Origin: Candidatus Brocadia sp.
GTDB taxonomy: Bacteria > Planctomycetota > Brocadiia > Brocadiales > Brocadiaceae
DNA: 64,000 nt
Direction: 5' to 3'
NCBI GenBank assembly: GCA_011525665.1
Contig: WYAU01000097.1
Span: 1 to 64,000 of the forward strand
A program made the position numbers and the translations under genes. Shown piece after piece: positions 1 through 64,000 of the stretch (position 1 is its first letter; each line of letters opens with the position of its first letter). The notes under the pieces were generated by a model, which did no database searches, was not told the DNA's origin, and worked only from the letters and a program-made list of their open reading frames with translations.

Positions 1-29
1 GAGAAAAAAAGAACTGAAAATACACTTAT

Positions 30-283
30 AAAACTTCTTGGTATGGGCGATCGGCTAGTGGTTTAGACGCTGATTTGATAAATCTTACCGCTCACACGGG
101 AGCGGTCTATTTGGTGCAAGATTCAGGTATCAAATCTTCGAGCGACATTTGTCGAGATGCCCCATGCGAAAACTAATGATGAAAGTAACCGGCGGCCACT
201 GCGTATCGGAAAAAAATCAACCCCGCTATTCTGCCGTCCGGTTCATTGAATGGTTAGCCCAGGGGTCCCTCACGAGCTGCTAA
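30..283 (+). ncRNA. Structured RNA resembling an IscB/IsrB omega RNA (HEARO)
   Basis: There is no plausible plus-strand ORF here, but helices are dense. A nine-base stem (72-80 with 128-136) is extended by 81-86 with 118-123 and encloses a seven-base hairpin (87-93 with 100-106). Further stems are 143-146 with 151-154 and 254-258 with 279-283. The core CTGCGTATCGG (199-209), followed later by TTAGCCCAGGGG (254-265), looks like the conserved core of characterised IscB omega RNAs as I remember them; this comparison is from memory. Such RNAs normally sit directly before an IscB/IsrB nuclease gene. None follows here, so this would be a stand-alone copy or a relic. An unrelated structured RNA is possible. 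Confidence 0.42.
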
Positions 284-507
284 AATGGATGGAACCAAAC
301 TGGCTGCGGATGGTTCTTCGGTTTTAGCGCCCGTGGTAACCGCTCAGGTTTTGCCAAGTGCCATTCATAATCGTCTCCCTCGCCAGTACAATCCACGATT
401 TCAACTGTGCTGGCCAGGACACCTGTCGGAAGGTCGCCTGGATGCCTGTGCTTAGTGCTCTCATCTTTGTCATAGCTGCTATCTCCAGCGGCGCGAGCGG
501 ACTGATA
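280..507 (-). pseudogene. C-terminal remnant of an ASCH-domain protein
   Basis: An open frame of 75 codons has no start codon and begins directly after an in-frame stop. It reads DLPTGVLASTVEIVDC, then DYEWHLAKPERLPR, and ends in HPQPVWFHPF. I recognise this as the C-terminal half of small ASCH (PUA-like, RNA-binding-type) proteins common in planctomycetes and cyanobacteria, which normally begin with an 'RQPYAE..I..G.K..E.R' segment that is missing here. The natural C-terminus is intact, so the 5' part was lost on the right side. Its stop codon abuts the omega-RNA-like element, tail to tail. Confidence 0.6.
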
Positions 508-696
508 TTAAGTATACAGAAATAATTCCTCAATAATTATGGAATTACGAAAAAATTCTCTATCTCACAATAATTTATTCCTTAGCTTTCCTGAAATTTT
601 TCGCATTGTATCAAAAGCAATCTTGGAATCAATGGTAAAAGTTGGGGGTGTGTGGTGTCAAGTCTTGTTTTTTTGCTGTTTTTTATGATGTGATTA

Positions 697-825
697 TTAC
701 TTCCATAGTAATTTTTCTATCTCATAAAATTCCAGTTTCTTTAATGTCTCTATTTCTCCTGCCCACCTGATATACTCAAAATCATCCCCTACTTCTCCAA
801 ATACATATTTTTGTGTGAGTTTTTT
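697..825 (-). pseudogene. C-terminal gene remnant, family unknown
   Basis: Forty-two codons without a start end at TAA (699-697). They have protein-like composition with charged and aromatic residues (for example KYVFGEVGDDFEYIRWAGE, then LEFYEIEKLLWK). I do not recognise the family. The frame runs straight into a palindromic repeat on its 5' side, and another open stretch continues beyond the repeat in a different frame. That suggests a gene broken by insertion of the repeat. Confidence 0.35.
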
Positions 826-828
826 TTA

Positions 829-867
829 CAACCCCCTTGATCCCCCTGTGGTAAGGGGGATTTGGTT
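829..867. repeat. Palindromic intergenic element (TCCCCC/GGGGGA type)
   Basis: TCCCCC (841-846) pairs with GGGGGA (855-860), and AACC/GGTT pair outside it. A related element with the same 'taagggggatt' arm lies at 2530-2564 after gltX. These are members of a dispersed short palindrome family. Confidence 0.6.
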
Positions 868-1069
868 GCAGCTTTGCAGTGCCAGGATATTGACTAAAAA
901 ACCAGAAACGTCTTTTTATTCCTGCATAACTAACGAATAGAGTACTAACAAAAGTACCATCATAAACTACAGAAATAAAATGAGTGTGTCAATATGCATT
1001 TATCGTATTATCTTGTAAAATCTTCAAACAGTTTTTTACCCAATCGTCCCGTACCAACCAATAAATCGC

Positions 1070-1099
1070 TTGACACTTTTATTCCAGATTCGTTATCAT
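1070..1099 (+). promoter_or_regulatory. Sigma70-type promoter for gltX
   Basis: TTGACA at 1070-1075, an 18-base spacer and TATCAT at 1094-1099, about 45 bases before the proposed gltX start. Confidence 0.5.
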
Positions 1100-1144
1100 A
1101 TTGTTTTATAAATTTCATTGATTTTTATAGTTAAGGAAGAAGGT

Positions 1145-2491
1145 TTGATCTCTCACGTTAAGGTTCGTTTTGCGCCCAGTCCTACGGGCTATCTCCATAT
1201 CGGCGGGGCACGGACGGCGCTTTTTAACTGGCTTTTTGCACGGCACAATAAGGGTGTTTTTCTCTTACGTATAGAAGATACCGACCAGCAGCGTTCCACA
1301 GAAGAGGCCACACAGGCCATACTCGACAGTATGAAATGGCTGGGGTTAGACTGGGATGAAGGTCCCTATTTCCAAAGCCAGAGACTACCTGTTTATAGGC
1401 AATATGCCGAAAAATTGGTGGCAGAGGGAAAGGCGTTTTACGATACTGATGCCGAGGGACGTAAGGCGATTCGCTTTAAGATGCTGGATGGGGTGACGGA
1501 AATCAATGACCTTATCCACGGTACCATTACCTTTGATACATCCCTTATTGAGGATTTTGTCATACTGAAGGCCGACGGCTTTCCCACCTATAATTTTGCC
1601 TGTGTCGTGGATGATGCTGAGATGGGGATTACCCATATTATCCGGGGAGATGACCACATATCGAATACCCCAAAACAAATAGGCCTCTACAAGGCCTTTG
1701 GGTTTAAAATGCCGGAATTTGCCCATATCCCAATGATCCTAGGGGAAGACGGGTCGAGGTTGAGCAAGCGTCATGGGGCAACCTCTGTTACTGAGTATCG
1801 GGACAAGGGCTATTTGCCGCACGCCCTGGTAAATTTTCTTGCCCTGCTGGGGTGGTCACCCGGAAACGATCAGGAGATCATATCGATTCCGGAAATGATT
1901 GAGAAGTTTACCTTAAAGCGCGCAAATAAGACGAGCGCACAATTCAACAACATAAAACTGGATTGGATGAACGGTCAGTATATCAAAAATACCCCTGTTG
2001 AGCAGTTAATACCCCAGGTGCAGAGTTTTTTTGAAAAGTCGGGCGTTGATATGTCAAAAATCACACCGGGGTGGCTGTCTGATTTCGTGAAACTGTATCA
2101 CGAACGGTTCAAGACCTTTCAGGATTTGCTTAACCAGACAAGGTTCTTTTTTACCGATACGATCGAATACGATCTGGCTGCTGTAAACAAATTCCTCAAA
2201 AAGGAAGGGGTTGGTGAGTTATTAAAAGAGGCGTACTCGGTTATTTCCCGGATAGATACTTTTGATAAAAAAACGCTGGAAGACTCCCTGCGGGCATTGA
2301 CCGAAAAGCTTGGTGTTGGATTTTCCAGGCTTGCACAGCCCATGAGGGTGGCCATTACGGGAAAGAGTGTGAGTGCTGGTGTTTTTGAAACCATGGAGCT
2401 ATTGGGAAAGGAAAAAAACCTAAAAAGGCTTGACTGCGCCATAAAAAATCTGTGTGAAACGTCAGCGGTAATGAGATCAACTGCCTTATAG
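1145..2491 (+). CDS. gltX: Glutamyl-tRNA synthetase
   Basis: This is a class I aminoacyl-tRNA synthetase that charges tRNA-Glu, and possibly tRNA-Gln where an amidotransferase is present, in the cytoplasm. The HIGH signature appears as HIGG inside FAPSPTGYLHIGGARTALF near the N-terminus. The KMSKS loop appears as RLSKRHG around residue 205. The anticodon-binding C-terminal half follows. Length is about 448 residues, slightly short for the family. There is no ATG near the conserved start. A TTG at 1145 preceded by AGGAAG (1134-1139) gives the usual N-terminus just before VKVRFAPSPTG, while an upstream TTG at 1118 has no ribosome site. It is transcribed alone from the promoter at 1070. Confidence 0.93.
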   Translation: MISHVKVRFAPSPTGYLHIGGARTALFNWLFARHNKGVFLLRIEDTDQQRSTEEATQAILDSMKWLGLDWDEGPYFQSQRLPVYRQYAEKLVAEGKAFYDTDAEGRKAIRFKMLDGVTEINDLIHGTITFDTSLIEDFVILKADGFPTYNFACVVDDAEMGITHIIRGDDHISNTPKQIGLYKAFGFKMPEFAHIPMILGEDGSRLSKRHGATSVTEYRDKGYLPHALVNFLALLGWSPGNDQEIISIPEMIEKFTLKRANKTSAQFNNIKLDWMNGQYIKNTPVEQLIPQVQSFFEKSGVDMSKITPGWLSDFVKLYHERFKTFQDLLNQTRFFFTDTIEYDLAAVNKFLKKEGVGELLKEAYSVISRIDTFDKKTLEDSLRALTEKLGVGFSRLAQPMRVAITGKSVSAGVFETMELLGKEKNLKRLDCAIKNLCETSAVMRSTAL

Positions 2492-2529
2492 TATTACTGT
2501 GTAAAAACTTCTTTTTTGCAAGTTTTTGT

Positions 2530-2564
2530 AATCCCCTTTGCCCTCTTTGTTAAGGGGGATTTTT
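2530..2564 (+). terminator. Terminator-like palindrome after gltX
   Basis: AATCCCC (2530-2536) pairs with GGGGATT (2555-2561) and is followed by a short T run. It belongs to the same repeat type as 829-867, so it may be a repeat serving as terminator. Confidence 0.45.
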
Positions 2565-2567
2565 GAT

Positions 2568-2593
2568 GTTTCGGTGAGTCCTCTCACCGAAAC
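2568..2593. repeat. Perfect 11-base inverted repeat
   Basis: GTTTCGGTGAG (2568-2578) and CTCACCGAAAC (2583-2593) flank a four-base loop. A degenerate copy lies just downstream, with TTTCGG near 2620 and CCGAAA near 2638. This is a hairpin of unknown role. Confidence 0.6.
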
Positions 2594-2765
2594 AAAATAA
2601 CAGGGAAATGTACAGACGTTTCGGAGTGGGGACACACCGAAATATCACGGCGTCGCTTAATGAAAATTTTCTAACCAGATTCTGCAGATTTCACAGGTTT
2701 TTATATAACTATACTGTGTCATCTGTGGTTTCATGCCTTTTGAGTTGCCAGGACTATTTATTATA

Positions 2766-3332
2766 ATGGATGTAAGGCTTTTTATTGCAGTTGAAATTAC
2801 CGGGGAAATCAGAAAAAAATTAGCAGAGTTTCAAGATGAACTTAAAAAGGTGGATGCAGATGCAGGATGGGTAGCCCCTGAGAATCTCCATATTACTCTA
2901 AAGTTTATTGGTTATATTGACGAAGAAAAAATTGATGCCGTTACCAGCATAATAAAAGATTCTCTGACCCATATAAAGCCGTTTGATCTTCGTTATGCAG
3001 GTGTGGGTACTTTACCGACGGAAAAAAATCCGCGGGTTATTTTTGCTGACGTGAGAGATACAGGTGGAGTTTTGGTAAAAATCCATGAAAGATTGGACAA
3101 TCAATTAGTTGCGCTGGGTGTGGGACGCGAGGGCCGTAAATTTAATCCTCACCTGACGCTGGGGCGTATCAAAACGCGTAGAAACGTAAGAAGGCTAGTA
3201 GAAAGTCTGAATTCGTACAATGGGTTTGATTTTGGCTCAGAACATGTAACACGGGTGGTTTTAATGAAGAGCGACCTTTCGCCGGGGGGGCCCATATATA
3301 CGAAGTTGCAGAGTGTTGATTTGGTTTCGTAA
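2766..3332 (+). CDS. thpR: RNA 2',3'-cyclic phosphodiesterase (2'-5' RNA ligase family)
   Basis: This belongs to the 2H phosphoesterase superfamily, which acts on 2',3'-cyclic phosphates or 2'-5' bonds of RNA. Both catalytic HxTx motifs are present: HITLKFIG in the first half and HLTLGRI in the second. The protein starts [11 protein letters not shown] as in the family. An in-frame ATG 33 bases upstream (2733) is possible, but the extra residues are not conserved in style. Ribosome sites are weak for both. It is about 188 residues, normal for the family. It sits immediately upstream of recA, an arrangement often seen in bacteria, with 26 bases between the stop and the chosen recA start. Confidence 0.87.
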
Positions 3333-3358
3333 GTGTGACTTTTTGTATGGGTGAATTT

Positions 3359-4450
3359 ATGATATTCAAGCCAGAAGATGCAGATCAGGAAAAACGGCAG
3401 CAAGCTTTAGAAAGGGCAATCTCACAGATAGAGAAGCAGTACGGGAAAGGAACGATCATGAAGCTGGGCGGTGAGACGAGGGTGGACGTTCCTGTAATCT
3501 CGACCGGGGCATTGTCTCTTGACATTGCGCTCGGTGTGGGGGGTATCCCGCGCGGAAGGATCGTGGAAATATTCGGTCCGGAATCTTCGGGGAAAACCAC
3601 CCTGACCCTCCATATTATTGCCAATGCCCAAAAGGCGGGAGGTAGTGCTGCCTTTATTGACGCTGAACACGCTTTAGACCCAGATTATGCCAGAAAATTA
3701 GGGGTAGATTTAAATAATCTCATGGTCAACCAGCCTGATACCGGGGAGCAGGCGCTTGAGATTGCGGAATTGTTGGTGAGGAGCAATGCGGTGGATATCG
3801 TTGCGATTGATTCGGTGGCGGCCCTTGTGCCCCGCGCGGAGATTGAAGGGGAAATGGGCGATGCGCACGTGGGATTGCAGGCACGGCTGATGTCTCAGGC
3901 GTTGAGGAAGTTGACGGGTTGTATTTCAAAGTCTCAGACCTGTGTGATTTTTATCAACCAGATTCGTGAGAAGATCGGCGTTATGTACGGGGGGAATCCG
4001 GAAACAACCCCAGGCGGCAGGGCATTGAAATTTTATGCCTCGGTGCGCATCGATATCCGGAGAATCGGCAGTATAAAAGACGGTGAAGTGGCTATTGGAA
4101 ATCGGGTGCGTGCGACTATCGCTAAAAATAAGGTTGCGGCGCCTTTTAAGAAGGCGGAATTTGATATTTTGTACAATACGGGTATATCGCGCGCGGGAGA
4201 TATTATTGACCTGGGGGTCGAGCACCAAATCGTGGACAAGTCAGGCACATGGTTTTCTTATGGTGAAATCCGATTGGGGCAGGGAAGAGAAAATTCCAGG
4301 CAGTTTATCGAGGGAAAACCTGAATTAATGAAAGAAATTGAGCATGCCATCCTAAAAAAGATAAAACCAGAATTGATCGGTGAAAAACCCCCTGAAAAAA
4401 CGCCTGAAAAAGCGAAGGCTGAGCCTGCCTCAAAAAAGGGTGAGAAGTAA
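3359..4450 (+). CDS. recA: Recombinase A
   Basis: This is the DNA strand-exchange ATPase of homologous recombination and the SOS co-protease. The Walker A motif GPESSGKTT lies around residues 70-78. The family blocks [25 protein letters not shown] and the L2-region [15 protein letters not shown] are all present, and the tail is lysine/proline/glutamate-rich. Length of about 363 residues is typical. I chose the ATG at 3359, preceded by GGTGA. An ATG at 3347 and a GTG at 3335 are in frame and would add only a few residues. I see no recX or lexA next to it. Whether an SOS box controls it is not evident upstream. Confidence 0.96.
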
Positions 4451-4518
4451 TCTGATTACAACAGAGGAATTTCAAATTTACACGTGATTCGGAAACAATG
4501 TCCGCATGTAAGTTATCT

Positions 4519-7185
4519 ATGAAGACGAACGACATTCGTAATAAATTTCTGAAATTTTTTGAAAAAAAATCTCACGTAATCTGGCCCAGCGACTCGCTGG
4601 TCCCGCAGAATGATCCCACGCTCCTCTTTACCGGTGCGGGGATGAATCAATTTAAAGATATGTTTCTGGGGAAGGGAAATTTGAATTTCAAAAAGGCCAC
4701 TACCTGCCAGAAATGTCTCCGTACGGGGGATATTGACAACGTGGGGAAAACGGCCTCCCATCATACATTTTTTGAGATGCTGGGGAATTTTTCCTTTGGG
4801 GATTATTTTAAGAAGGAGACCATTGAATGGGCGTGGGAATTTCTGGTGCAGGAGTTAAAAATTCCGGAGGAACGTCTGAGCGTAAGCGTTTATAAGGATG
4901 ATCAGGAGTCGTATGGTATCTGGGAAAAGCACATTGGTGTCCCCCGGTCAAAGATTTATCGGTATGGCGAAAAGGACAACTTTTGGCCGGCGAATGCTCC
5001 CCTGTTAGGGCCTAATGGACCCTGTGGTCCGTGCTCCGAGATATTTTATGATCAGGGTGAAAAAATTGGTTGCGGCCGAAAAGAATGTGAGCCTGCCTGC
5101 GATTGTGGCCGGTATGTGGAAATATGGAATCTCGTGTTTACGCAATATGACCGCACAGAAGGTGGCAATCTGGTGTCATTGCCCAACAGGAATGTGGATA
5201 CGGGTATGGGGCTGGAGAGGATGGCGCGTGTCATGCAAGGGGTGCCAACCAACTTCGATATCGACATCTTCCATCCTATTATTAAAGCCCTGGAGGAAAT
5301 TACACAGTTAAAATATAACGGGCAAGGGGATCATGCAGTGCTTATGCGACGCATTGCCGACCATGTGAAGGCGTGCATATTTTGCATTTCTGACGGTGTC
5401 CTGCCCGGCAATGAAGGGCGCGGATATGTCGAGAGGCGGTTGTTGCGGCGTGCCATACGGGATGGCGCACAATTAGGAGTGAAAGATTGCTTTTTATATA
5501 AACTGGTTCCTATTGTAAGCAACGTGATGCAGGAATATTATCCCGATATTACGCAGCGCAGGGAGAATATTGCCCGGATTGTGAAAAGCGAAGAAGAGAA
5601 ATTTCACGAAACTCTTGAACTGGGGACAGCTCGATTGAAAGAATTAATGGAAACTCTGCAGAAAAGCAGCCAAAGAATTCTTTCCGGGCAAGAAGCCTTT
5701 AAATTGTACGATACCTATGGTTTTCCTTTAGATATGACCGAATCGATCCTCCAGGAAAAGGGATTCTCTGTGGATAAGGATGGTTTTGAGGACGAACTTA
5801 AAAAGCAGCGGCTACAGGCGAGGACATCATCTCAAATGACAGGCCAGGTCTTTGATACGGGCCCGTTGAGCAAGATTAAAGATATTTCAAAAGGTACGGA
5901 ATTTCTGGGTTATACGAAATATGAATGCGAAGGCAGGGTGATTGCCATTATCCAAAATGATCATCTGGCTGATGTGGCTAAGGCAGGGAGTGATGTTACA
6001 GTGATATTGGATCAGACACCTTTTTATGGTGAATCAGGCGGGCAAATAGGTGATACCGGTGTTTTGGAAGCAGATGGGGATCGCGTCCTCATTACGGACA
6101 CCAAAAAGAACAATGATTTTATCCTCCATGCAGGAAAAGTTGTAAAAGGGGAGCTAAGGACAGGCAGTTTGGTTCACGCCAGAATTGACGTCCAGCGAAG
6201 GGACTCCATCCGGCGAAACCATTCGGCAACGCATATTCTCCATTATGTCTTGCGAAAAGTGGTTGGCCAACATGCAGAACAGGCAGGTTCCTCTGTAGCA
6301 CCCGATCGCCTGCGCTTTGATTTTCACCATTTCTCCAGTTTAACAAAAGAAGAAATAATGCGAATCGAAGATATGGTTAATGAGATAATCCTGGAAAATG
6401 TGCCAGTGGTGGTAAAAGAATTACCTATCCAGGAGGCAAAGAATGCCGGTGCTATGGCCCTGTTTGGAGAAAAATACGGAGAAGTGGTCAGGATGGCCTC
6501 AATTGGTGATTTCAGCAAAGAACTGTGCGGCGGGACGCATGTAAATTATTCGGGAGAAGTGGGGTTGTTTAGAATTATCGGGGAATCCTCCGTCGCGGCG
6601 GGAGTCCGGAGGATTGAAGCGGTGACGGGTATGGCGGCATTAAACAGGAACAGGGAAAAAGAAAAAATTATTCAGGAGGTATGCAGTATCCTGAACACCA
6701 GCGAGGATAAGCTGATCGCAAAAGCTCAGGAATTATTGCATGAATTAAAAAATCTCCACAAAGAAGTCCATAGGATAAAACAAAAAGAGATCAGTGGCAA
6801 GATTGATTCTTTTCTCGGGGACGCCAGGGATGTTTCCGGGGTAAAAATTATTACCAGAAAATTAGAAGATGCGACCACGGACGATTTAAGAAAAACAATA
6901 GACGCACTGATGAAATCTGCCAAGGATATGGCTATTGTATTGGGAACTGTGCAGGATGGACGAGTGACAATAGTCGCCGCCTTGAGTCCCGGTCTGGTTA
7001 AACGCGGTCTGCATGCGGGGGCCATCTCAAAGGAAGTGGCGAAAGTGGTTGGCGGTGGGGGCGGTGGCAGACCTGATATGGCACAGGCAGGAGGGCAGTG
7101 GGTGGAAAAATTAGATGAGGCGCTTGGCTTTGCGGCAGAGTTATTAAGCAAAAAAATACTGGATGGAGTTGTTTTGCCTGCGTAA
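4519..7185 (+). CDS. alaS: Alanyl-tRNA synthetase
   Basis: This class II synthetase charges tRNA-Ala and carries its own editing activity. From N to C it has the catalytic core starting MKTNDIRNKFLKFFE; the editing domain with HSATH, and CGGTH further on, as zinc/editing ligands; and a C-terminal DHHA1 domain with the glycine-rich GGGGGGRPDMAQAGG. An insertion with CGRKECEPACDCGRYVEIWN in the core is typical of the family. About 888 residues is full length. An ATG at 4498 is in frame seven codons upstream, but the family start matches 4519. It stands in the order recA-alaS, as in several other bacteria (recA-(recX)-alaS). Confidence 0.96.
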   Translation: MKTNDIRNKFLKFFEKKSHVIWPSDSLVPQNDPTLLFTGAGMNQFKDMFLGKGNLNFKKATTCQKCLRTGDIDNVGKTASHHTFFEMLGNFSFGDYFKKETIEWAWEFLVQELKIPEERLSVSVYKDDQESYGIWEKHIGVPRSKIYRYGEKDNFWPANAPLLGPNGPCGPCSEIFYDQGEKIGCGRKECEPACDCGRYVEIWNLVFTQYDRTEGGNLVSLPNRNVDTGMGLERMARVMQGVPTNFDIDIFHPIIKALEEITQLKYNGQGDHAVLMRRIADHVKACIFCISDGVLPGNEGRGYVERRLLRRAIRDGAQLGVKDCFLYKLVPIVSNVMQEYYPDITQRRENIARIVKSEEEKFHETLELGTARLKELMETLQKSSQRILSGQEAFKLYDTYGFPLDMTESILQEKGFSVDKDGFEDELKKQRLQARTSSQMTGQVFDTGPLSKIKDISKGTEFLGYTKYECEGRVIAIIQNDHLADVAKAGSDVTVILDQTPFYGESGGQIGDTGVLEADGDRVLITDTKKNNDFILHAGKVVKGELRTGSLVHARIDVQRRDSIRRNHSATHILHYVLRKVVGQHAEQAGSSVAPDRLRFDFHHFSSLTKEEIMRIEDMVNEIILENVPVVVKELPIQEAKNAGAMALFGEKYGEVVRMASIGDFSKELCGGTHVNYSGEVGLFRIIGESSVAAGVRRIEAVTGMAALNRNREKEKIIQEVCSILNTSEDKLIAKAQELLHELKNLHKEVHRIKQKEISGKIDSFLGDARDVSGVKIITRKLEDATTDDLRKTIDALMKSAKDMAIVLGTVQDGRVTIVAALSPGLVKRGLHAGAISKEVAKVVGGGGGGRPDMAQAGGQWVEKLDEALGFAAELLSKKILDGVVLPA

Positions 7186-7230
7186 CAGTGCAGACGTTGC
7201 CGGATGTTTAATTTTATGATAAGAAATTTC

Positions 7231-7323
7231 ACCCTTCCGCGATTCCCTCTCGAATAGACTGGGGATTAAAGGGTGTATAAGTTTGTCATGTCGCTCTCCT
7301 TGCCCCTCCATGGAGAAGGAGAG
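7231..7323. repeat. Composite palindromic repeat between alaS and rpmF
   Basis: ACCCTT (7231-7236) pairs with AAGGGT (7269-7274). A second hairpin, CTCTCCTT (7294-7301) with AAGGAGAG (7316-7323), encloses a CTCCATGGAG palindrome. These fill the 316-base gap upstream of the lipid operon promoter. No gene is visible in the gap. Confidence 0.55.
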
Positions 7324-7378
7324 GGGGCGGGTGGCGGATTTTAACAGATTGCCGGTAGATTTGCCTGTAGGTTTTTCC

Positions 7379-7407
7379 TTGACAATAATGGTATCTCTAT
7401 ATAAAAT
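7379..7407 (+). promoter_or_regulatory. Strong promoter of the rpmF-plsX-fab operon
   Basis: TTGACA at 7379-7384, a 17-base spacer and TAAAAT at 7402-7407. A 5' leader of about 90 bases follows, ending in the ribosome site AGAGGTGAT before rpmF. Confidence 0.6.
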
Positions 7408-7501
7408 TTTTGGTTTGAAAGTTACATGCATAAAACATATTGTGTGATGATAATCGATGCAAAATAATATATTTATATTCGGGTCTTTAGAGAGGTGATA
7501 A

Positions 7502-7729
7502 ATGCCTAATCCAAAGAGAAGGTTTTCGAATTCGAGAACCCGCAAAAGACGTACGCACGATAAATTAACTCCGCCCGTTATTCCCCTTGCCGAAAACATA
7601 GGAAAAGGAACCGGCGTACGCTCAAAGCGTTATATTTGCTCACATTGCAAACAGATAAATCAGCCACATACGGTTTGTCACAACTGCGGATATTACCGAG
7701 GGAGACAGGTCATTTCTGTTGGAAGGTAA
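7502..7729 (+). CDS. rpmF: 50S ribosomal protein L32
   Basis: This is a small basic protein of the large ribosomal subunit. It begins MPNPKRRFSNSRTRKRR and carries a four-cysteine zinc ribbon, CSHC then CHNCGYYRGR. Its 75 residues are slightly longer than the 55-65 usual, because of the middle segment. The ribosome site AGAGGTGAT precedes the ATG. It is the first gene of the lipid operon, and rpmF-plsX-fabH is a very widespread arrangement that couples ribosome and membrane lipid synthesis. Confidence 0.95.
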   Translation: MPNPKRRFSNSRTRKRRTHDKLTPPVIPLAENIGKGTGVRSKRYICSHCKQINQPHTVCHNCGYYRGRQVISVGR

Positions 7730-7733
7730 ATCT

Positions 7734-8750
7734 ATGAGAGTTGCGGTAGATGCTATGGGGGGGGATAAGGCGCCGCATGAAGTTGTTAAGGGCGCGGTCA
7801 GGGCATCACAACAATTTCCGGATGACGAGATTTTACTGGTTGGCGACGAAAAGGCAATACATCGTGAACTAACTTCTTGCGGAACAACTCCGCGGAATGT
7901 TACCATTCATCATGCACCCCAGGTGGTCGGTATGGATGATCCTGCAACCAGTTCCATACGCCAGAAAATTAATTCATCAATCACGCGAAGTGTTGAACTT
8001 GTTGCAAAACGGGAAGCAGCGGCAGTGGTGAGTGCCGGTCACACAGGCGCCACGGTAGCGGCAGCGACTCTGCATTTGCGGACTCTGAAAGGGGTAAGAC
8101 GTCCGGGTATTGCCGCTCCATTCCCCACGCGATCCGGAGCGTGTTTGGTTATTGATGTAGGAGCAAACATTGCCTGTAAACCCGTGCACCTCTTCCAATA
8201 TGGTGTCATGGCGACGATATTTAGCAAGCATATCTTCGGCATCAAAAATCCTCGGGTCGGGCTTCTGAATATTGGTGAAGAAGATGCAAAGGGGAATGAT
8301 CTTGCGAAAGAAACGTTTGGCCTTCTTTCTGATTCAGATTTAAATTTTGTAGGAAATGTAGAAGGTCGCGAAATATTCGATGGTAAGGCCGACATCGTTG
8401 TTTGCGAAGGTTTCGTGGGGAATGTTTTGTTGAAATTCGGGGAAGGGCTTTCCATGGGCATTCTGTCCACGATCAAGGCGGAAGCAATGAAGGGCTTCTG
8501 GACGAAGGTGGGCCTTTTTTTATGTAAACCGGCCTTTGGTCCCTTGAGGGCTAAAATGGACTTTACCGAGTACGGCGGTGTTCCTTTGCTGGGTGTCAAC
8601 GGCGTCTGTATCATATGCCACGGCAGGTCTGATTCCAAGGCTATCCAAAATGCCATACGGGTTGCATTGCAATTATCGAAAAACAAAGTCAACGAGCATA
8701 TTATCTCCGAGCTGGATAAGGCCAGTGCGCCTGCGGCAAATGTCACGTAA
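7734..8750 (+). CDS. plsX: Phosphate acyltransferase PlsX
   Basis: PlsX makes acyl-phosphate from acyl-ACP for phosphatidic acid synthesis and links fatty acid and phospholipid synthesis at the membrane surface. The start MRVAVDAMGGDKAPHE is the family hallmark. GHTGATVAAA and the later LNIGEEDAKGN and CEGFVGNVLLKFGEG blocks are present. The ATG at 7734 follows GGAAGG at seven bases and lies four bases after the rpmF stop, so a TTG at 7719 overlapping rpmF is less likely. About 338 residues is normal. Confidence 0.96.
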   Translation: MRVAVDAMGGDKAPHEVVKGAVRASQQFPDDEILLVGDEKAIHRELTSCGTTPRNVTIHHAPQVVGMDDPATSSIRQKINSSITRSVELVAKREAAAVVSAGHTGATVAAATLHLRTLKGVRRPGIAAPFPTRSGACLVIDVGANIACKPVHLFQYGVMATIFSKHIFGIKNPRVGLLNIGEEDAKGNDLAKETFGLLSDSDLNFVGNVEGREIFDGKADIVVCEGFVGNVLLKFGEGLSMGILSTIKAEAMKGFWTKVGLFLCKPAFGPLRAKMDFTEYGGVPLLGVNGVCIICHGRSDSKAIQNAIRVALQLSKNKVNEHIISELDKASAPAANVT

Positions 8751-8796
8751 CCGATTAGCCACCTATTAATCTCCTCTGGGCAATTAAGAATTATAC

Positions 8797-9786
8797 ATGC
8801 AACAGAATCAACGGGCATCTATTACAGGGATAGGATCCTACCTGCCGGGCAAGGTTCTCACAAACTACGATTTGGAAAAGATGGTCGATACCAGCGATGA
8901 TTGGATTGTTCAGCGAACAGGGATAAAAGAGCGTCGCATCGTCGAAAATGGCCAGATAACGTCTGATCTTGCCACCCAGGCATCAGTGAGGGCAATGGAA
9001 GATGCCGGGGTTTCTCCCGGGGATGTAGATATGATCATTACCTCAACAATTACACCCGATCACATCTTTCCTTCGACTTCATGTTTTATCCAGCAAAAAA
9101 TCGGCGCAAGCAGGGCAAGCGCGTTTGACATATTGGCGGCGTGCGCCGGGTTTATCTATGCAATGTCTATTGGGCAAAGTTTTGTAAATTCCGGGGCAAT
9201 GGAAACCGTCCTTGTGGTGGGGGCCGAGTGTTTATCAAAGATTACCGATTATACGGACCGTACAACCTGTGTGCTCTTCGGAGATGGCGCAGGGGCTGTC
9301 ATTATCCAAAAAAGCCGCGCGAAACACGAGATTCTTTCCACGAGCCTTGCTGCAGATGGTTCGCAGTCTGATATACTTATTATGCCCGGCGGGGGGGCGA
9401 GGAACCCTGCCTCTCTGGAATCTGTTCAACAAAGGACACATTATATTCAATTTAAAGGCAAAGAGGTATTCAAACTGGCGATTAATAATATAACGAACTT
9501 GATTCTCGACACGGTGAATAAGAATGGCCTCAGTCTTGAGGATATCGACTTAATTATCCCTCATCAGAGCAATCTGCGAATTATTGAAGCTACGATGGAA
9601 AAGCTCGGTTTACCCATGGAAAAGGCGTTTGTGAATATTGATAAATACGGGAATACATCCTCTGCCTCCATTCCCATCGCAATTGATGAGGCAAGAAAGG
9701 AAGGTCGTCTCTCCAAAGGCGATATTGTTATGCTCGTTGCGTTTGGAGGGGGATTAACGTGGGGGTCTTCAGTCATTCGATGGTAG
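8797..9786 (+). CDS. fabH: Beta-ketoacyl-ACP synthase III
   Basis: FabH starts fatty acid synthesis by condensing acetyl-CoA with malonyl-ACP. The catalytic cysteine lies in DILAACAGFIYAM around residue 114. The histidine lies in IPHQSNLRI and the asparagine in the DKYGNTSSASIPIA block. The 329 residues match the family. It follows plsX by 46 bases in the same operon, and its end meets fabD. Confidence 0.96.
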   Translation: MQQNQRASITGIGSYLPGKVLTNYDLEKMVDTSDDWIVQRTGIKERRIVENGQITSDLATQASVRAMEDAGVSPGDVDMIITSTITPDHIFPSTSCFIQQKIGASRASAFDILAACAGFIYAMSIGQSFVNSGAMETVLVVGAECLSKITDYTDRTTCVLFGDGAGAVIIQKSRAKHEILSTSLAADGSQSDILIMPGGGARNPASLESVQQRTHYIQFKGKEVFKLAINNITNLILDTVNKNGLSLEDIDLIIPHQSNLRIIEATMEKLGLPMEKAFVNIDKYGNTSSASIPIAIDEARKEGRLSKGDIVMLVAFGGGLTWGSSVIRW

Positions 9787-9791
9787 AGGAC

Positions 9792-10733
9792 ATGCGAAAG
9801 ACGGCGTTGCTTTTTCCCGGCCAGGGTGCGCAATATGTGGGAATGGGTAAGGATTTTTATACCCATTTCAAAGAATCTCGAGAGATATTCAATCAGGCGA
9901 GTGAGATTCTGGGATTTGATATTGCAGAACTGTGCTTCCACGGGAGGCAGGAGGAGCTAAATAAGACCTCTGTTTGCCAGCCGGCCATATTCGTTAATAG
10001 TTTGGCGATACTGGAAGTTTTAAAAAGAAATTCGGTAATTCGGGAAAATACGTTTCTTGCGGCAGCAGGGTTGAGTCTGGGAGAATACACAGCCCATGTG
10101 GCTGCCGGCTCGATGGCCTTTAAGGATGCCGTGGGGTTAGTGCATAAACGGGGGATGTTTATGCAGGAAGCCTGTAATGCAAATCCCGGCGGAATGGTTT
10201 CTCTTATTGGTTTAGAAGACGAAAAAGTAGAACAGCTTTGCGCCGAGATGAGGCCGTTGGGGATTATCTGTGCTGCAAATTATAATAGTCCGGGTCAGGT
10301 TGTTATCTCAGGCGAAAAGCCCCTGTTAGAAAAGGCATCCGTTCTGGCAAAGGAACGGGGAGCAAAAATGGTTGTTCCTTTGAAGGTCGATGGGGCATTT
10401 CATTCTGACTTAATGAACCCCGCGAGTAATAGACTTGCAAAGGAACTGGAAGCCACGCCGATTGTGAAGCCGGAGATTCCCGTTGTAGCAAACATTCATG
10501 CAAGATACGTGAGAGAGCCGGGCGAAATAAAGGCATCCCTTGCAAAACAGTTAAATAGTCCGGTACGGTGGCATCAGTCGGTCTCAGTGCTGATACAAAA
10601 CGGATTTAATCAGTTTTATGAGATCGGTCCCGGCAAGACTTTGTCGGGACTCATGAAGAGGATTGACTCTACTCAGGAAATCAAAAATATTGACACAGTA
10701 GAGGCCTTTGAAAAGGTGGTAAAATTGAACTAA
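9792..10733 (+). CDS. fabD: Malonyl-CoA:ACP transacylase
   Basis: FabD transfers malonyl from CoA to ACP. The start MRKTALLFPGQGAQYVGMG and the nucleophile elbow GLSLGEYTAHVAAG, with the active serine, are diagnostic. The catalytic histidine lies in KVDGAFHSDLM. Two upstream in-frame starts exist (9780 ATG and 9759), both overlapping fabH. I chose 9792 because it fits the family N-terminus and follows AGAGGA, though the spacing is very short. About 313 residues. Confidence 0.95.
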   Translation: MRKTALLFPGQGAQYVGMGKDFYTHFKESREIFNQASEILGFDIAELCFHGRQEELNKTSVCQPAIFVNSLAILEVLKRNSVIRENTFLAAAGLSLGEYTAHVAAGSMAFKDAVGLVHKRGMFMQEACNANPGGMVSLIGLEDEKVEQLCAEMRPLGIICAANYNSPGQVVISGEKPLLEKASVLAKERGAKMVVPLKVDGAFHSDLMNPASNRLAKELEATPIVKPEIPVVANIHARYVREPGEIKASLAKQLNSPVRWHQSVSVLIQNGFNQFYEIGPGKTLSGLMKRIDSTQEIKNIDTVEAFEKVVKLN

Positions 10734-10755
10734 TTTTAGGATAAGGAGGTAAACC

Positions 10756-10989
10756 GTGTCAGCAGTTGAAGATAAGGTTAAAGAAATTATTACAAAACAA
10801 ATGGGAGTTAAGGCTGAGCAGATTACGAGAGAGACGTCTTTTATCAATGATCTGGGAGCCGATTCTCTGGATACCGTGGAACTGATCATGGAATTTGAAG
10901 ATGCCTTTGATATGAACATTCCCGATGAGGATGCAGAGAAGATAAGGACTGTGGGAGATGCTATTAAATACATTGAGGAACACAAATAA
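10756..10989 (+). CDS. acpP: Acyl carrier protein
   Basis: This is the carrier of growing acyl chains. The phosphopantetheine serine is in [15 protein letters not shown] around residue 37. The 77 acidic residues are canonical. It starts with GTG behind a perfect AAGGAGGT ribosome site (10743-10750), suggesting strong translation. The stop codon is directly followed by the fabF ATG. Confidence 0.97.
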
Positions 10990-12234
10990 ATGCAGGAACG
11001 GCGAAGGGTCGTTATTACCGGCGTGGGTGCACTTACGTCCTTAGGTCAGGAAAAAAACCAGATCTGGTCGGCATTGTGCGAAGGGAAAAGCGGAATAAAA
11101 CCCATTACCTCTTTTGATACATCCGCTTTTGATGTCCATTTTGGAGGAGAAGTCAGCGATTTTGACCCTGTTCCGTGGTTTGGTGTCAAAGAGGCAAGGC
11201 GGCTTGACCGCTTCTCTCAGTTTGCTATAGTTGCTTCTATCCATGCCGTGAAAGATGCCGGACTCGATTTTGATGGTTTCGATAAAACAAAAGTGGGAGT
11301 TATCATAGGTTCTGGCATGGGTGGTTTGATAGAACTTGAAGCGCAGCATGAAATCCTTTTAAAAAAGGGGCCTTCGCGGATATCCCCCTTTCTGATTCCT
11401 AAATTGATGGTTAATGCTGCTCCGGCACAGGTGGCAATACGATTCGGACTCAAGGGGCCTAATTATTCTCTGGTGACAGCATGTACCACGGGAGTCAATG
11501 CCATAGGGGAGGCTGTCCGCATGATCCAGAGAGGAGATGCGGATATTATGATTGCAGGAAGTTCTGAGGCCGTAGTTACTCCTTTGGCCCTCGGTGGTTT
11601 TAGCGCTATGAAGGCACTCTCTACCCGCAATGATGAACCGCAAAGGGCAAGCCGTCCTTTTGATAAGGAAAGGGATGGTTTCGTCCTTTCCGAAGGGGCA
11701 GGTGTTGTTGTGATTGAAGAATTTGAGGTAGCAAAAAAAAGAGGTGCAAATATCTATGCAGAAGTGCTCGGTTATGGCCTTAATTCAGACGCATATCATA
11801 TTGCAGCGCCTGAGCCCAACGGCGATGGAGCTATGCGGTGCATGACAAGCGCCCTGAAAGACGCCCGGTGTAACCCGGAAGAAATAGATTACATTAATGC
11901 TCATGCTACATCAACCCCTATTGGCGACAACATCGAAATGAAGGCCGTAAAGAAGGTCTTTGGGCAGTATGTTTCCAAAATCCCCGTTAGTTCGACAAAG
12001 TCTATGCTGGGGCATCAACTCGGGGCTTCGGGAAGCGTTGAGGTAATCATCTGTGCCATGGTAATAAAGGAAGGGGTTGTTCCCCCAACGATCAATTATG
12101 AGATACCGGATCCCGAATGCTCAGGATTGGATTTTGTTCCCAATACAGCCCGTGAGAAGAAGGTCAGGAAGTCCCTTTCCAATTCATTCGGTTTTGGCGG
12201 ACACAATGCCAGCATCGTCCTCGGACAAGTCTAA
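10990..12234 (+). CDS. fabF: Beta-ketoacyl-ACP synthase II
   Basis: FabF is the elongating condensing enzyme of type II fatty acid synthesis. The cysteine-histidine-histidine triad is visible: TACTTGVNAIGEA, NAHATSTPIGDNIE and STKSMLGHQLGASG. The 414 residues are typical. Its ATG abuts the acpP stop, so it is probably translationally coupled. It is the last gene of the operon, with 164 bases to lpxD. Confidence 0.96.
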   Translation: MQERRRVVITGVGALTSLGQEKNQIWSALCEGKSGIKPITSFDTSAFDVHFGGEVSDFDPVPWFGVKEARRLDRFSQFAIVASIHAVKDAGLDFDGFDKTKVGVIIGSGMGGLIELEAQHEILLKKGPSRISPFLIPKLMVNAAPAQVAIRFGLKGPNYSLVTACTTGVNAIGEAVRMIQRGDADIMIAGSSEAVVTPLALGGFSAMKALSTRNDEPQRASRPFDKERDGFVLSEGAGVVVIEEFEVAKKRGANIYAEVLGYGLNSDAYHIAAPEPNGDGAMRCMTSALKDARCNPEEIDYINAHATSTPIGDNIEMKAVKKVFGQYVSKIPVSSTKSMLGHQLGASGSVEVIICAMVIKEGVVPPTINYEIPDPECSGLDFVPNTAREKKVRKSLSNSFGFGGHNASIVLGQV

Positions 12235-12328
12235 GCAGGGAAGAATCCGAAACGGAATCATCCTGTAGCTCCAACTATTTTTCCACCGTTTTCCAAATCC
12301 TTTTTTTCACTTCTCTTTAAATCAAAGA

Positions 12329-12357
12329 TTTACAGATGCCTGGATTTATGATACATT
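12329..12357 (+). promoter_or_regulatory. Candidate promoter for lpxD-glmS
   Basis: TTTACA at 12329-12334, a 17-base spacer and TACATT at 12352-12357, 41 bases before lpxD. Confidence 0.35.
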
Positions 12358-12398
12358 ACAAGTATATGGCATTTATTAAAATACCATAGTCCGGATGT

Positions 12399-13409
12399 AT
12401 GAAATTTACCCTGAATGAAATTCACTCCATTATTGGCGGGAAAATAATTGGCGATGGGGACATCGTTATCACGGGCATTGCCAGCGTTGAAGTTGCAAAA
12501 GAAGGGGATATAACCTTTATCAGGAATGACCCATTGGTCCCGCAGGCCTTGATGTCTGTCGCATCTGCAATAGTAACACACCGCGAGATATTGCAACTCA
12601 AAAAACCTCAAATCGTCATAGAAAATCCATACCTTGCCTTTACGAAATTTATGGAAGTCGTGGCAAAAGAAAGATATATGCGCCAGGTTGGTATTCATTC
12701 CACGGTAATCATCGGTAAGGAAGTCAGCTTAGGAAAGGATGTTTCCATCGGGGCGCATGTTGTTATTGAAGACGGTGCAAAGATTGGAGACCGTGTTGCC
12801 GTTTATCCAAACACATTTATTGGCAGGGAGAGTTCCATCGGAGATGACTCCATCATCTATGCCAATGTTTCTATCAGAGAAAATGTTGTCATCGGTAAAC
12901 GAGCTATTATCCATTGTAACAGCGTTATCGGAGACGATGGATTTGGCTACCTTCAGATAGAGAAAAGACACGTCAAGATACCACAGGTTGGAATTGTTGA
13001 AATAGGAGATGATGTAGAAATCGGAGCTATGGTAACAATATGCCGCGCTGCACTTGATGCAACCATTATTGGAAACGGAGTAAAGATAGACAATCATTCC
13101 CATATTGCCCACAACGTCACCATCGGAGACAATGCCATGCTCATTGCATATGCCAAGATTGCAGGGAGTACCAAAATCGGGAAGAACGTCCTGATTGCAG
13201 AAGATGTCGGCATTACGGATCATGTGTCGATAGGCGATAACTGCATTATTGGCGGAGGGTCGAATGTTTACAGGAGCCTGAAAACAGGTGCTGTTGTGTG
13301 GGGGTCTCCGGCCAAGCCCATTACCGAAGAAAAACGTATCCAGATATTAATCAAAAAATTACCGGAAATGTATAATGCAATGAAAAGACTTGTGAAAACA
13401 TCACAATAA
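12399..13409 (+). CDS. lpxD: UDP-3-O-acylglucosamine N-acyltransferase
   Basis: LpxD adds the N-linked acyl chain in lipid A synthesis, using acyl-ACP. The N-terminal uridine-binding domain is followed by a long left-handed beta-helix made of hexapeptide repeats (IG.DV.IG.., roughly residues 100-290). The catalytic histidine lies in IDNHSHIAHNVTIGDN. The 336 residues fit. Its presence supports an outer membrane with lipid A. It is two genes downstream of the ACP and FabF that supply substrate, and 17 bases before the glmS start. Confidence 0.93.
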   Translation: MKFTLNEIHSIIGGKIIGDGDIVITGIASVEVAKEGDITFIRNDPLVPQALMSVASAIVTHREILQLKKPQIVIENPYLAFTKFMEVVAKERYMRQVGIHSTVIIGKEVSLGKDVSIGAHVVIEDGAKIGDRVAVYPNTFIGRESSIGDDSIIYANVSIRENVVIGKRAIIHCNSVIGDDGFGYLQIEKRHVKIPQVGIVEIGDDVEIGAMVTICRAALDATIIGNGVKIDNHSHIAHNVTIGDNAMLIAYAKIAGSTKIGKNVLIAEDVGITDHVSIGDNCIIGGGSNVYRSLKTGAVVWGSPAKPITEEKRIQILIKKLPEMYNAMKRLVKTSQ

Positions 13410-13426
13410 TTTTGAGGGACAAACAT

Positions 13427-15253
13427 ATGTGTGGAATTGTGGGATATATTGGACCTAATGAGGCTGTTAAGGTGCTTTTGGATGGTATTAAAAGGCTCGA
13501 ATATCGCGGCTATGATTCCTCCGGGATTGCATATATTGAGAATGGTATCTTGAAGTGTGAAAAGGCTGTGGGTAAGGTTGCAGAGCTGAAAAAGAAGCTT
13601 GACGGGAACAAATTTAACACACACGTGGGAATTGTCCACACCCGGTGGGCAACGCATGGTGCCCCTACCATGGAGAATGCCCATCCTCATGTAGATTGTC
13701 ATAGCGAAATTGCCGTGGTCCATAACGGAATTATCGAGAATTATGATTATTTAAAATCAAGGTTAGAACAGGAAGGTCACATCTTCAGGAGTGAAACAGA
13801 TACCGAGGTGTTGGCGCATCTCATTGAAAAATATTTTCAGGGTAACCTTGAAACGGCAGTTATGAAGGCGCTGAAAGAGGTAGAGGGTACCTATGGAATT
13901 GCAGTAATCTCTGCGAAAGACCCGCAGAAAATTGTGGCAGCCAGGAAAGGATCGCCTCTTGTACTAGGGATTGGAAGTCAGGAGTATTTTATCACCTCAG
14001 ATGTTTCCGCCTCACTGGAGCATACGAGGGATGTGGCATACCTGGACGATAACGAGGTTACCATTCTTACTTTGGACGATTACAAAACCAAGACCATTCA
14101 AAATATCCCCACATACAAAAAAGTTGAAGAGGTACTGTGGAATATTGATATGATTGAGAAGGGTGGCCATGAGCATTTTATGCTCAAAGAGATTCATGAG
14201 CAACCACAGGCATTGCGGAATGCGATGCGGGGAAGGATTGAGAGTTCGGGTGGTTTAATAAAACTGGGGGGATTGATGAGTTGTGAAAAGGAACTCCGTG
14301 AGGCGAAACGTATCGTTGTTGTCGCTTGCGGTACCTCCTGGCACGCAGGGCTTGTGGCTGAATATATGCTGGAAGAACTGGCACGCGTACCCGTTGAGGT
14401 GGAATATGCCTCAGAATTCCGATACCGGAATTCCGTGATTGAAGAAGGTACAGTGGTAATCGCCATAAGCCAGTCCGGTGAAACGGCAGATACCCTGGCG
14501 GCAATGCGGGAGGCCCGGCACAAAGGCGCCAGGCTGCTTTCTATCTGTAATGTTGTTGGCAGTACTATAGCCAGGGAGGCTGATTGCGGGATTTATTTAC
14601 ATATTGGTCCAGAGATAGGGGTTGCATCAACCAAGGCATTTACCGCGCAGATTACCGTTCTCTATCTGTTTACCCTTTATATGATGAATCTGAAGTATCC
14701 CCGCAACCCGATACCTTCCGATATGATCAGGGTCATCCAATCAATACCTGACAAGGTGCAGGCTATTCTCACTATGGAAGAGAGGATTGTGGAACTTGCA
14801 AGGATATATAAAGATAGTGAAAACGTCCTTTATCTGGGGAGAGGGTACAACTACCCTGTGGCGCTTGAGGGAGCATTGAAACTCAAGGAAATATCCTATA
14901 TTCATGCCGAGGGCTATCCCGCGGCAGAGATGAAGCATGGTCCTATTGCACTCATTAACAAGGATATGCCCGTGGTCTTTATCGCTACAAAAGATAGTGT
15001 CTACGGAAAGATTTTAAGTAATATTGCAGAGGTCAGATCCAGGGGTGGAAGGCTGATTGCAATTGCAACAGAGGGAGACGATCAGATTCTGGAAAAGGTC
15101 GATCATGTCTTTTATATACCCAAGACCTCCGACTGTCTGACACCCATTCTTTCCGTAATACCCCTGCAATTAATGGCCTATCACATGGCAGTCATGCGGG
15201 GGTGTGATGTTGATAAACCGAGGAATCTTGCCAAGAGTGTAACGGTTGAATAA
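13427..15253 (+). CDS. glmS: Glutamine:fructose-6-phosphate aminotransferase
   Basis: GlmS makes glucosamine-6-phosphate, the entry to UDP-GlcNAc for peptidoglycan and lipid A. The mature N-terminus begins with the nucleophile cysteine (MCGIVGYIG), so the ATG at 13427 behind GAGGGA is the start, not the TTG at 13412. A glutaminase domain (TRWATHG, HNGIIEN) is followed by two SIS isomerase domains (CGTSWHAG, SQSGETADT, GRGYNYPVALEGALKLKEISY), and the protein ends in KSVTVE. Length of 608 residues is canonical. I see no glmS ribozyme upstream; the gap to lpxD is too short. Confidence 0.96.
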   Translation: MCGIVGYIGPNEAVKVLLDGIKRLEYRGYDSSGIAYIENGILKCEKAVGKVAELKKKLDGNKFNTHVGIVHTRWATHGAPTMENAHPHVDCHSEIAVVHNGIIENYDYLKSRLEQEGHIFRSETDTEVLAHLIEKYFQGNLETAVMKALKEVEGTYGIAVISAKDPQKIVAARKGSPLVLGIGSQEYFITSDVSASLEHTRDVAYLDDNEVTILTLDDYKTKTIQNIPTYKKVEEVLWNIDMIEKGGHEHFMLKEIHEQPQALRNAMRGRIESSGGLIKLGGLMSCEKELREAKRIVVVACGTSWHAGLVAEYMLEELARVPVEVEYASEFRYRNSVIEEGTVVIAISQSGETADTLAAMREARHKGARLLSICNVVGSTIAREADCGIYLHIGPEIGVASTKAFTAQITVLYLFTLYMMNLKYPRNPIPSDMIRVIQSIPDKVQAILTMEERIVELARIYKDSENVLYLGRGYNYPVALEGALKLKEISYIHAEGYPAAEMKHGPIALINKDMPVVFIATKDSVYGKILSNIAEVRSRGGRLIAIATEGDDQILEKVDHVFYIPKTSDCLTPILSVIPLQLMAYHMAVMRGCDVDKPRNLAKSVTVE

Positions 15254-15259
15254 AATCTT

Positions 15260-16621
15260 ATGGAAATTCATTGGTTAATTGTCGCACTGGTTACCGGGGG
15301 TTTTGTGGGGACCGCTGTCACCTGGCTGCTCTGCAGGACACGCATTGCAGCACTCAACGAACGATGTAGTGCAACTCTGCAGGATCTGGAAACTGCACGG
15401 GCTGACCTTTGCCTGAAGAGCGAAACAATTTCTCATCTCAATCAGGTAATCGTGCGGCTGGAGACCACACTTGAACACGAGCGTAAGGCAGCTTATGAAA
15501 AACTGGACATCCTTAATCATGCTACACTGAAGCTGGGCGACGCCTTTAAGGCACTCTCATCAGAAGCGCTGAGAAGTAATAACCAATCCTTCCTGGAACT
15601 GGCAAAAATTACCCTGGAAAAATACCAAACCGAGGCAAAGGGAGATCTCGAACAGAGGCAGAAGGCTGTTGAACAACTCGTTACGCCCATCAAGCAGTCC
15701 TTGGAGAAGGTAGACACCCAGATCCAGGAATTGGAAAAAACACGCCAGCAGGCGTACGGAAGCCTGACCGAACAGGTCAAGTCCCTTATTTATACACAGG
15801 AGAAGTTACAGTCCGAGACAGGCAATCTGGTCAAGGCCCTCCGGACACCGACGGTGCGAGGTCACTGGGGAGAAATACAGCTCAAGCGGGTAGTCGAGAT
15901 CGCCGGCATGCTGGAATATTGCGATTTCCACCGGCAGCAAACGGTAACTACAGAGGATGGCCGGTTGCGTCCCGATATGCTCGTACGGCTGCCCGGGGGC
16001 AAAAATATTGTGATTGACGCAAAGGCACCGCTTTTGGCGTATCTCGATGCCTTAGAATCCGCAAACGATGAACAGCGTTTGTCAAAACTCAGGAGCCATG
16101 CACAACAGATCCGGTCTCACATGACAAGACTGAGCGCAAAATCCTATTGGGATCAATTCCAGCCTACACCGGAATTTGTTGTCCTTTTTCTTCCCGGCGA
16201 GATGTTTTTCAGTGCAGCCCTCGAGTTGGATCCCGCACTGATTGAAGAGGGCGCTAAACAGCAGGTCATCCTGGCGACACCAACGACCCTGATCGCTCTC
16301 CTGCGCGCTGTGTATTATGGCTGGCGGCAGGAACAGATGTCAGAGAACACCAGAAAAATCAGTGAGCTTGGGCAGGAACTCCACGAACGTGTCGCCACCA
16401 TGGTTGAACATCTTGCGAGACTCGGTGGCTCTCTTGGAAAGGCAGTAGAGGCATTCAACTCCGCTGTAGCATCCTTCGAAGGTCGCGTACTCCCCTCCGT
16501 ACGAAAGTTTGAAACCCTGGGGGCCGGAAGCAAAAAGGAGATTGAGGAACTTACTCCACTCGATAAAAGTACCAGGGTGCTTATGGAAATCCAGGGTGAA
16601 CATGACACAAGAATTTGCTAA
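15260..16621 (+). CDS. rmuC: DNA recombination protein RmuC homologue
   Basis: RmuC-family proteins limit DNA inversions and are thought to act as nucleases at structured DNA; the activity is inferred from the PD-(D/E)XK-like fold. An N-terminal membrane helix (WLIVALVTGGFVGTAVTWLL) is followed by a long coiled coil (about residues 25-180). The RmuC domain contains VRGHWGEIQLKRVVEIAGM, DMLVRLPGGKNIVIDAKAPL and EFVVLFLPGEMFFSAALE. The 453 residues are normal. It starts six bases after glmS. Confidence 0.92.
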   Translation: MEIHWLIVALVTGGFVGTAVTWLLCRTRIAALNERCSATLQDLETARADLCLKSETISHLNQVIVRLETTLEHERKAAYEKLDILNHATLKLGDAFKALSSEALRSNNQSFLELAKITLEKYQTEAKGDLEQRQKAVEQLVTPIKQSLEKVDTQIQELEKTRQQAYGSLTEQVKSLIYTQEKLQSETGNLVKALRTPTVRGHWGEIQLKRVVEIAGMLEYCDFHRQQTVTTEDGRLRPDMLVRLPGGKNIVIDAKAPLLAYLDALESANDEQRLSKLRSHAQQIRSHMTRLSAKSYWDQFQPTPEFVVLFLPGEMFFSAALELDPALIEEGAKQQVILATPTTLIALLRAVYYGWRQEQMSENTRKISELGQELHERVATMVEHLARLGGSLGKAVEAFNSAVASFEGRVLPSVRKFETLGAGSKKEIEELTPLDKSTRVLMEIQGEHDTRIC

Positions 16622-16693
16622 AACACCGATTCCCGGGCAACCTGGAACGATTCGCCCCCCCCGTTCTTTCCCTAGAAAAAAAACCAAAAAAGC

Positions 16694-16723
16694 TTGCATT
16701 CTTCTTCGTTTTTGTATTATCAT
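16694..16723 (+). promoter_or_regulatory. Candidate promoter of the RelBE module
   Basis: TTGCAT at 16694-16699, an 18-base spacer and TATCAT at 16718-16723, about 80 bases before the antitoxin start. Type II antitoxins usually repress such promoters; I see no clear operator palindrome. Confidence 0.4.
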
Positions 16724-16802
16724 CTATTTTAAAGTAAAAGTAATTTCCTATCAAATGTTATATGATAAAATAAATGAAATAATCGGAAATCAGGAGGCTT
16801 TT

Positions 16803-17012
16803 ATGTTGGAGCTTCACAAAAAAATAGTAATTGATGAAAACAGTAAGCCGGTTGCTGTTCAGATACCGATTGAGGAATTTGATCGTTTGGAGGAGATAAT
16901 AGAAAATTACGGATTATCAAAATTAATGGACGAGGTAAAAAGTGATGAGCGAGTTACCTTTGAAGATGCAAAAAAATATTATCAATCATTGAAACAGAAT
17001 GTGGAAAGTTGA
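16803..17012 (+). CDS. RelB/Phd-type antitoxin
   Basis: This is a 69-residue protein beginning MLELHKKIVIDENSKPVAVQ, with PIEEFDRLEEIIENYG and an acidic helical tail. This is the style of antitoxins that pair with RelE/ParE toxins: an N-terminal DNA-binding region and a C-terminal toxin-binding helix. The ATG at 16803 follows AGGAGG (16792-16797). The same frame is open far upstream into rmuC, but that is not coding. It overlaps the toxin gene by 14 bases, as expected for coupled expression. Confidence 0.82.
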   Translation: MLELHKKIVIDENSKPVAVQIPIEEFDRLEEIIENYGLSKLMDEVKSDERVTFEDAKKYYQSLKQNVES

Positions 17013-17271
17013 ATATACAAAACGTTTTCTTAAAGAACTCGTCAAGTTATCCAAGGAAATACAAACTAAGGCTGAGGAAATAGTTTTTAATGAACTACCT
17101 TCTTCCAATCCTTTTGAACGCGGATATGTTGAACGAATGACAGGTTATCCGGATAAATATAAAATCCGCGTGGGAAATTATAGGATAGGCATCACAATAG
17201 ATAAAGATAAACAGGTTATTGCTTGTCAACGTATTGCACATCGTAAAGATATCTACAAAGTATTTCCGTAG
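16999..17271 (+). CDS. RelE/ParE-family toxin
   Basis: This is a 90-residue basic protein starting MWKVEYTKRFLKELVKLSKE, with YPDKYKIRVGNYRIGITID and ending in RIAHRKDIYKVFP. That pattern, with an arginine-rich 'R.GNYRI' strand and the C-terminal 'HR...Y', is characteristic of RelE mRNA interferases that act at the ribosome. The partner antitoxin overlaps its 5' end. Five bases after its stop begins an attC-like site, so the pair looks like an integron cassette. Confidence 0.88.
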   Translation: MWKVEYTKRFLKELVKLSKEIQTKAEEIVFNELPSSNPFERGYVERMTGYPDKYKIRVGNYRIGITIDKDKQVIACQRIAHRKDIYKVFP

Positions 17272-17276
17272 GCTTT

Positions 17277-17336
17277 ACATAACAATTAAATCCAGCCGGT
17301 TGCAAAAAACGCGACGGCTGATTTTCATCGTTATGC
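17277..17336 (+). other. Integron attC-like recombination site
   Basis: This is a 60-base imperfect palindrome. The outer arms ACATAAC (17277-17283) and GTTATGC (17330-17336) match the RYYYAAC/GTTRRRY cores with one deviation. The inner arms CAGCCG and CGGCTG enclose a short variable loop. Aligning the two 21-base arms gives about 17 matches, with the off-register mismatches typical of attC. It starts five bases after a cassette-sized toxin-antitoxin unit and precedes another gene in the same orientation. No integrase gene or second attC is visible in the window. Confidence 0.55.
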
Positions 17337-17352
17337 TTGCATAATCTTGGGG

Positions 17353-17938
17353 ATGCCCATGCACGAGTATGACAAAAAAGACCTGAAAGATTCGATCATC
17401 GCCGAAAATACGGCAATTAGCTAAGAGCTTAGGACATACTCCCACTATTGTTGAGTGGCAACGGCAAAGCACAAAGCATGGCGCTGATTGCGTTCTAAAT
17501 CAATTTGGTACGTGGAACAATGCAGTTGAAGCGGCAGGTCTTCTTCCAAATCCTACTAAGAAGTCTCCTCGAAATGATATCCCAAAGCAAGAGATTATTT
17601 CGGAGCTAATTCGGGTAGCAAACAAACTGGGTCGATTTCCGTCTCGTCCTGTTTTCAGTGCTCATGCCCAAATATCAAGGGGTCCTGTAGAGCGCTGTTT
17701 CGGTTCATGGGTAAAAGCAAAACAATATATTTTATTGCATCACTCGTCAGATCTCACTTTTAAACAAGAATTCAAGAATAGAAAAGATATTACACAAACC
17801 AAACGAAATCGAAAGAAGCTAAGAATAAATCTACCACTTATCTATATTCCCACCAATGAGCAGGAGACATTGGTATTATTCTCATTGTTAGCTGAGAAAC
17901 TTAGAATGCAAATTGTACAAGTTCAATCAGCAAGGTAG
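17353..17938 (+). pseudogene. HNH/homing-endonuclease-associated repeat protein, frameshifted
   Basis: From ATG 17353 (or 17359) the frame reads MHEYDKKDLKDSIIAE and then meets a stop. One base must be skipped in the A4 run at 17405-17408 to continue into IRQLAKSLGHTPTIVEW and an open frame to the TAG at 17938. Two repeats of about 45 residues are seen (LGHTPTIVEW...FGTWNNAVEAAGL and LGRFPSRPVF...FGSWVKAKQY). This matches the homing-endonuclease-associated repeat (HNH_repeat) that binds DNA in selfish genes. No HNH motif remains. The C-terminal third (NLPLIYIPTNEQETLVLFSL) is a separate domain I do not recognise. The one-base insertion could also be a sequencing error. Confidence 0.6.
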
Positions 17939-18139
17939 GGTAGGCACCGCCTACCAAAAAATTGAGCAATCGGGGTGGATTCTGCATGAAGGACATGCCT
18001 CGTGAAAACGGGAAATGGATCGAAATGGTTTTGACGAATGATCGGTAATTGGGGTGGTGTGTGTATGGCATCTGCGTTAAATATTCGGGTGCCTGCTGCT
18101 TTGGAACCGCGGGGTTGATTATGGTGGGCAATGCCCACC
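17939..18139. repeat. REP-type hairpins flanking the transposase gene
   Basis: GGTAGGC/GCCTACC (17939-17955) and GGTGGGCA/TGCCCACC (18123-18139) are tight hairpins. Non-coding sequence between them leads to the REP-associated transposase. A sister of the second hairpin occurs at 25596-25610. This fits REP sequences mobilised by the adjacent RayT enzyme. Confidence 0.55.
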
Positions 18140-18175
18140 CTATCATAAAAATGCGCGAATAGAAAATGGACACGT

Positions 18176-18736
18176 ATGTCAAATTATCGAAGGATACGGA
18201 TACCGGGCATAACTTATTTCTTTACGGTGGTCACCTACAAACGGCGAGAAATCCTGGTGATTCCGAAGAGCAGGCAAATTCTCCGTGCCGTAATTAATGA
18301 GGTGCGGCAATTACGTCCATTACGTCCATTTACGATTTGTGGATGGGTGCTGCTGCCTGATCATATCCATTGTATATGGACTCTTCCGGAAAACGACGGC
18401 GATTATTCCAAACGCTGGGGCATGATTAAGTCAGGATTTTCAAAAAGGGCTAAAAGCCTGTTTCATCGTAACGAATGGATGACCGATTCAAAACGGAAAT
18501 ACCGCGAAGCAACGATCTGGCAAAGGCGTTTTTGGGAACATATGATTCGTGATGAAGATGATTTCAGAAAACATATGGATTATCTCCATTTTAACCCGGT
18601 AAAGCATGGATTGGTAAAACGTGTGAAGGACTGGCCGTATTCGACGTTTCACCGGTTTGTGAGAAATGGGTTTTATCCTCCAGAATGGGGTGGAGATGAA
18701 ATGGGTGAGATAACCGATGCAGATTTTGGTGAATAA
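18176..18736 (+). CDS. REP-associated tyrosine transposase (IS200-like, RayT)
   Basis: This is a Y1 HUH transposase that nicks and moves single-stranded REP DNA. It starts MSNYRRIRIPGITYFFTVVT. The HUH motif is PDHIHCIW around residue 63, and the catalytic tyrosine is in MDYLHFNPVKHGLV. Those features and the 186-residue length match the TnpA-REP subfamily rather than full IS200/IS605 elements. It stands alone, with no TnpB, and is bordered on the left by REP hairpins. Confidence 0.9.
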   Translation: MSNYRRIRIPGITYFFTVVTYKRREILVIPKSRQILRAVINEVRQLRPLRPFTICGWVLLPDHIHCIWTLPENDGDYSKRWGMIKSGFSKRAKSLFHRNEWMTDSKRKYREATIWQRRFWEHMIRDEDDFRKHMDYLHFNPVKHGLVKRVKDWPYSTFHRFVRNGFYPPEWGGDEMGEITDADFGE

Positions 18737-18893
18737 TATTTTGGCAGGGCAATGTCATCCCTACCTGGCTGAATTAGATCTCATTGTAAATGGTGCCACC
18801 AGAATGAATGGAAATACAGATATTCTTGTCGGAAAAATTATTGGCGGTGCTAAAAACAAATTTAAAGGACTTATAGAAAGGGGTAGAGCAGAT

Positions 18894-19094
18894 ATGTCAA
18901 AAGTAGAGGAAATCGAGGCAGTAATTGAATCTCTCTCAGAAGAGGAATACGCTCGCCTTAGAAAGTGGTTTTCTGAAAAGGATTGGGAGAAATGGGATAG
19001 ACAGATTGAAGTCGATTCAGAGGCAGGAAAACTGGATTTTCTGATCAGGGAAGCCCTTGAAGAAAAAGCTAAGGGAAAGCTCAAGGAACTTTAG
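18894..19094 (+). CDS. Putative antitoxin of a type II toxin-antitoxin pair
   Basis: This is a 66-residue acidic helical protein (MSKVEEIEAVIESLSEEEYA...). It ends in FLIREALEEKAKGKLKEL, a style seen in antitoxins that pair with small RelE-like toxins in cyanobacteria and planctomycetes. The frame is open 59 codons further upstream, but those residues look non-coding and include REP-like sequence, so I chose the ATG at 18894. The stop TAG is directly followed by the ATG of the next gene. Confidence 0.72.
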   Translation: MSKVEEIEAVIESLSEEEYARLRKWFSEKDWEKWDRQIEVDSEAGKLDFLIREALEEKAKGKLKEL

Positions 19095-19355
19095 ATGCAT
19101 CGGACAACAGCCCGTTTCTGGAAATGCTTTGAGAACCTTCCAGAACCTGTTAAAAAAATATCGAAAAAGAACTTCGATCTGCTTAAAATTAATCCTTCAC
19201 ATCCGGCCCTTCGTTTTAAAAAAGTTGGTAAGTTTTGGTCAGTACAGGCTGGAACGAATCACAGAGCACTCGCAGTTGAAGATGGTAATGATTTCATTTG
19301 GGTATGGATTGGCACTCATGATGAGTATGAAAGAATGATTAAAGAGGGGGGCTAA
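19095..19355 (+). CDS. RelE/ParE-like toxin
   Basis: This 86-residue basic protein contains MHRTTARFWKCFENLPEPVKK, then HPALRFKKVGKFWSVQAGTNHRAL, with GNDFIWVWIGTHDEYERMI near the end. The 'HP.L.FK....FWSVR...NYRAL' and 'W.WIG.H.EYD..I' pattern is typical of a RelE subfamily of mRNA-cleaving toxins. Its ATG abuts the stop of the putative antitoxin. Base composition and location mark it as part of the accessory island. Confidence 0.82.
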   Translation: MHRTTARFWKCFENLPEPVKKISKKNFDLLKINPSHPALRFKKVGKFWSVQAGTNHRALAVEDGNDFIWVWIGTHDEYERMIKEGG

Positions 19356-19367
19356 CAAGTATTGTGG

Positions 19368-19627
19368 GTTGGGTTGAGGAACGAAACCCAACAACCTGAT
19401 ATGGCGAGAAAATAATGCAATATCGCAGACCTGCCTGTGCGATGCACCTGTCCGCGTGCGGTCACGCACAGGTAAGCGCAGACAGGTCACAAGCGCAAGC
19501 CGCACGTTCTTCTTTACCGTAATAACATACAATAGAAAGCAGACAATGCAAGGGTGAGCACAAAAAATTTGATGAAAATGTGGGATATGAATAATCTTCT
19601 TTGTTGGGTTTCGCTTTGCTCAACCCA
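19368..19627. repeat. Cluster of short palindromes
   Basis: GTTGGGTT (19368-19375) pairs with AACCCAAC (19385-19392). CCTGTGCG (19434-19441) pairs with CGCACAGG (19465-19472), with nested GC-rich repeats. TGGGTT (19605-19610) pairs with AACCCA (19622-19627). The 340-base gap between the toxin and the convergent corrinoid operon holds these and no gene. Confidence 0.5.
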
Positions 19628-19695
19628 GCCTTACACAGCTCAATTCTTATAGAGGGTACTTTTATCTGCCCAGTTTTCTGGATACATCATAAAAC

Positions 19696-21318
19696 TTAGA
19701 AACACATTTTTCTGATAAAGACTTCTTCAAACCCCGGCATTTGGGAAAGATCCACAACCTGAGCAGTCCTGGCAATCCGGACGGCGTCTCTTGCCAATTT
19801 TTGATCCAAGAGCATCCTTGCTGCCCCTTCCAGGCTGGAATTGCCCACAAAAGAGAGTTTCGCATTTGTCAGTTCAGGCAGAAGGCCAGTAGTGAAAAGG
19901 CTCTTTTCGTTCAGGTGATACCCGAAACCCCCTGCAATAATAACTGTCCTGATTTCCTCTGCCTTCACGTTGCACTCGGCAAGCAGGATTTCAACCCCGG
20001 CACTGATGGCGGCCTTAGCCAGTTGAACCTGCCGTATGTCTTCCTGTGATATTGACACGTTATCCGTCAAACGGAAAAAACGTTTCCCATCCCTGGTAAA
20101 CAGCCTGTTTTCATTATCTGGAGCCTGCAAACGTCCCCGGGAGTTTATAAGACCAATCTTCACGAGTTCCGACACCAGATCCAGAAGTCCGCTCCCGCAG
20201 ATGCCTTTTGGCTGACCATCACCGATAACATCCAGATACAATCCGTTATCAAATCTGACGTGCTCAATCGCCCCTTTACAGGCCCTCATGCCGGCACTTA
20301 TCGTCATTCCCTCAAAACAGGGTCCCGCCGCCGTGGACGATGCAAAGATGCGGTCGTTCAGGATAAGGGCAATCTCGCCATTGGTGCCTATGTCAAGGAA
20401 AAGGGCAGGTACCGCAGTGGATTTTATGTCAATGGCCAGAAGCCCGGAAACAATATCACCCCCCACATAGGCAGAGATGCATGGAAAGGTTACTACAGGG
20501 ACATTTGGAGGGATATCAATAAAGAGTTCCTGTGCTGTGGCAGTACAGATATCAAGGGTTTCTGCCTGATAGGGATACTCTCCGATACCCTTTATTTCTT
20601 TATTGAAGAAGATATGCTGCATTGTCGTGTTGCCAGCCCCTGTGATTTGATAGACGTTCTCCAGACTGACATTTCTTTCAGAAGTCAAAACCTTTATCAA
20701 AAGGTTAACCGCTGAGACAAGCTCCCTGTGCATCACGAGAAGGCCGCCCTGCCGGGATGAAGAGTATTTTATCCGCGACATGACATCGTGCCCGTAGTAT
20801 ATCAAAGGATTCAGCGTTGACGAACTGTTCAATACCTCACCGCTATTAAGGTCAACCAGAGATGCAACCAGCGTAGTTGTTCCAATGTCCATAGCTATTC
20901 CATAGGTCTTTTTCTTTGTATTGCCATTCTCCGTGAAAAGAAGATCGTCGTTCGCATACACATGTGTGAAACTAAGGCCATGTTCATTATGCATCACCTC
21001 TTTTCTCACGAAAGGGTTGATCTCGGAAATCCGGCCGCCCTTTGCGTAAAAGCATTCAACAATCTTCATTACATTCTTTTCCTGCGAAGGGATGATGACC
21101 TCAATGTCTGCTATCACAGGGGAATTGCAGGCGAGTACCGTGCTGAGGGTTTCACCTGTCCTTACCTGTACCAGGTCCCTCCCGCATCTGCCTGTGCCAC
21201 CGCAAGGCCCTTCAATACTGACACCAAGCATCCTGGCTGCCTCCAGAATCGTTATCCCTTTTGGTACCACGTCTGTAATCTTTGAAGGATAAAATGTTAT
21301 CTTAACACCCTCTGTCAT
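19696..21318 (-). CDS. Reductive activator of corrinoid enzymes (ASKHA ferredoxin protein)
   Basis: RACE proteins use ATP to reduce Co(II) back to Co(I) in corrinoid proteins. An N-terminal [2Fe-2S] ferredoxin domain (about residues 1-100) is followed by a linker and an ASKHA ATPase domain (YGIAMDIGTTTLVASLVDL around residue 140, LDIGTNGEIALI, GICGSGLLDLV, IIAGGFGYHL). The ferredoxin loop reads PCGGTGRCGRDLV, so the third canonical cysteine is aspartate while the fourth (VLACNS) is kept. This is unusual and could alter the cluster. About 540 residues is slightly short for the family. It is the last gene of the corrinoid operon, which gives the partner. Confidence 0.87.
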   Translation of the reverse strand: MTEGVKITFYPSKITDVVPKGITILEAARMLGVSIEGPCGGTGRCGRDLVQVRTGETLSTVLACNSPVIADIEVIIPSQEKNVMKIVECFYAKGGRISEINPFVRKEVMHNEHGLSFTHVYANDDLLFTENGNTKKKTYGIAMDIGTTTLVASLVDLNSGEVLNSSSTLNPLIYYGHDVMSRIKYSSSRQGGLLVMHRELVSAVNLLIKVLTSERNVSLENVYQITGAGNTTMQHIFFNKEIKGIGEYPYQAETLDICTATAQELFIDIPPNVPVVTFPCISAYVGGDIVSGLLAIDIKSTAVPALFLDIGTNGEIALILNDRIFASSTAAGPCFEGMTISAGMRACKGAIEHVRFDNGLYLDVIGDGQPKGICGSGLLDLVSELVKIGLINSRGRLQAPDNENRLFTRDGKRFFRLTDNVSISQEDIRQVQLAKAAISAGVEILLAECNVKAEEIRTVIIAGGFGYHLNEKSLFTTGLLPELTNAKLSFVGNSSLEGAARMLLDQKLARDAVRIARTAQVVDLSQMPGFEEVFIRKMCF

Positions 21319-21382
21319 AAATTTATTGTATATGGATTTTTATTTTAATTAGGCTGCCTTTGGCAGCGACTTTTGACCGCTT

Positions 21383-21435
21383 GTTCCTAAACTCCGTTTG
21401 GGAACACCAGGTTACCATGAAACTCTGTTTCATGG
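21383..21435. repeat. Two hairpins between the activator and methyltransferase genes
   Basis: GTTCC..GGAAC (21383-21405) and a perfect CCATGAAAC/GTTTCATGG (21415-21435) lie in the 239-base gap. The sequence 'gagtttgggaacgag' near 21483 repeats part of the first. They interrupt the operon and might process or stabilise mRNA. Confidence 0.5.
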
Positions 21436-21557
21436 ATGTCTGCTTAACTACCAGAAATTTTACCGATTGATTTTTCGAAACAGAGTTTGGGAACGAGCAG
21501 GGTAAACTTTCAAATCAAACATCAAGTAGTTGCCATTTTAAGAGTCTGAAACGCAGG

Positions 21558-22589
21558 TTAAAACCTGCGGCTTCCTGACGTCATTTTCACTTGGTCTGTC
21601 ATGGCCTTGATATGCCTGACGGGCGTTTTGGCACTGAGACCGCATGCAGGGGCAAGGATATCGATACCGAAATCTAAAAGGTTTTTTGAGACCGTTTGTA
21701 TTTTGCTAGCAGGCCCGTTTTGCAGGAGTATGGTACTTACGTTACCCATCAGCTTTTTGCCTGGAAGAGAATCCCTTGCCTCTTTTATGCTTACTGCGGA
21801 ATCCACACTGATGCATTCCGGAGTGAGCCTTTTGAGAGGTTCGTAGACAGAGCTTACATTCCCGCAGATATGCACGATGACCGGTTTGCCAAGGGCATGC
21901 ATATGATGTATCATCTTATCAAGATACGGAAGTGCAAATTCACTAAACATTATTGGTCCAAGTATTTCCCCGGTTGCAGAAGGATCGGATATAACAATAA
22001 TATCCGCGCCATTTTTTATAAGTGCCTCCCCATATCTGATGCTATTCTCTGTCAAAAAATCGAGGAATCCGTGAACGTCTTCCGGTGCCTGTCTGAGTGC
22101 TTTAAAAACAGCCGTTGCTTCGACCAGAGAGGTTGCAAGACTCAGAGGGCCAACTAAATTGCCTATTACGGAAACATCTGGCATTTTCTGGCTCAATATG
22201 CTTGTGCATTTAAGGATTGTAGGCAAACGGCCATCTTTATAAGGATTTAACCGATTCAAACTCCTCCACTCTTCAACGGATTTCAATGGATAATTTGTGA
22301 TACGGGGCTCGGTAACCTCGTCACCATCCTCCACCTCTCCGCCCAGCGCCTCGGCCTCTACGGTCATACAGAATGGGATGCCAAGATTTTCAATCCCTGC
22401 CTCATCGTGCATGGCAACCGAAAGGGCTGCCATTTTTTCAGCGTCCCTATGTACCGATGGCCAACGGCAATTCATCCTTTCCATAATCTCTCTGCTGGCC
22501 ATAGTCATCATGCCACCAGGGATGATAACCGGTGGTCTATCAACCTTCTCGCCACGAAGGATTTTTAATAATCTTTCTTTTTCAGTCAT
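21558..22589 (-). CDS. Corrinoid-dependent methyltransferase, UroD/MtaA family (copy 2)
   Basis: This TIM-barrel protein of the uroporphyrinogen decarboxylase superfamily has 343 residues and starts MTEKERLLKILRGEKVDRPP. A putative zinc site is formed by H and C of VHICGN (around residue 239) and the cysteine of APACGLS (around 315). This marks the MtaA/MtbA/CmuA methyltransferase branch rather than haem decarboxylase. It lies 31 bases downstream of a related methyltransferase and near a corrinoid protein, so it probably passes a methyl group to or from cobalamin. Substrate and acceptor cannot be read from sequence. In some O-demethylases such a protein acts on methoxy compounds. Confidence 0.82.
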   Translation of the reverse strand: MTEKERLLKILRGEKVDRPPVIIPGGMMTMASREIMERMNCRWPSVHRDAEKMAALSVAMHDEAGIENLGIPFCMTVEAEALGGEVEDGDEVTEPRITNYPLKSVEEWRSLNRLNPYKDGRLPTILKCTSILSQKMPDVSVIGNLVGPLSLATSLVEATAVFKALRQAPEDVHGFLDFLTENSIRYGEALIKNGADIIVISDPSATGEILGPIMFSEFALPYLDKMIHHMHALGKPVIVHICGNVSSVYEPLKRLTPECISVDSAVSIKEARDSLPGKKLMGNVSTILLQNGPASKIQTVSKNLLDFGIDILAPACGLSAKTPVRHIKAMTDQVKMTSGSRRF

Positions 22590-22620
22590 AAGTCTGTGTT
22601 TATTTGTGGAAATCCGTGTC

Positions 22621-23673
22621 CTAATTTACATGAATCGGAAGCCGTGCGTACCTTCTGCCTGCCTCAAGAAATGTTACAATATTCTCATGCGGTGTTTTGA
22701 TAGGAACCTCACAGCCGGTAGCCACTACAAATCCTTTAGGGTTATCGGAGGCCTTTATTACACAATCCTTAACCATAGTGGCAATGATCTCCGGGTTTCC
22801 TTTGAGCATGCCATCCGCAGGACTTACATTTCCCATCAAGCAGACCTTATCACCTACCAGTTCCTTGGCCTCCATGAGATCGATGTTGTCTATACTCAGG
22901 ATATCCGCACCACTCTCGGCCATGCACTGTATCACCCTCTTTGTCTTTCCACAGATATGGAGCACACCAGGGAGGCCATACGAATGGATATGCGCATACA
23001 CCTCTTTGAGGTACGGTAAGACAAACTCCCGAAAGTGTTTCTCACTTATCATAGAACCCGTGGCCACGGGTTCAACGGTCACCGGCACACCACCTGCCTT
23101 TACATAGGCATCGATAAGGTCTTTAACCGACCGGGTAGCAACCTTCATCACGGTATGAATCAGTTCCGGGTCTGTATAGAGTTCTTTGATAAAGGTCTCC
23201 GTTCCGCGTAAAGCGGCAGATGTCGTAAACGGCGCCCCGATGACAGGCACGATAACGACCTCATTTCCAATGGCCTCCACGCATCGTTTTACTGCCTCCA
23301 GGTACACCGGAAGCCTTCCATCCTTTTCCGGATCTACTGGCTTTAATTTCTTAAGGTCTTCCCGTGTTCGTATAAATGGGGTTTCCACCTGGGGTGCATC
23401 ATCTTCGGGGAAATACATTTTGGTACCCATAGCTTCTGCCACTGTAGAGGTGGTAGAAAAGATATAAACGATATCATGACGGTATTTTTTAAAGCAGACA
23501 ATATTGGCATCTCCCATATTCCTGCCATTGGTACAGAAATCCCTTACTTTCAGGTTTAGACTTCTGGATGCAAAATTCAGGATCAGGGGACTTACCAGAA
23601 GTCTGTCGACATTCTTCCCCTGCAGGATTGCCTGCATCCTCTCTTTTGGTGTCATTTCATCAGCAGAGTTCAT
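22621..23673 (-). CDS. Corrinoid-dependent methyltransferase, UroD/MtaA family (copy 1)
   Basis: This is a 350-residue UroD-superfamily protein with the opening TPKERMQAILQGKNVDRLLV and the zinc motif LHICGK (around residue 238) plus the cysteine in ATGCEVP (around 320). It is clearly related to, but diverged from, the protein encoded downstream. Its ATG overlaps the stop of the corrinoid gene by four bases, so the two are translationally coupled and probably act together. The pair of different UroD-type proteins suggests one methyltransferase loading and one unloading the corrinoid. Confidence 0.83.
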   Translation of the reverse strand: MNSADEMTPKERMQAILQGKNVDRLLVSPLILNFASRSLNLKVRDFCTNGRNMGDANIVCFKKYRHDIVYIFSTTSTVAEAMGTKMYFPEDDAPQVETPFIRTREDLKKLKPVDPEKDGRLPVYLEAVKRCVEAIGNEVVIVPVIGAPFTTSAALRGTETFIKELYTDPELIHTVMKVATRSVKDLIDAYVKAGGVPVTVEPVATGSMISEKHFREFVLPYLKEVYAHIHSYGLPGVLHICGKTKRVIQCMAESGADILSIDNIDLMEAKELVGDKVCLMGNVSPADGMLKGNPEIIATMVKDCVIKASDNPKGFVVATGCEVPIKTPHENIVTFLEAGRRYARLPIHVN

Positions 23674-24383
23674 CGCTCTCCTCCCTGATTTTTTCTCACA
23701 CTCACGAATTCCGGAGCTTTAAAGGTTAGTGGTACGTGGATATTCTGGAATAAGTTTTTTGCAACCCTGACCGCCTCCGCAGCGTTCTTTGCATATCCGT
23801 CTGCACCGATATTCCGTGCAAATCCCGGAGATAGGGGACCACCGCCAACCATAACACGGGAAGCTATCCCTGCTTTCTTAAGGTCTTCAATAACCACTTG
23901 CATGCCGTCCATCGTTGTGGTCATGAGGGTAGAAAGACAAACGAGGTCAGCGTTTAACTCCCCTGCTGTATCGACAAACTTTGCATAGGGGACATTCCTG
24001 CCCAGATCATGCATTTCAAACCCGGCATTATCCAGCATGATTTTTACGAGATTCTTTCCGATGTCATGGGTATCACCCTTTACGACACCGATAACTATCT
24101 TTTTCTTATTCCACGCGTTCTCCTTTGACAGATGCGGTCTGAGCACCTCGATTCCAGCATACATAGCATCAGCACAGAGGAGTATTTCCGGAACAAAGTA
24201 TTCCTCGTTCTCGAATAGCTCATTGACCTTATCCATCCCCCTTGCAAGGCCGTCTATGATGGCCTCATAAGGGTCAATCTTGTTCTGTACTGCCTCAGCA
24301 GCCAACTCAGCGGCGCGAGTTGCGCCCATTTCAACTACTGCTTGGGCTAAATTATTCAAAATTTCATATTTATCTGTGTCCAT
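23670..24383 (-). CDS. Methyltransferase corrinoid protein (MtaC/MttC type)
   Basis: This is a 237-residue two-domain carrier. An N-terminal helical cap (LAQAVVEMGATRAAELAAEA...) is followed by a cobalamin Rossmann domain with the lower-ligand motif GDTHDIGKN around residue 104, then LSTLMTTTMDGM and VGGGPLSPGFARNIGADGYA. It carries methyl groups between methyltransferases. A C-terminal extension (TFKAPEFVSVRKNQGGER) is slightly longer than usual. It is coupled by overlap to methyltransferase copy 1 and lies downstream of a deleted formate dehydrogenase gene. Confidence 0.93.
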   Translation of the reverse strand: MDTDKYEILNNLAQAVVEMGATRAAELAAEAVQNKIDPYEAIIDGLARGMDKVNELFENEEYFVPEILLCADAMYAGIEVLRPHLSKENAWNKKKIVIGVVKGDTHDIGKNLVKIMLDNAGFEMHDLGRNVPYAKFVDTAGELNADLVCLSTLMTTTMDGMQVVIEDLKKAGIASRVMVGGGPLSPGFARNIGADGYAKNAAEAVRVAKNLFQNIHVPLTFKAPEFVSVRKNQGGER

Positions 24384-24475
24384 TAATACCTCCTGTTTTT
24401 GTTAACAAACTTTAAGAGTACAAAGACGCTTTCCCTTCCCCAATGAGAATGCGTAAAAGGGTCTATTGGTTACCT

Positions 24476-24970
24476 TCAAATATTTCCACATAACTCTACC
24501 TTTACGGCGCACACCTTATATTCAGGGGTAAGCGCAAGCGTGTCCTCTCCGGGACCGGTCAATACGTTCGTTGGAGTTTCTGGGAAATGGAAAGACAGAA
24601 ACACGCTACCGGGCATTGACCGTGTGGTAACAAGCGCTTTTACTTCCAACGAACCCCGTCGTGACGTCACCCTTACGCGATCGTTGCATTTTATACCAAG
24701 CGCCCCGGCATTGCTCGGATGTAACTCTACAAATTCCTCCGAACGAATTGAATGTATTTCAGGATTGCGAAGCGACATCGAACCATTATTGTAATGATAC
24801 AGACGACGGCCTGTAGTCAAATACAAGGGGTATTCATTATCGGGCAACTCCTCTGAAGGCGTGTACATGAGGTCGTTGAGCCTGCCTTTTCCGCTTTTTT
24901 GGGCAGCTTGTAAAATTGTTTGTGAAGGATCAGCCTCCACTTTTTTCCCATCAATAAATAAAGACACCAT
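24476..24970 (-). pseudogene. fdhA: Formate dehydrogenase alpha subunit with large internal deletion
   Basis: The first 27 residues (MVSLFIDGKKVEADPSQTIL...) look like the N-terminal [2Fe-2S] domain of an FdhA/NuoG-type protein. They are joined in frame to KGRLNDLMYTPSEELPD and the C-terminal molybdopterin-dinucleotide-binding domain (YPLYLTTGRRLYHYNNGSMS, then ALGIKCNDRVRVTSRRG). The whole molybdenum-binding core of several hundred residues is missing, and only 164 residues remain. It still has a perfect GGAGGT ribosome site and a promoter, so a short hybrid protein may be made. It would lack formate dehydrogenase activity. Confidence 0.75.
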
Positions 24971-24985
24971 AATTCTTTACCTCCA

Positions 24986-25015
24986 TTTACAAAAAATACA
25001 AAATATACCTGTCAA
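24986..25015 (-). promoter_or_regulatory. Candidate promoter of the corrinoid operon
   Basis: On the minus strand there is TTGACA (25015-25010), an 18-base spacer and TGTAAA (24991-24986), just upstream of GGAGGT (24984-24979) and the ATG at 24970. Confidence 0.4.
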
Positions 25016-25728
25016 AAAAGAATGTAAGATTATTTTAGCAGGATACGAAATGGGAGTTTCCAATTAACTATTGGAAGGATGACGGTGTCTTTCCCTGGAG
25101 GATTAATGCCGAGATGGATGAAGACTAGATTTCTTATCGAATGATACATGGAGTTGCAAGACAAAAGAAGGTCTTGCGACTCTGAGAAACGTACTAAGGA
25201 AGGATCATGGAGAGCCCATGCCTTATCCACCGAACCGGGAAATGGCACCGCCACTTCAGTATGTATGCTCACCCATACTTGTGTAACATGTGTTTTCCTC
25301 CGATCATGGCTGGACTCCAAAAAATATTTGTTAAGAAATTAGCTTTGGTCAATTATACAAATGAGCCCATATTTTGCAACTTCAAAAAGTTAGTTCGATT
25401 AGATGCCTGATATTGCTTATTATACAAGAGATTTCAAAGTATTGGCGGTAGAGCGACGAGGCTCGTCGCTCTACATTGAGAAAGTAACCATTAAACGTAT
25501 ATAGAAGTTTCATTTTATTTAAGCGGTATTTGGGGTGGCATGGCTTCGTCGTGAGCACTCAATCCAACAACAAATTTGTTTGTCCGTGTCCTCACGTGGG
25601 CAATGCCCACCCTATCCGTATAATTTAATAGTCGTTATCGGACTATATTTTTGTATTTTTTTCATTTTTATGGTTTAATATCCACAAAATTGCACAGAAC
25701 ATTTTTATATCTCCGGAGGAAAATAATA
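25016..25728. other. Intergenic stretch with palindromic repeats
   Basis: No convincing gene is seen. It contains a perfect 13-base palindrome arm pair GTAGAGCGACGAG/CTCGTCGCTCTAC with a one-base centre (25448-25474). There is also a REP hairpin GTGGGCAATGCCCAC (25596-25610) like that at 18123, and 'tttgtttgtccgtg' (around 25577), which recurs in the palindrome at 49271. 25050-25330 has short open frames on both strands that I do not recognise. Confidence 0.5.
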
Positions 25729-25896
25729 ATGGATATCCTGAAACAAGTTGCCGAGTTGAAAGAATTTTTAGGAAAGATTTATTGCTTTATTGAAGACAAT
25801 GAAGATTCATTTAAAGATGGAGTTGAGGCCGAAGAAATAAAGAATGAAACTTGGAAGTGGATGCAGGAATTGGCGAAATTTTTACCCGAAGTATAA
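25729..25896 (+). CDS. Small acidic protein of unknown function
   Basis: This is a 55-residue protein (MDILKQVAELKEFLGKIY..., ending WKWMQELAKFLPEV), mostly helical and acidic. The ribosome site CGGAGGA (25714-25720) lies eight bases before the ATG, which is the main support. It stands alone upstream of hutU, separated by a short repeat (CACAGAT/ATCTGTG type). I do not recognise a family; an orphan antitoxin or regulator is conceivable. Confidence 0.55.
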   Translation: MDILKQVAELKEFLGKIYCFIEDNEDSFKDGVEAEEIKNETWKWMQELAKFLPEV

Positions 25897-26012
25897 TGAA
25901 ACGAATTTTCATTTTGGACACAGACGAACACAGATAACACAGATTATAAAAAAAGTATTTATCTGCGTGTATCTGCGAAAATCTGTGTCCTGATTTCATA
26001 AGGGATATATCT

Positions 26013-27698
26013 ATGACGCGACCAATGTTTTACGAATTCAGACCACAGACACCTATCAAGGCGATAACTGGCACCACCCTTACTTGCAATGACTGGGATA
26101 CTGAAGCTGCACTGCGGATGTTGATGAACAACCTTGACCCCGATGTGGCCATCCAGCCGGAAGAACTCATCGTCTATGGTGGCGCAGGCCGTGCCGCAAG
26201 GAATTGGAAGGAATATCAAAGAATTGTCAATGCCCTGAAGTCATTAAAAAAGGACGAGACCCTGTGCGTTCAATCAGGCAAGCCGGTATATGTAGCAAAA
26301 ACCCATGAATGGGCGCCGCGCGTCGTCATTGCCAATGCAAACCTTGTCCCCGCGTGGGCTAAACAGGAGGTATTTGATAAATATGACGAGATGGGTCTCA
26401 CCATGTATGGGCAAATGACGGCGGGGAGCTGGATTTACATCGGCACCCAGGGCATCCTGCAGGGGACATACGAGACCTTTGCCGCCCTCGCCAAAAAGGC
26501 ATTTAATGCAGAAACCCTCAAAGGCAAATTCGTGCTTACCGCAGGTATGGGAGGGATGAGCGGCGCCCAGCCACTGGCCGTAACGATGAATGAGGGAGTA
26601 ATTCTGTGTGTAGAAGTACGGGGGGAACGCATCGAGAAAAAGGTGAAAGCGGGTTATTGCGATAAGATGACGGATAACCTCGACGAGGCGCTTCAATGGG
26701 TCTTTGATGCAAAATCCAACCAATTACCCCTATCGGTGGGTCTGGTGGGGAATGCCGCCGAAGTCCATCCTGAACTGTTGAAACGGAATATCATACCAGA
26801 CGTTGTCACGGATCAAACCCCGGCACATGATCTGATGTCGTATGTACCCGTTGGTAGTGTGGAGTATCTCGATAAACTTAAAGAAAGGAATAAACGTGCC
26901 TATAAGGAAAAGGTGCTGGATGCCATTATCGACCATGCGAAAGCCATTCTGTCCATGCAGAGGAATGGGGCGGTGTGTTTTGACTACGGTAACAATCTGA
27001 GATCACAGGCAGAGATGGCGGGTGTAGCCATGAGGGACTCGAATGGACGATACCGGTATCCAGGTTTTGTACCCGCATTTATACGACCTTTATTTTGTCA
27101 GGGGAAAGGCCCATTCCGGTGGGTAGCATTGTCAGGAGAAACGGCAGATATTGAAAAGATTGATGATGCAATTCTCAAAAATTTTCCTGATGACACCTCG
27201 CTTGTAAGGTGGATAAAGCTTGCCAAAGAAAAGGTGCCACAATTGGGACTGCCTGCCAGGATCTGTTGGTTGGGATACGGTGAGCGCGCCAAGATGGCCT
27301 TAATCATCAATGACATGGTGAGAAAAGGGGTGGTCAAAGCCCCAATAGTTATCGGCAGAGACCACCTCGACTGTGGGTCTGTGGCATCCCCGTATCGGGA
27401 GACCGAGGACATGAAGGACGGCAGCGACGCCGTCGCCGATTGGCCGCTGATAAACTTTGCCCTGAATGCCATAAACGGCGCCAGTTGGGTGAGTTTTCAT
27501 CATGGTGGCGGTGTGGGAATTGGCAACTCCCTCCATGCCGGCATGGTCATTGTGGCAGATGGTACAAAAGAAAGAGATGAGAGGCTGGAAAGGGTTTTAA
27601 CGGCAGACCCGGGGATTGGAATTGCAAGGCACGTGGATGCGGGTTACGAAGAGGCTATACAGGTAGCAAGGGAAAAGGGTTTAATAATACCTGAATAA
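26013..27698 (+). CDS. hutU: Urocanate hydratase
   Basis: HutU converts urocanate to imidazolone propionate in histidine breakdown using bound NAD. Conserved blocks include [70 protein letters not shown] and, near the end, [18 protein letters not shown]. The 561 residues are full length. No other hut genes are nearby, so the pathway cannot be inferred from context. Upstream is a dyad of CACAGAT repeats (about 25918-25990). Confidence 0.95.
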
Positions 27699-27722
27699 AT
27701 TTTGGAAAGGAGGGTGGTTTTT

Positions 27723-28007
27723 ATGGGGCTTACGGTGAAAAAACCAAAAAGGCATCCTTACATTGTTAAACAAAAGGGAATATGTGGTGGAAGAAGTGTA
27801 ATAGAAGGTACCAGAATACCTGTATGGTCTATTATCAAATGGTATAAAGTTGGTATGTCGATAGAAGACATTATAAGAGAATTTCCCCAATTAATTCCTT
27901 CACAAATTCATGATGCATTTTCATATTATTATGATAATCAGAAAGAGATAGAAAAAGACATCGCAGAAAACGAAACCGAGACATTTTTCAGTAACATTGT
28001 GAAATGA
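27723..28007 (+). CDS. DUF433 antitoxin-like protein
   Basis: This is a 94-residue protein. The core GICGGRSVIEGTRIPVWSII, followed by YKVGMSIEDIIREFPQL, is the DUF433 winged-helix fold that usually acts as the antitoxin of a PIN-like DUF5615 toxin. A TTG at 27702 is in frame, but GGAGG just upstream of the ATG at 27723 supports the shorter form. Its stop overlaps the start of a DUF5615 remnant, confirming the pair. Confidence 0.85.
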   Translation: MGLTVKKPKRHPYIVKQKGICGGRSVIEGTRIPVWSIIKWYKVGMSIEDIIREFPQLIPSQIHDAFSYYYDNQKEIEKDIAENETETFFSNIVK

Positions 28008-28132
28008 TAAAGTTGTATCTTGACGAAGATGTCCCGGAGGCTGTAGCTATGTCATTAAGAAAGTTGTTTGCAAATTTAAATTATGAAAAGTTCAAGAACA
28101 ATATAATCTGGTTGAGTGATTGGGTTGTATAA
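28004..28132 (+). pseudogene. DUF5615 PIN-like toxin, internally deleted
   Basis: The 42 codons begin MIKLYLDEDVPEAVAMSLRK, the N-terminus of DUF5615 toxins, and continue directly into LNYEKFKNNIIWLSDW, which resembles a segment from near the end of such proteins. About two thirds of the normal length (about 110 residues) is missing. The ATG overlaps the DUF433 stop, the usual layout. The toxin is therefore probably inactive while the antitoxin is intact. Confidence 0.6.
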
Positions 28133-28192
28133 AGACGGCAGTAGACCGAAAAGCAGGCAGAAAAACGGCGACTTTTTATGGAGGGTATTACT

Positions 28193-28522
28193 ATGTCAGA
28201 ACTGGCTTCTAAAAAATGTATACCGTGTAAAGGTGGGGTGCCACCCCTAAAAGGAGAGGCGCTTCAAGCCTTGCAGAAGCAAGTGGAGGGCTGGGACGTG
28301 GTGGAAGAACACCATTTGTTCAAGACCATTAAATTCCCCGATTTTCGTAAGGCCCTGGATTTTGTGAATAAGGTAGGAGAGATTGCTGAACAGGAGGGAC
28401 ACCATCCCATAATCACCCTGACCTGGGGAAAGGCGGAGATCAAGATTTATACCCATAAGATCAATGGGCTGACTGAAAGTGATTTTATCCTGGCGGCAAA
28501 AATTGACACAATTAGTAAGTAA
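28193..28522 (+). CDS. phhB: Pterin-4a-carbinolamine dehydratase
   Basis: This enzyme dehydrates 4a-hydroxytetrahydrobiopterin. The active-site signature EGHHPIITLTWGKAEIKIYTH, with paired histidines, is present. The N-terminal KKCIPCKGGVPPLKG is common in bacterial homologues. ATG 28193 follows GGAGGG at a good distance, better than the ATG at 28178. It is 109 residues. No aromatic amino acid hydroxylase is nearby, so it may serve molybdopterin or another pterin. Confidence 0.92.
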   Translation: MSELASKKCIPCKGGVPPLKGEALQALQKQVEGWDVVEEHHLFKTIKFPDFRKALDFVNKVGEIAEQEGHHPIITLTWGKAEIKIYTHKINGLTESDFILAAKIDTISK

Positions 28523-28580
28523 TCCCTCAGCGCTTCTCGTGTGGGTTTGCAACCCTTAAATTTTGCAGAATAATAATGTA

Positions 28581-28716
28581 ATGCCATCAACAAGAATTTC
28601 CAAAGCGTTTCCTTCGGGGATTTATTATCTTACTTTCACGGTCAGAAATTCGTATTACCTATTTTCACAGACATAATCGATTTGGAATACATGTCAACTC
28701 GACAAATATTTGGGTT
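28581..28716 (+). pseudogene. 5' fragment of an IS200/RayT-type transposase
   Basis: ATG 28581 opens MPSTRISKAFPSGIYYLTFT, the start style of Y1 transposases. After about 30 codons it hits a stop. Shifting the frame near 28665 reads HRHNRFGI, as expected for the family, so the copy is both frameshifted and truncated. A MITE-like element begins at 28717. Confidence 0.5.
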
Positions 28717-28827
28717 CTAGTGCTAAATTGCAATAATGCGCTATATATCTTGTTGTCTCGAATATATTGAAAACACACAGATTTTAGTTGAAAAATATTA
28801 TCGATAATTTATGCAATTAAGCACTAG
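28717..28827. mobile_element. MITE-like element with about 19-base terminal inverted repeats
   Basis: The left end CTAGTGCTAAATTGCAATAA (28717-28736) and the right end TTATGCAATTAAGCACTAG (28809-28827) are inverted copies with one mismatch and one extra base. They enclose about 70 AT-rich bases without a gene. Size and structure fit a miniature inverted-repeat transposable element. A TA step inside the CTAG ends could be a target duplication of the Tc1/mariner/IS630 kind. Confidence 0.55.
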
Positions 28828-28979
28828 TTGCTTGCTTGAGCTTGCTAAATAAGCTTGAAAAAAAGATATTAAAAGCGAAATCTACGATAAGCAAATAAGC
28901 AACCGGAGGGTATCGAAGTCCTGCCTGGTGCAGCCTTGTGGGAGGTGTTTGATTTTGCTGAAGACGAGGGGAATTGAGG

Positions 28980-29483
28980 ATGTTCTATTTTGAAGTCTTT
29001 AAGGCATTCTATCAGGAAAAGGTAAAATACCTTGTTGTTGGCGGTCTTGCGGTAAATCTCCATGGTGTGCCGCGGGTTACCTATGATATTGATATTATTA
29101 TTCCAACCGACAGGGACAATGTTTTGAAACTGAATAGCACTTTAAGGGCTTTGGGTTATGTCCCACGCCTTCCGGTGAACCCCGACGATATGGCAGATGA
29201 AAAGACATTAAAAAATTGGATTGAAAACCGCAATATGAGGGCTTTCAGTTTCTATCATAAGAAAGAACATAATAAAGTCGTTGATATCGTACTGGAACAT
29301 CCGCTTGATTTCACCGAGGCATTCCAGCGCGGCGACAGAAAAAAAGTGGGTGATATTGAAATTTATGTGGCTTCCATAGATGATATGATAACCATGAAAA
29401 AAGTAAGCGACAGACCGAAAGACCGAAGCGACATGGAAATGCTCAAGGAAGCCTTGAAAATAATGGAGCAAAAGAATGAATAA
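28980..29483 (+). CDS. Nucleotidyltransferase (MNT/AbiEii-like)
   Basis: This is a 167-residue protein with the pol-beta nucleotidyltransferase signature VKYLVVGGLAVNLHGVPR followed by the acidic pair TYDIDIII. It also has DIVLEHP and DIEIYVASIDDMITMKK. Such proteins are found in toxin-antitoxin systems, where they modify a tRNA or a partner protein. A TTG two codons upstream (28974) is possible. It overlaps the next small gene by eight bases, indicating a two-gene unit. Confidence 0.8.
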   Translation: MFYFEVFKAFYQEKVKYLVVGGLAVNLHGVPRVTYDIDIIIPTDRDNVLKLNSTLRALGYVPRLPVNPDDMADEKTLKNWIENRNMRAFSFYHKKEHNKVVDIVLEHPLDFTEAFQRGDRKKVGDIEIYVASIDDMITMKKVSDRPKDRSDMEMLKEALKIMEQKNE

Positions 29484-29655
29484 GGGTTTTCGTTATACCT
29501 TGGAAAAAGAAGATATCGTAAATTATATGAAGCTCTCGGATGAGGAAAAACTTAACTGGCTGGAAGAGATTGTCTCATTTACTGAAAAGGTATTGACTCC
29601 CAAAGAAAAAAAAGTAAGAGACTATTTCAGAAATAATAGAGAAACTGGCGTTTAA
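29476..29655 (+). CDS. Small partner protein of the nucleotidyltransferase
   Basis: This is a 59-residue protein (MNKGFRYTLEKEDIVNYMKL..., ending KKVRDYFRNNRETGV) containing LSDEEKLNWLEEIVSFTEKV. It overlaps the nucleotidyltransferase gene in the +1 frame. Small helical proteins of this type commonly accompany MNT-like genes. I infer a toxin-antitoxin partner role but do not recognise a named family. Confidence 0.65.
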   Translation: MNKGFRYTLEKEDIVNYMKLSDEEKLNWLEEIVSFTEKVLTPKEKKVRDYFRNNRETGV

Positions 29656-29673
29656 TCAACCGGAGTAAATTGA

Positions 29674-30351
29674 ATGCAGGGAAAACTTATTGTCATCACG
29701 GGTATCGATGGCAGCGGTAAGACGGTGCAGTCGAAGCTCCTGTACGAACGATTGCTGAAAGAGGGGTATCCCGTTATTATTACAGACTTCCCCCAGTATG
29801 GTAAAACATTTTTTGCTGATATGGTCACGAAATATCTTAAAGGTGAATTTGGGAGCGCAGATTCCGTAAGTCCGTACTTAGCAGCACTCCTTTATGCAGG
29901 GGATCGCTGGGAGTGTAAGGAACAAATAAACACATGGCTTGGGGAAGGCAAGATTATCGTATCAAACCGCTATGTATGTGATAATATGGCCCATCAGGGC
30001 GGTAAAATTAACACTCCCACAGAAAAAGGAAAATTTTTCCAGTGGCTGGATAGATTGGAACATCAGGTATTTGCCGTACCTCGATCAAATCTCAATATCC
30101 TGTTATACGTACCGGCAGAAATCGCCTATCAGCTTGTTGAAAAAAAGGAGCAACGAGCTTATCTGTCAGGGGAAAAAAAGGATATCCACGAAGAGGATAT
30201 AAATCACTTACGATACGCACAACAAACCTTCCTGGAAATTGCCAAAGGAAAAAGAGACTGGATAACCATTGATTGCACAGAAAACGGCAAGTTGTTACCG
30301 GAACAATTAATAGCGGAAAAAGTTTGGCACGTGGTTAAAAATGTATTATAA
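29674..30351 (+). CDS. tmk: Thymidylate kinase-like protein
   Basis: This P-loop kinase starts MQGKLIVITGIDGSGKTVQS, with the Walker A loop around residues 10-17. Next come the substrate-binding FPQYG, then SNRYVCDNMAHQGGKI (DRY-like variant) and a lid region. It would phosphorylate dTMP to dTDP. The 225 residues and divergent lid suggest a Tmk paralogue or other deoxynucleotide kinase. It starts 18 bases after the preceding small gene but is not functionally linked to it. Confidence 0.78.
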   Translation: MQGKLIVITGIDGSGKTVQSKLLYERLLKEGYPVIITDFPQYGKTFFADMVTKYLKGEFGSADSVSPYLAALLYAGDRWECKEQINTWLGEGKIIVSNRYVCDNMAHQGGKINTPTEKGKFFQWLDRLEHQVFAVPRSNLNILLYVPAEIAYQLVEKKEQRAYLSGEKKDIHEEDINHLRYAQQTFLEIAKGKRDWITIDCTENGKLLPEQLIAEKVWHVVKNVL

Positions 30352-30417
30352 AAACAGTAAGCGGATACCTAAAAAGCCATAGCACAGCAAAGCCGCAAAA
30401 AAATAGACCGCCCCTTG

Positions 30418-30442
30418 CTCCCCTCCTTCGCAAGGAGGGGAG
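30418..30442. repeat. Perfect 11-base palindrome
   Basis: CTCCCCTCCTT (30418-30428) and AAGGAGGGGAG (30432-30442) have a three-base loop, with outer CCCC/GGGG pairing. It resembles other GC-rich intergenic palindromes in this window and might also end transcription of tmk. Confidence 0.6.
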
Positions 30443-30491
30443 AAAAGGGGTGTAAAAAATATAATAAAAGGTTTTTACAAATCAATACACT

Positions 30492-31811
30492 ATGCCAAAC
30501 AGGAAAAAAATCCTTATCATGGGGGCAGCAGGGCGTGATTTCCACAATTTTAACGTCTGTTTCCGGGACAACCCCGAATTCGAAGTAATTGCCTTTACAG
30601 CGGCACAGATACCAAAAATCGCGGGAAGACAATACCCTCCTTCGCTGGCGGGGAAACTATACCCACGCGGAATCCCCATCGAACCGGAAGAAAAACTGGT
30701 GTCTCTCATACAATCTCACGGAATTGATGAAGTAATATTTTCCTATAGCGATGTATCGCACGAATACGTTATGCACAAGGCCAGCCTTGTGAATGCAGCG
30801 GGTGCACAGTTTACCCTCCTTGGTGCAAGGCAAACTATGCTCAGGAGCAAAAAACCGGTTGTTGCCGTGTGTGCAGTAAGAACCGGCAGCGGCAAAAGTC
30901 CCGCTTCACGAAAGGTCTGCGAGATTCTCGGAAGAATGGGGAAAAAGGTTGTTGTCATACGGCATCCCATGCCATACGGTGATCTGGAAAGGCAACGGTT
31001 GCAACGATTCGTTTCATATAATGACTTTCAGAAACATGATTGCACGATTGAAGAGATGGAAGAATACGAACCCCATCTCGAGCAGCACATGGTCGTGTAT
31101 GCCGGCGTGGATTATGCAGCAATTCTGACTGAGGCCGAAAATGAGGCAGATATTATCGTATGGGACGGTGGTAATAATGACACCCCCTTTTATGTACCCG
31201 ATATCCATATTACCATCGTTGACCCCCATCGGCCAGGGCATGAACTTACCTATTATCCGGGAGAGACAAACCTCCTCTTAGCAGATATTGTAATGATTAG
31301 CAAAGAAGACACTGCAAAGCCAGAAAATATAAGCCTTGTTAAAGGACATATACAACAGTCAAATCCCAAAGCAGTTATTATAGATGCTGCATTACCTGTA
31401 ACCGTTGAAAAACCCGATCTCATAAAAGGCAAGCGTGCGCTGGTTATTGAGGATGGTCCAACCCTGACACACGGAGGTATGGCTTACGGCGCCGGAGTTC
31501 TTGCAGCAAAACAGTATGGTGCAATGGAGATTGTCGACCCAAGACCTTACGCGGTCGGGTCAATTGCCGAAACTTTTGAGGAATTTCCACAGATAGGCAA
31601 CCTCTTACCCGCCATGGGTTATGGTCATTCTCAGATGGAAGAGCTACGTGAAACGATACATCGCACCCCGTGTGACATCGTAATTATCGGTACCCCCATC
31701 GACTTAAGAAAACTCATACCCATTGACAAACCGACCGACCGGGTACGATATAATTTGCAGGAAATAGGCACACCCACCCTTAAAGAACTCCTTGAAACGC
31801 GACTACGATGA
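30492..31811 (+). CDS. COG2403 P-loop GTPase / cyclic 2,3-diphosphoglycerate synthetase-like protein
   Basis: This is a 439-residue protein. The N-terminal Rossmann-like part (KILIMGAAGRDFHNFN) is followed by a P-loop AVRTGSGKSPASRKV around residue 130, then IIVWDGGNNDTPFY and a C-terminal DIVIIGTPIDLRKLI. The family is annotated by similarity to archaeal cyclic 2,3-diphosphoglycerate synthetase, but its role in bacteria is uncertain. It overlaps the carbamate kinase gene by four bases, and this pairing is recurrent in anaerobes as I recall. That hints at a function around carbamoyl phosphate or urea/purine breakdown. Confidence 0.75.
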   Translation: MPNRKKILIMGAAGRDFHNFNVCFRDNPEFEVIAFTAAQIPKIAGRQYPPSLAGKLYPRGIPIEPEEKLVSLIQSHGIDEVIFSYSDVSHEYVMHKASLVNAAGAQFTLLGARQTMLRSKKPVVAVCAVRTGSGKSPASRKVCEILGRMGKKVVVIRHPMPYGDLERQRLQRFVSYNDFQKHDCTIEEMEEYEPHLEQHMVVYAGVDYAAILTEAENEADIIVWDGGNNDTPFYVPDIHITIVDPHRPGHELTYYPGETNLLLADIVMISKEDTAKPENISLVKGHIQQSNPKAVIIDAALPVTVEKPDLIKGKRALVIEDGPTLTHGGMAYGAGVLAAKQYGAMEIVDPRPYAVGSIAETFEEFPQIGNLLPAMGYGHSQMEELRETIHRTPCDIVIIGTPIDLRKLIPIDKPTDRVRYNLQEIGTPTLKELLETRLR

Positions 31812-32755
31812 AGAAGAAAGTTGTTGTCATTGCCTTAGGGGGAAATGCCCTTATCAGTGAAGGACAGCAGGGCACAACTGCAGAACAATTTGAGAATGTC
31901 CGGAAGAGTCTCGACGGCATTATCTATTGCCTAAAACAGGGTTTTGCGGTGGTCATCACCCATGGAAACGGACCGCAGGTAGGTAACCTGTTACTCATGG
32001 TGGAAGCCAGCCGGAACCAGGTACCCGATCTTCCCCTGGGTGTCTGTGTAGCAGATACTGAGGGCGCAATAGGGTATATGATCCAGCAGTCCTTAACCAA
32101 CCGGTTACGAAAAGAGGGCATTGACAGATGTGTTGTTACCGTGCTGACACAGGTCATTGTCGATAAGCATGACAGGGCCTTTTCAAATCCCACAAAACCT
32201 ATCGGACCCTTTTTTATCCGGGAAGAGGCGGAGCGTTTTCACCGGGAGAAAGGCTGGCACATTGCAGAAGACAGTCACAGGGGGTACCGCCGGGTGGTTC
32301 CTTCCCCAAGCCCGTTGAAAATTGTGGAAGAAAGGGCCGTTAAAACCCTGTCAGAGGCAGGCGATATTGTCATAGCGGCTGGCGGTGGCGGCATTCCTGT
32401 CGTACTGAAAGAAGACGGGGATCTGGAGGGGGTTGATGTGGTGATTGATAAAGACCTTGCCTCCGCCGTCCTGGCAAGGGATATCAAGGCCCACTGCCTT
32501 ATGATGCTTACCGGTGTAGAACACGTCTTTTTAAACTTCAAGCAGTCGAAAGAGCGGGCATTAAGCAGGTTGACAATAAATGAAGCAGAAAGGTATCTCC
32601 GGGAAGGGCATTTCCCGCCGGGGAGCATGGGACCGAAGGTTCTGGCGGCCATAAATTTTTTAACCTGGGGCGGGGAACTGTCCATTATTACGTCCATTGA
32701 CAAGGTGAAAGATGCACTGGATGGCCGTACCGGCACAATGATTATAAAGGATTAA
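31808..32755 (+). CDS. arcC: Carbamate kinase
   Basis: ArcC interconverts carbamoyl phosphate plus ADP with carbamate plus ATP. The amino acid kinase fold is evident: VVIALGGNALISEGQQGT at the start, ITHGNGPQVGNLLL, AGGGGIPVV, DKDLASAVLA and GGELSIITS near the end. The 315 residues are normal. Overlap with the upstream GTPase indicates translational coupling. No arginine deiminase genes are close, so the carbamoyl phosphate source is not shown. Confidence 0.95.
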   Translation: MKKKVVVIALGGNALISEGQQGTTAEQFENVRKSLDGIIYCLKQGFAVVITHGNGPQVGNLLLMVEASRNQVPDLPLGVCVADTEGAIGYMIQQSLTNRLRKEGIDRCVVTVLTQVIVDKHDRAFSNPTKPIGPFFIREEAERFHREKGWHIAEDSHRGYRRVVPSPSPLKIVEERAVKTLSEAGDIVIAAGGGGIPVVLKEDGDLEGVDVVIDKDLASAVLARDIKAHCLMMLTGVEHVFLNFKQSKERALSRLTINEAERYLREGHFPPGSMGPKVLAAINFLTWGGELSIITSIDKVKDALDGRTGTMIIKD

Positions 32756-32865
32756 GCGGAAATTCTGTGTCTCCTGCAAGTAGTATGAGTGTCCGCCTGT
32801 GTAAAAGAGAAGGCTATTAAATATTATGGAAACCAATCGGAATTTTCTCTTCCGAAAGTTTAATC

Positions 32866-32895
32866 TTGATTTTGATTTTGTATTTGGTGTAGAAT
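32866..32895 (+). promoter_or_regulatory. Promoter of tRNA-Arg
   Basis: TTGATT (32866-32871), an 18-base spacer and TAGAAT (32890-32895), 24 bases before the tRNA 5' end. Confidence 0.5.
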
Positions 32896-32919
32896 TTTAA
32901 AAGCAACTTACCGTTATCA

Positions 32920-32996
32920 GCCCCTATAGCTCAATTGAATAGAGCGTTGGCCTCCGGAGCCAAAGGTTGCAGGTTTGAATCCTGCTGGGGGCGCCA
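32920..32996 (+). tRNA. tRNA-Arg (anticodon CCG)
   Basis: A seven-pair acceptor stem forms between GCCCCTA and TGGGGGC with one G-U pair. The D arm AGCTCAATTGAATAGAGC, the anticodon arm TTGGC-CTCCGGA-GCCAA with anticodon CCG, and the T arm GCAGG-TTTGAAT-CCTGC are all present. Discriminator G and an encoded CCA end the gene at 32996. It reads codon CGG. Confidence 0.95.
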
Positions 32997-33014
32997 AACC
33001 ACATCAGTTGTCGA

Positions 33015-33662
33015 TCATCGGCGCCTCGTTACTCCCACTTTTTTGCAATAGATATTGACCGGGCAGATGCTGCATTTGGGTGAGAGAGGGACGCAGATAT
33101 TTTGACCGAAGGTAACAAGGAGGTCATTGATGGTGAGCCAATATTTTTTGGGGAGTTTTTCACGGAGGGCAGATTCGGTTTCGTGAGGATTCTCCGTTTT
33201 AATGTATCCCCATCGGTTGGTAATACGATGAACGTGGGTATCCACGCAGATGCCTGGTTTTCGATATCCGAGGGTTACCACTAAATTTGCCGTCTTGCGG
33301 CCTACGCCATTGAATTTTAATAATTCATCGATTTCGTCCGGTACCCTCCCATCATATCTTTCAAGTAGTACCTTGCAAATCTCCCTGATCTTTCGTGCCT
33401 TTGTACGATAAAACCCTACAGGGTAAATGAGTTTTTCCAGCTTTAAAGCAGGAATCCTTACCATATCTCCCGGATTATCAGCCGCGGCAAAGAGCCGCTC
33501 CGAGGCCTCGCGGGTGGTCTGATCCTTAGTCCTGAGGCTTAAGATGCAGGAAATGAGGACATGGAACGGGGTTCTTTTTCGGGAGATGGTTGTAACGATG
33601 GGTTCACTGAAACGTTTGTTTTCTTGCTTAATAATTTCTAATACAGTATCAATGTTAAACAA
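33015..33662 (-). CDS. nth: Endonuclease III
   Basis: Nth is a DNA glycosylase/AP lyase for oxidised pyrimidines. The helix-hairpin-helix LLKFNGVGRKTANLVV with the catalytic lysine, the aspartate in CVDTHVHR, and the [4Fe-4S] motif CVPLSPKCSICPVNIYC (C-x6-C-x2-C-x5-C) are all present. The open frame extends to a TTG at 33695, but that start lies inside a transcription terminator hairpin. I therefore favour the TTG at 33662, giving 215 residues, the usual size. No good ribosome site is seen for either. Confidence 0.92.
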   Translation of the reverse strand: MFNIDTVLEIIKQENKRFSEPIVTTISRKRTPFHVLISCILSLRTKDQTTREASERLFAAADNPGDMVRIPALKLEKLIYPVGFYRTKARKIREICKVLLERYDGRVPDEIDELLKFNGVGRKTANLVVTLGYRKPGICVDTHVHRITNRWGYIKTENPHETESALREKLPKKYWLTINDLLVTFGQNICVPLSPKCSICPVNIYCKKVGVTRRR

Positions 33663-33674
33663 GGGTTTTCTCTT

Positions 33675-33715
33675 AATAAAAACGGCAACGTACAAATCCG
33701 ATTTATACGTTGCCG
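33675..33715 (-). terminator. Intrinsic terminator of the aquaporin gene
   Basis: A ten-base stem CGGCAACGTA (33683-33692) with TACGTTGCCG (33706-33715), and an inner AAAT/ATTT pairing, is followed on the minus strand by TTTTTATT. It sits after aqp and directly before nth. Confidence 0.75.
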
Positions 33716-33789
33716 CTCTTTTATTTCAAATCCGGTTTCTAATGAATGTGCCTGTTGGTAACAATAAGCCTGATTTTATCTGACTGTAA

Positions 33790-34479
33790 TTATTGTTTCC
33801 TGGTTTCAGCAAAGAGTTGATCGTAAACAAACCCTGCCACAATCCCCCCCAAGATCGGGCCGATCCACCAGACATAGTGGTGGGTAAACTGACCCGATGC
33901 GATGGCCGGGCCGAACACACGGGCCGGGTTCATCGCACCGCCGCTGATCGTACCGCCAATCATTGACCCAAAGAGCACCACCAGTCCAACGGCCACTCCC
34001 GCAAATCCCGCAGATGCCCTTTTGTCTACGAGCGTCCCGTAGATGGTAAAAACCAAAAGAAAGGTAATGATAAATTCCATTAATACTCCGCGCCCGATAG
34101 AGACGCCGGGCGACAGCATGCATGTTCCTAAATACACGGTCTTGAGCGCATCGGGAAAGAGGATTTTTAACGCAAGTCCCGCGAGTGTTGCGCCTGCAAT
34201 CTGAGAGATGATATACATGATCGCCGTATTAGGATCCATCCGCCGGCTGATCCAAAAGGATATAGTTACCGCCGGATTGACATGAGAACCGGACACATAA
34301 CTCGTGGCATAAATAACGGCGATTACCACCACACCAAACGCGATAGAAATACCTAAGAGACCCAGTCCTTGCCCGCCCGCCTGCCTCAAATAAAAATCGG
34401 CGCATACAGAGCCAGCCGCAATAAACACAAGCGCAAATGTCCCAACGAACTCGGCTATATACTTTTTGTACGCTTTCAT
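33790..34479 (-). CDS. aqpZ: Aquaporin (MIP family)
   Basis: This is a six-helix membrane channel. The two NPA half-helices are HVNPAVTI (about residue 67) and GAMNPARVFGPAI (about 182), with the arginine of the selectivity filter directly after the second NPA. The 229 residues and the narrow filter style suggest a water channel more than a glycerol facilitator, but this is an inference. It is a single gene ending in a strong terminator. Confidence 0.9.
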   Translation of the reverse strand: MKAYKKYIAEFVGTFALVFIAAGSVCADFYLRQAGGQGLGLLGISIAFGVVVIAVIYATSYVSGSHVNPAVTISFWISRRMDPNTAIMYIISQIAGATLAGLALKILFPDALKTVYLGTCMLSPGVSIGRGVLMEFIITFLLVFTIYGTLVDKRASAGFAGVAVGLVVLFGSMIGGTISGGAMNPARVFGPAIASGQFTHHYVWWIGPILGGIVAGFVYDQLFAETRKQ

Positions 34480-34759
34480 TTCGCTTTCTCCCGTATATTT
34501 TTAACTAAATTTCCTTTTGTACTTAGCAAGAACATGATACATGGAAAATTACCCATCTTCTGATTCTGTAACACGCAAAATCGAGGAAAAGATATCCTCC
34601 GTCCGTATTCTGTAAATTTTGTTTTACATCCTTTCCTTCCGCTTTTTAAGCCGCCTCCTTTCAGGATTATATTATACCTAACTCTGGAGAAGACATAAAT
34701 TTGTAACAAGCTAACACAATCAATTAACACTGTCAAGCAAAAAGATGAGCAGCAAATAT

Positions 34760-37700
34760 TTATACAGGAGACCATGCCGCCTGATGTTTGAGCAATTTCC
34801 ATCTCCTCTTTATCTCTTCCTCCGCTTGCTTCATCAGCGTTGCTGCCACCTCCGGGTGGCTCGCCCTCAGCGACCGATAGCGGTTCTCATTATAGGCGTA
34901 TTCCTCAAAAGAAACGGATGGGTCTTTGCTGTCAAGGACAAGGGGGTTTTTCCCCTGCGCCTCGAGCAGTGGATTATAACGGAAGAGTGGCCAATAACCA
35001 CTTGCAACGGCCTTTTTCTGCTGTTCGATTCCCCTGCTCATGTCAATGCCGTGCGCAATACAGACCGAATAGGCGACGATGAGCGCCGGTCCGTTGTATG
35101 CCTCTGCCTCTGTAAATGCCCTGACTGTCTGGGCCATGTTTGCGCCAAACGCCACCTGAGCGACATACACCTTACCATAGGTTGCCATCATCAGGCCGAT
35201 ATTCTTTTTCGGTGTCCTCTTTCCGCCCGCCGCAAACTGGGCAATTGCCCCCAAAGGCGTAGCCTTGGACATTTGTCCGCCGGTATTCGAATAAACCTCG
35301 GTATCCATAATCAGAAGTTTTATGTTTTCTCCCGATGCCAGCACGTGGTCTACACCACCATAACCGATATCATAGCCCCACCCGTCACCCCCAATTGCCC
35401 ATACCGATTTCTTCACCAGGTAGTCAGCAATCGACAGGAGTCTCTTCGCATCTGGTGAGTTATCGTTTGAAAGCCTCTTTTTCAGTTTCTCCACGCTCAC
35501 CCTCTGCTTGTCAACTCCGTCCTGGCTGGACTGATCGGCATTTTTCAGGCATTCAAAGAGTTCCTTTGCGTCCGCATACGCAGGGATCCCGGCCAGCTTG
35601 TCCAGCAACTCAACAGCCTGAGAGTAAAACTTATCCATGGTCTGCCGCATACCCAGACCAAATTCGGCCGTATCTTCAAAGAGGGAGTTTGACCAGGCAG
35701 GCCCGCGGCCATCTGACCTCTTGGTGTAGGGAGTTGTTGGTAAATTCCCCCCGTAAATGGACGAACACCCCGTGGCATTGGCAAGAATCAGGCGGTCTCC
35801 AAATAGCTGGGTGAGCAGTTTTATGTAAGGAGTTTCGCCGCATCCGGCGCAGGCGCTGTGATATTCTATAAGCGGCTTTACAAACTGGCTTCCCTTTACG
35901 GAATTTGCGTTAAATTTCGAGGGATCCGTTTCGGGGAGGTCGAGGAAGAATTTGTAGTTCTGCGCCTCCCGATGGCGGAGCGGCTCCTGGAGCTTCATAT
36001 TGATGGCCTTGACGCCGGGAATCTTGTTCCCCTGTGCATCCTTTTTCTGGCCGGGACAGTTGAATACACAGGAACCACAACCGGTACAATCCTCAGGCGC
36101 TACCTGAACGGTAAACTTAAGCCCTTTCATTTCCTTTCCCGTTGCATCAACCGACTTGAAAGCCGGAGGTGCATCCTTGAGCAATGCAGGGTCATACGCC
36201 TTTATCCTGATGGTTGCATGCGGACAGACAAATGAGCACTGGCCGCACTGTATGCATGCATCAGGCTCCCACTCGGGTACGTGTACCCCGATATTCCTCT
36301 TTTCGTACTGGGTTGTCCCCGTTGGCCAGGTACCGTCAGCAGGTATGGCCGAAACGGGCAGGTAGTCTCCTTTGTTGGCAATCATTTTGGCTGTCACCTT
36401 TTTCACAAATTCAGGTGCATCATCAGGTACGGGCGAACGCATCCTGATTTTGCCGGTAACCCTGCCGGGCACCTTTACCTCCACAATATTCTGGAGCGCC
36501 CTATCAACGGAGGCGTAGTTCATTTTGACTATCTCATCGCCCTTCTTTTGATACGTCTTTTTAATCTCTGCCTTGATTGCGCTGAGGGCATCGTCTTTCG
36601 GAATAATCCCGGAGATGACAAAAAACGCGGTCTGCATAATGGTGTTGATCCTTGTTCCCAACCCGATCTCTTCGGCAAGGGAGATGGCATCGATAATATA
36701 AAACTTCATTTTTTTTGCAATGAGCTGTTCCTGCACCTCTATGGGCAGGCTGTCCCACACTTCGTCCTTACTACGGGAGGTGGTAAGCAAAAATATTGCC
36801 CCTTCCTCCGCATTGGATAACATATCGTATTTCTCAAGGAATGAAGGATTATGGCAGGCAATGAAATTTGCCTTTGAGACAAGGTACGGGTTCAGTATCT
36901 TTTCTTTTCCGAAGCGCAGGTGGGATACCGTTGTTGAACCCGATTTCTTCGAATCATACACAAAATATCCCTGTGCATAGTTATCCGTTTCAGTGCCGAT
37001 GATCTTGATGGTGTTCTTATTTGCACCTACCGTTCCATCAGCCCCCAGTCCATAAAATAATGCCCGGTAAGCCCCTTTCCCCTCTATCGTAAAGGATTCG
37101 TCATAATTCAGGCTGGTACCGGTAACATCATCGTTGATGCCAATGGTAAAGTGGTTTTTTGGCCTGCTCTGTGCTATATTGTCAAACACGGCCTTCACCA
37201 TGGCCGGGGTAAAATCCTTTGAACCGAGACCATAACGGCCTCCTGCAACAACCGGATAATCTCTGAATTTCGTCAGCCCCTTTTCCATTGCCTCACCAAT
37301 AGCCGTTCTGACGTCCAGATACAAAGGCTCACCAATTGCGCCGGGCTCCTTGGTGCGGTCGAGAACAGCGATTGCCTTTACACTTGCAGGTAAACTATCG
37401 GCAAAGGCAGTTATATCAAATGGCCTGTAAAGTCTTACCTGAATAAGCCCCAGCTTTTCTCCCTTTGCATTGAGCGTCTGGATGGTATTAAGCGCCGTTT
37501 CTCCGGCAGAACCCATAATGATGATAATACGTTCCGCGTCGGGTGAACCGGAGTAATCGAAGAGTTTATACTGACGGCCGGTAATTTTCGCAAATTTATC
37601 CATTGCCTTCTGCACAATGGCCGGAGTTGCCTGATAATATTTATTGACGGTTTCCCTGCCCTGAAAGTAGACGTCAGGGTTCTGTGAGGTACCGCGGATG

Positions 37701-38341
37701 CAGGGGTTGTCAGGAGTAAGCCCCCTCTTGCGGTGGGCTATAACCAGTTCGTCATCGATCATTGCCCGCATGTCGTCAAAAGAAACCTCCTCAATCTTCT
37801 GTACCTCATGGGACGTCCTGAATCCGTCAAAGAAGTGCATGAATGGTATCCTGGATTCCAAGGTAGACGCCTGGGCTATGAGGGCAAAATCCATCGCCTC
37901 CTGCACGTTTTTTGAACACACCATGGCAAAACCGGTAGACCGCACGGCCATCACGTCTGAGTGGTCGCCAAATATGGATAATCCCTGGCATGCCAGGGAA
38001 CGTGCGGTTATATGAAAGACTGTAGGGGTAAGTTCTCCGGCGATTTTAAACATGTTGGGGATAATTAACAGCAGCCCCTGTGATGCTGAAATCGTAGTAG
38101 CCAGGGCGCCGGTGGTAAGAGACCCGTGGACTGCTCCTGCAACGCCGGCTTCCGATTGCATCTGGCTTACCTTCGGCACCGATCCCCAGATATTTACCTC
38201 TCCCCCGGCCGACTTCGCATCGCATATCTCCGCGATGGGCGAAGAAGGCGTTATGGGGTAAATCGTAATAATCTCATTCGTAGCATGCACCACATGTGCG
38301 CATGCCGTACAGCCATCAACGGTTACCATCTTACGACTCAT
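34760..38341 (-). CDS. nifJ: Pyruvate:ferredoxin (flavodoxin) oxidoreductase, single chain
   Basis: This enzyme interconverts pyruvate plus CoA and acetyl-CoA plus CO2 with ferredoxin. Domains in order are the alpha-type pyrimidine-binding domain (IITIYPITPSSPIAE), a gamma domain, two [4Fe-4S] motifs (CIQCGQCSFVCPHA around residue 703 and CTGCGSCVFNCPGQ around 750), and a C-terminal thiamine diphosphate domain (SACAGCGETPYIKL, then GGDGWGYDIGYGG around 985). The ATG at 38341 follows AAGGAGAG; the frame is open 35 codons upstream without support. About 1193 residues is standard. It probably feeds acetyl-CoA into pyruvate for autotrophic growth, or the reverse. Confidence 0.95.
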   Translation of the reverse strand: MSRKMVTVDGCTACAHVVHATNEIITIYPITPSSPIAEICDAKSAGGEVNIWGSVPKVSQMQSEAGVAGAVHGSLTTGALATTISASQGLLLIIPNMFKIAGELTPTVFHITARSLACQGLSIFGDHSDVMAVRSTGFAMVCSKNVQEAMDFALIAQASTLESRIPFMHFFDGFRTSHEVQKIEEVSFDDMRAMIDDELVIAHRKRGLTPDNPCIRGTSQNPDVYFQGRETVNKYYQATPAIVQKAMDKFAKITGRQYKLFDYSGSPDAERIIIIMGSAGETALNTIQTLNAKGEKLGLIQVRLYRPFDITAFADSLPASVKAIAVLDRTKEPGAIGEPLYLDVRTAIGEAMEKGLTKFRDYPVVAGGRYGLGSKDFTPAMVKAVFDNIAQSRPKNHFTIGINDDVTGTSLNYDESFTIEGKGAYRALFYGLGADGTVGANKNTIKIIGTETDNYAQGYFVYDSKKSGSTTVSHLRFGKEKILNPYLVSKANFIACHNPSFLEKYDMLSNAEEGAIFLLTTSRSKDEVWDSLPIEVQEQLIAKKMKFYIIDAISLAEEIGLGTRINTIMQTAFFVISGIIPKDDALSAIKAEIKKTYQKKGDEIVKMNYASVDRALQNIVEVKVPGRVTGKIRMRSPVPDDAPEFVKKVTAKMIANKGDYLPVSAIPADGTWPTGTTQYEKRNIGVHVPEWEPDACIQCGQCSFVCPHATIRIKAYDPALLKDAPPAFKSVDATGKEMKGLKFTVQVAPEDCTGCGSCVFNCPGQKKDAQGNKIPGVKAINMKLQEPLRHREAQNYKFFLDLPETDPSKFNANSVKGSQFVKPLIEYHSACAGCGETPYIKLLTQLFGDRLILANATGCSSIYGGNLPTTPYTKRSDGRGPAWSNSLFEDTAEFGLGMRQTMDKFYSQAVELLDKLAGIPAYADAKELFECLKNADQSSQDGVDKQRVSVEKLKKRLSNDNSPDAKRLLSIADYLVKKSVWAIGGDGWGYDIGYGGVDHVLASGENIKLLIMDTEVYSNTGGQMSKATPLGAIAQFAAGGKRTPKKNIGLMMATYGKVYVAQVAFGANMAQTVRAFTEAEAYNGPALIVAYSVCIAHGIDMSRGIEQQKKAVASGYWPLFRYNPLLEAQGKNPLVLDSKDPSVSFEEYAYNENRYRSLRASHPEVAATLMKQAEEEIKRRWKLLKHQAAWSPV

Positions 38342-38563
38342 TTCTCTCTCCTTGCTGGTGTAAAAGAAAAACTGGGCCACAGAGACTGCAGAAAAAAGCG
38401 CAAAACCTTCATCGGGAATCCTTTTCCCCTCTGCTGTGTGCCTCACTGCCGGAATCTTTGATATCCGGCTTGATCCTTAGCATACCAGATTATACTGCGT
38501 TTTTCTACAGGAAATGGCATGCGATAATCTGGAGAAATACTAAGTGTTTCATTGGTAAGCGGA

Positions 38564-39049
38564 CTAATACTCTTCTAAATGATACCACTCCGCATTTTCA
38601 AGCCAGTTTTGAGGGCGCGAAACGAATTCAATTACGTTTTCCAGGATAAAGTAATGTTTCTTTTCTTCATCGGCTATCTTTGAAAATATCTCCTTTTGAG
38701 CCGGATTGACTGCTTCTCCTGCCTTTTCCAGATAAAATTTCCGGCTCTTCTCCTCAATCTCCTGGGCCTTTTTATAGAGTTCAATTTGCGAGATATTTAT
38801 ACCAATGGTATCATCCTCTTCTTTCATCTTTACGAAAATGTTTTTTGCGTTCAATAATATGCCGCTATCAAGCGCTTGAACTTTTTCATCATTTTTCATC
38901 TTCTGTAAAATAACGTAATGTTTTACTTCTGCGTCTGCAAGCATGACCAGTATCTTCTTGATTCCTGCATTGTTTATCTTCCGGGCTAAATCACGGTAAT
39001 AGTCCTCGCCATCTTTTTCCATCTGCATTGCATAATCATAGATATTCAT
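38564..39049 (-). CDS. Rubrerythrin/ferritin-like di-iron protein
   Basis: This is a 161-residue four-helix protein with ferritin-like carboxylate motifs: MEKDGEDYYRDLAR, DAEVKHYVIL, EIEEKSRKFYLEKA and ADEEKKHYFILE. It lacks the rubredoxin domain of full rubrerythrins. Such proteins bind a di-iron site and often reduce peroxide in anaerobes. It is a single gene between nifJ and gpsA; protection of the oxygen-sensitive oxidoreductase is a reasonable guess. Confidence 0.82.
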   Translation of the reverse strand: MNIYDYAMQMEKDGEDYYRDLARKINNAGIKKILVMLADAEVKHYVILQKMKNDEKVQALDSGILLNAKNIFVKMKEEDDTIGINISQIELYKKAQEIEEKSRKFYLEKAGEAVNPAQKEIFSKIADEEKKHYFILENVIEFVSRPQNWLENAEWYHLEEY

Positions 39050-39144
39050 TTTCGACCTCCTCTTTATTGGTTATAGGGAGTGTGACACAAGCGGAGATTC
39101 AGGATGTTAAAAAAGCATTATTTTGAAAAAACAGACAGATATTC

Positions 39145-40167
39145 TTAGATGAGTTCTTCCATCTCGGATTTGGGGGCACGCATCATGAGATTACTCACTG
39201 CCTCAAGGGGATTCTTGCCTGTGAAAAGCACGTTATAGATTTCTTTCGTGATGGGCATTTCCACGTTGAATTTATGGGAAAGCGCCAAAACGGATTTTGT
39301 TGTCCAGACACCTTCTGCGATCTGTTCCATCTTCTCCAGGATTTCCTGCAGCTTTTTTCCCTTACCAATTTGTTCGCCAACCCAGCGGTTTCTCCCGTAA
39401 GGGCTGATACAGGTCGTTATCAGGTCGCCCAGTCCGGTAAGGCCGGAGAAGGTACTTCTCTGTGCCCCCATAGCGATACCAAGGCGGCTGATTTCCACCA
39501 ATCCGCGCGAAATGAGGGCAGCCTTCGAATTATCGCCAAATTTCAGGCCGTCACAGATACCAGCGGCTATGGCAATCACGTTTTTCATTGCAGCACCTAA
39601 CTCGACACCTGTCGTGTCAGGATTTGTGTAAACCCGAAACCTGTCCGTGGTGAAAACTTCCTGGACGATTCGTGCCAGGTTTCCGTCTTTTGATGATGCA
39701 ACAATCGTTGTGGGTAATCCGCGTGCAACCTCTTCGGCATGACTGGGACCCAGAAGGAGGGAAATGGGGTGCGTTCCCAGCACATCGGCAATAACTTCAC
39801 TGGGCCGCATAAGTGTGTTATTTTCAATTCCCTTGGTAACACTGACGATCGGTATTTCGTAAACGAAGATGTCTTTCAATTTTGCAAGCACGGAACGCAG
39901 ATACGGCGTTGGGGTGGCGGAAACGATGAATTGTGCATCCATTAATTTATCGGAGATCTCTGCGGTGATGCCTACGCCTTCCGGAATGGAGATACCCTTT
40001 AAAAACTTAACGTTTTCTCTTTTTTCGCTCAGATACGCCACATATGAGGCATCGGCGCCCCACAGGGTAACTTCATAGCCCTTTTTATATAGCAGAATGG
40101 CAAGCGTGGTTCCCCATCCCCCGTTGCCAATAACCGTTATTTTTTTTATGAATGGCTTCAAAGTCAT
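39145..40167 (-). CDS. gpsA: Glycerol-3-phosphate dehydrogenase [NAD(P)+]
   Basis: GpsA makes sn-glycerol-3-phosphate for phospholipids. The nucleotide-binding start is KITVIGNGGWGTTLAILL. SVTKGIENNTLMRPSEVI, LLGPSHAEEVARGLPTT, the catalytic-lysine block GAAMKNVIAIAAG and the LTGLGDLITTC block are present. The 340 residues match the family. Confidence 0.95.
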   Translation of the reverse strand: MTLKPFIKKITVIGNGGWGTTLAILLYKKGYEVTLWGADASYVAYLSEKRENVKFLKGISIPEGVGITAEISDKLMDAQFIVSATPTPYLRSVLAKLKDIFVYEIPIVSVTKGIENNTLMRPSEVIADVLGTHPISLLLGPSHAEEVARGLPTTIVASSKDGNLARIVQEVFTTDRFRVYTNPDTTGVELGAAMKNVIAIAAGICDGLKFGDNSKAALISRGLVEISRLGIAMGAQRSTFSGLTGLGDLITTCISPYGRNRWVGEQIGKGKKLQEILEKMEQIAEGVWTTKSVLALSHKFNVEMPITKEIYNVLFTGKNPLEAVSNLMMRAPKSEMEELI

Positions 40168-40183
40168 TTTTCACGTCAAGGTA

Positions 40184-40213
40184 TAAAAAACAGGGCTGGA
40201 TTGCTCCAGCCCT
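40184..40213 (-). terminator. Intrinsic terminator, minus strand
   Basis: AGGGCTGGA (40192-40200) and TCCAGCCCT (40205-40213) form a nine-base stem followed, on the minus strand, by GTTTTTT. It lies about 265 bases after the glyA stop and just before gpsA. The intervening bases 40214-40478 hold no gene that I can see. Confidence 0.7.
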
Positions 40214-40478
40214 TACATATTTCTTGATAAAAACTGCTGATACTACAGATGTGCACAGGAAAGACCTCAAAAGCAGGCAATCTACCGCAATTTTTTTCTC
40301 TGTGGTTTTGCAGTTTTCTTGTGGAATTCCGGCAAACCTATTCCAAAATGCAAACAGCCTGAGACAGATTAAATCAGGCCTTTGACGAATTTTTTCATGG
40401 CGGGTGAAGGATCTCTTCGCTCTGCAAACCGCTTAAATAAAATGAAAATTTCCCTGCGGTAAATTTATCTTCCCGGCG

Positions 40479-41738
40479 CTATTTTGCAACCTGGTATGTT
40501 TCTGCCTCATATAACGGATATGCTGAACAGAGTTCCCGCACCGTTTCCCGAACTGCGTCTTTAACCCTGGCATCATTTGGCTGTGAAAGGACTTTGTCAA
40601 TACACTCCGCTATTTTAATGGCCTCCGCTTCTTTCATGCCCCGTGAGGTTACTGTTGGTGTTCCAATGCGAATGCCGCTCGGTTCGTTTGCGCCTCTTTC
40701 GTCGTAAGGAATCGTATTCCTGTTCAGGATAATATTTACTGTTTCCAGCAATTCCTGGGCTTCTTTCCCCGTAATGCCTTTATTGCGTAAGTCGATCAAA
40801 AAGAGATGATTTTCCGTTCCGCCCGATACGAGATTATATCCCCTTTTTACAAATTCCTGAGCCATTGCTTTTGCGTTTTTTACCGTTTGTCGCTGACACT
40901 GTTTGAATTCTTCCGTCATTGCCTCTTTAAACGCCACAGCTTTTGCTGCGATGATGTGCATGAAAGGGCCGCCCTGAATGCCGGGAAAGACCACCGAGTC
41001 GATCTGTTTTGCATATTTTGATTTGCATAAGACCAGACCGCCCCTGGGTCCCCGGAGTGTTTTGTGGGTTGTTGTCGTGACAAAATCTGCATAAGGAACG
41101 GGGCTGGGATGCACACCGCCGACGATGAGTCCTGCGATATGAGCAATATCAGCCATAAAGTAGGCCCCAACCTCATCTGCAATTTTTTTGAAGCGCGGGA
41201 AGTCGAGTATCCTGGGGTATGCGCTTGCACCCGCAATAATCATATGGGGCTTCGTTTTCAGGGCAATGTCACGTACGGCATCATAATCGATGTATCCGGT
41301 TTCTTTTTTTACACCATAGTGGGTAATCTCATACAGCATCCCGGAGAAATTCTTTTTAAATCCATGGGTAAGATGTCCGCCGTGTGACAAATCCATACCT
41401 AAAATGCGGTCTCCTGGTTTTAGCACTGCAAAACAAACAGCCATATTGGCCTGTGACCCTGCGTGTGGCTGTACGTTGGCATGTTCTGCCCCGAAGATTT
41501 GTTTTGCCCGTTCAATTGCCAGTGTTTCTACAGTATCTACATTTCCACAGCCGGCATACCATCTTTTCCCTGAATAACCTTCTGCATATTTGTTGGTCAT
41601 GGAAGAGCCCTGTGCCTCTTGCACTGCGGGACTGCAGGTATTTTCCGATGCAATCAGATCGATGGTGTTTTGTTGCCTTTCCGATTCTTCCTGTATAGCC
41701 CTCCATACTTCGGGGTCGTCATTCTTTAATATAATCAT
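40479..41738 (-). CDS. glyA: Serine hydroxymethyltransferase
   Basis: GlyA interconverts serine and glycine with tetrahydrofolate, supplying one-carbon units. The PLP lysine lies in [15 protein letters not shown]. The N-terminal [16 protein letters not shown], then [16 protein letters not shown], and [13 protein letters not shown] are typical. The 419 residues are full length. Confidence 0.96.
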
Positions 41739-41845
41739 GGTTTTGTATTGTCCTTAAAAAGTATGATTAAATTATGAAGCACCGGCTTGCATAGCCGGCG
41801 CTGAAATGCTTCTGCGCAACGAACGCCGTCAAAATCTCTGCGGGG

Positions 41846-42953
41846 TTAGTAGGTTTTTGCCAATCTCCATTTCAGATATGCTTCCATAAACTCATCGATT
41901 TCACCATCCAGCACCGCCTGGGTATTTCCTGTTTCCTTGCCGGTACGTAAATCCTTGACGAGTGAGTATGGCTGTAATACATAGGATCTGATTTGATGTC
42001 CCCATGCGATTTCTCCCTTCTCATCGTAAGCGGCGGAGAGTTCTTTCTCTCTTTCCTTTTCTTTTATCTGATACATCTTTGCCTTTAACATGCTCAGTGC
42101 CATCCGTCGATTCTGATGCTGTGAACGCTCACTCTGACATTGTACGACAATCCCGGTAGGGATATGGGTAAGACGAACGGCCGACGAAGTCTTGTTTACG
42201 TGCTGTCCACCGGCTCCGGATGCACGATAGGTATCCACCCGCAATTCATTTTCGTTAATTTCGATCTCTTCTTCCTCTTCAATTTCCGGCAGTACATCGA
42301 CAGCGGCAAACGAGGTGTGTCTCCGCGCATTTGCATCAAAGGGAGAGATTCGCACCAAACGATGCACCCCGATTTCAGATTTCAAATACCCGTAAACATA
42401 GTCGCCCTTTATAAGGGTGGTGATTCTTTTGATCCCTGCCTCTTCGCCGGGTAATACGTCAATGAGGGAAAGCGCATATCCGCTTTTTTCAACCCAGCGA
42501 CTATACATACGGAATAACATAGATACCCAATCGCATGACTCTGTCCCCCCTGCTCCCGCATAAATGCTCAGATAGGCGCTGCAGTGGTCGTGGGGTTCGC
42601 TCAGCATCGTACGCAATTCAAACTTTTCAAGCTTTTGGGTGAAGGACTTAATATCTCCGGCAACTTCAGCCTCGGCCTGTTCATCTTGCTCTTCTTCCGC
42701 AAGTATTGACAAACACTCAATGTCATCCATTGTCTTTTGTAATTCATGAAGAGGCAAAATAATCCCTTTGAGTGATTTTAACTTCCTGATTGTTTGCAGG
42801 GCATTATCCTTGTTTTCCCAAAAATTTGGCGAAGAGAATTGTTCTTCTAAGGCTGAAAGCTCTTTTTTTTTGTTCTCCAGGTCAAAGAGAGTCCCTGAGG
42901 TGAAGCAAACGCTCTCGGAGGGGAGTTAATTCTTTTGCTCTATTGCCAACCAT
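41846..42953 (-). CDS. prfB: Peptide chain release factor 2, programmed +1 frameshift
   Basis: RF2 releases peptides at UGA and UAA. Translation starts at ATG 42953 (MVGNRAKELTPLRERLLHLRDSL) and meets CTT TGA C at 42887-42881. A +1 slip at CTT skips base 42884 and continues DLENKKKELSALEEQ. An AGGGA shortly upstream can act as the internal stimulatory ribosome site. The shifted frame holds the recognition tripeptide in ISPFDANARRHTSF and the catalytic GAGGQHVNKTSSAVRL. Joined segments 42953-42885 and 42883-41846 give 368 residues, typical RF2. The in-frame UGA provides classic autoregulation by RF2 level. Confidence 0.95.
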
Positions 42954-43174
42954 AATTACATCGCCTTAACTGTTCTTGTTAGAATTTTATCTGAGGCCAC
43001 TCGATTGAGGAATTTGCCTTAAGGTATCAAAAAAGAGGCTGTCTGCCGTGCTTTAGTGGAGATTTTTATTGGATAACTTCTTCATGAGATACCACTCTGA
43101 AAAAAAGAAAATTCTCGCTCTAATCGCAAAATTATAAATTATCAAATATGTATCTGTCAATACAGAATTTGGAA

Positions 43175-43203
43175 TTGACTTGGGTGGAAAATATCCTTAT
43201 CAT
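43175..43203 (+). promoter_or_regulatory. Promoter of rsmD-ispE-spoVG
   Basis: TTGACT (43175-43180), a 17-base spacer and TATCAT (43198-43203) lie in the 379-base gap between divergent prfB and rsmD. The rest of the gap shows no gene. Confidence 0.55.
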
Positions 43204-43332
43204 GTTTTCTATGCGTGGTTAGTGGCATTTATAGAACGCGGCATGGTTGACGGCGGCAGGGGAAACTGCCATGGCGGTCTCGTCGAGACGCTTTATAAGC
43301 GATAAAGACCGGGGTCACAAAAGAGTGCGATT

Positions 43333-43929
43333 GTGCGTGTAATTGCTGGCAGTGCAAGGGGCGTATATCTCAGTTCAGTAAAAGGAAGATCGACAAGACC
43401 AATACCGGACAGGATAAAAGGATCGTTGTTCAATATCCTTGCAGATGTTATTCCAGGGGGAGGCGTTCTCGATCTGTTTGCCGGTACGGGTGCAATGGGG
43501 ATAGAGGCATTAAGCCGGGGGGCAAAGTCTTGTGTTTTTGTTGAAAACGATGGGTCGGCTATTCAGGTTATAAAAAAAAATCTTGAGGCGACCAGGCTCC
43601 AGGACAAGGCGCTGGTCTTAAAATTCGATGTGTTTGAAATTGTCCCTTACCTTGTGAAAAAAAACATCGAAGCCGATCTCGTGCTTGCCAGCCCACCCTA
43701 TCCTCTCCTCGAACAAAGTTCATATAGAAACAAGATTTTAATCTTGTTCTCGTCCTTATGCAGCAGGTACATTGTGCAGCCGGAGGGTATCATGATATTG
43801 CAGCATCGAAAGAAAGACCGGGAGATGTCTTTGGATGATTTTTCTCTGGAGTTGTTTGATACGCGAATTTATGGCGACACGCAACTGTCTTTTTTTAAAA
43901 ATACCGGGAAGCGGGACGGTTCGTTATGA
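43333..43929 (+). CDS. rsmD: 16S rRNA (guanine-966-N2)-methyltransferase
   Basis: This is a class I SAM-dependent methyltransferase. It starts with GTG: MRVIAGSARGVYLSS and the usual RPIPDRIKGSLFNIL. The SAM motif VLDLFAGTGAMGIEALSRGA is clear. The catalytic motif IV, usually DPPY/DPPF in RsmD, is ASPPYPLL here, so the first residue differs. The 198 residues fit. It overlaps ispE by four bases. Confidence 0.88.
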   Translation: MRVIAGSARGVYLSSVKGRSTRPIPDRIKGSLFNILADVIPGGGVLDLFAGTGAMGIEALSRGAKSCVFVENDGSAIQVIKKNLEATRLQDKALVLKFDVFEIVPYLVKKNIEADLVLASPPYPLLEQSSYRNKILILFSSLCSRYIVQPEGIMILQHRKKDREMSLDDFSLELFDTRIYGDTQLSFFKNTGKRDGSL

Positions 43930-44816
43930 AATACCGGGAAGAAGGAGGAAAAATAAAAATTGCAGCGCCTGCCAAGATTAACCTGTTTCTTGAGATATTG
44001 GGTAAACGTCCGGATGGTTATCATGAAATTGAAACGGTTATGCAGGAGGTTAGTTTGTGCGATTATATATATATGGAAAACCGAGACGGGGGTATTGAAT
44101 TTACCTGCTCAAATCCAAAACTTCCTGCCGGTGAGGACAATCTTGTTTTAAAAGCTGTCCGTTTCTTTCAGAAAGAATCAAAGATTTTCCGCGGGGTGAA
44201 AATCCATTTGGAAAAAAGAATACCCGTGGGGGCCGGACTTGGTGGAGGAAGCAGCGACGCTGTGGCCACTCTGTCCGGATTGAATAAGATGTGGCATGTT
44301 GGGTATGATGAAAAAAAATTAATGTCGCTGGCTGAAAAATTAGGTTCTGACACTTCATTTTTTGTTTCCGGAAATACAGCGATATGCAGAGGAAGGGGGG
44401 AGGCGGTAACCCCTTACCCTTTACATGTAAAGTATAATTATATAATAATTTATCCACGGTTTGAGGTGGGCACTGCTGCGGTGTATAAAAATTTTAAAAT
44501 TGTCTTGACAAAAAATTTAAAAGATGTTAGTTTTTTCCTGCAAGCTTTATCGTCAGGGAATCCTGAGAAATTGGGGGTTTCTTTACATAACCGTCTGGAA
44601 GAAGTGGTTTTTCGACTCTATCCGGGCATTGAAAAAATTAAAAAAACATTGGCAACGTATGGTTTTTGCGGAGTACTTTTATCAGGAAGCGGGTCGGCTT
44701 TATATGGTTTGTGCAAAGGGGAGAGCGATTCTGAGGAAATTGAAAAACAAATAAAGATGCTTGATATTGGCGATGTGTTTGTGGTAACCAACGATTTCAA
44801 TGGCAATGCTAAGTGA
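43926..44816 (+). CDS. ispE: 4-diphosphocytidyl-2-C-methyl-D-erythritol kinase
   Basis: IspE is the kinase of the non-mevalonate isoprenoid pathway. It is a GHMP kinase: the N-terminal [20 protein letters not shown], the ATP loop [17 protein letters not shown] around residue 100, and the C-terminal [15 protein letters not shown]. The 296 residues are normal. It is coupled to rsmD by overlap and followed 19 bases later by spoVG, an ispE-spoVG order known from other bacteria such as Bacillus. Confidence 0.94.
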
Positions 44817-44835
44817 ACGGAAGGGGGAGAAGGTC

Positions 44836-45300
44836 GTGAATATTACCGAGGTCAGGGTAAAATTAACAGAAGCTAAGAAAAACAGATTGCAGGCATTTTG
44901 CAGTATTACGATAGATGATGATTTTGTCGTAAGGGATCTGAAGGTTATCGAAGGACACAAAGGGGCGTTTGTAGCGATGCCCAGCCGAAAACTCACGGAC
45001 AGATGCCCAAAGTGTGGTGGCAAGAATCATTTAATGGCGCAGTATTGTAATGATTGTGGCACTAAATTGAACGAAAAGCGCGCATCCAAAGGTGCCGGCA
45101 GATTAAAGCTGCATGCGGATACAGCCCATCCGATAAATTCGCGTTGCAGAGAACAGATACAAGAAAAAGTGCTTACCGCTTATCGGGAAGAGGTAGAGAA
45201 ATCCAAAAAACCCGGCTATAAACCTCCAAAATATGAAGATATGGAAGATGTTGATTTTGAAGACCTGGAAGACTTGGAATCGGAAAAAAGCGATACCTAA
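44836..45300 (+). CDS. spoVG: SpoVG-family regulator with inserted zinc ribbon
   Basis: SpoVG proteins bind nucleic acids and affect division and gene expression. The N-terminal half [19 protein letters not shown], then [20 protein letters not shown], and the later [20 protein letters not shown] are the SpoVG core. Between them lies [20 protein letters not shown], a four-cysteine zinc ribbon that splits the core. A long acidic tail ([19 protein letters not shown]) follows. I chose GTG 44836 behind GGGGGAG; the ATG at 44800 overlaps ispE. At 154 residues it is far longer than the 85-100 usual. Confidence 0.87.
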
Positions 45301-45314
45301 AAGTATGCTTTTTT
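45284..45314 (+). terminator. Intrinsic terminator overlapping the spoVG stop
   Basis: AAAAAAGC (45284-45291) plus ATAC (45293-45296) pair with GTAT plus GCTTTTTT (45303-45314), giving a stem ending in a T run. The stop codon lies in the loop. A second hairpin GCGATAC/GTATCGC follows at 45432-45452. Confidence 0.6.
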
Positions 45315-45520
45315 ATCGATAATTATAGAGATTTTCCCCGTCCGCTTCAATGCCAGATTCTGGTTAGAAAAAGGCGTTTTCTTGTTTATCAAAACTTACA
45401 CCCTCCGTTAAAACATACCGTTACACAAAGGGCGATACGTGAATGGTATCGCTGCCCCCGATAATGTTGTTTTTGTGTTTTTTAACATGGATAAATATAT
45501 TTTCATAACGTAGCAGTTCG

Positions 45521-47194
45521 ATGATTAAGACAGGTTCACAAATTTTACTGGATGCACTAATAAGGGAAGGGGTTGAGTATATCTTCGGAATCCCGGGCGG
45601 TGCAAATCTCCCTTTGTTCGATGCGTTATATGGATCTCCGATAAAGTTCATCTTGACCAGGCACGAGCAAGGCGCAGGCCATGCTGCGGATGGATATGCC
45701 AGGGCTACCGGCAAGGTGGGTGTTTGTCTTGCCACGTCCGGTCCCGGTGCTACAAACCTGGTTACAGCCATTGCAACGGCCTATATGGATTCTGTGCCTA
45801 TGGTTGCCATAACAGGGCAGGTAAAGACGTTTCTCATCGGGAATGACGCCTTTCAGGAAGCTGATATTATTGGGATTACACGTCCAGTAACGAAACACAG
45901 TTACCTGGTGAAAGATGTTAAAGATCTTGCCAGAATCGTAAAGGAAGCGTTTTTTATTGCCAACACGGGAAGGCGGGGGCCGGTGTTGCTCGACCTTCCT
46001 GTCGATATTACCCTGGAAAAATGTGAGGAAATAATACCTGCAGAAATTGATCTTCCCGGATACAAGCCCCGATACGAAGGTAATATCCGCCAAATCAAGA
46101 TTGCTGCCGAAGAGATCAATAATTCCAGGCAACCGGTTGTCTACACGGGAGGGGGTATCATTGCTTCTGAGTGTTCAAAGGAATTGCTTGAACTCGCGGA
46201 AAAGGCAAATCTTCCGGTAACTACAACCCTGATGGGGCTTGGCGGATTTCCTGAAGACCACGATTTGTCGCTGGGAATGTTGGGTATGCATGGAACAGTA
46301 TATGCCAATTTTGCAGTAACCGAGTGTGATCTCTTGATAGCCATTGGATCAAGATTTGATGATCGGGTTACCGGCAAGATTGATGAATTTGCCCCCCGTG
46401 CGAAGATCATCCATATTGATATTGACCCGGCATCTATCAGTAAAACCATTAAGGTGGATATTCCCATTGTCGGTGATGCAAAAAATATTCTGCAAGAACT
46501 CAATAGAAACGTACGGTTTCTCGAAAGGAAAGAGTGGTTTGATAAAATCAAATCCTGGAAGGAAAAAAATCCCTTATCGTACAACGATACGGGAAGTGTC
46601 ATTAAACCGCAATATGTAATTGAACAAATATGTGAGGCGGGAAAGGGGAACGTTATCGTTGCGACAGAGGTAGGACAAAATCAGATGTGGGCAGCTCAAT
46701 TTTTTACCTATACAAAGCCGCGTACGTTTTTATCCTCTGGAGGCCTGGGGACGATGGGTTACGGTTTCCCTGCCGCAATCGGCGCTCAATTGGGATGCCC
46801 GGATAAAATTGTTGTGGATATTGCCGGTGACGGTAGCATCCAAATGAATATTCAGGAACTCAGTACCGCTGTGCGGCTGACTATTCCTGTAAAGGTAGCT
46901 ATTTTAAACAATGGTTATCTGGGAATGGTACGGCAGTGGCAGGAACTCTTTTATAATAAACGATATTCCGGTGTTAATTTGAATGGCAACCCGGATTTTG
47001 TCAAGTTGGCTGAGGCATATGGTGCAAAGGGATTTTTAGTCGAAAAGAAAGAGGATGTGCGCCCAACGATAGAGAAGGCGTTTTCTATTAACGGCCCGGT
47101 TGTTATGGATTTTAGGGTTGATCCAACAGAGAATGTCTTTCCAATGGTGCCGGCGGGGCAAGCGATCCACAGAATGATCGGAACCATGGCATAA
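45521..47194 (+). CDS. ilvB: Acetolactate synthase large subunit
   Basis: This thiamine diphosphate enzyme makes acetolactate/acetohydroxybutyrate for branched-chain amino acids. [20 protein letters not shown] carries the conserved PP-domain glutamate. [29 protein letters not shown] and the ThDP motif [16 protein letters not shown]...[12 protein letters not shown] are present. The 557 residues match. The regulatory subunit gene ilvN, usually next, is absent; a Uma2 fragment and rnfB follow. Confidence 0.93.
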
Positions 47195-47286
47195 CGGAAC
47201 TAATTATAGCTATTTTATGTTTTCTTAACTGGGCGGATGTTCCCCGGGCAAACGTATAATGTGCAATCAGAAAGAGGGAATAAGTG

Positions 47287-47478
47287 ATGGCAGCTGTAAT
47301 TACCGGGAAAAGAATGACGTATGAGGATTATTTAAAGATTAATGATAATAAGCGTTACGAGGTTTTAAACGGGGAATTACACAGTGTCCCAGCGCCATCA
47401 ACCGGCCATCAAGGTGTGTCGAGGAATTTAGGGTTTCTGATCTGGAATTTTGCAAATCCAAACGAGAAGGAATGGTGA
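47287..47478 (+). pseudogene. N-terminal fragment of a Uma2-family (DUF820) nuclease
   Basis: 63 codons begin MAAVITGKRMTYEDYLKI, then RYEVLNGELHSVPAPSTGHQ, the opening of Uma2 PD-(D/E)XK-like proteins. It stops after LGFLIWNFANPNEKEW, although family members run to about 190 residues with catalytic D and E/K further on. These residues are missing, so it is a truncated copy. Uma2 genes often travel with transposons. Confidence 0.7.
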
Positions 47479-47586
47479 AATCTAAAATACGGGAAGGATC
47501 AGAAATAGACTCTAAGTATCTGTTTGAGTGAAAAATTTTATAAAATTAAAATTTTTAAAATATTCATTTTTTTGGTGGAAGATTAT

Positions 47587-48411
47587 ATGGGTTTACTTTT
47601 TGGCGCGGCAATTACGTTAATTGTATTAGGTATGGTCTTTGGCATCGGTCTGGCTATTGCCTCAGACAAGTTTGCAGTAAAAGGTGATCCCCGCATTGAC
47701 AGTATTAACGAGGCGCTTCCGGGTGCGAATTGCGGGGCATGTGGACAGCCCGGCTGCAGCGGTTTTGCCCAAGCTGTAGTGGAAGGTAAGGCGCCTGTGA
47801 CGGGTTGTACGGTAGGACAGGCTGTTGTGGCGAAGCTCATCGCAAACGTTATGGGAGTCAAATTTGAGAAGAGAGAACGTGTCGTTTCTGTTGTGATGTG
47901 TCATGCGAAGGGAGTGAAGGATAAATTTGTCTATAACGGGATAAAAGATTGCCGTGCCGCGAATATTGTTGGCGGGGGTTTTTTGGGTTGTGATTACGGC
48001 TGTCTGGGCTTGGGTACATGCGTAGAGGCCTGTAAATTTGAGGCAATGTATATGGGGGGGGACAACCTTCCCAAAGTAATTGAGGAGCGGTGCACAGGCT
48101 GTGGGAGATGTGCGGCCGTTTGTCCCAGAAAGATCATCAGCATATTACCGGAATCCAAAATGGTTCACGTTCGATGCAAATCCCTTGATAAAGGCGCTGT
48201 TGCAAAAAAGATTTGCCAGGATTCCTGCATAGCCTGTAAACAGTGCGAGAAGATATGTCCCTACGATGCCATCCACGTGCAAAACAATCTTGCCGTAATT
48301 GATTATAATAAATGCACCTCCTGCGGAAAATGTGTGGAGGTTTGTCCCCATTATACAATAATCAATTTCTCCAGAGAACGCAGCCTGGCCAGGCACACCC
48401 TGACCGTATAA
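47587..48411 (+). CDS. rnfB: RnfB-type electron transport iron-sulfur protein
   Basis: The 274 residues begin with a membrane helix (GLLFGAAITLIVLGMVFGIG). The Fe-S domain follows (INEALPGANCGACGQPGCSGFA, with the distal cysteine in APVTGC). Further on are ferredoxin motifs including CTGCGRCAAVCPRK, CIACKQCEKICPYD and CTSCGKCVEVCPHY. RnfB is the polyferredoxin entry of the Rnf ferredoxin:NAD complex. ATG 47587 follows TGGAAG; the longer frame from 47524 adds non-conserved residues. No other rnf genes are adjacent, so its partner complex is elsewhere or different. Confidence 0.9.
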   Translation: MGLLFGAAITLIVLGMVFGIGLAIASDKFAVKGDPRIDSINEALPGANCGACGQPGCSGFAQAVVEGKAPVTGCTVGQAVVAKLIANVMGVKFEKRERVVSVVMCHAKGVKDKFVYNGIKDCRAANIVGGGFLGCDYGCLGLGTCVEACKFEAMYMGGDNLPKVIEERCTGCGRCAAVCPRKIISILPESKMVHVRCKSLDKGAVAKKICQDSCIACKQCEKICPYDAIHVQNNLAVIDYNKCTSCGKCVEVCPHYTIINFSRERSLARHTLTV

Positions 48412-49151
48412 TGCATCAGGATCGCTTTTACCTGCCACATTTCCCTGAAGTCCGTGAAATCCGGTTAAAAGGTGACGAAGCCCATCATATACTGCATGTA
48501 AAGCGGGCAAGGATCGGGAGCAAGATCACCCTTTTTGATGGAAAAGGGACTGAGTACCGCGCTCGTGTTACTGAAATTTTACATGATACAGTAAAGGTAT
48601 TCATCGAGGAATCCAGATCAGTTGATAGGGAACTCCCCATTGATATTACTATAGCCTTTTCTATCCCCAAAGGGAAACTTGTAACCTTTCTGGTTCAAAA
48701 ATGCGCAGAGTTAGGTGTAAAGACCCTGATCCCCATCCACTGCAAACGGAGTGTTGTCGATATCCGAAACAAATCCGATGAAAAGATCGAAAGGTGGAAC
48801 AGAGTTACGATTGAGGCGTCCAAACAGTGTAAGCGTAACTACATCACCATAATAGAAGATATAATGCCATTTGATGGTTTAATGAGAATTGTTCAAAACT
48901 ACGATCTGTCACTTATTGCATGTACCGAAGCCCCTACGAAGATATTAAAGGCCCTCCTCAATGAACACCCTTCGGTAAAAAGAATTATCTGTCTCATAGG
49001 GCCGGAGGGCGGCTTTACCCGAAGCGAAGTCGAAATGGCAGAGAAGGCAGGCTGCGTCCCCGTCAGTATCAGTCATTCAACATTGAGGATCGAAACTGCT
49101 GCCATCGCAATTTCATCCATGCTGCTTTATGCATATTCCGATGAGGGCTGA
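48411..49151 (+). CDS. rsmE: 16S rRNA (uracil-1498-N3)-methyltransferase
   Basis: This is a SPOUT methyltransferase with a PUA-like N-terminal domain (MHQDRFYLPHFPEVREIRLKG, then EAHHILHVKRARIG). SAM-binding knot motifs IGPEGGFTRSEVEMAEKAG and the C-terminal STLRIETAAIAISSML are diagnostic. The ATG overlaps the rnfB stop by one base (TAATG), so it is coupled to rnfB. It is 246 residues. Confidence 0.95.
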   Translation: MHQDRFYLPHFPEVREIRLKGDEAHHILHVKRARIGSKITLFDGKGTEYRARVTEILHDTVKVFIEESRSVDRELPIDITIAFSIPKGKLVTFLVQKCAELGVKTLIPIHCKRSVVDIRNKSDEKIERWNRVTIEASKQCKRNYITIIEDIMPFDGLMRIVQNYDLSLIACTEAPTKILKALLNEHPSVKRIICLIGPEGGFTRSEVEMAEKAGCVPVSISHSTLRIETAAIAISSMLLYAYSDEG

Positions 49152-49270
49152 CCGGCGCACAGTAGGCCTTGCAAAAACATTTGACATTTTTCAGCAAAAA
49201 ATGATTTTTGTAGCGGCAGGAAGTGCCTTGCCACTCAGGTCTTTTCCGTTTGTTTAAGCGGTTTCAGGGC

Positions 49271-49299
49271 GGCACGGACAAACTTTGTTTGTCCGTGCC
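49271..49299. repeat. Perfect 13-base palindrome
   Basis: GGCACGGACAAAC (49271-49283) and GTTTGTCCGTGCC (49287-49299) have a three-base loop. Half of it recurs near 25577. It lies in the 318-base gap between rsmE and the convergent hsp20; the rest of the gap shows no gene. Confidence 0.65.
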
Positions 49300-49469
49300 T
49301 ATCTTTCCCCAGGAATTTCATCATCCATCCCCCCCCGTAAACGGAGGATTATGGGGGAACATCGAAGGTCATTGTTGATGCCAGGGAGTTTCAAAAGGAG
49401 ATTGTTCATGTATAAAATATCCAGGTTTTTGAATTTTCCGGATATGCCTGCTTCCCTGCTCGCCTCCCT

Positions 49470-49925
49470 TTAGCCGACTTTTACGGGAATTTGTTTTGGT
49501 TTTACCTCTTCTTTCTTTTGCATGGTAATCTCCAGCACGCCATTTTTGTACTCTGCTGTGATCTTGTTTGCATCTACAGAAGCAGGGAGATCAATGGAGC
49601 GTGAAAAACTTCCGTAACACCTTTCCATCCGATAATAGTTTTTCCCTTTCTCTTCTTTTTCTTCCTTCTTTTCACCTTTAATTCTCAAGGTATTTTCCTG
49701 TATAGAAATATCTATCTCCTTCGGGTCGATACCGGGAATTTCAGCCTTTACGGTAACTTTATCCGTTGTTTCTGATAAATCAACGGGAGGCATCCATACG
49801 CCAGTTTCCCCGCCGAATTCAGGCAACTCCCATCCCCTTAAAAACCGGTCAAACATCCGATTTATTTCACTCTGTATCGAGGAAATAGCCGGGAATTGTG
49901 ACCACTTCATTAAATCCTTAGCCAT
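49470..49925 (-). CDS. hsp20: Small heat shock protein (Hsp20/alpha-crystallin)
   Basis: This 151-residue ATP-independent chaperone holds unfolding proteins. The N-terminal arm (FPAISSIQSEINRMFDRFL) precedes the alpha-crystallin domain with WMPPVDLSETTDKVTVKAEI and SFSRSIDLPASVDANKITAEYKNGVLEITM, which contains the conserved A..KNGVL strand. The C-terminal IPV (KQIPVKVG) supplies the oligomer anchor. A ribosome site AAAGGAG precedes the ATG. No clear heat-shock promoter or CIRCE element is seen upstream. Confidence 0.94.
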   Translation of the reverse strand: MAKDLMKWSQFPAISSIQSEINRMFDRFLRGWELPEFGGETGVWMPPVDLSETTDKVTVKAEIPGIDPKEIDISIQENTLRIKGEKKEEKEEKGKNYYRMERCYGSFSRSIDLPASVDANKITAEYKNGVLEITMQKKEEVKPKQIPVKVG

Positions 49926-50148
49926 AACATTACTCCTTTCAACAATTAAAGTAAAGAAATTGAATACATGTGCTAATTCTAATAAGCAAAAATAATACCC
50001 TGAATTGACTATTTTGTTTTTTGTTTTAACAAATCATTATAATAAAATAAATTACAAATGAACAAATTATTCTGTTCACATAAATCAATGTTGCCATAAT
50101 GGCGGTCTGGTGGTTGTTGCCTGTCATTATGAAAACGGTAAAAGTGTT

Positions 50149-50176
50149 TTGATTTCTTTTCATACCCTGCTATGCT
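50149..50176 (+). promoter_or_regulatory. Weak candidate promoter for pncB
   Basis: TTGATT (50149-50154), a 16-base spacer and TATGCT (50171-50176), about 90 bases before pncB, in the 338-base divergent gap. I see nothing else in that gap. Confidence 0.25.
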
Positions 50177-50263
50177 ACAATAACCTGGTATTTGTTCAAA
50201 CCCGAAGGAGTCCGTCTCGCTGTGTATATAGAAAAAGGAGAGAGGACAATTGCCCTGTAAGTT

Positions 50264-51652
50264 ATGAAAGAGCCGAAATCCCTGTTCCTGGCAGAAGATG
50301 CGCTGGGTATCGTTACAGACCTTTATCAGTTGAGTATGGCTGCAGGATATTTTGGACAGCAGATGCATGATGTTGCAACTTTTGAATTGTTCGTCCGCAA
50401 CTTACCGAAGAATCGCTCTTATCTCATCGTTGCAGGACTGGAACAGGCGCTGCACTACCTTACCCATATTACCTTTTCATCGGAGGCTATTCGATTCTTA
50501 AAACGATTGCCTGTTTTTAACCGGGTGGGGCAGGAATTCTTTGAATATCTTAAAAATTTTACTTTCAGCGGAGACGTTTATGCTATGCCCGAAGGAACAA
50601 TTGCCTTTGCAGATGAGCCGATGATTCGGGTTACTGCACCTCTAATTGAAGCACAGATTGCAGAGACGTATCTTCTTTCAACAATTAATTTTCAGACATC
50701 CATAGCGACAAAGGCGTCAAGGGTTGTATATGCCGCTCAGGGACGAGAGGTTGTTGATTTCGGAACGCGTCGTGCACATGGTCCTCAGGCGGGTGTCCTT
50801 GCGGCAAGGTCGTGTTTTATCGGCGGATGCAGGGGCACCTCCAACGTGTTTGCGGCATGTAAACTGGACATACCGGCAGTGGGTACCGTTGCCCATTCGT
50901 GGGTCATGGCCTTTGAAAATGAAACGGACTCCTTTCGCAAATTCCACGAGGTATTTCCCGATAATACAATCTTGCTTATCGATACCTATGACACCCTTGC
51001 CGGCGCAAGGCATGCGGCTATGATTGGCAGAAAGCTGAAGGGTGTCCGTATTGATAGCGGGAACTTACCGAAACTCAGCAGAGAAGTGCGGAGGATTTTA
51101 GATGCAGAAGGGTTACAGCATGTCAGGATCGTTGCCAGTGGCGATTTAAACGAAGATCGTATTGATGATTTGGTAAGAAGTGGTGCACCCATTGACTCCT
51201 TTGGCGTGGGTACCGATATGGTAACATCGAAAGATGCCCCTGCGCTGGGAGGCGTCTATAAACTCGTTGAGCAGGAACATGATGGGAAAGTTATCCCAAA
51301 GATGAAATTCAGCGAGGATAAACTTACGTACCCGTGCAAAAAACAGGTATATCGCATCACCGATAAAGGGGATAATTTTGTAAACGATGTGATTGGGAGT
51401 GAAAACGAAGATGTGGGAGGGATACCCCTTTTAATACCTGTTATAAAAACTGGTAAGATATGTTACAATCTGCCAGCGGTGCATGAAATCAGGCGCAGCA
51501 CGTCAAAAAACCTTGCACACCTGCCGGAACCTTATAAACGGTTAACGAATGCGGAAATCTATCCTGTCACCAAAAGCATGAAACTGGAAGAAAAAAGGAT
51601 TGAGGCGGAAAAGATGCTGAGGGGCATCAATGTGCCGTTGGGAAAATCGTAA
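50264..51652 (+). CDS. pncB: Nicotinate phosphoribosyltransferase
   Basis: PncB makes nicotinate mononucleotide in NAD salvage. It starts KSLFLAEDALGIVTDLYQLS, with TFELFVRNLPKNRSYLIVAG; EVVDFGTRRAHG; the phosphorylated histidine in IPAVGTVAHSWVMAFE; LLIDTYDTLAGARHA; and DSFGVGTDMVTSKDAPALGG. The 462 residues belong to the longer bacterial type. It is a single gene. Confidence 0.95.
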   Translation: MKEPKSLFLAEDALGIVTDLYQLSMAAGYFGQQMHDVATFELFVRNLPKNRSYLIVAGLEQALHYLTHITFSSEAIRFLKRLPVFNRVGQEFFEYLKNFTFSGDVYAMPEGTIAFADEPMIRVTAPLIEAQIAETYLLSTINFQTSIATKASRVVYAAQGREVVDFGTRRAHGPQAGVLAARSCFIGGCRGTSNVFAACKLDIPAVGTVAHSWVMAFENETDSFRKFHEVFPDNTILLIDTYDTLAGARHAAMIGRKLKGVRIDSGNLPKLSREVRRILDAEGLQHVRIVASGDLNEDRIDDLVRSGAPIDSFGVGTDMVTSKDAPALGGVYKLVEQEHDGKVIPKMKFSEDKLTYPCKKQVYRITDKGDNFVNDVIGSENEDVGGIPLLIPVIKTGKICYNLPAVHEIRRSTSKNLAHLPEPYKRLTNAEIYPVTKSMKLEEKRIEAEKMLRGINVPLGKS

Positions 51653-51658
51653 AGGGTT

Positions 51659-51793
51659 ATGATACAGAGGACGAAGGTGAAAAGATCATGGATTTGTTTG
51701 CCTTTTCTGTTATGGCTCTCCGGCTTTTCCTTTGCTCAATGGGTAAACCAAGATGAATGCAAAAATGTAGACAGAGAATGTCTGCACAAATGA
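51659..51793 (+). CDS. Possible small exported cysteine peptide or gene relic
   Basis: A 44-residue frame starts MIQRTKVKRSWICLPFLLWL and shows a basic N-terminus, a hydrophobic core and a plausible signal cleavage after SGFSFA. The remaining 18 residues carry two cysteines (DECKNVDRECLHK). The start follows six bases after the pncB stop, without a clear separate ribosome site. It may be a real secreted peptide or the surviving 5' end of a lost exported protein. I do not recognise it. Confidence 0.35.
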   Translation: MIQRTKVKRSWICLPFLLWLSGFSFAQWVNQDECKNVDRECLHK

Positions 51794-52227
51794 AGCAGGG
51801 AAAGATACCGAAAAACTCCCACTGTTTAAGAAACGCGCTACTTCACTACGCTCCGATAAACACCGATGAATTTTCAGCAAAAATATTTTTTGTGATTCAA
51901 ACCCTGGTCAGGAATGAGTTTTTAAAAATCAATATCAGTGAAAAAAGAAACAGGTATGCCGTCTATTGGTAAAACTTCTAGGTTCATTTGCTCACAGTTT
52001 AAGAAATTATGAGTGGTAAATTAGGCGTATCTATCTTCTCCCCTTTTGATACTTTCATCTTATCATATCTTTTTTCTTGTTTTTTCAATGCATGAAAAAA
52101 AACACAGATAATTTTTGAAGGTTTGTCAGGTTGCTGGTACAATCAGGTATATTTCGTCTGATAAATAGGTGATTGGAAAAATTGTATATAGCAAGAAAAC
52201 ATTCACAACAAAAACGAGGAGAGAACA
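51794..52227. other. Intergenic stretch before the M16 peptidase
   Basis: No convincing gene: an open frame at 51757-51972 has poor composition and no ribosome site. Close to the peptidase, TTGTCA (52123-52128) and TATATT (52148-52153) are a weak promoter pair with a long 19-base spacer. GAGGAGA before 52228 is the peptidase ribosome site. Confidence 0.4.
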
Positions 52228-54936
52228 ATGTCATTTATTCCTGGATTCTGGTATCAGTTGAAAACCCGGTATTTCCGGTGGAATAGGCAAAAAGGCATAA
52301 GAAATCTCATTGCGATCGTGGCAATATCCGTCTGGATGGCATGCCGTCTGTGTTATGGAGATGGTCAGAACAACCAGATAGTATCTTTATTTCAAGAAAC
52401 CCAGCACGCTACGGTATTTTACTTGGATAATGGCATGGAAGTTATCCTCATTGAAAATCACGCCAGTCCCATGATAGCAGCAGTCACTATTGTCAAGACC
52501 GGCAGCCGGAACGAGGATGAGGTCAGCAACGGCTCTGCCCACTTTTTGGAACACCTGTTATTCAACGGCACAAAGACACGCACACAGAAACAGCTTTACG
52601 ACGAAATGGATTTTTATGGTGGTTACAACAACGCCCACACCGGCCCGGATTACACCAATTACATGATCCTTATGCCGAAGGAATACATCGCCCAGGGGAT
52701 GGACATCCAGGCCGACATGCTCTTCAATTCTGCCCTGCCCGAAGAAAAGTTTGAAAAGGAACGCGGTATTGTTATTGAAGAAATAGGCAAAAGCGCGGAC
52801 CGGCCTGAATATGAAGTCAACAATCATTTCCAGAGGACTTTTTTTGGCGGGACACCTTATGAGCGTCCCGTACTTGGGACAGTTTCCACCATTACACATC
52901 TCAAACGGGAAAGCGTATGGGAATATTACCGGACCTGGTATGTACCCAACAACATGACTCTGATGGTAATCGGTGATTTTTCGACCTCTGAGATGGTAAA
53001 TTTGGTTAAAGAAAAATATGGCCCATATCCCGCAGGAAGCATACCGGGGCATAAAACCATAACCCTGAACCCGCCGCAAAAATTACGCATTATCACGGCA
53101 AATGGTATGGGTAAATTTCCTAAAGATCGTCAGTACCTGAATCTGGGTTATCTCTTGCCACCGCCGGTTTCTGATGATTTTCAGGCACTGGTATTGCTAT
53201 CCGAATTCCTCGGAGGAAGAGAGAATGCAGTCCTAAAAAGGTTGTTTAAGGAGGAGCAATATACAGATCTGGTTGAAACAATTGATACCAGCATGGATTT
53301 CAACCGCGATTTTTCTACCTTGCAAATCTCTGCCGAACTTCCCATGAATGCTGATACAGAACGCGTAGTGGAATTAATTACCCTGGCGGTGCAAGGCATG
53401 GCAAAGAAAGCCGTTCCGGAAAGTGAAGTGAAATCAACGCTGATTGCGAGGGCAACGCACGAACTTTATTTGCAGGAGAGTTTACACTACTACGGCATGA
53501 TGAAATCAGGTTACCTGGCAGCCGGTGGATATACCCTTCTGCGAAATTACATGGATGGTTTAATGAAGGTGACGCCGCAAGATATTCAAAGGGTTGCAGA
53601 AAAATATCTGAGTACCCAGGTGCCTGTAGCTACATTAATGTCGCCTCCCATAGACAAAACAACTGCGGAGATACCAACACAATCGGTCAATCAATATAAA
53701 AGGGAAACGTTGAAAAATGGCCTCACGGTTGTTGTGAAAGAGAACCCGGACAGCCGAGTCGTTGGTATACACGTGTTGGCAAAGAATCGCAGCCTGAGCG
53801 AGGGGAAAGAGAAGTGGGGCATGACGGAGATCTTACAGCGTATGCTCCTTGCAGGTGGTACCGTGGAACACCAGGAAAATGCGCTTTATCAGGCATTCGA
53901 GTTCATTGGTGCTGAAATAAAACTTTGCGATGATCCATCCGTTCCTTTTGATGACTATTATCATACCCCCCGTTTCGCCTACATCCGGTTAAAGGTAATA
54001 GATACCTTTTTTGAGAAGGGATTGAATCTGCTTTCGGAAATGATATTGCAGCCAAACCTCACTGAAAAGGCTTTTGCTGAAGCGAAGAAAGATGTCATAT
54101 CACTTTCAGCCAATTCAGAAATGAGTACACCAAAAGTAGCAGAACGAATCCTTTATGATAATCTGTTCAAGGAAAACCCCGGTTTTGGACGGCTGTTTGG
54201 TGACGTCAAACGCCTTGAGCAGCTCCAATTGAAAGACATACAGGACTTCCACCGCAAGTTTTACAACCCGGCAAACCTGATACTGGTCATCTCCTGTAAT
54301 ATACCGATCGAAAAGACACTGTCATTGATCAGGCAATATTTTGCGGGCACATGGGGTGCGTCCGGATGGCAGTCCCCGGCATTTACGCCGCAGTTTCAGT
54401 CTCTTGGTACTACGATACGTGAAAAGATGGGGAAACAGCAATCGTACATTTCTGTGGCAAATGTCTGTGATGTGAGCGAGGAAGATCACCCTGCGCTCTA
54501 TGTAATGGAAACCATCCTTAGTGACAGGCTTGCTTTCAGCCTGCGTGAAAAACAAGGTCTCGCTTACAGTGTCGGCGTTTCCTTTCATAAATACGATGGT
54601 GTTCAGTGGTATCGTATATCGATGGGCACACGGCCGGAAAACATAGAACGAGCCATCAATGGTATTCGCAATGAGATTCACTCCATGCGTGAAGCAAAGA
54701 TAGAAGAACAGGAAGTGCAAAAAACCATAAATGCCATTCTGGGACGCCGGGGTATGCGGCGACTGGACCGGGTAAGCCAGGCGTACTATATAAGTATGAA
54801 GGTGCTTGACGGCTATGGGCCTGAGGCAGACGATCAGGAGTCTGAAAGGCTGAAAAAGGTTACCGTACAGGACGTGAAACGACTTGCCCGTCATGTCTTT
54901 CAAAACGACAATTATTTGATCGTGATTGTAGAATAG
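52228..54936 (+). CDS. M16-family zinc peptidase, fused double unit, exported
   Basis: This 902-residue pitrilysin/insulinase-family protein has an N-terminal hydrophobic segment (NLIAIVAISVWMACRLC) consistent with export to the periplasm. The active unit carries the inverted zinc motif HFLEH around residue 106, with a third ligand glutamate in RGIVIEEIGKS around residue 185. The second half repeats the fold (KNGLTVVVKENPDSRVVG...) but lacks HxxEH, as in processing-peptidase-like heterodimers fused in one chain. It probably degrades peptides in the periplasm. The ATG follows GAGGAGA. Confidence 0.9.
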   Translation: MSFIPGFWYQLKTRYFRWNRQKGIRNLIAIVAISVWMACRLCYGDGQNNQIVSLFQETQHATVFYLDNGMEVILIENHASPMIAAVTIVKTGSRNEDEVSNGSAHFLEHLLFNGTKTRTQKQLYDEMDFYGGYNNAHTGPDYTNYMILMPKEYIAQGMDIQADMLFNSALPEEKFEKERGIVIEEIGKSADRPEYEVNNHFQRTFFGGTPYERPVLGTVSTITHLKRESVWEYYRTWYVPNNMTLMVIGDFSTSEMVNLVKEKYGPYPAGSIPGHKTITLNPPQKLRIITANGMGKFPKDRQYLNLGYLLPPPVSDDFQALVLLSEFLGGRENAVLKRLFKEEQYTDLVETIDTSMDFNRDFSTLQISAELPMNADTERVVELITLAVQGMAKKAVPESEVKSTLIARATHELYLQESLHYYGMMKSGYLAAGGYTLLRNYMDGLMKVTPQDIQRVAEKYLSTQVPVATLMSPPIDKTTAEIPTQSVNQYKRETLKNGLTVVVKENPDSRVVGIHVLAKNRSLSEGKEKWGMTEILQRMLLAGGTVEHQENALYQAFEFIGAEIKLCDDPSVPFDDYYHTPRFAYIRLKVIDTFFEKGLNLLSEMILQPNLTEKAFAEAKKDVISLSANSEMSTPKVAERILYDNLFKENPGFGRLFGDVKRLEQLQLKDIQDFHRKFYNPANLILVISCNIPIEKTLSLIRQYFAGTWGASGWQSPAFTPQFQSLGTTIREKMGKQQSYISVANVCDVSEEDHPALYVMETILSDRLAFSLREKQGLAYSVGVSFHKYDGVQWYRISMGTRPENIERAINGIRNEIHSMREAKIEEQEVQKTINAILGRRGMRRLDRVSQAYYISMKVLDGYGPEADDQESERLKKVTVQDVKRLARHVFQNDNYLIVIVE

Positions 54937-54972
54937 GCCTGTTCATCAAAATCTGTTCAAGAATAGTCCCCG

Positions 54973-56124
54973 TTAATCAGGTGGATGTCCGGGATTGATG
55001 GTAAGGTAGTTGAGGTTTCGAACCGTGCAGTAGGGGACATAGCCTTTTTTCTCTGATTTTTTATAGGCCTTGTCTGTTTTCCTCGCGGTTTTTTCCGTGA
55101 AACATGGCCTGTCTTCAGAACAGGAAAAGGGATAGTCAACAGTCAGTACCAGCTTCCCGGCATTGCGAAAAAGATCCAGGTAGCCTTCCATCTCTTTCGT
55201 AACCCGCCGGGGGGTCTTTTGTCCATCGCCGTTGTAGCCATAATAGATATCTTCCTGGCCTATTCCCGTCACTGCGTCAAGATAGGTTTTGTGTGTCCCC
55301 AGCGGTGCGCCATTCTGCGGGAATATGCCAAAGTCCGGGGCTTTACGCCTGGCGTATTCTGAAATCGCAACAACAAAATCAACCATTTCCCGTTCCGCTG
55401 TTTCTCTCTCCAGCCCGCTCTCTCCGCCATGCCCCCAGTATTCATAGGCATCCACGACATCAAGATAAACTCCATCAAAACCTGTTTCGATAATTTTGTC
55501 AAGGTAACTCGATGATGAGCTATAAATGATGGATTGCCATTCAGCTTCCCAGTATTTTACCTTATAGTTTCCGGGCCATTCAGGATTTGACTCGCCAAGC
55601 CATGAAGGCGCCCCCTTGTCAGGAATCCCGTCATTGTCCGCATCCCATGATCTCTCCCAGTACCATCGGTAATTTTCTGCCTCACCGATGCTCATATATG
55701 CCAGCACCAGTTTGCGCCCGCCGGGGCTTTTTTTCAGCGCCGCGACTTGTAAAGCCGTAAACCGGTTTTCATCGCTTCCATCCTGGGAATAATCAGTTAT
55801 AACCAGGTCAAATTTCGTATCTCCCATGGCAGCCAGGTCCATATCCTGCAACTGGTAAACAAAATCGTTTGCATCATTCCATGACAACAAAGGAGAAGAC
55901 AGGGGAAAATCAATTGTACAATTATCCGCCGTATCCGGCACAGATGCTGTTCTCCTTTTCTGAAGGGAAAAAACCGGATGTTGATTGTCAACTGCCGCTT
56001 CCGTCGTGAGGCTAATGACGCCGCCGCCGATAGAAACCGTTGGCACCGATAGGGTCAGGAGAGAAAATGCAAGCGCACTGCCGATGGACATGATGGGGGG
56101 ATTTATGGTGAATTTACTGCTTGC
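54973..56124 (-). CDS. Exported GH114-like hydrolase (endo-alpha-1,4-polygalactosaminidase family)
   Basis: A signal-like hydrophobic stretch (IMSIGSALAFSLLTLSVPTV) is followed by a TIM-barrel domain with FDLVITDYSQDG, KLVLAYMSIGEAENYRWYWE and GFDGVYLDVVDAYEYWG. These are motifs of the GH114/TM1410 family, which cleaves galactosamine-containing polysaccharide. The acidic residues in YLDVVD are likely catalytic. I chose ATG 56124, which overlaps the topA end by 11 bases; an ATG at 56208 lies deep inside topA and one at 56091 would also keep the signal. About 383 residues. It may act on the cell's own exopolysaccharide. Confidence 0.78.
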   Translation of the reverse strand, partial: ASSKFTINPPIMSIGSALAFSLLTLSVPTVSIGGGVISLTTEAAVDNQHPVFSLQKRRTASVPDTADNCTIDFPLSSPLLSWNDANDFVYQLQDMDLAAMGDTKFDLVITDYSQDGSDENRFTALQVAALKKSPGGRKLVLAYMSIGEAENYRWYWERSWDADNDGIPDKGAPSWLGESNPEWPGNYKVKYWEAEWQSIIYSSSSSYLDKIIETGFDGVYLDVVDAYEYWGHGGESGLERETAEREMVDFVVAISEYARRKAPDFGIFPQNGAPLGTHKTYLDAVTGIGQEDIYYGYNGDGQKTPRRVTKEMEGYLDLFRNAGKLVLTVDYPFSCSEDRPCFTEKTARKTDKAYKKSEKKGYVPYCTVRNLNYLTINPGHPPD

Positions 56125-58477
56125 CATTTGTTGTGTCTGTGACACCGGGTAACTCGTTTGTGATATAATCGCATTCAGGGTACTTGCTGCATCCGAAAAA
56201 TATGCCACCCTTTTTCGAGCGGCGCGGAATCAGGTCCCCGCCGCAACCCTCTTTGGGGCACTTTACGCCTGTGGGGAGTGATTTGATATTCCTGCATTTG
56301 GGATAGGCAGAGCATCCCATGAATCTGCCTTTCTTGCCGGATCGGATGACCATGGGGCTGCCGCATTTTTCGCACTTTTCTTCAGTAGGTTCAATCCTGG
56401 ATGTTTCTCCGGTAAGGGATTTTGTGTTCTTGCAGTTCGGGTATGCAGAACATGCAAGAAATTTTCCATGGCGGCTCGTCTTAATGACCATGGCGCTCCC
56501 GCATTTTTCGCACTTTTGATCTGTGGTTTCAGGAGAAGCCGGAGCGCCTTTTTCATCCAGGGGAAGCGTATTTTTACAGGAAGGAAATGCTGAGCATCCT
56601 AAAAACTTTCCGTGTTTTCCCCATCGAATAACCATGGGTTGTCCGCAGACGCTGCATATCTGGTTGCTCTCTTCAGGGGTTCCCTTTACGCTTTTCATCT
56701 CTCCCACCGCCTTTTCCAAATCGATTTTAAACGGCTCATAAAATTCTTTAAGGACGTCAAGCCATCCGATTTTTTCATCTTCAATTTTGTCCAGTTCATC
56801 CTCCATGTGCGAGGTAAATTGCACATCCATTATTTTCGGGAAATGTTCCATGAGCTTTTCGGTAACCAGCGTTCCCAGTTCAGTTGCGTAAAAGGCACGT
56901 TTTTCCTGTTTGACGTATCCCCGGTCCTGTATTGTAGAAATAATGGCGGCATAGGTGCTGGGTCTTCCAATGCCCATCTTTTCCAGTGTTTTTACAAGGG
57001 ACGCCTCGGTGAAACGCGGCGGTGGCTGGGTAAAATGCTGCGTAGGCGCGAGTTCTCGTAATTCAAGCTTCCGGTCTTTTTCCAGCGGAGGAAGAATTTG
57101 CTCATCCTTTTCCATCTCGTGTCCTGAAACAATGGTGTGCCCGTCAAAGAGCAATTCTCTTCCTTTGGCCTTAAAGAGGTATCTCCTCGGAGTGGCATTT
57201 ACAGCCGAATTCTCCAGGGGCACGCCGTCAGCATCTCCGGCATGTTGCGCAACAATTTCAACATCCGTGACGGCGTAGAGCGCCGGGTTCATCTGGCTGG
57301 CGACAAACCGATTCCATATCAGTTCGTAGAGTCTGTACTGATCTTTTGTCAAAAAGTTTTTTATGGATTCGGGGGTATATTCAACGCTCGTGGGCCGGAT
57401 GGCCTCGTGGGCGCCCTGTGTCCCTTTTTTGTCGGATGCATGCACGTTGGGTTTTTCCGGAAGGTAATTTTTGCCGTACTTATCGACAATCAACTTTCGG
57501 CAGGAGGCCAGCGCCTGCTCCGATATATGGAAAGAGTCCGTTCTCATATAGGTAATAAGCCCCACCGCGCCTTCAGCGCCGATATCGATGCCTTCGTAGA
57601 GTTGCTGGGCAATGAGCATCGTTTTTTTCGCGCTGAATTGCAGCCTCGTAGATGCCTGCTGCTGCAAAAGGCTGGTAGTAAAAGGGGGAGGGGCATTGTT
57701 GCGTTTGGTTTGTTTTTTTACACTTGTTACGACATACTCCGCCTTTCGGAGTTCGTTGATAATATCCCTCGCCTGTGCTTCGCTTTTTATCTCGACGTTC
57801 TCATTGTTGAACTTTTGCAGGAAGGATTTAAAGGTCTTACCATCAGTGAGTGCGTCTTTATCTCTTGCAAGGGTCTTTAATTCTGCAGTAATCTTCCAGT
57901 ACTCTTGTTGTTTAAACCCCTTGATCTCCTTTTCGCGCTCAACAATGAGCCGGACAGCCACGGATTGGACGCGGCCGGCGCTGAGTCCCTTGGTAATCTT
58001 TTTCCACAGCAACGGACTTATCTGATACCCCACAAGACGGTCAAGTATGCGGCGCGCCTGCTGGGCATTCACCTTGGCCATATTGATAGGGCCAGGATGT
58101 TTAAACGCCTCGAGAATGGCATCCTTTGTGATCTCATTGAACGTAACCCGCCGTGCCTTTTCGTCCGGTATTTCAAGGGCCTTCGATAAATGCCACGCAA
58201 TGGCCTCGCCCTCGCGGTCAAGATCGGACGCCAGGTAAATGGCGTCCGCCTTCTTTGAATCAGCAAGTAATTCAGAGACCAGCTTTTTCCGGCTGGGGAT
58301 TATTTTATATTCAGGGGTAAAATCGTGTTCAATATCTACGGATAGTTTTCTCTCCGGCAGATCCCGTACGTGTCCCATCGATGAACAAACGAAAAAAGAC
58401 GGACCGAGAAATTTACCAATAGTCTTGGCCTTGGCCGGAGACTCAACAATTACCATATTTTTCTTGGTTCTAGGCAT
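56114..58477 (-). CDS. topA: DNA topoisomerase I
   Basis: TopA relaxes negative supercoils. The Toprim domain (MVIVESPAKAKTIGKFLG, LASDLDREGEAIAWHL) is followed by the catalytic tyrosine block GLITYMRTDSFH around residue 310. Four C-terminal four-cysteine zinc ribbons (CSVCGQPMV, CEKCGSAMV, CEKCGSPMV, CPKEGCGGDL) come next. The 787 residues are typical. It shares its 3' end with the GH114-like gene, and both read minus. Confidence 0.96.
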   Translation of the reverse strand: MPRTKKNMVIVESPAKAKTIGKFLGPSFFVCSSMGHVRDLPERKLSVDIEHDFTPEYKIIPSRKKLVSELLADSKKADAIYLASDLDREGEAIAWHLSKALEIPDEKARRVTFNEITKDAILEAFKHPGPINMAKVNAQQARRILDRLVGYQISPLLWKKITKGLSAGRVQSVAVRLIVEREKEIKGFKQQEYWKITAELKTLARDKDALTDGKTFKSFLQKFNNENVEIKSEAQARDIINELRKAEYVVTSVKKQTKRNNAPPPFTTSLLQQQASTRLQFSAKKTMLIAQQLYEGIDIGAEGAVGLITYMRTDSFHISEQALASCRKLIVDKYGKNYLPEKPNVHASDKKGTQGAHEAIRPTSVEYTPESIKNFLTKDQYRLYELIWNRFVASQMNPALYAVTDVEIVAQHAGDADGVPLENSAVNATPRRYLFKAKGRELLFDGHTIVSGHEMEKDEQILPPLEKDRKLELRELAPTQHFTQPPPRFTEASLVKTLEKMGIGRPSTYAAIISTIQDRGYVKQEKRAFYATELGTLVTEKLMEHFPKIMDVQFTSHMEDELDKIEDEKIGWLDVLKEFYEPFKIDLEKAVGEMKSVKGTPEESNQICSVCGQPMVIRWGKHGKFLGCSAFPSCKNTLPLDEKGAPASPETTDQKCEKCGSAMVIKTSRHGKFLACSAYPNCKNTKSLTGETSRIEPTEEKCEKCGSPMVIRSGKKGRFMGCSAYPKCRNIKSLPTGVKCPKEGCGGDLIPRRSKKGGIFFGCSKYPECDYITNELPGVTDTTNGKQ

Positions 58478-58506
58478 ATAACAACCTCATAACTACAAAA
58501 ACGGAA

Positions 58507-58535
58507 ATTTAAGCAGAGGTTTGAAACGGTGTCAA
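58507..58535 (-). promoter_or_regulatory. Promoter of topA
   Basis: On the minus strand there is TTGACA (58535-58530), a 17-base spacer and TTAAAT (58512-58507), 30 bases before the ATG. Confidence 0.6.
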
Positions 58536-58612
58536 GACTTTTTTCTTTTCCTTGTTTTTGGATAATTCAATTTCAGGGATTTTCGCCGAACGGCATAATG
58601 TTAAAAAACCAT

Positions 58613-58641
58613 TTGATAATTGTAATAATTATAGATAAAAT
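58613..58641 (+). promoter_or_regulatory. Promoter of the SurA/PpiD-like gene
   Basis: TTGATA (58613-58618), a 17-base spacer and TAAAAT (58636-58641), 62 bases before the ATG at 58703. Confidence 0.6.
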
Positions 58642-58702
58642 GATCTTTTATTTTATTTTTTCTATAGAAAACTAAACAAAGGGATTCTGTTAAGAGGGAC
58701 AT

Positions 58703-60454
58703 ATGGTTTCGAGTTCTTGGTTCAGAAGGCATCAGAAGACGGTGTATATCGTCATGATCTTTGCAATGTTTGTATGGGGGATCAGCTATTCTGTTATGGA
58801 GATGATCCCGAAAAGACCTGTAGGAAGAATCTTCGGCAAGAAGGTCACACAGAATGAATTTGCAGATATGGTGGGACGATGGCAAAGATTGTTCTTCCCG
58901 CAAGCAAGAGAATCCGTTGTTTCCCTGGTTTGGAAACAACTCTTGTTTGTGGAAAAAGCAAAGAGGATGGGGATTACGGTGACAGCGCATGAGATTGACG
59001 ATGGTCTTCAAAGGCTTGCTTTTCAAATATTTGGCGCGAATGAGGACATCAACCGGTCGGGCCTCATGCAATTTCTTTGTAGCAATTTCAGGCTTAATCA
59101 GGAACAGATAATGCGCACCCTGGGGGAAGCGCTTCTTGTCGAAAAACTGGAATCCATGATGCGAATGTCTGTAAAGATGACAACGGATGAAGCCTGGCAA
59201 AGATACTCCCTCGAGAACGAGCAGGTAAAACTCAAGGCGCTTACCTTGAAGGCAAAGGATTTTCTGGATTTGGTTACGGTAACGGAGGACGAAATACGCG
59301 CTTTTTATGAGGAACACAAAAATAACGAATACCAGGAAGGCTCCGAGAAACCCGGATACAAACTTCCCGAGAGGGTTAAGCTGGAATGCCTGGTTGCACG
59401 GTATGATGATATGGAAAGGCTCGTGTCAGTTGCAGAAGAAGAAATGAAAAAATATTATGAAGACAACAGGGAGACACAATTTAAAGTTCCGGCCTCCGGC
59501 CATGAACCCGCAGAAAAAGAGGGTAAGACTGCAACCAAAGATGGCCCGTCAGCCGATGAGCAGCCCGTGAAAGAGGAAAAGACATCGGCTGCTTATAAAT
59601 CATTTACCGAGGTAAGAGGGGAAATTCAAAAGACCCTCGCAAGACAAAAAGCAATGGAGAAGGCCGCGGAAATAATGAGCAAGCTGGATGAGGAAATATA
59701 TGAGGCCATGGATAAGGCAGAACGCCCCGGCTTCAAGAATCTGGCTGATAAATATACAGTGGCGTATGAGATTCCTAAAGGCAAGAAGTCCAACAGTGAA
59801 TTTCTGACGGAGAATGATCTTCTGGAGCTATTCCCCGGTTCCAACCAGATCGTTCAGGTTGCATTTGATAGGGATAAACACGAAGCATCCGTCCCTCTTG
59901 AGTTTATTGAAGGTAAAGTGATTTTTCAGATAATTGACAAAAAACCATCAGCGGCCGCGCCGCTGGAAGAGGTAAGAAACGAGGTGATCAGTGATTTTAA
60001 GATCGAAAAGGCTCTCCTGAAAACAAAGGAAATTGCAGAAAAGAACCTCCAAACCTTCCCGAACGGTTCCTTCGATGATATCGTAAAAGCAATCCGGGCG
60101 GAAACGGGAAAAAGAGATATTCCGGTTTGTGAAACTGACTATATTAATCGCCCGATGAAACTGTTCAATAGAGACTCGCGATATATCGAAGCGCTCAAAG
60201 AGGACCGGCCCAATGTGGCAAAAAAGGCATTCGAGCTGAAACCAGGCCAGTTAGGAATTGCCATAGAAACCTCCGGAGAAAAGGCATGCTATATCATCAG
60301 CCTGGTGGATAGGAAATCTGCAGACAAAAAGGCCTTTGAAAAAGACAGGGAAAATGCGACGAAACGATATTTATATGAAAAACAAGAGGCCTTCATGACC
60401 GCCTGGCAGGATGAGATTAACCGGCACGGGGAAATATATACGAAATTCCAATAA
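58703..60454 (+). CDS. SurA/PpiD-like membrane-anchored periplasmic folding factor
   Basis: This is a 583-residue protein with an N-terminal anchor (TVYIVMIFAMFVWGISYSV). A SurA_N-type helical chaperone domain follows (GKKVTQNEFADMVGRWQ..., then AHEIDDGLQRLAF), then a charged linker (about 265-300) and a C-terminal region weakly resembling peptidyl-prolyl isomerase parts (FELKPGQLGIAIETSGEKAC, YIISLVDRK). A canonical parvulin domain is not obvious, so isomerase activity is uncertain. It probably helps outer-membrane protein folding. The ribosome site AGAGGGAC precedes the ATG. It has its own promoter and is divergent from topA. Confidence 0.75.
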   Translation: MVSSSWFRRHQKTVYIVMIFAMFVWGISYSVMEMIPKRPVGRIFGKKVTQNEFADMVGRWQRLFFPQARESVVSLVWKQLLFVEKAKRMGITVTAHEIDDGLQRLAFQIFGANEDINRSGLMQFLCSNFRLNQEQIMRTLGEALLVEKLESMMRMSVKMTTDEAWQRYSLENEQVKLKALTLKAKDFLDLVTVTEDEIRAFYEEHKNNEYQEGSEKPGYKLPERVKLECLVARYDDMERLVSVAEEEMKKYYEDNRETQFKVPASGHEPAEKEGKTATKDGPSADEQPVKEEKTSAAYKSFTEVRGEIQKTLARQKAMEKAAEIMSKLDEEIYEAMDKAERPGFKNLADKYTVAYEIPKGKKSNSEFLTENDLLELFPGSNQIVQVAFDRDKHEASVPLEFIEGKVIFQIIDKKPSAAAPLEEVRNEVISDFKIEKALLKTKEIAEKNLQTFPNGSFDDIVKAIRAETGKRDIPVCETDYINRPMKLFNRDSRYIEALKEDRPNVAKKAFELKPGQLGIAIETSGEKACYIISLVDRKSADKKAFEKDRENATKRYLYEKQEAFMTAWQDEINRHGEIYTKFQ

Positions 60455-60484
60455 AAAGACAAGGTAAATTATTAGGAACGTACG

Positions 60485-61444
60485 TTGGAAACGATTTATG
60501 GCATAAAAGAATTACCCAGAAAGATTAAATATCCTGTGGCCACTCTTGGAATGTTTGACGGAGTACACCGCGGACATCAAAAGATTATCGAGAGTTTACG
60601 GCACTACGCAGTGGCGAGAAAAGGGGAATCTGTGGTGATTACTTTCGACCGCCACCCGAAAAGCATCATCGAAAACAGACCGCCCTCATTCCTTACTTCA
60701 CTGGAGCACAGATTGTCATTGTTTGAGCGTCTGGGAGTGGATTATACGGTAGTGCTCCCGTTTGACCGGAAAATTGCAGAAATGTCCGCTGAAAATTTTA
60801 TCTGTGAGATATTGGTCGGGTGGTTGGGCGTAAGGTGTATCGTGCTGGGCTTCAATTGTCATTTCGGCAAAGGCCGGGAAGGAAATATCACGCTGGCCCG
60901 TAACCTGGCTGACAAATACGGCTATGAGGTGCACGACTGCCTTCCGGTAGTATATCGTGGTCAGACAATTAGTAGCACGGCCATTCGTCAGGCCATTCTC
61001 CAGGGTGATTTGGAAAATGCGGAGGCCATGCTTGGCAGACCGGTTTCCATCCTTGGCACTGTCGTGAAGAAGTCCGGGAGGGGCAAAACATTGGGGTATC
61101 CTACGGCAAATCTGGATTTGCATCATGAAGTAAGACCGCCCCGTGGTGTCTATGGGACAAAGGTTCGATGGGCCGGACAAGACCATCTGGCATTGACCAA
61201 TATAGGTTTAAGACCCACGTTTGCAAGGGAACCGTTTGTGAGCGAAGACGAAACACCGGAGATCGAAGTACATATTCTTGATTTCCAAGAGGTCCTGTAC
61301 GGGCAAAACCTTGAAGTGCAATTTCTCTTTAAGATAAGGGATGAAATTCCTTTTCAAACTGCGGAAGAACTCAAGGCCCGGATCGAAAAAGATAAAGAAA
61401 TATTGTTGAAAAAGGCGTTACCTCTTCAGCATAGCACCGTGTAA
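60485..61444 (+). CDS. ribF: Bifunctional riboflavin kinase/FMN adenylyltransferase
   Basis: RibF turns riboflavin to FMN and FAD. The N-terminal adenylyltransferase part has ATLGMFDGVHRGHQKIIES and VLGFNCHFGKGREGN. SSTAIRQAILQGDLENAEAM leads to the kinase part with GRGKTLGYPTANLDL and YGTKV. It starts with TTG behind AGGAA; no ATG fits. The 319 residues are normal. It follows the folding factor gene by 30 bases. Confidence 0.95.
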   Translation: METIYGIKELPRKIKYPVATLGMFDGVHRGHQKIIESLRHYAVARKGESVVITFDRHPKSIIENRPPSFLTSLEHRLSLFERLGVDYTVVLPFDRKIAEMSAENFICEILVGWLGVRCIVLGFNCHFGKGREGNITLARNLADKYGYEVHDCLPVVYRGQTISSTAIRQAILQGDLENAEAMLGRPVSILGTVVKKSGRGKTLGYPTANLDLHHEVRPPRGVYGTKVRWAGQDHLALTNIGLRPTFAREPFVSEDETPEIEVHILDFQEVLYGQNLEVQFLFKIRDEIPFQTAEELKARIEKDKEILLKKALPLQHSTV

Positions 61445-61640
61445 TTTCACATTCCATCTTTCCCCGCACGTACCTCTCCACCCTGTCGTGCTTCTTTCCG
61501 CTTTTTACCGATTTCTGAGTAAACTTTGTTCGGTAAACATTTCGTCTGTCCCGGAGACAGGACTCACCGAAGCTTCTGAAATACTTTCATTATTTCCGGG
61601 CGCCGCAAGAGCGGTATGATGGCTGCGGTGAATTATCCCC

Positions 61641-62555
61641 TCAGGCTAATCCGTATTTTTCAATATTTCTGTCTGCAATTTCCTGGATCTTCCGTATCTC
61701 TTCGTTCCCGTCCGGCGACTTGAAGAGATGGGCAAAACGGCCTTGAATCTTCAGGTATTCTTCCACCGGGGTTTTAGGCGTTGAAACCTTTCTCACCTTT
61801 GTTATTTTGCCATTCTCCATTTCAAAGATAGGATACAGCCCTGTCTGTACGGCTAATCTGGCGACCGTGATGGTTAGCTGGGGATTTGATCTCCAGCCGA
61901 GCGGGCATGGCGAGTGGATTTGCAGATATTTTGGGCCCGTTATAGAGAGTGCCTTTTTTACCTTGTTTTCAATATCTTTCGGGAATGACACAGAGGCCGT
62001 TGCGACATAAGGAATGTTGTGGGCAGCCGCAATGCCGGGCATGTCTTTTTTGTTGTGTTTATTCCCCCACGAAAACTCTCCATAGGGGCTGGTCGTTGTC
62101 ATGCAGTCGAAGGGTGTCAGGCCACTGCGCTGTACGCCGGTATTCATATACGCCTCATTGTCATAGCAAACATAGAGGATATCGTGACCCCTTTCCAGCA
62201 TACCGCTGAGTGCCTGGAGGCCAATATCAGCCGTGCCGCCGTCACCGCCCTGAGCAATGACCTTTGCCTCGTTCTGTCTTCCCAGTGACTTCAGGGCTGC
62301 CTCGATACCTGATGCCACGGCGGCCGAATTTTCAAATAAGGAGTGGATGAAAGGGACTTCCCATGATGATTGAGGAAACCGTGTGGTAAAGACCTCCAGA
62401 CACCCCGTGGCATCTGTTACAATTACGTTAGAACCAGCCGCACCCAGTACGAGCTTTGCGGCGAGCGCCTCGCCACACCCGGTACAGGCGGTGTGTCCGG
62501 AAGCCAGGAGTGTTTGACACGATTGTTCCTTTGATGCTGTAAGTGTTGTAGTCAT
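61641..62555 (-). CDS. porB: 2-oxoacid:ferredoxin oxidoreductase beta subunit (PorB type)
   Basis: This is the thiamine diphosphate-binding subunit. [20 protein letters not shown] and [13 protein letters not shown] carry cluster cysteines, [16 protein letters not shown] is the ThDP motif, and [13 protein letters not shown] follows. ATG 62555 lies four bases after the alpha stop; a TTG at 62573 inside alpha is less likely. About 304 residues. It is the distal gene of a Por operon, delta-alpha-beta in the visible part. Pyruvate is the likely substrate, but other 2-oxoacids are possible. Confidence 0.93.
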
Positions 62556-62559
62556 AACA

Positions 62560-63735
62560 TTATTTACCCCCAATTAATGCCTCGTTGAGGCCAACAAATT
62601 TTTCTTCGAACGTAGCCTTCACGGTGTCTTTAATGACGTGGTGAATTGTGTCAACGGTGATATCCCGGCCACCAAGGCCCAGAATAAATCCGTTGATCTT
62701 TGGCGTCTTGGGTTTGCCATAGAATACACTCTTGATTTCGTTTACCAATATGCCGCCATAACCCAGGGAAATGGCTTTCTCAAGCACGGCAATCTCTTTT
62801 ACATGATTTAATGCCCTGTAAATTTCATCCTTTGGGAAAGGCCGGTATGAGCGGACTTTAAGGATACCGATTTTTTGTCCCTTTGCCCGTAACTCATCGA
62901 CAACGTCCTTCAGTGTTCCGATAACAGACCCCATAGCCACGAGTACCAGAGAGGCGTCTTCAACCTTGTACGTATCAATAAGTCCACCCTGAAAACGGCC
63001 GAACTGGTTGTGGAAATCGGCTGCAACATCACCGATAACCTGTAACGAGGTGCGCATCGTCTTTTCAATAAAGTAGCGTGTCTCCATGTACCCGTCCGGA
63101 CCCACCATTGCTCCAAAGGTAAGAGGATTTTTCGGTGTAAGATAATATTGGGGTTTGAATGGCGGCAGGAATTTATCGGCCTCTTCCTGCAAGATAAGTT
63201 CAATGGGTTCAAACGAATGGGTCAGAACAAATCCATCCATGCATATCATGACGGGAAGCATGACATCCTTATTTTCTGCGATCTTAAATGCCTGTAAATG
63301 CATATCGCTTGCTTCCTGGTTGTCCTCTGCGTAAAGCTGTATCCAGCCGCTGTCACGAGCTGTTAAAGAATCCTGCTGGTCATTCCAGATATTAATAGGG
63401 GCAGATACAGCCCGGTTGACACAGGTCATGACGACAGGAAGCCGCATGCCGGCGATATTGTAAAGCACCTCGATCATGAGTAAAAACCCTTGTGAGGTAG
63501 TAGCGGTGTATGTCCTCGCCCCTGTTGCACTTGCGCCCAGGACTACGGATGCTGCCGAATGTTCACTTTCCACATTAACATATTCTGTTTTGAGTTCTCC
63601 GTTAGCCACCAGTTCCGAAAGATGCTCCACAATATGGGTTTGCGGTGTAATAGGATAAGCTGAAATTACATGGGGTCTGCAGACACCTACAGTTTTCGCT
63701 ACTGCAATGGAGCCTTCAATAAATGTAGTACTCAT
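62560..63735 (-). CDS. porA: 2-oxoacid:ferredoxin oxidoreductase alpha subunit (PorA type)
   Basis: This is the pyrimidine-binding alpha chain. [20 protein letters not shown], then [39 protein letters not shown] and [20 protein letters not shown] are family blocks. The start ATG overlaps the delta stop by one base (TAATG) and is preceded by GGAGG; the longer frame to 63777 is unsupported. About 391 residues. Confidence 0.94.
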
Positions 63736-63995
63736 TACTTTTCCTCCACGACCATTTCGATATCGCTTGAAGAACATTCTTCAGCACATATTCCGCAACC
63801 TTTACAATACGTATAATCTACCGTATATTTCTTTTTTTCTACCATGGTAACACAACCCTCGGGACAGTAGATTTTGCAAAGGCCGCAACCAACGCACTTT
63901 TCCTGATGGAAGATCGGCTTAAAATTTCTCCAGCCACAGGTTTGGTTGGCCTTACTGGTACCCGCCTTCGCAATGGCGCCTAAATCTAATCTCAT
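63735..63995 (-). CDS. porD: 2-oxoacid:ferredoxin oxidoreductase delta subunit (ferredoxin, PorD type)
   Basis: This 86-residue protein has two [4Fe-4S] motifs, CVGCGLCKIYCPEGC and CKGCGICAEECSSSD. The second lacks the usual proline after the fourth cysteine. It passes electrons from the catalytic subunits to ferredoxin. The start ATG is five bases from the window edge, so upstream genes such as a gamma subunit would lie outside and cannot be seen. Confidence 0.9.
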   Translation of the reverse strand: MRLDLGAIAKAGTSKANQTCGWRNFKPIFHQEKCVGCGLCKIYCPEGCVTMVEKKKYTVDYTYCKGCGICAEECSSSDIEMVVEEK

Positions 63996-64000
63996 ACGGA

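Follow-up and report, generated by a model that had tools for sequence, protein, structure and literature searches.

Sites of the attC type that occur without an integrase are classed by IntegronFinder as SALIN when single and as CALIN when clustered (PMC9024848, PMC12690207). The chromosomal integrons of Treponema have an intI that points to attI and shares its orientation with the cassettes; this gene clusters with the intI of Kuenenia (PMC3607928). Toxin-antitoxin cassettes, such as the two-gene cassettes closed by an attC in Vibrio chromosomal integrons, can punish the loss of cassettes, and inactivation of intI provides an escape from too much excision (PMC11023631).

The window analysed here, a 64-kb stretch of Candidatus Brocadia DNA, contains a single strong attC behind a relBE gene pair, with no integrase nearby. 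The site belongs to a known kind, namely SALIN or decayed integron. In common with SALIN and CALIN elements, it comprises one attC and its cassette with no integrase beside them, but it differs in that remains of the platform (the 5' flank of intI) are still recognisable upstream, which makes its origin traceable. Like the Vibrio toxin-antitoxin cassettes, the unit consists of two genes closed by an attC; here, however, it is a single stranded-off cassette without an array and of predicted function.

The attC covers 60 nt on the + strand (17277-17336) and was assigned on the basis of a covariance model score of 43.6 bits and its class 1 attC register. It is composed of R'' (ACATAAC, 17277-17283), a 5-nt spacer (AATTA), L'' (AATCCAGC, 17289-17296), a variable stem/loop of 20 nt (17297-17316), L' (GCTGATT, 17317-17323), a 6-nt spacer (TTCATC) and R' (GTTATGC, 17330-17336). 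R'' and R' are complementary, with 6 of 7 positions paired, and L'' carries one extra base relative to L' (a top-strand C). The integrase IntI acts on the folded bottom strand and cleaves at G|TT; the cut expected in R' is G17330|T17331. Comparison with class 1 attCs taken from plasmids as controls (aadB, catB8, aadA1) revealed the same length of 60 nt, the same spacers of 5 and 6 nt, the extra L'' base and boxes in register. In contrast to these, the Brocadia site is AT-richer and its R'' deviates from RYYYAAC at position 3.

The covariance model was trained on eight class 1 attCs and two anammox attCs, with the site under study left out. Its score of 43.6 bits on the + strand corresponds to E-values of 1.1e-9 for the 64-kb window and 6e-8 for the 3.6-Mb genome, compared to 20.8 bits for the opposite strand. 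As rough negative controls, genomes of the order's family f3 returned 0 or 1 match each. DNA folding predicted a more stable bottom strand (-12.7 kcal/mol) than top strand (-10.9 kcal/mol), and only 1-2 of 200 shuffled sequences folded equally well. Across 55 distinct anammox attC-like sites, the box pairs showed covariation, with 150 double-changed cells versus 53 +/- 7 after shuffling, a result to be taken with caution because the alignment was itself fitted to the covariance model. An Rfam search of the site at gathering and relaxed thresholds gave no match. From the model score, the predicted fold and the box structure, we regard the palindrome as a true attC with a predicted function in recombination.

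The preliminary description had recognised attC core sites, inner arms and off-register mismatches in this palindrome, starting five bases after the toxin stop codon (TAG, 17269-17271); all of these features are present as it stated, and the covariance model check it proposed, with a model built here, gave a score far above chance, so that the case is stronger than that description had assumed. It had also held that a low score, together with no other attC or integrase, would speak against the site, and the attC is not refuted on that test. The model detected no second attC downstream of the site within the window. A match of a rule-based scan at 21386-21491 was judged to be due to chance, as the covariance model gives no match there. 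On the - strand, 171-259 gives a weak attC-like match of 18.7 bits in which R' has decayed (ATTAGTT); this is possibly a dead attC by the left end of the window.

The two genes in front of the attC show a RelBE-type arrangement, with a RelB-like antitoxin of 69 aa (16803-17012, +; PF18506, 93.9 bits, cut-off 27) followed by a toxin of the RelE/ParE fold of 90 aa (16999-17271, +; PF05016, 34.9 bits, cut-off 23). The toxin scored under the cut-off of TIGR02385. Both genes are under purifying selection, because dN/dS against homologs was 0.07-0.31 (with some dS values saturated); toxicity is a prediction.

The complete unit (16758-17330, +, 573 nt) runs from the TT behind a core-site G through to its own attC. 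Its left edge is marked by a GTTATAT core (16757-16763, +) with the cut point G16757|T16758, and homologous copies in G018 (90% identity), G035 (87.6% over 572 nt) and G034 (73%) start at T16758 or the preceding G. In G035 and G034, the R' of a preceding attC starts with this edge G. The matching unit in G035 is part of an attC array on the same contig as an intact intI (563817-564758), and the attC series points away from intI. The attC that belongs to the G035 copy has retained its left part and its L boxes but has a decayed R', and relE of this copy is in two pieces. We therefore read 16758-17330 as an integron cassette and not just a gene pair plus a hairpin, and the homology to G035, G034 and G018 is the strongest evidence for this. 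The shared left edge at the IntI cut point also bears out the earlier proposal that the toxin-antitoxin pair is a cassette.

Close relatives of the toxin occur in several phyla. In the Firmicute Peptococcaceae bacterium SCADC1_2_3 (L174 3757-4336), a relBE pair of 77% identity is followed right after the toxin stop by an attC of 41.6 bits and has GTTAGGT at its left edge. Because both marks of a cassette are found there, the relBE cassette appears to have crossed phyla. Several other relatives, read by eye, have the left half of an attC only.

Upstream of the cassette lies an rmuC-like gene (15260-16621, +), so called from our reading of the protein rather than from a family search. It matches nine relatives (G014, G015 and G017-G023) at the DNA level over the whole gene with 80-87% identity and anchors an orthologous locus in them. 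Between this gene and the cassette we found a repeat that is dispersed in the genus, the 5' flank of an integron integrase gene (16598-16757, +), which on its left side reaches into the 3' end of rmuC. Positions 16598-16753 show 80-83% identity both to the DNA that immediately precedes intI in G020 and G021 and to copies elsewhere from which intI has been deleted; other copies run into a truncated intI or merely into the last intI codons. An interpretation of 16598-16753 as attI was ruled out, since the alignment identifies it as the 5' flank, with attI 3' of intI and homology ending at G|TT.

On the 3' side of intI, the platform copies share about 170 bp ending in TATAATCATTG|TT. Homology stops there among the ten copies compared, which include two pairs with common downstream DNA (L099/L100 by duplication, L103/L114 by orthology). 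Because homology between copies stops at this point, the alignment places attI 3' of intI, with cassettes in the same direction. This agrees with the Treponema integrons in both respects; the Brocadiaceae differ from these in that several copies of the attI unit are present and many of them have lost intI by deletion. We discarded the notion of the entire platform being a cassette in its own right, as the left ends of the copies differ and lack an attC edge, and three copies stand behind coding DNA resembling the end of argS. These three are L104 (contig C32 of the genome under study), L101 (G017) and L108 (G021); the L104 copy is joined to a cassette tail with an attC of 43.9 bits.

Remnants of the platform at the rmuC locus vary among the relatives. 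G017 has kept the last IntI codons, G021 has intI 3'-flank DNA in common, and in G023 a 40-nt piece of attI precedes an attC scoring 31.1 bits; no platform was seen at this locus in G018, G015, G014 and G020. The window itself contains no attI match, and only the G|TT edge is left. Immediately before the cut, the sequence TATCAAATG bears no more than a loose resemblance to attI (ATAATCATTG). Neither intI nor attI lies between the 5' flank and the cassette, so that the deletion is not directly seen.

To the right of the attC lies a frameshifted gene (17360-17938, +), whose translation looks to the eye like homing-endonuclease-associated repeats. Among the loci compared it has no homolog, and it may be left over from a following cassette or from the former flank. 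A REP-associated tyrosine transposase with a flanking repeat lies at 17917-18772 (NF047646, 194.7 bits), and similar copies of it occur on contig C93 of the same genome and genus-wide. A second small gene pair at 18717-19352, whose second gene has a sub-threshold ParE-like match, is perhaps another toxin-antitoxin pair.

In our view, the relBE cassette and its attC are probably the relic of a sedentary chromosomal integron downstream of rmuC that has lost intI and nearly all of attI. The platform would have had an intI reading towards attI and the cassettes. An integron integrase would have inserted the relBE cassette by site-specific recombination, in which the folded bottom strand of the attC recombined at G|TT with attI or with another attC. 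A later deletion of intI and nearly all of attI would then have joined the intI 5' flank to the cassette at its G|TT edge, and the loss of intI would have fixed the cassette at this locus. The toxin-antitoxin pair may have been retained intact because its loss is punished (addiction). We infer the order of these events, that a deletion produced the present junction and that addiction explains why the pair was kept; the anatomy and score of the attC, the cassette edges, the occurrence of the cassette in an array that has an integrase, the intI 5' flank and the locus remnants in relatives can be read from the DNA.

Alternatively, a true attC and cassette could have gone straight into a non-classical genomic site (attG) that by chance lay within the old intI flank, through an integrase supplied in trans, without ever having been part of an array here. 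Insertion at attG has been described (Loot et al. 2024, cited in PMC12690207, PMC11023631). The cassette junction at GTT would fit it, and most attCs in these genomes are single, which is compatible with direct insertion. However, it needs a chance strike on the integron's own flank, G023 has both attI and an attC at the same rmuC locus, and the intI flank does not resume on the right side of the attC. We consider this route unlikely. An ordinary inverted repeat behind a toxin-antitoxin operon, either a transcription terminator or a REP-like element, would account for a hairpin-capable palindrome just behind a stop codon, but is scarcely credible: it is already contradicted by the model score (E 6e-8 genome-wide) and by homologous arrays in which the cassette edges are attC edges, the invariant AAC/GTT cores and off-register L boxes fit an attC, and the terminator reading is rejected by the absence of a T-run after the stem.

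The relic of a chromosomal integron proposed here is not the only trace of such elements in the genome. The preliminary description spoke of a lone attC, which holds for the window but not for the genome, where we found nine attC matches (E<=0.01) on seven contigs. It further suggested a search for intI and more attCs: attCs were recovered in this genome and its relatives, but intI in this genome is represented by remnants only. Its proposal of past integron activity is supported and can now be located, as the locus itself retains platform remains immediately upstream. In this draft of 111 contigs, from which an intact intI could be missing, no intI scored above the curated cut-off; the best IntI match, on C93, was a C-terminal fragment that has decayed. 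On C64, two full-length tyrosine recombinases were rejected as IntI, as they resemble XerC/XerD by eye. The window cassette has no intact intI beside it and no attI adjoining a first cassette, as a complete integron would. Contig C93 (L011 341-633 (-), about 720-810 (+)) carries the remnant of a second IntI type, divergent from an attI-like edge (..AAATTAATG|TT) that is followed by an ankyrin-like ORF. An edge similar to it (..AGTAAATG|TT) precedes a relBE cassette in G039 (L152).

Within the order, intI above the curated cut-off was present in 26 of 62 genomes and attC matches in 51 of 62. In eight genomes that we examined, attCs were mostly singles; G015, assembled as a single contig, has 14 attC sites at 14 separate places. 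Between one and seven attI copies are present in each of these eight, a few being short matches. Of the 30 copies in total, six are followed on the same strand by an attC no more than 3 kb downstream, compared to 0.165 expected, and none has an attC upstream or on the opposite strand. With other IntI types in the order, attCs lie on the upstream side, which is the usual divergent arrangement. The recently duplicated platform of G020 consists of two 4-kb copies with 97.8% identity (L099 2443-6426 and L100 1-4028), each with the intI 5' flank, an intI with an internal deletion, and attI.

The combination of several dispersed attI copies, many of them without their intI, and mostly single attCs looks unusual, and our literature search on multiple or dispersed attI copies, within its limited coverage, turned up just one general paper. 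Tentatively, and on balance doubtfully, the Brocadiaceae may possess a distributed integron, in which one integrase serves many scattered attI docking sites that spread over the chromosome by copying and mostly lost their intI, cassettes are stored singly at many loci rather than in one array, and the window is one outpost. G033 agrees with this at the sequence level: it has an intact intI with its own attI and six more attI copies elsewhere, two of which are followed by attCs.

The hairpin behind a toxin-antitoxin pair in an anammox genome proves to mark a real integron cassette, and, taken as a relic, the locus would record stages in the decay of a chromosomal integron, with intI lost, attI trimmed and one toxin-antitoxin cassette remaining. 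The dispersed attI platforms are the part most deserving of specialist attention, as dispersed attI and mostly single attCs in the Brocadiaceae appear to depart from the usual picture of one platform and one array.
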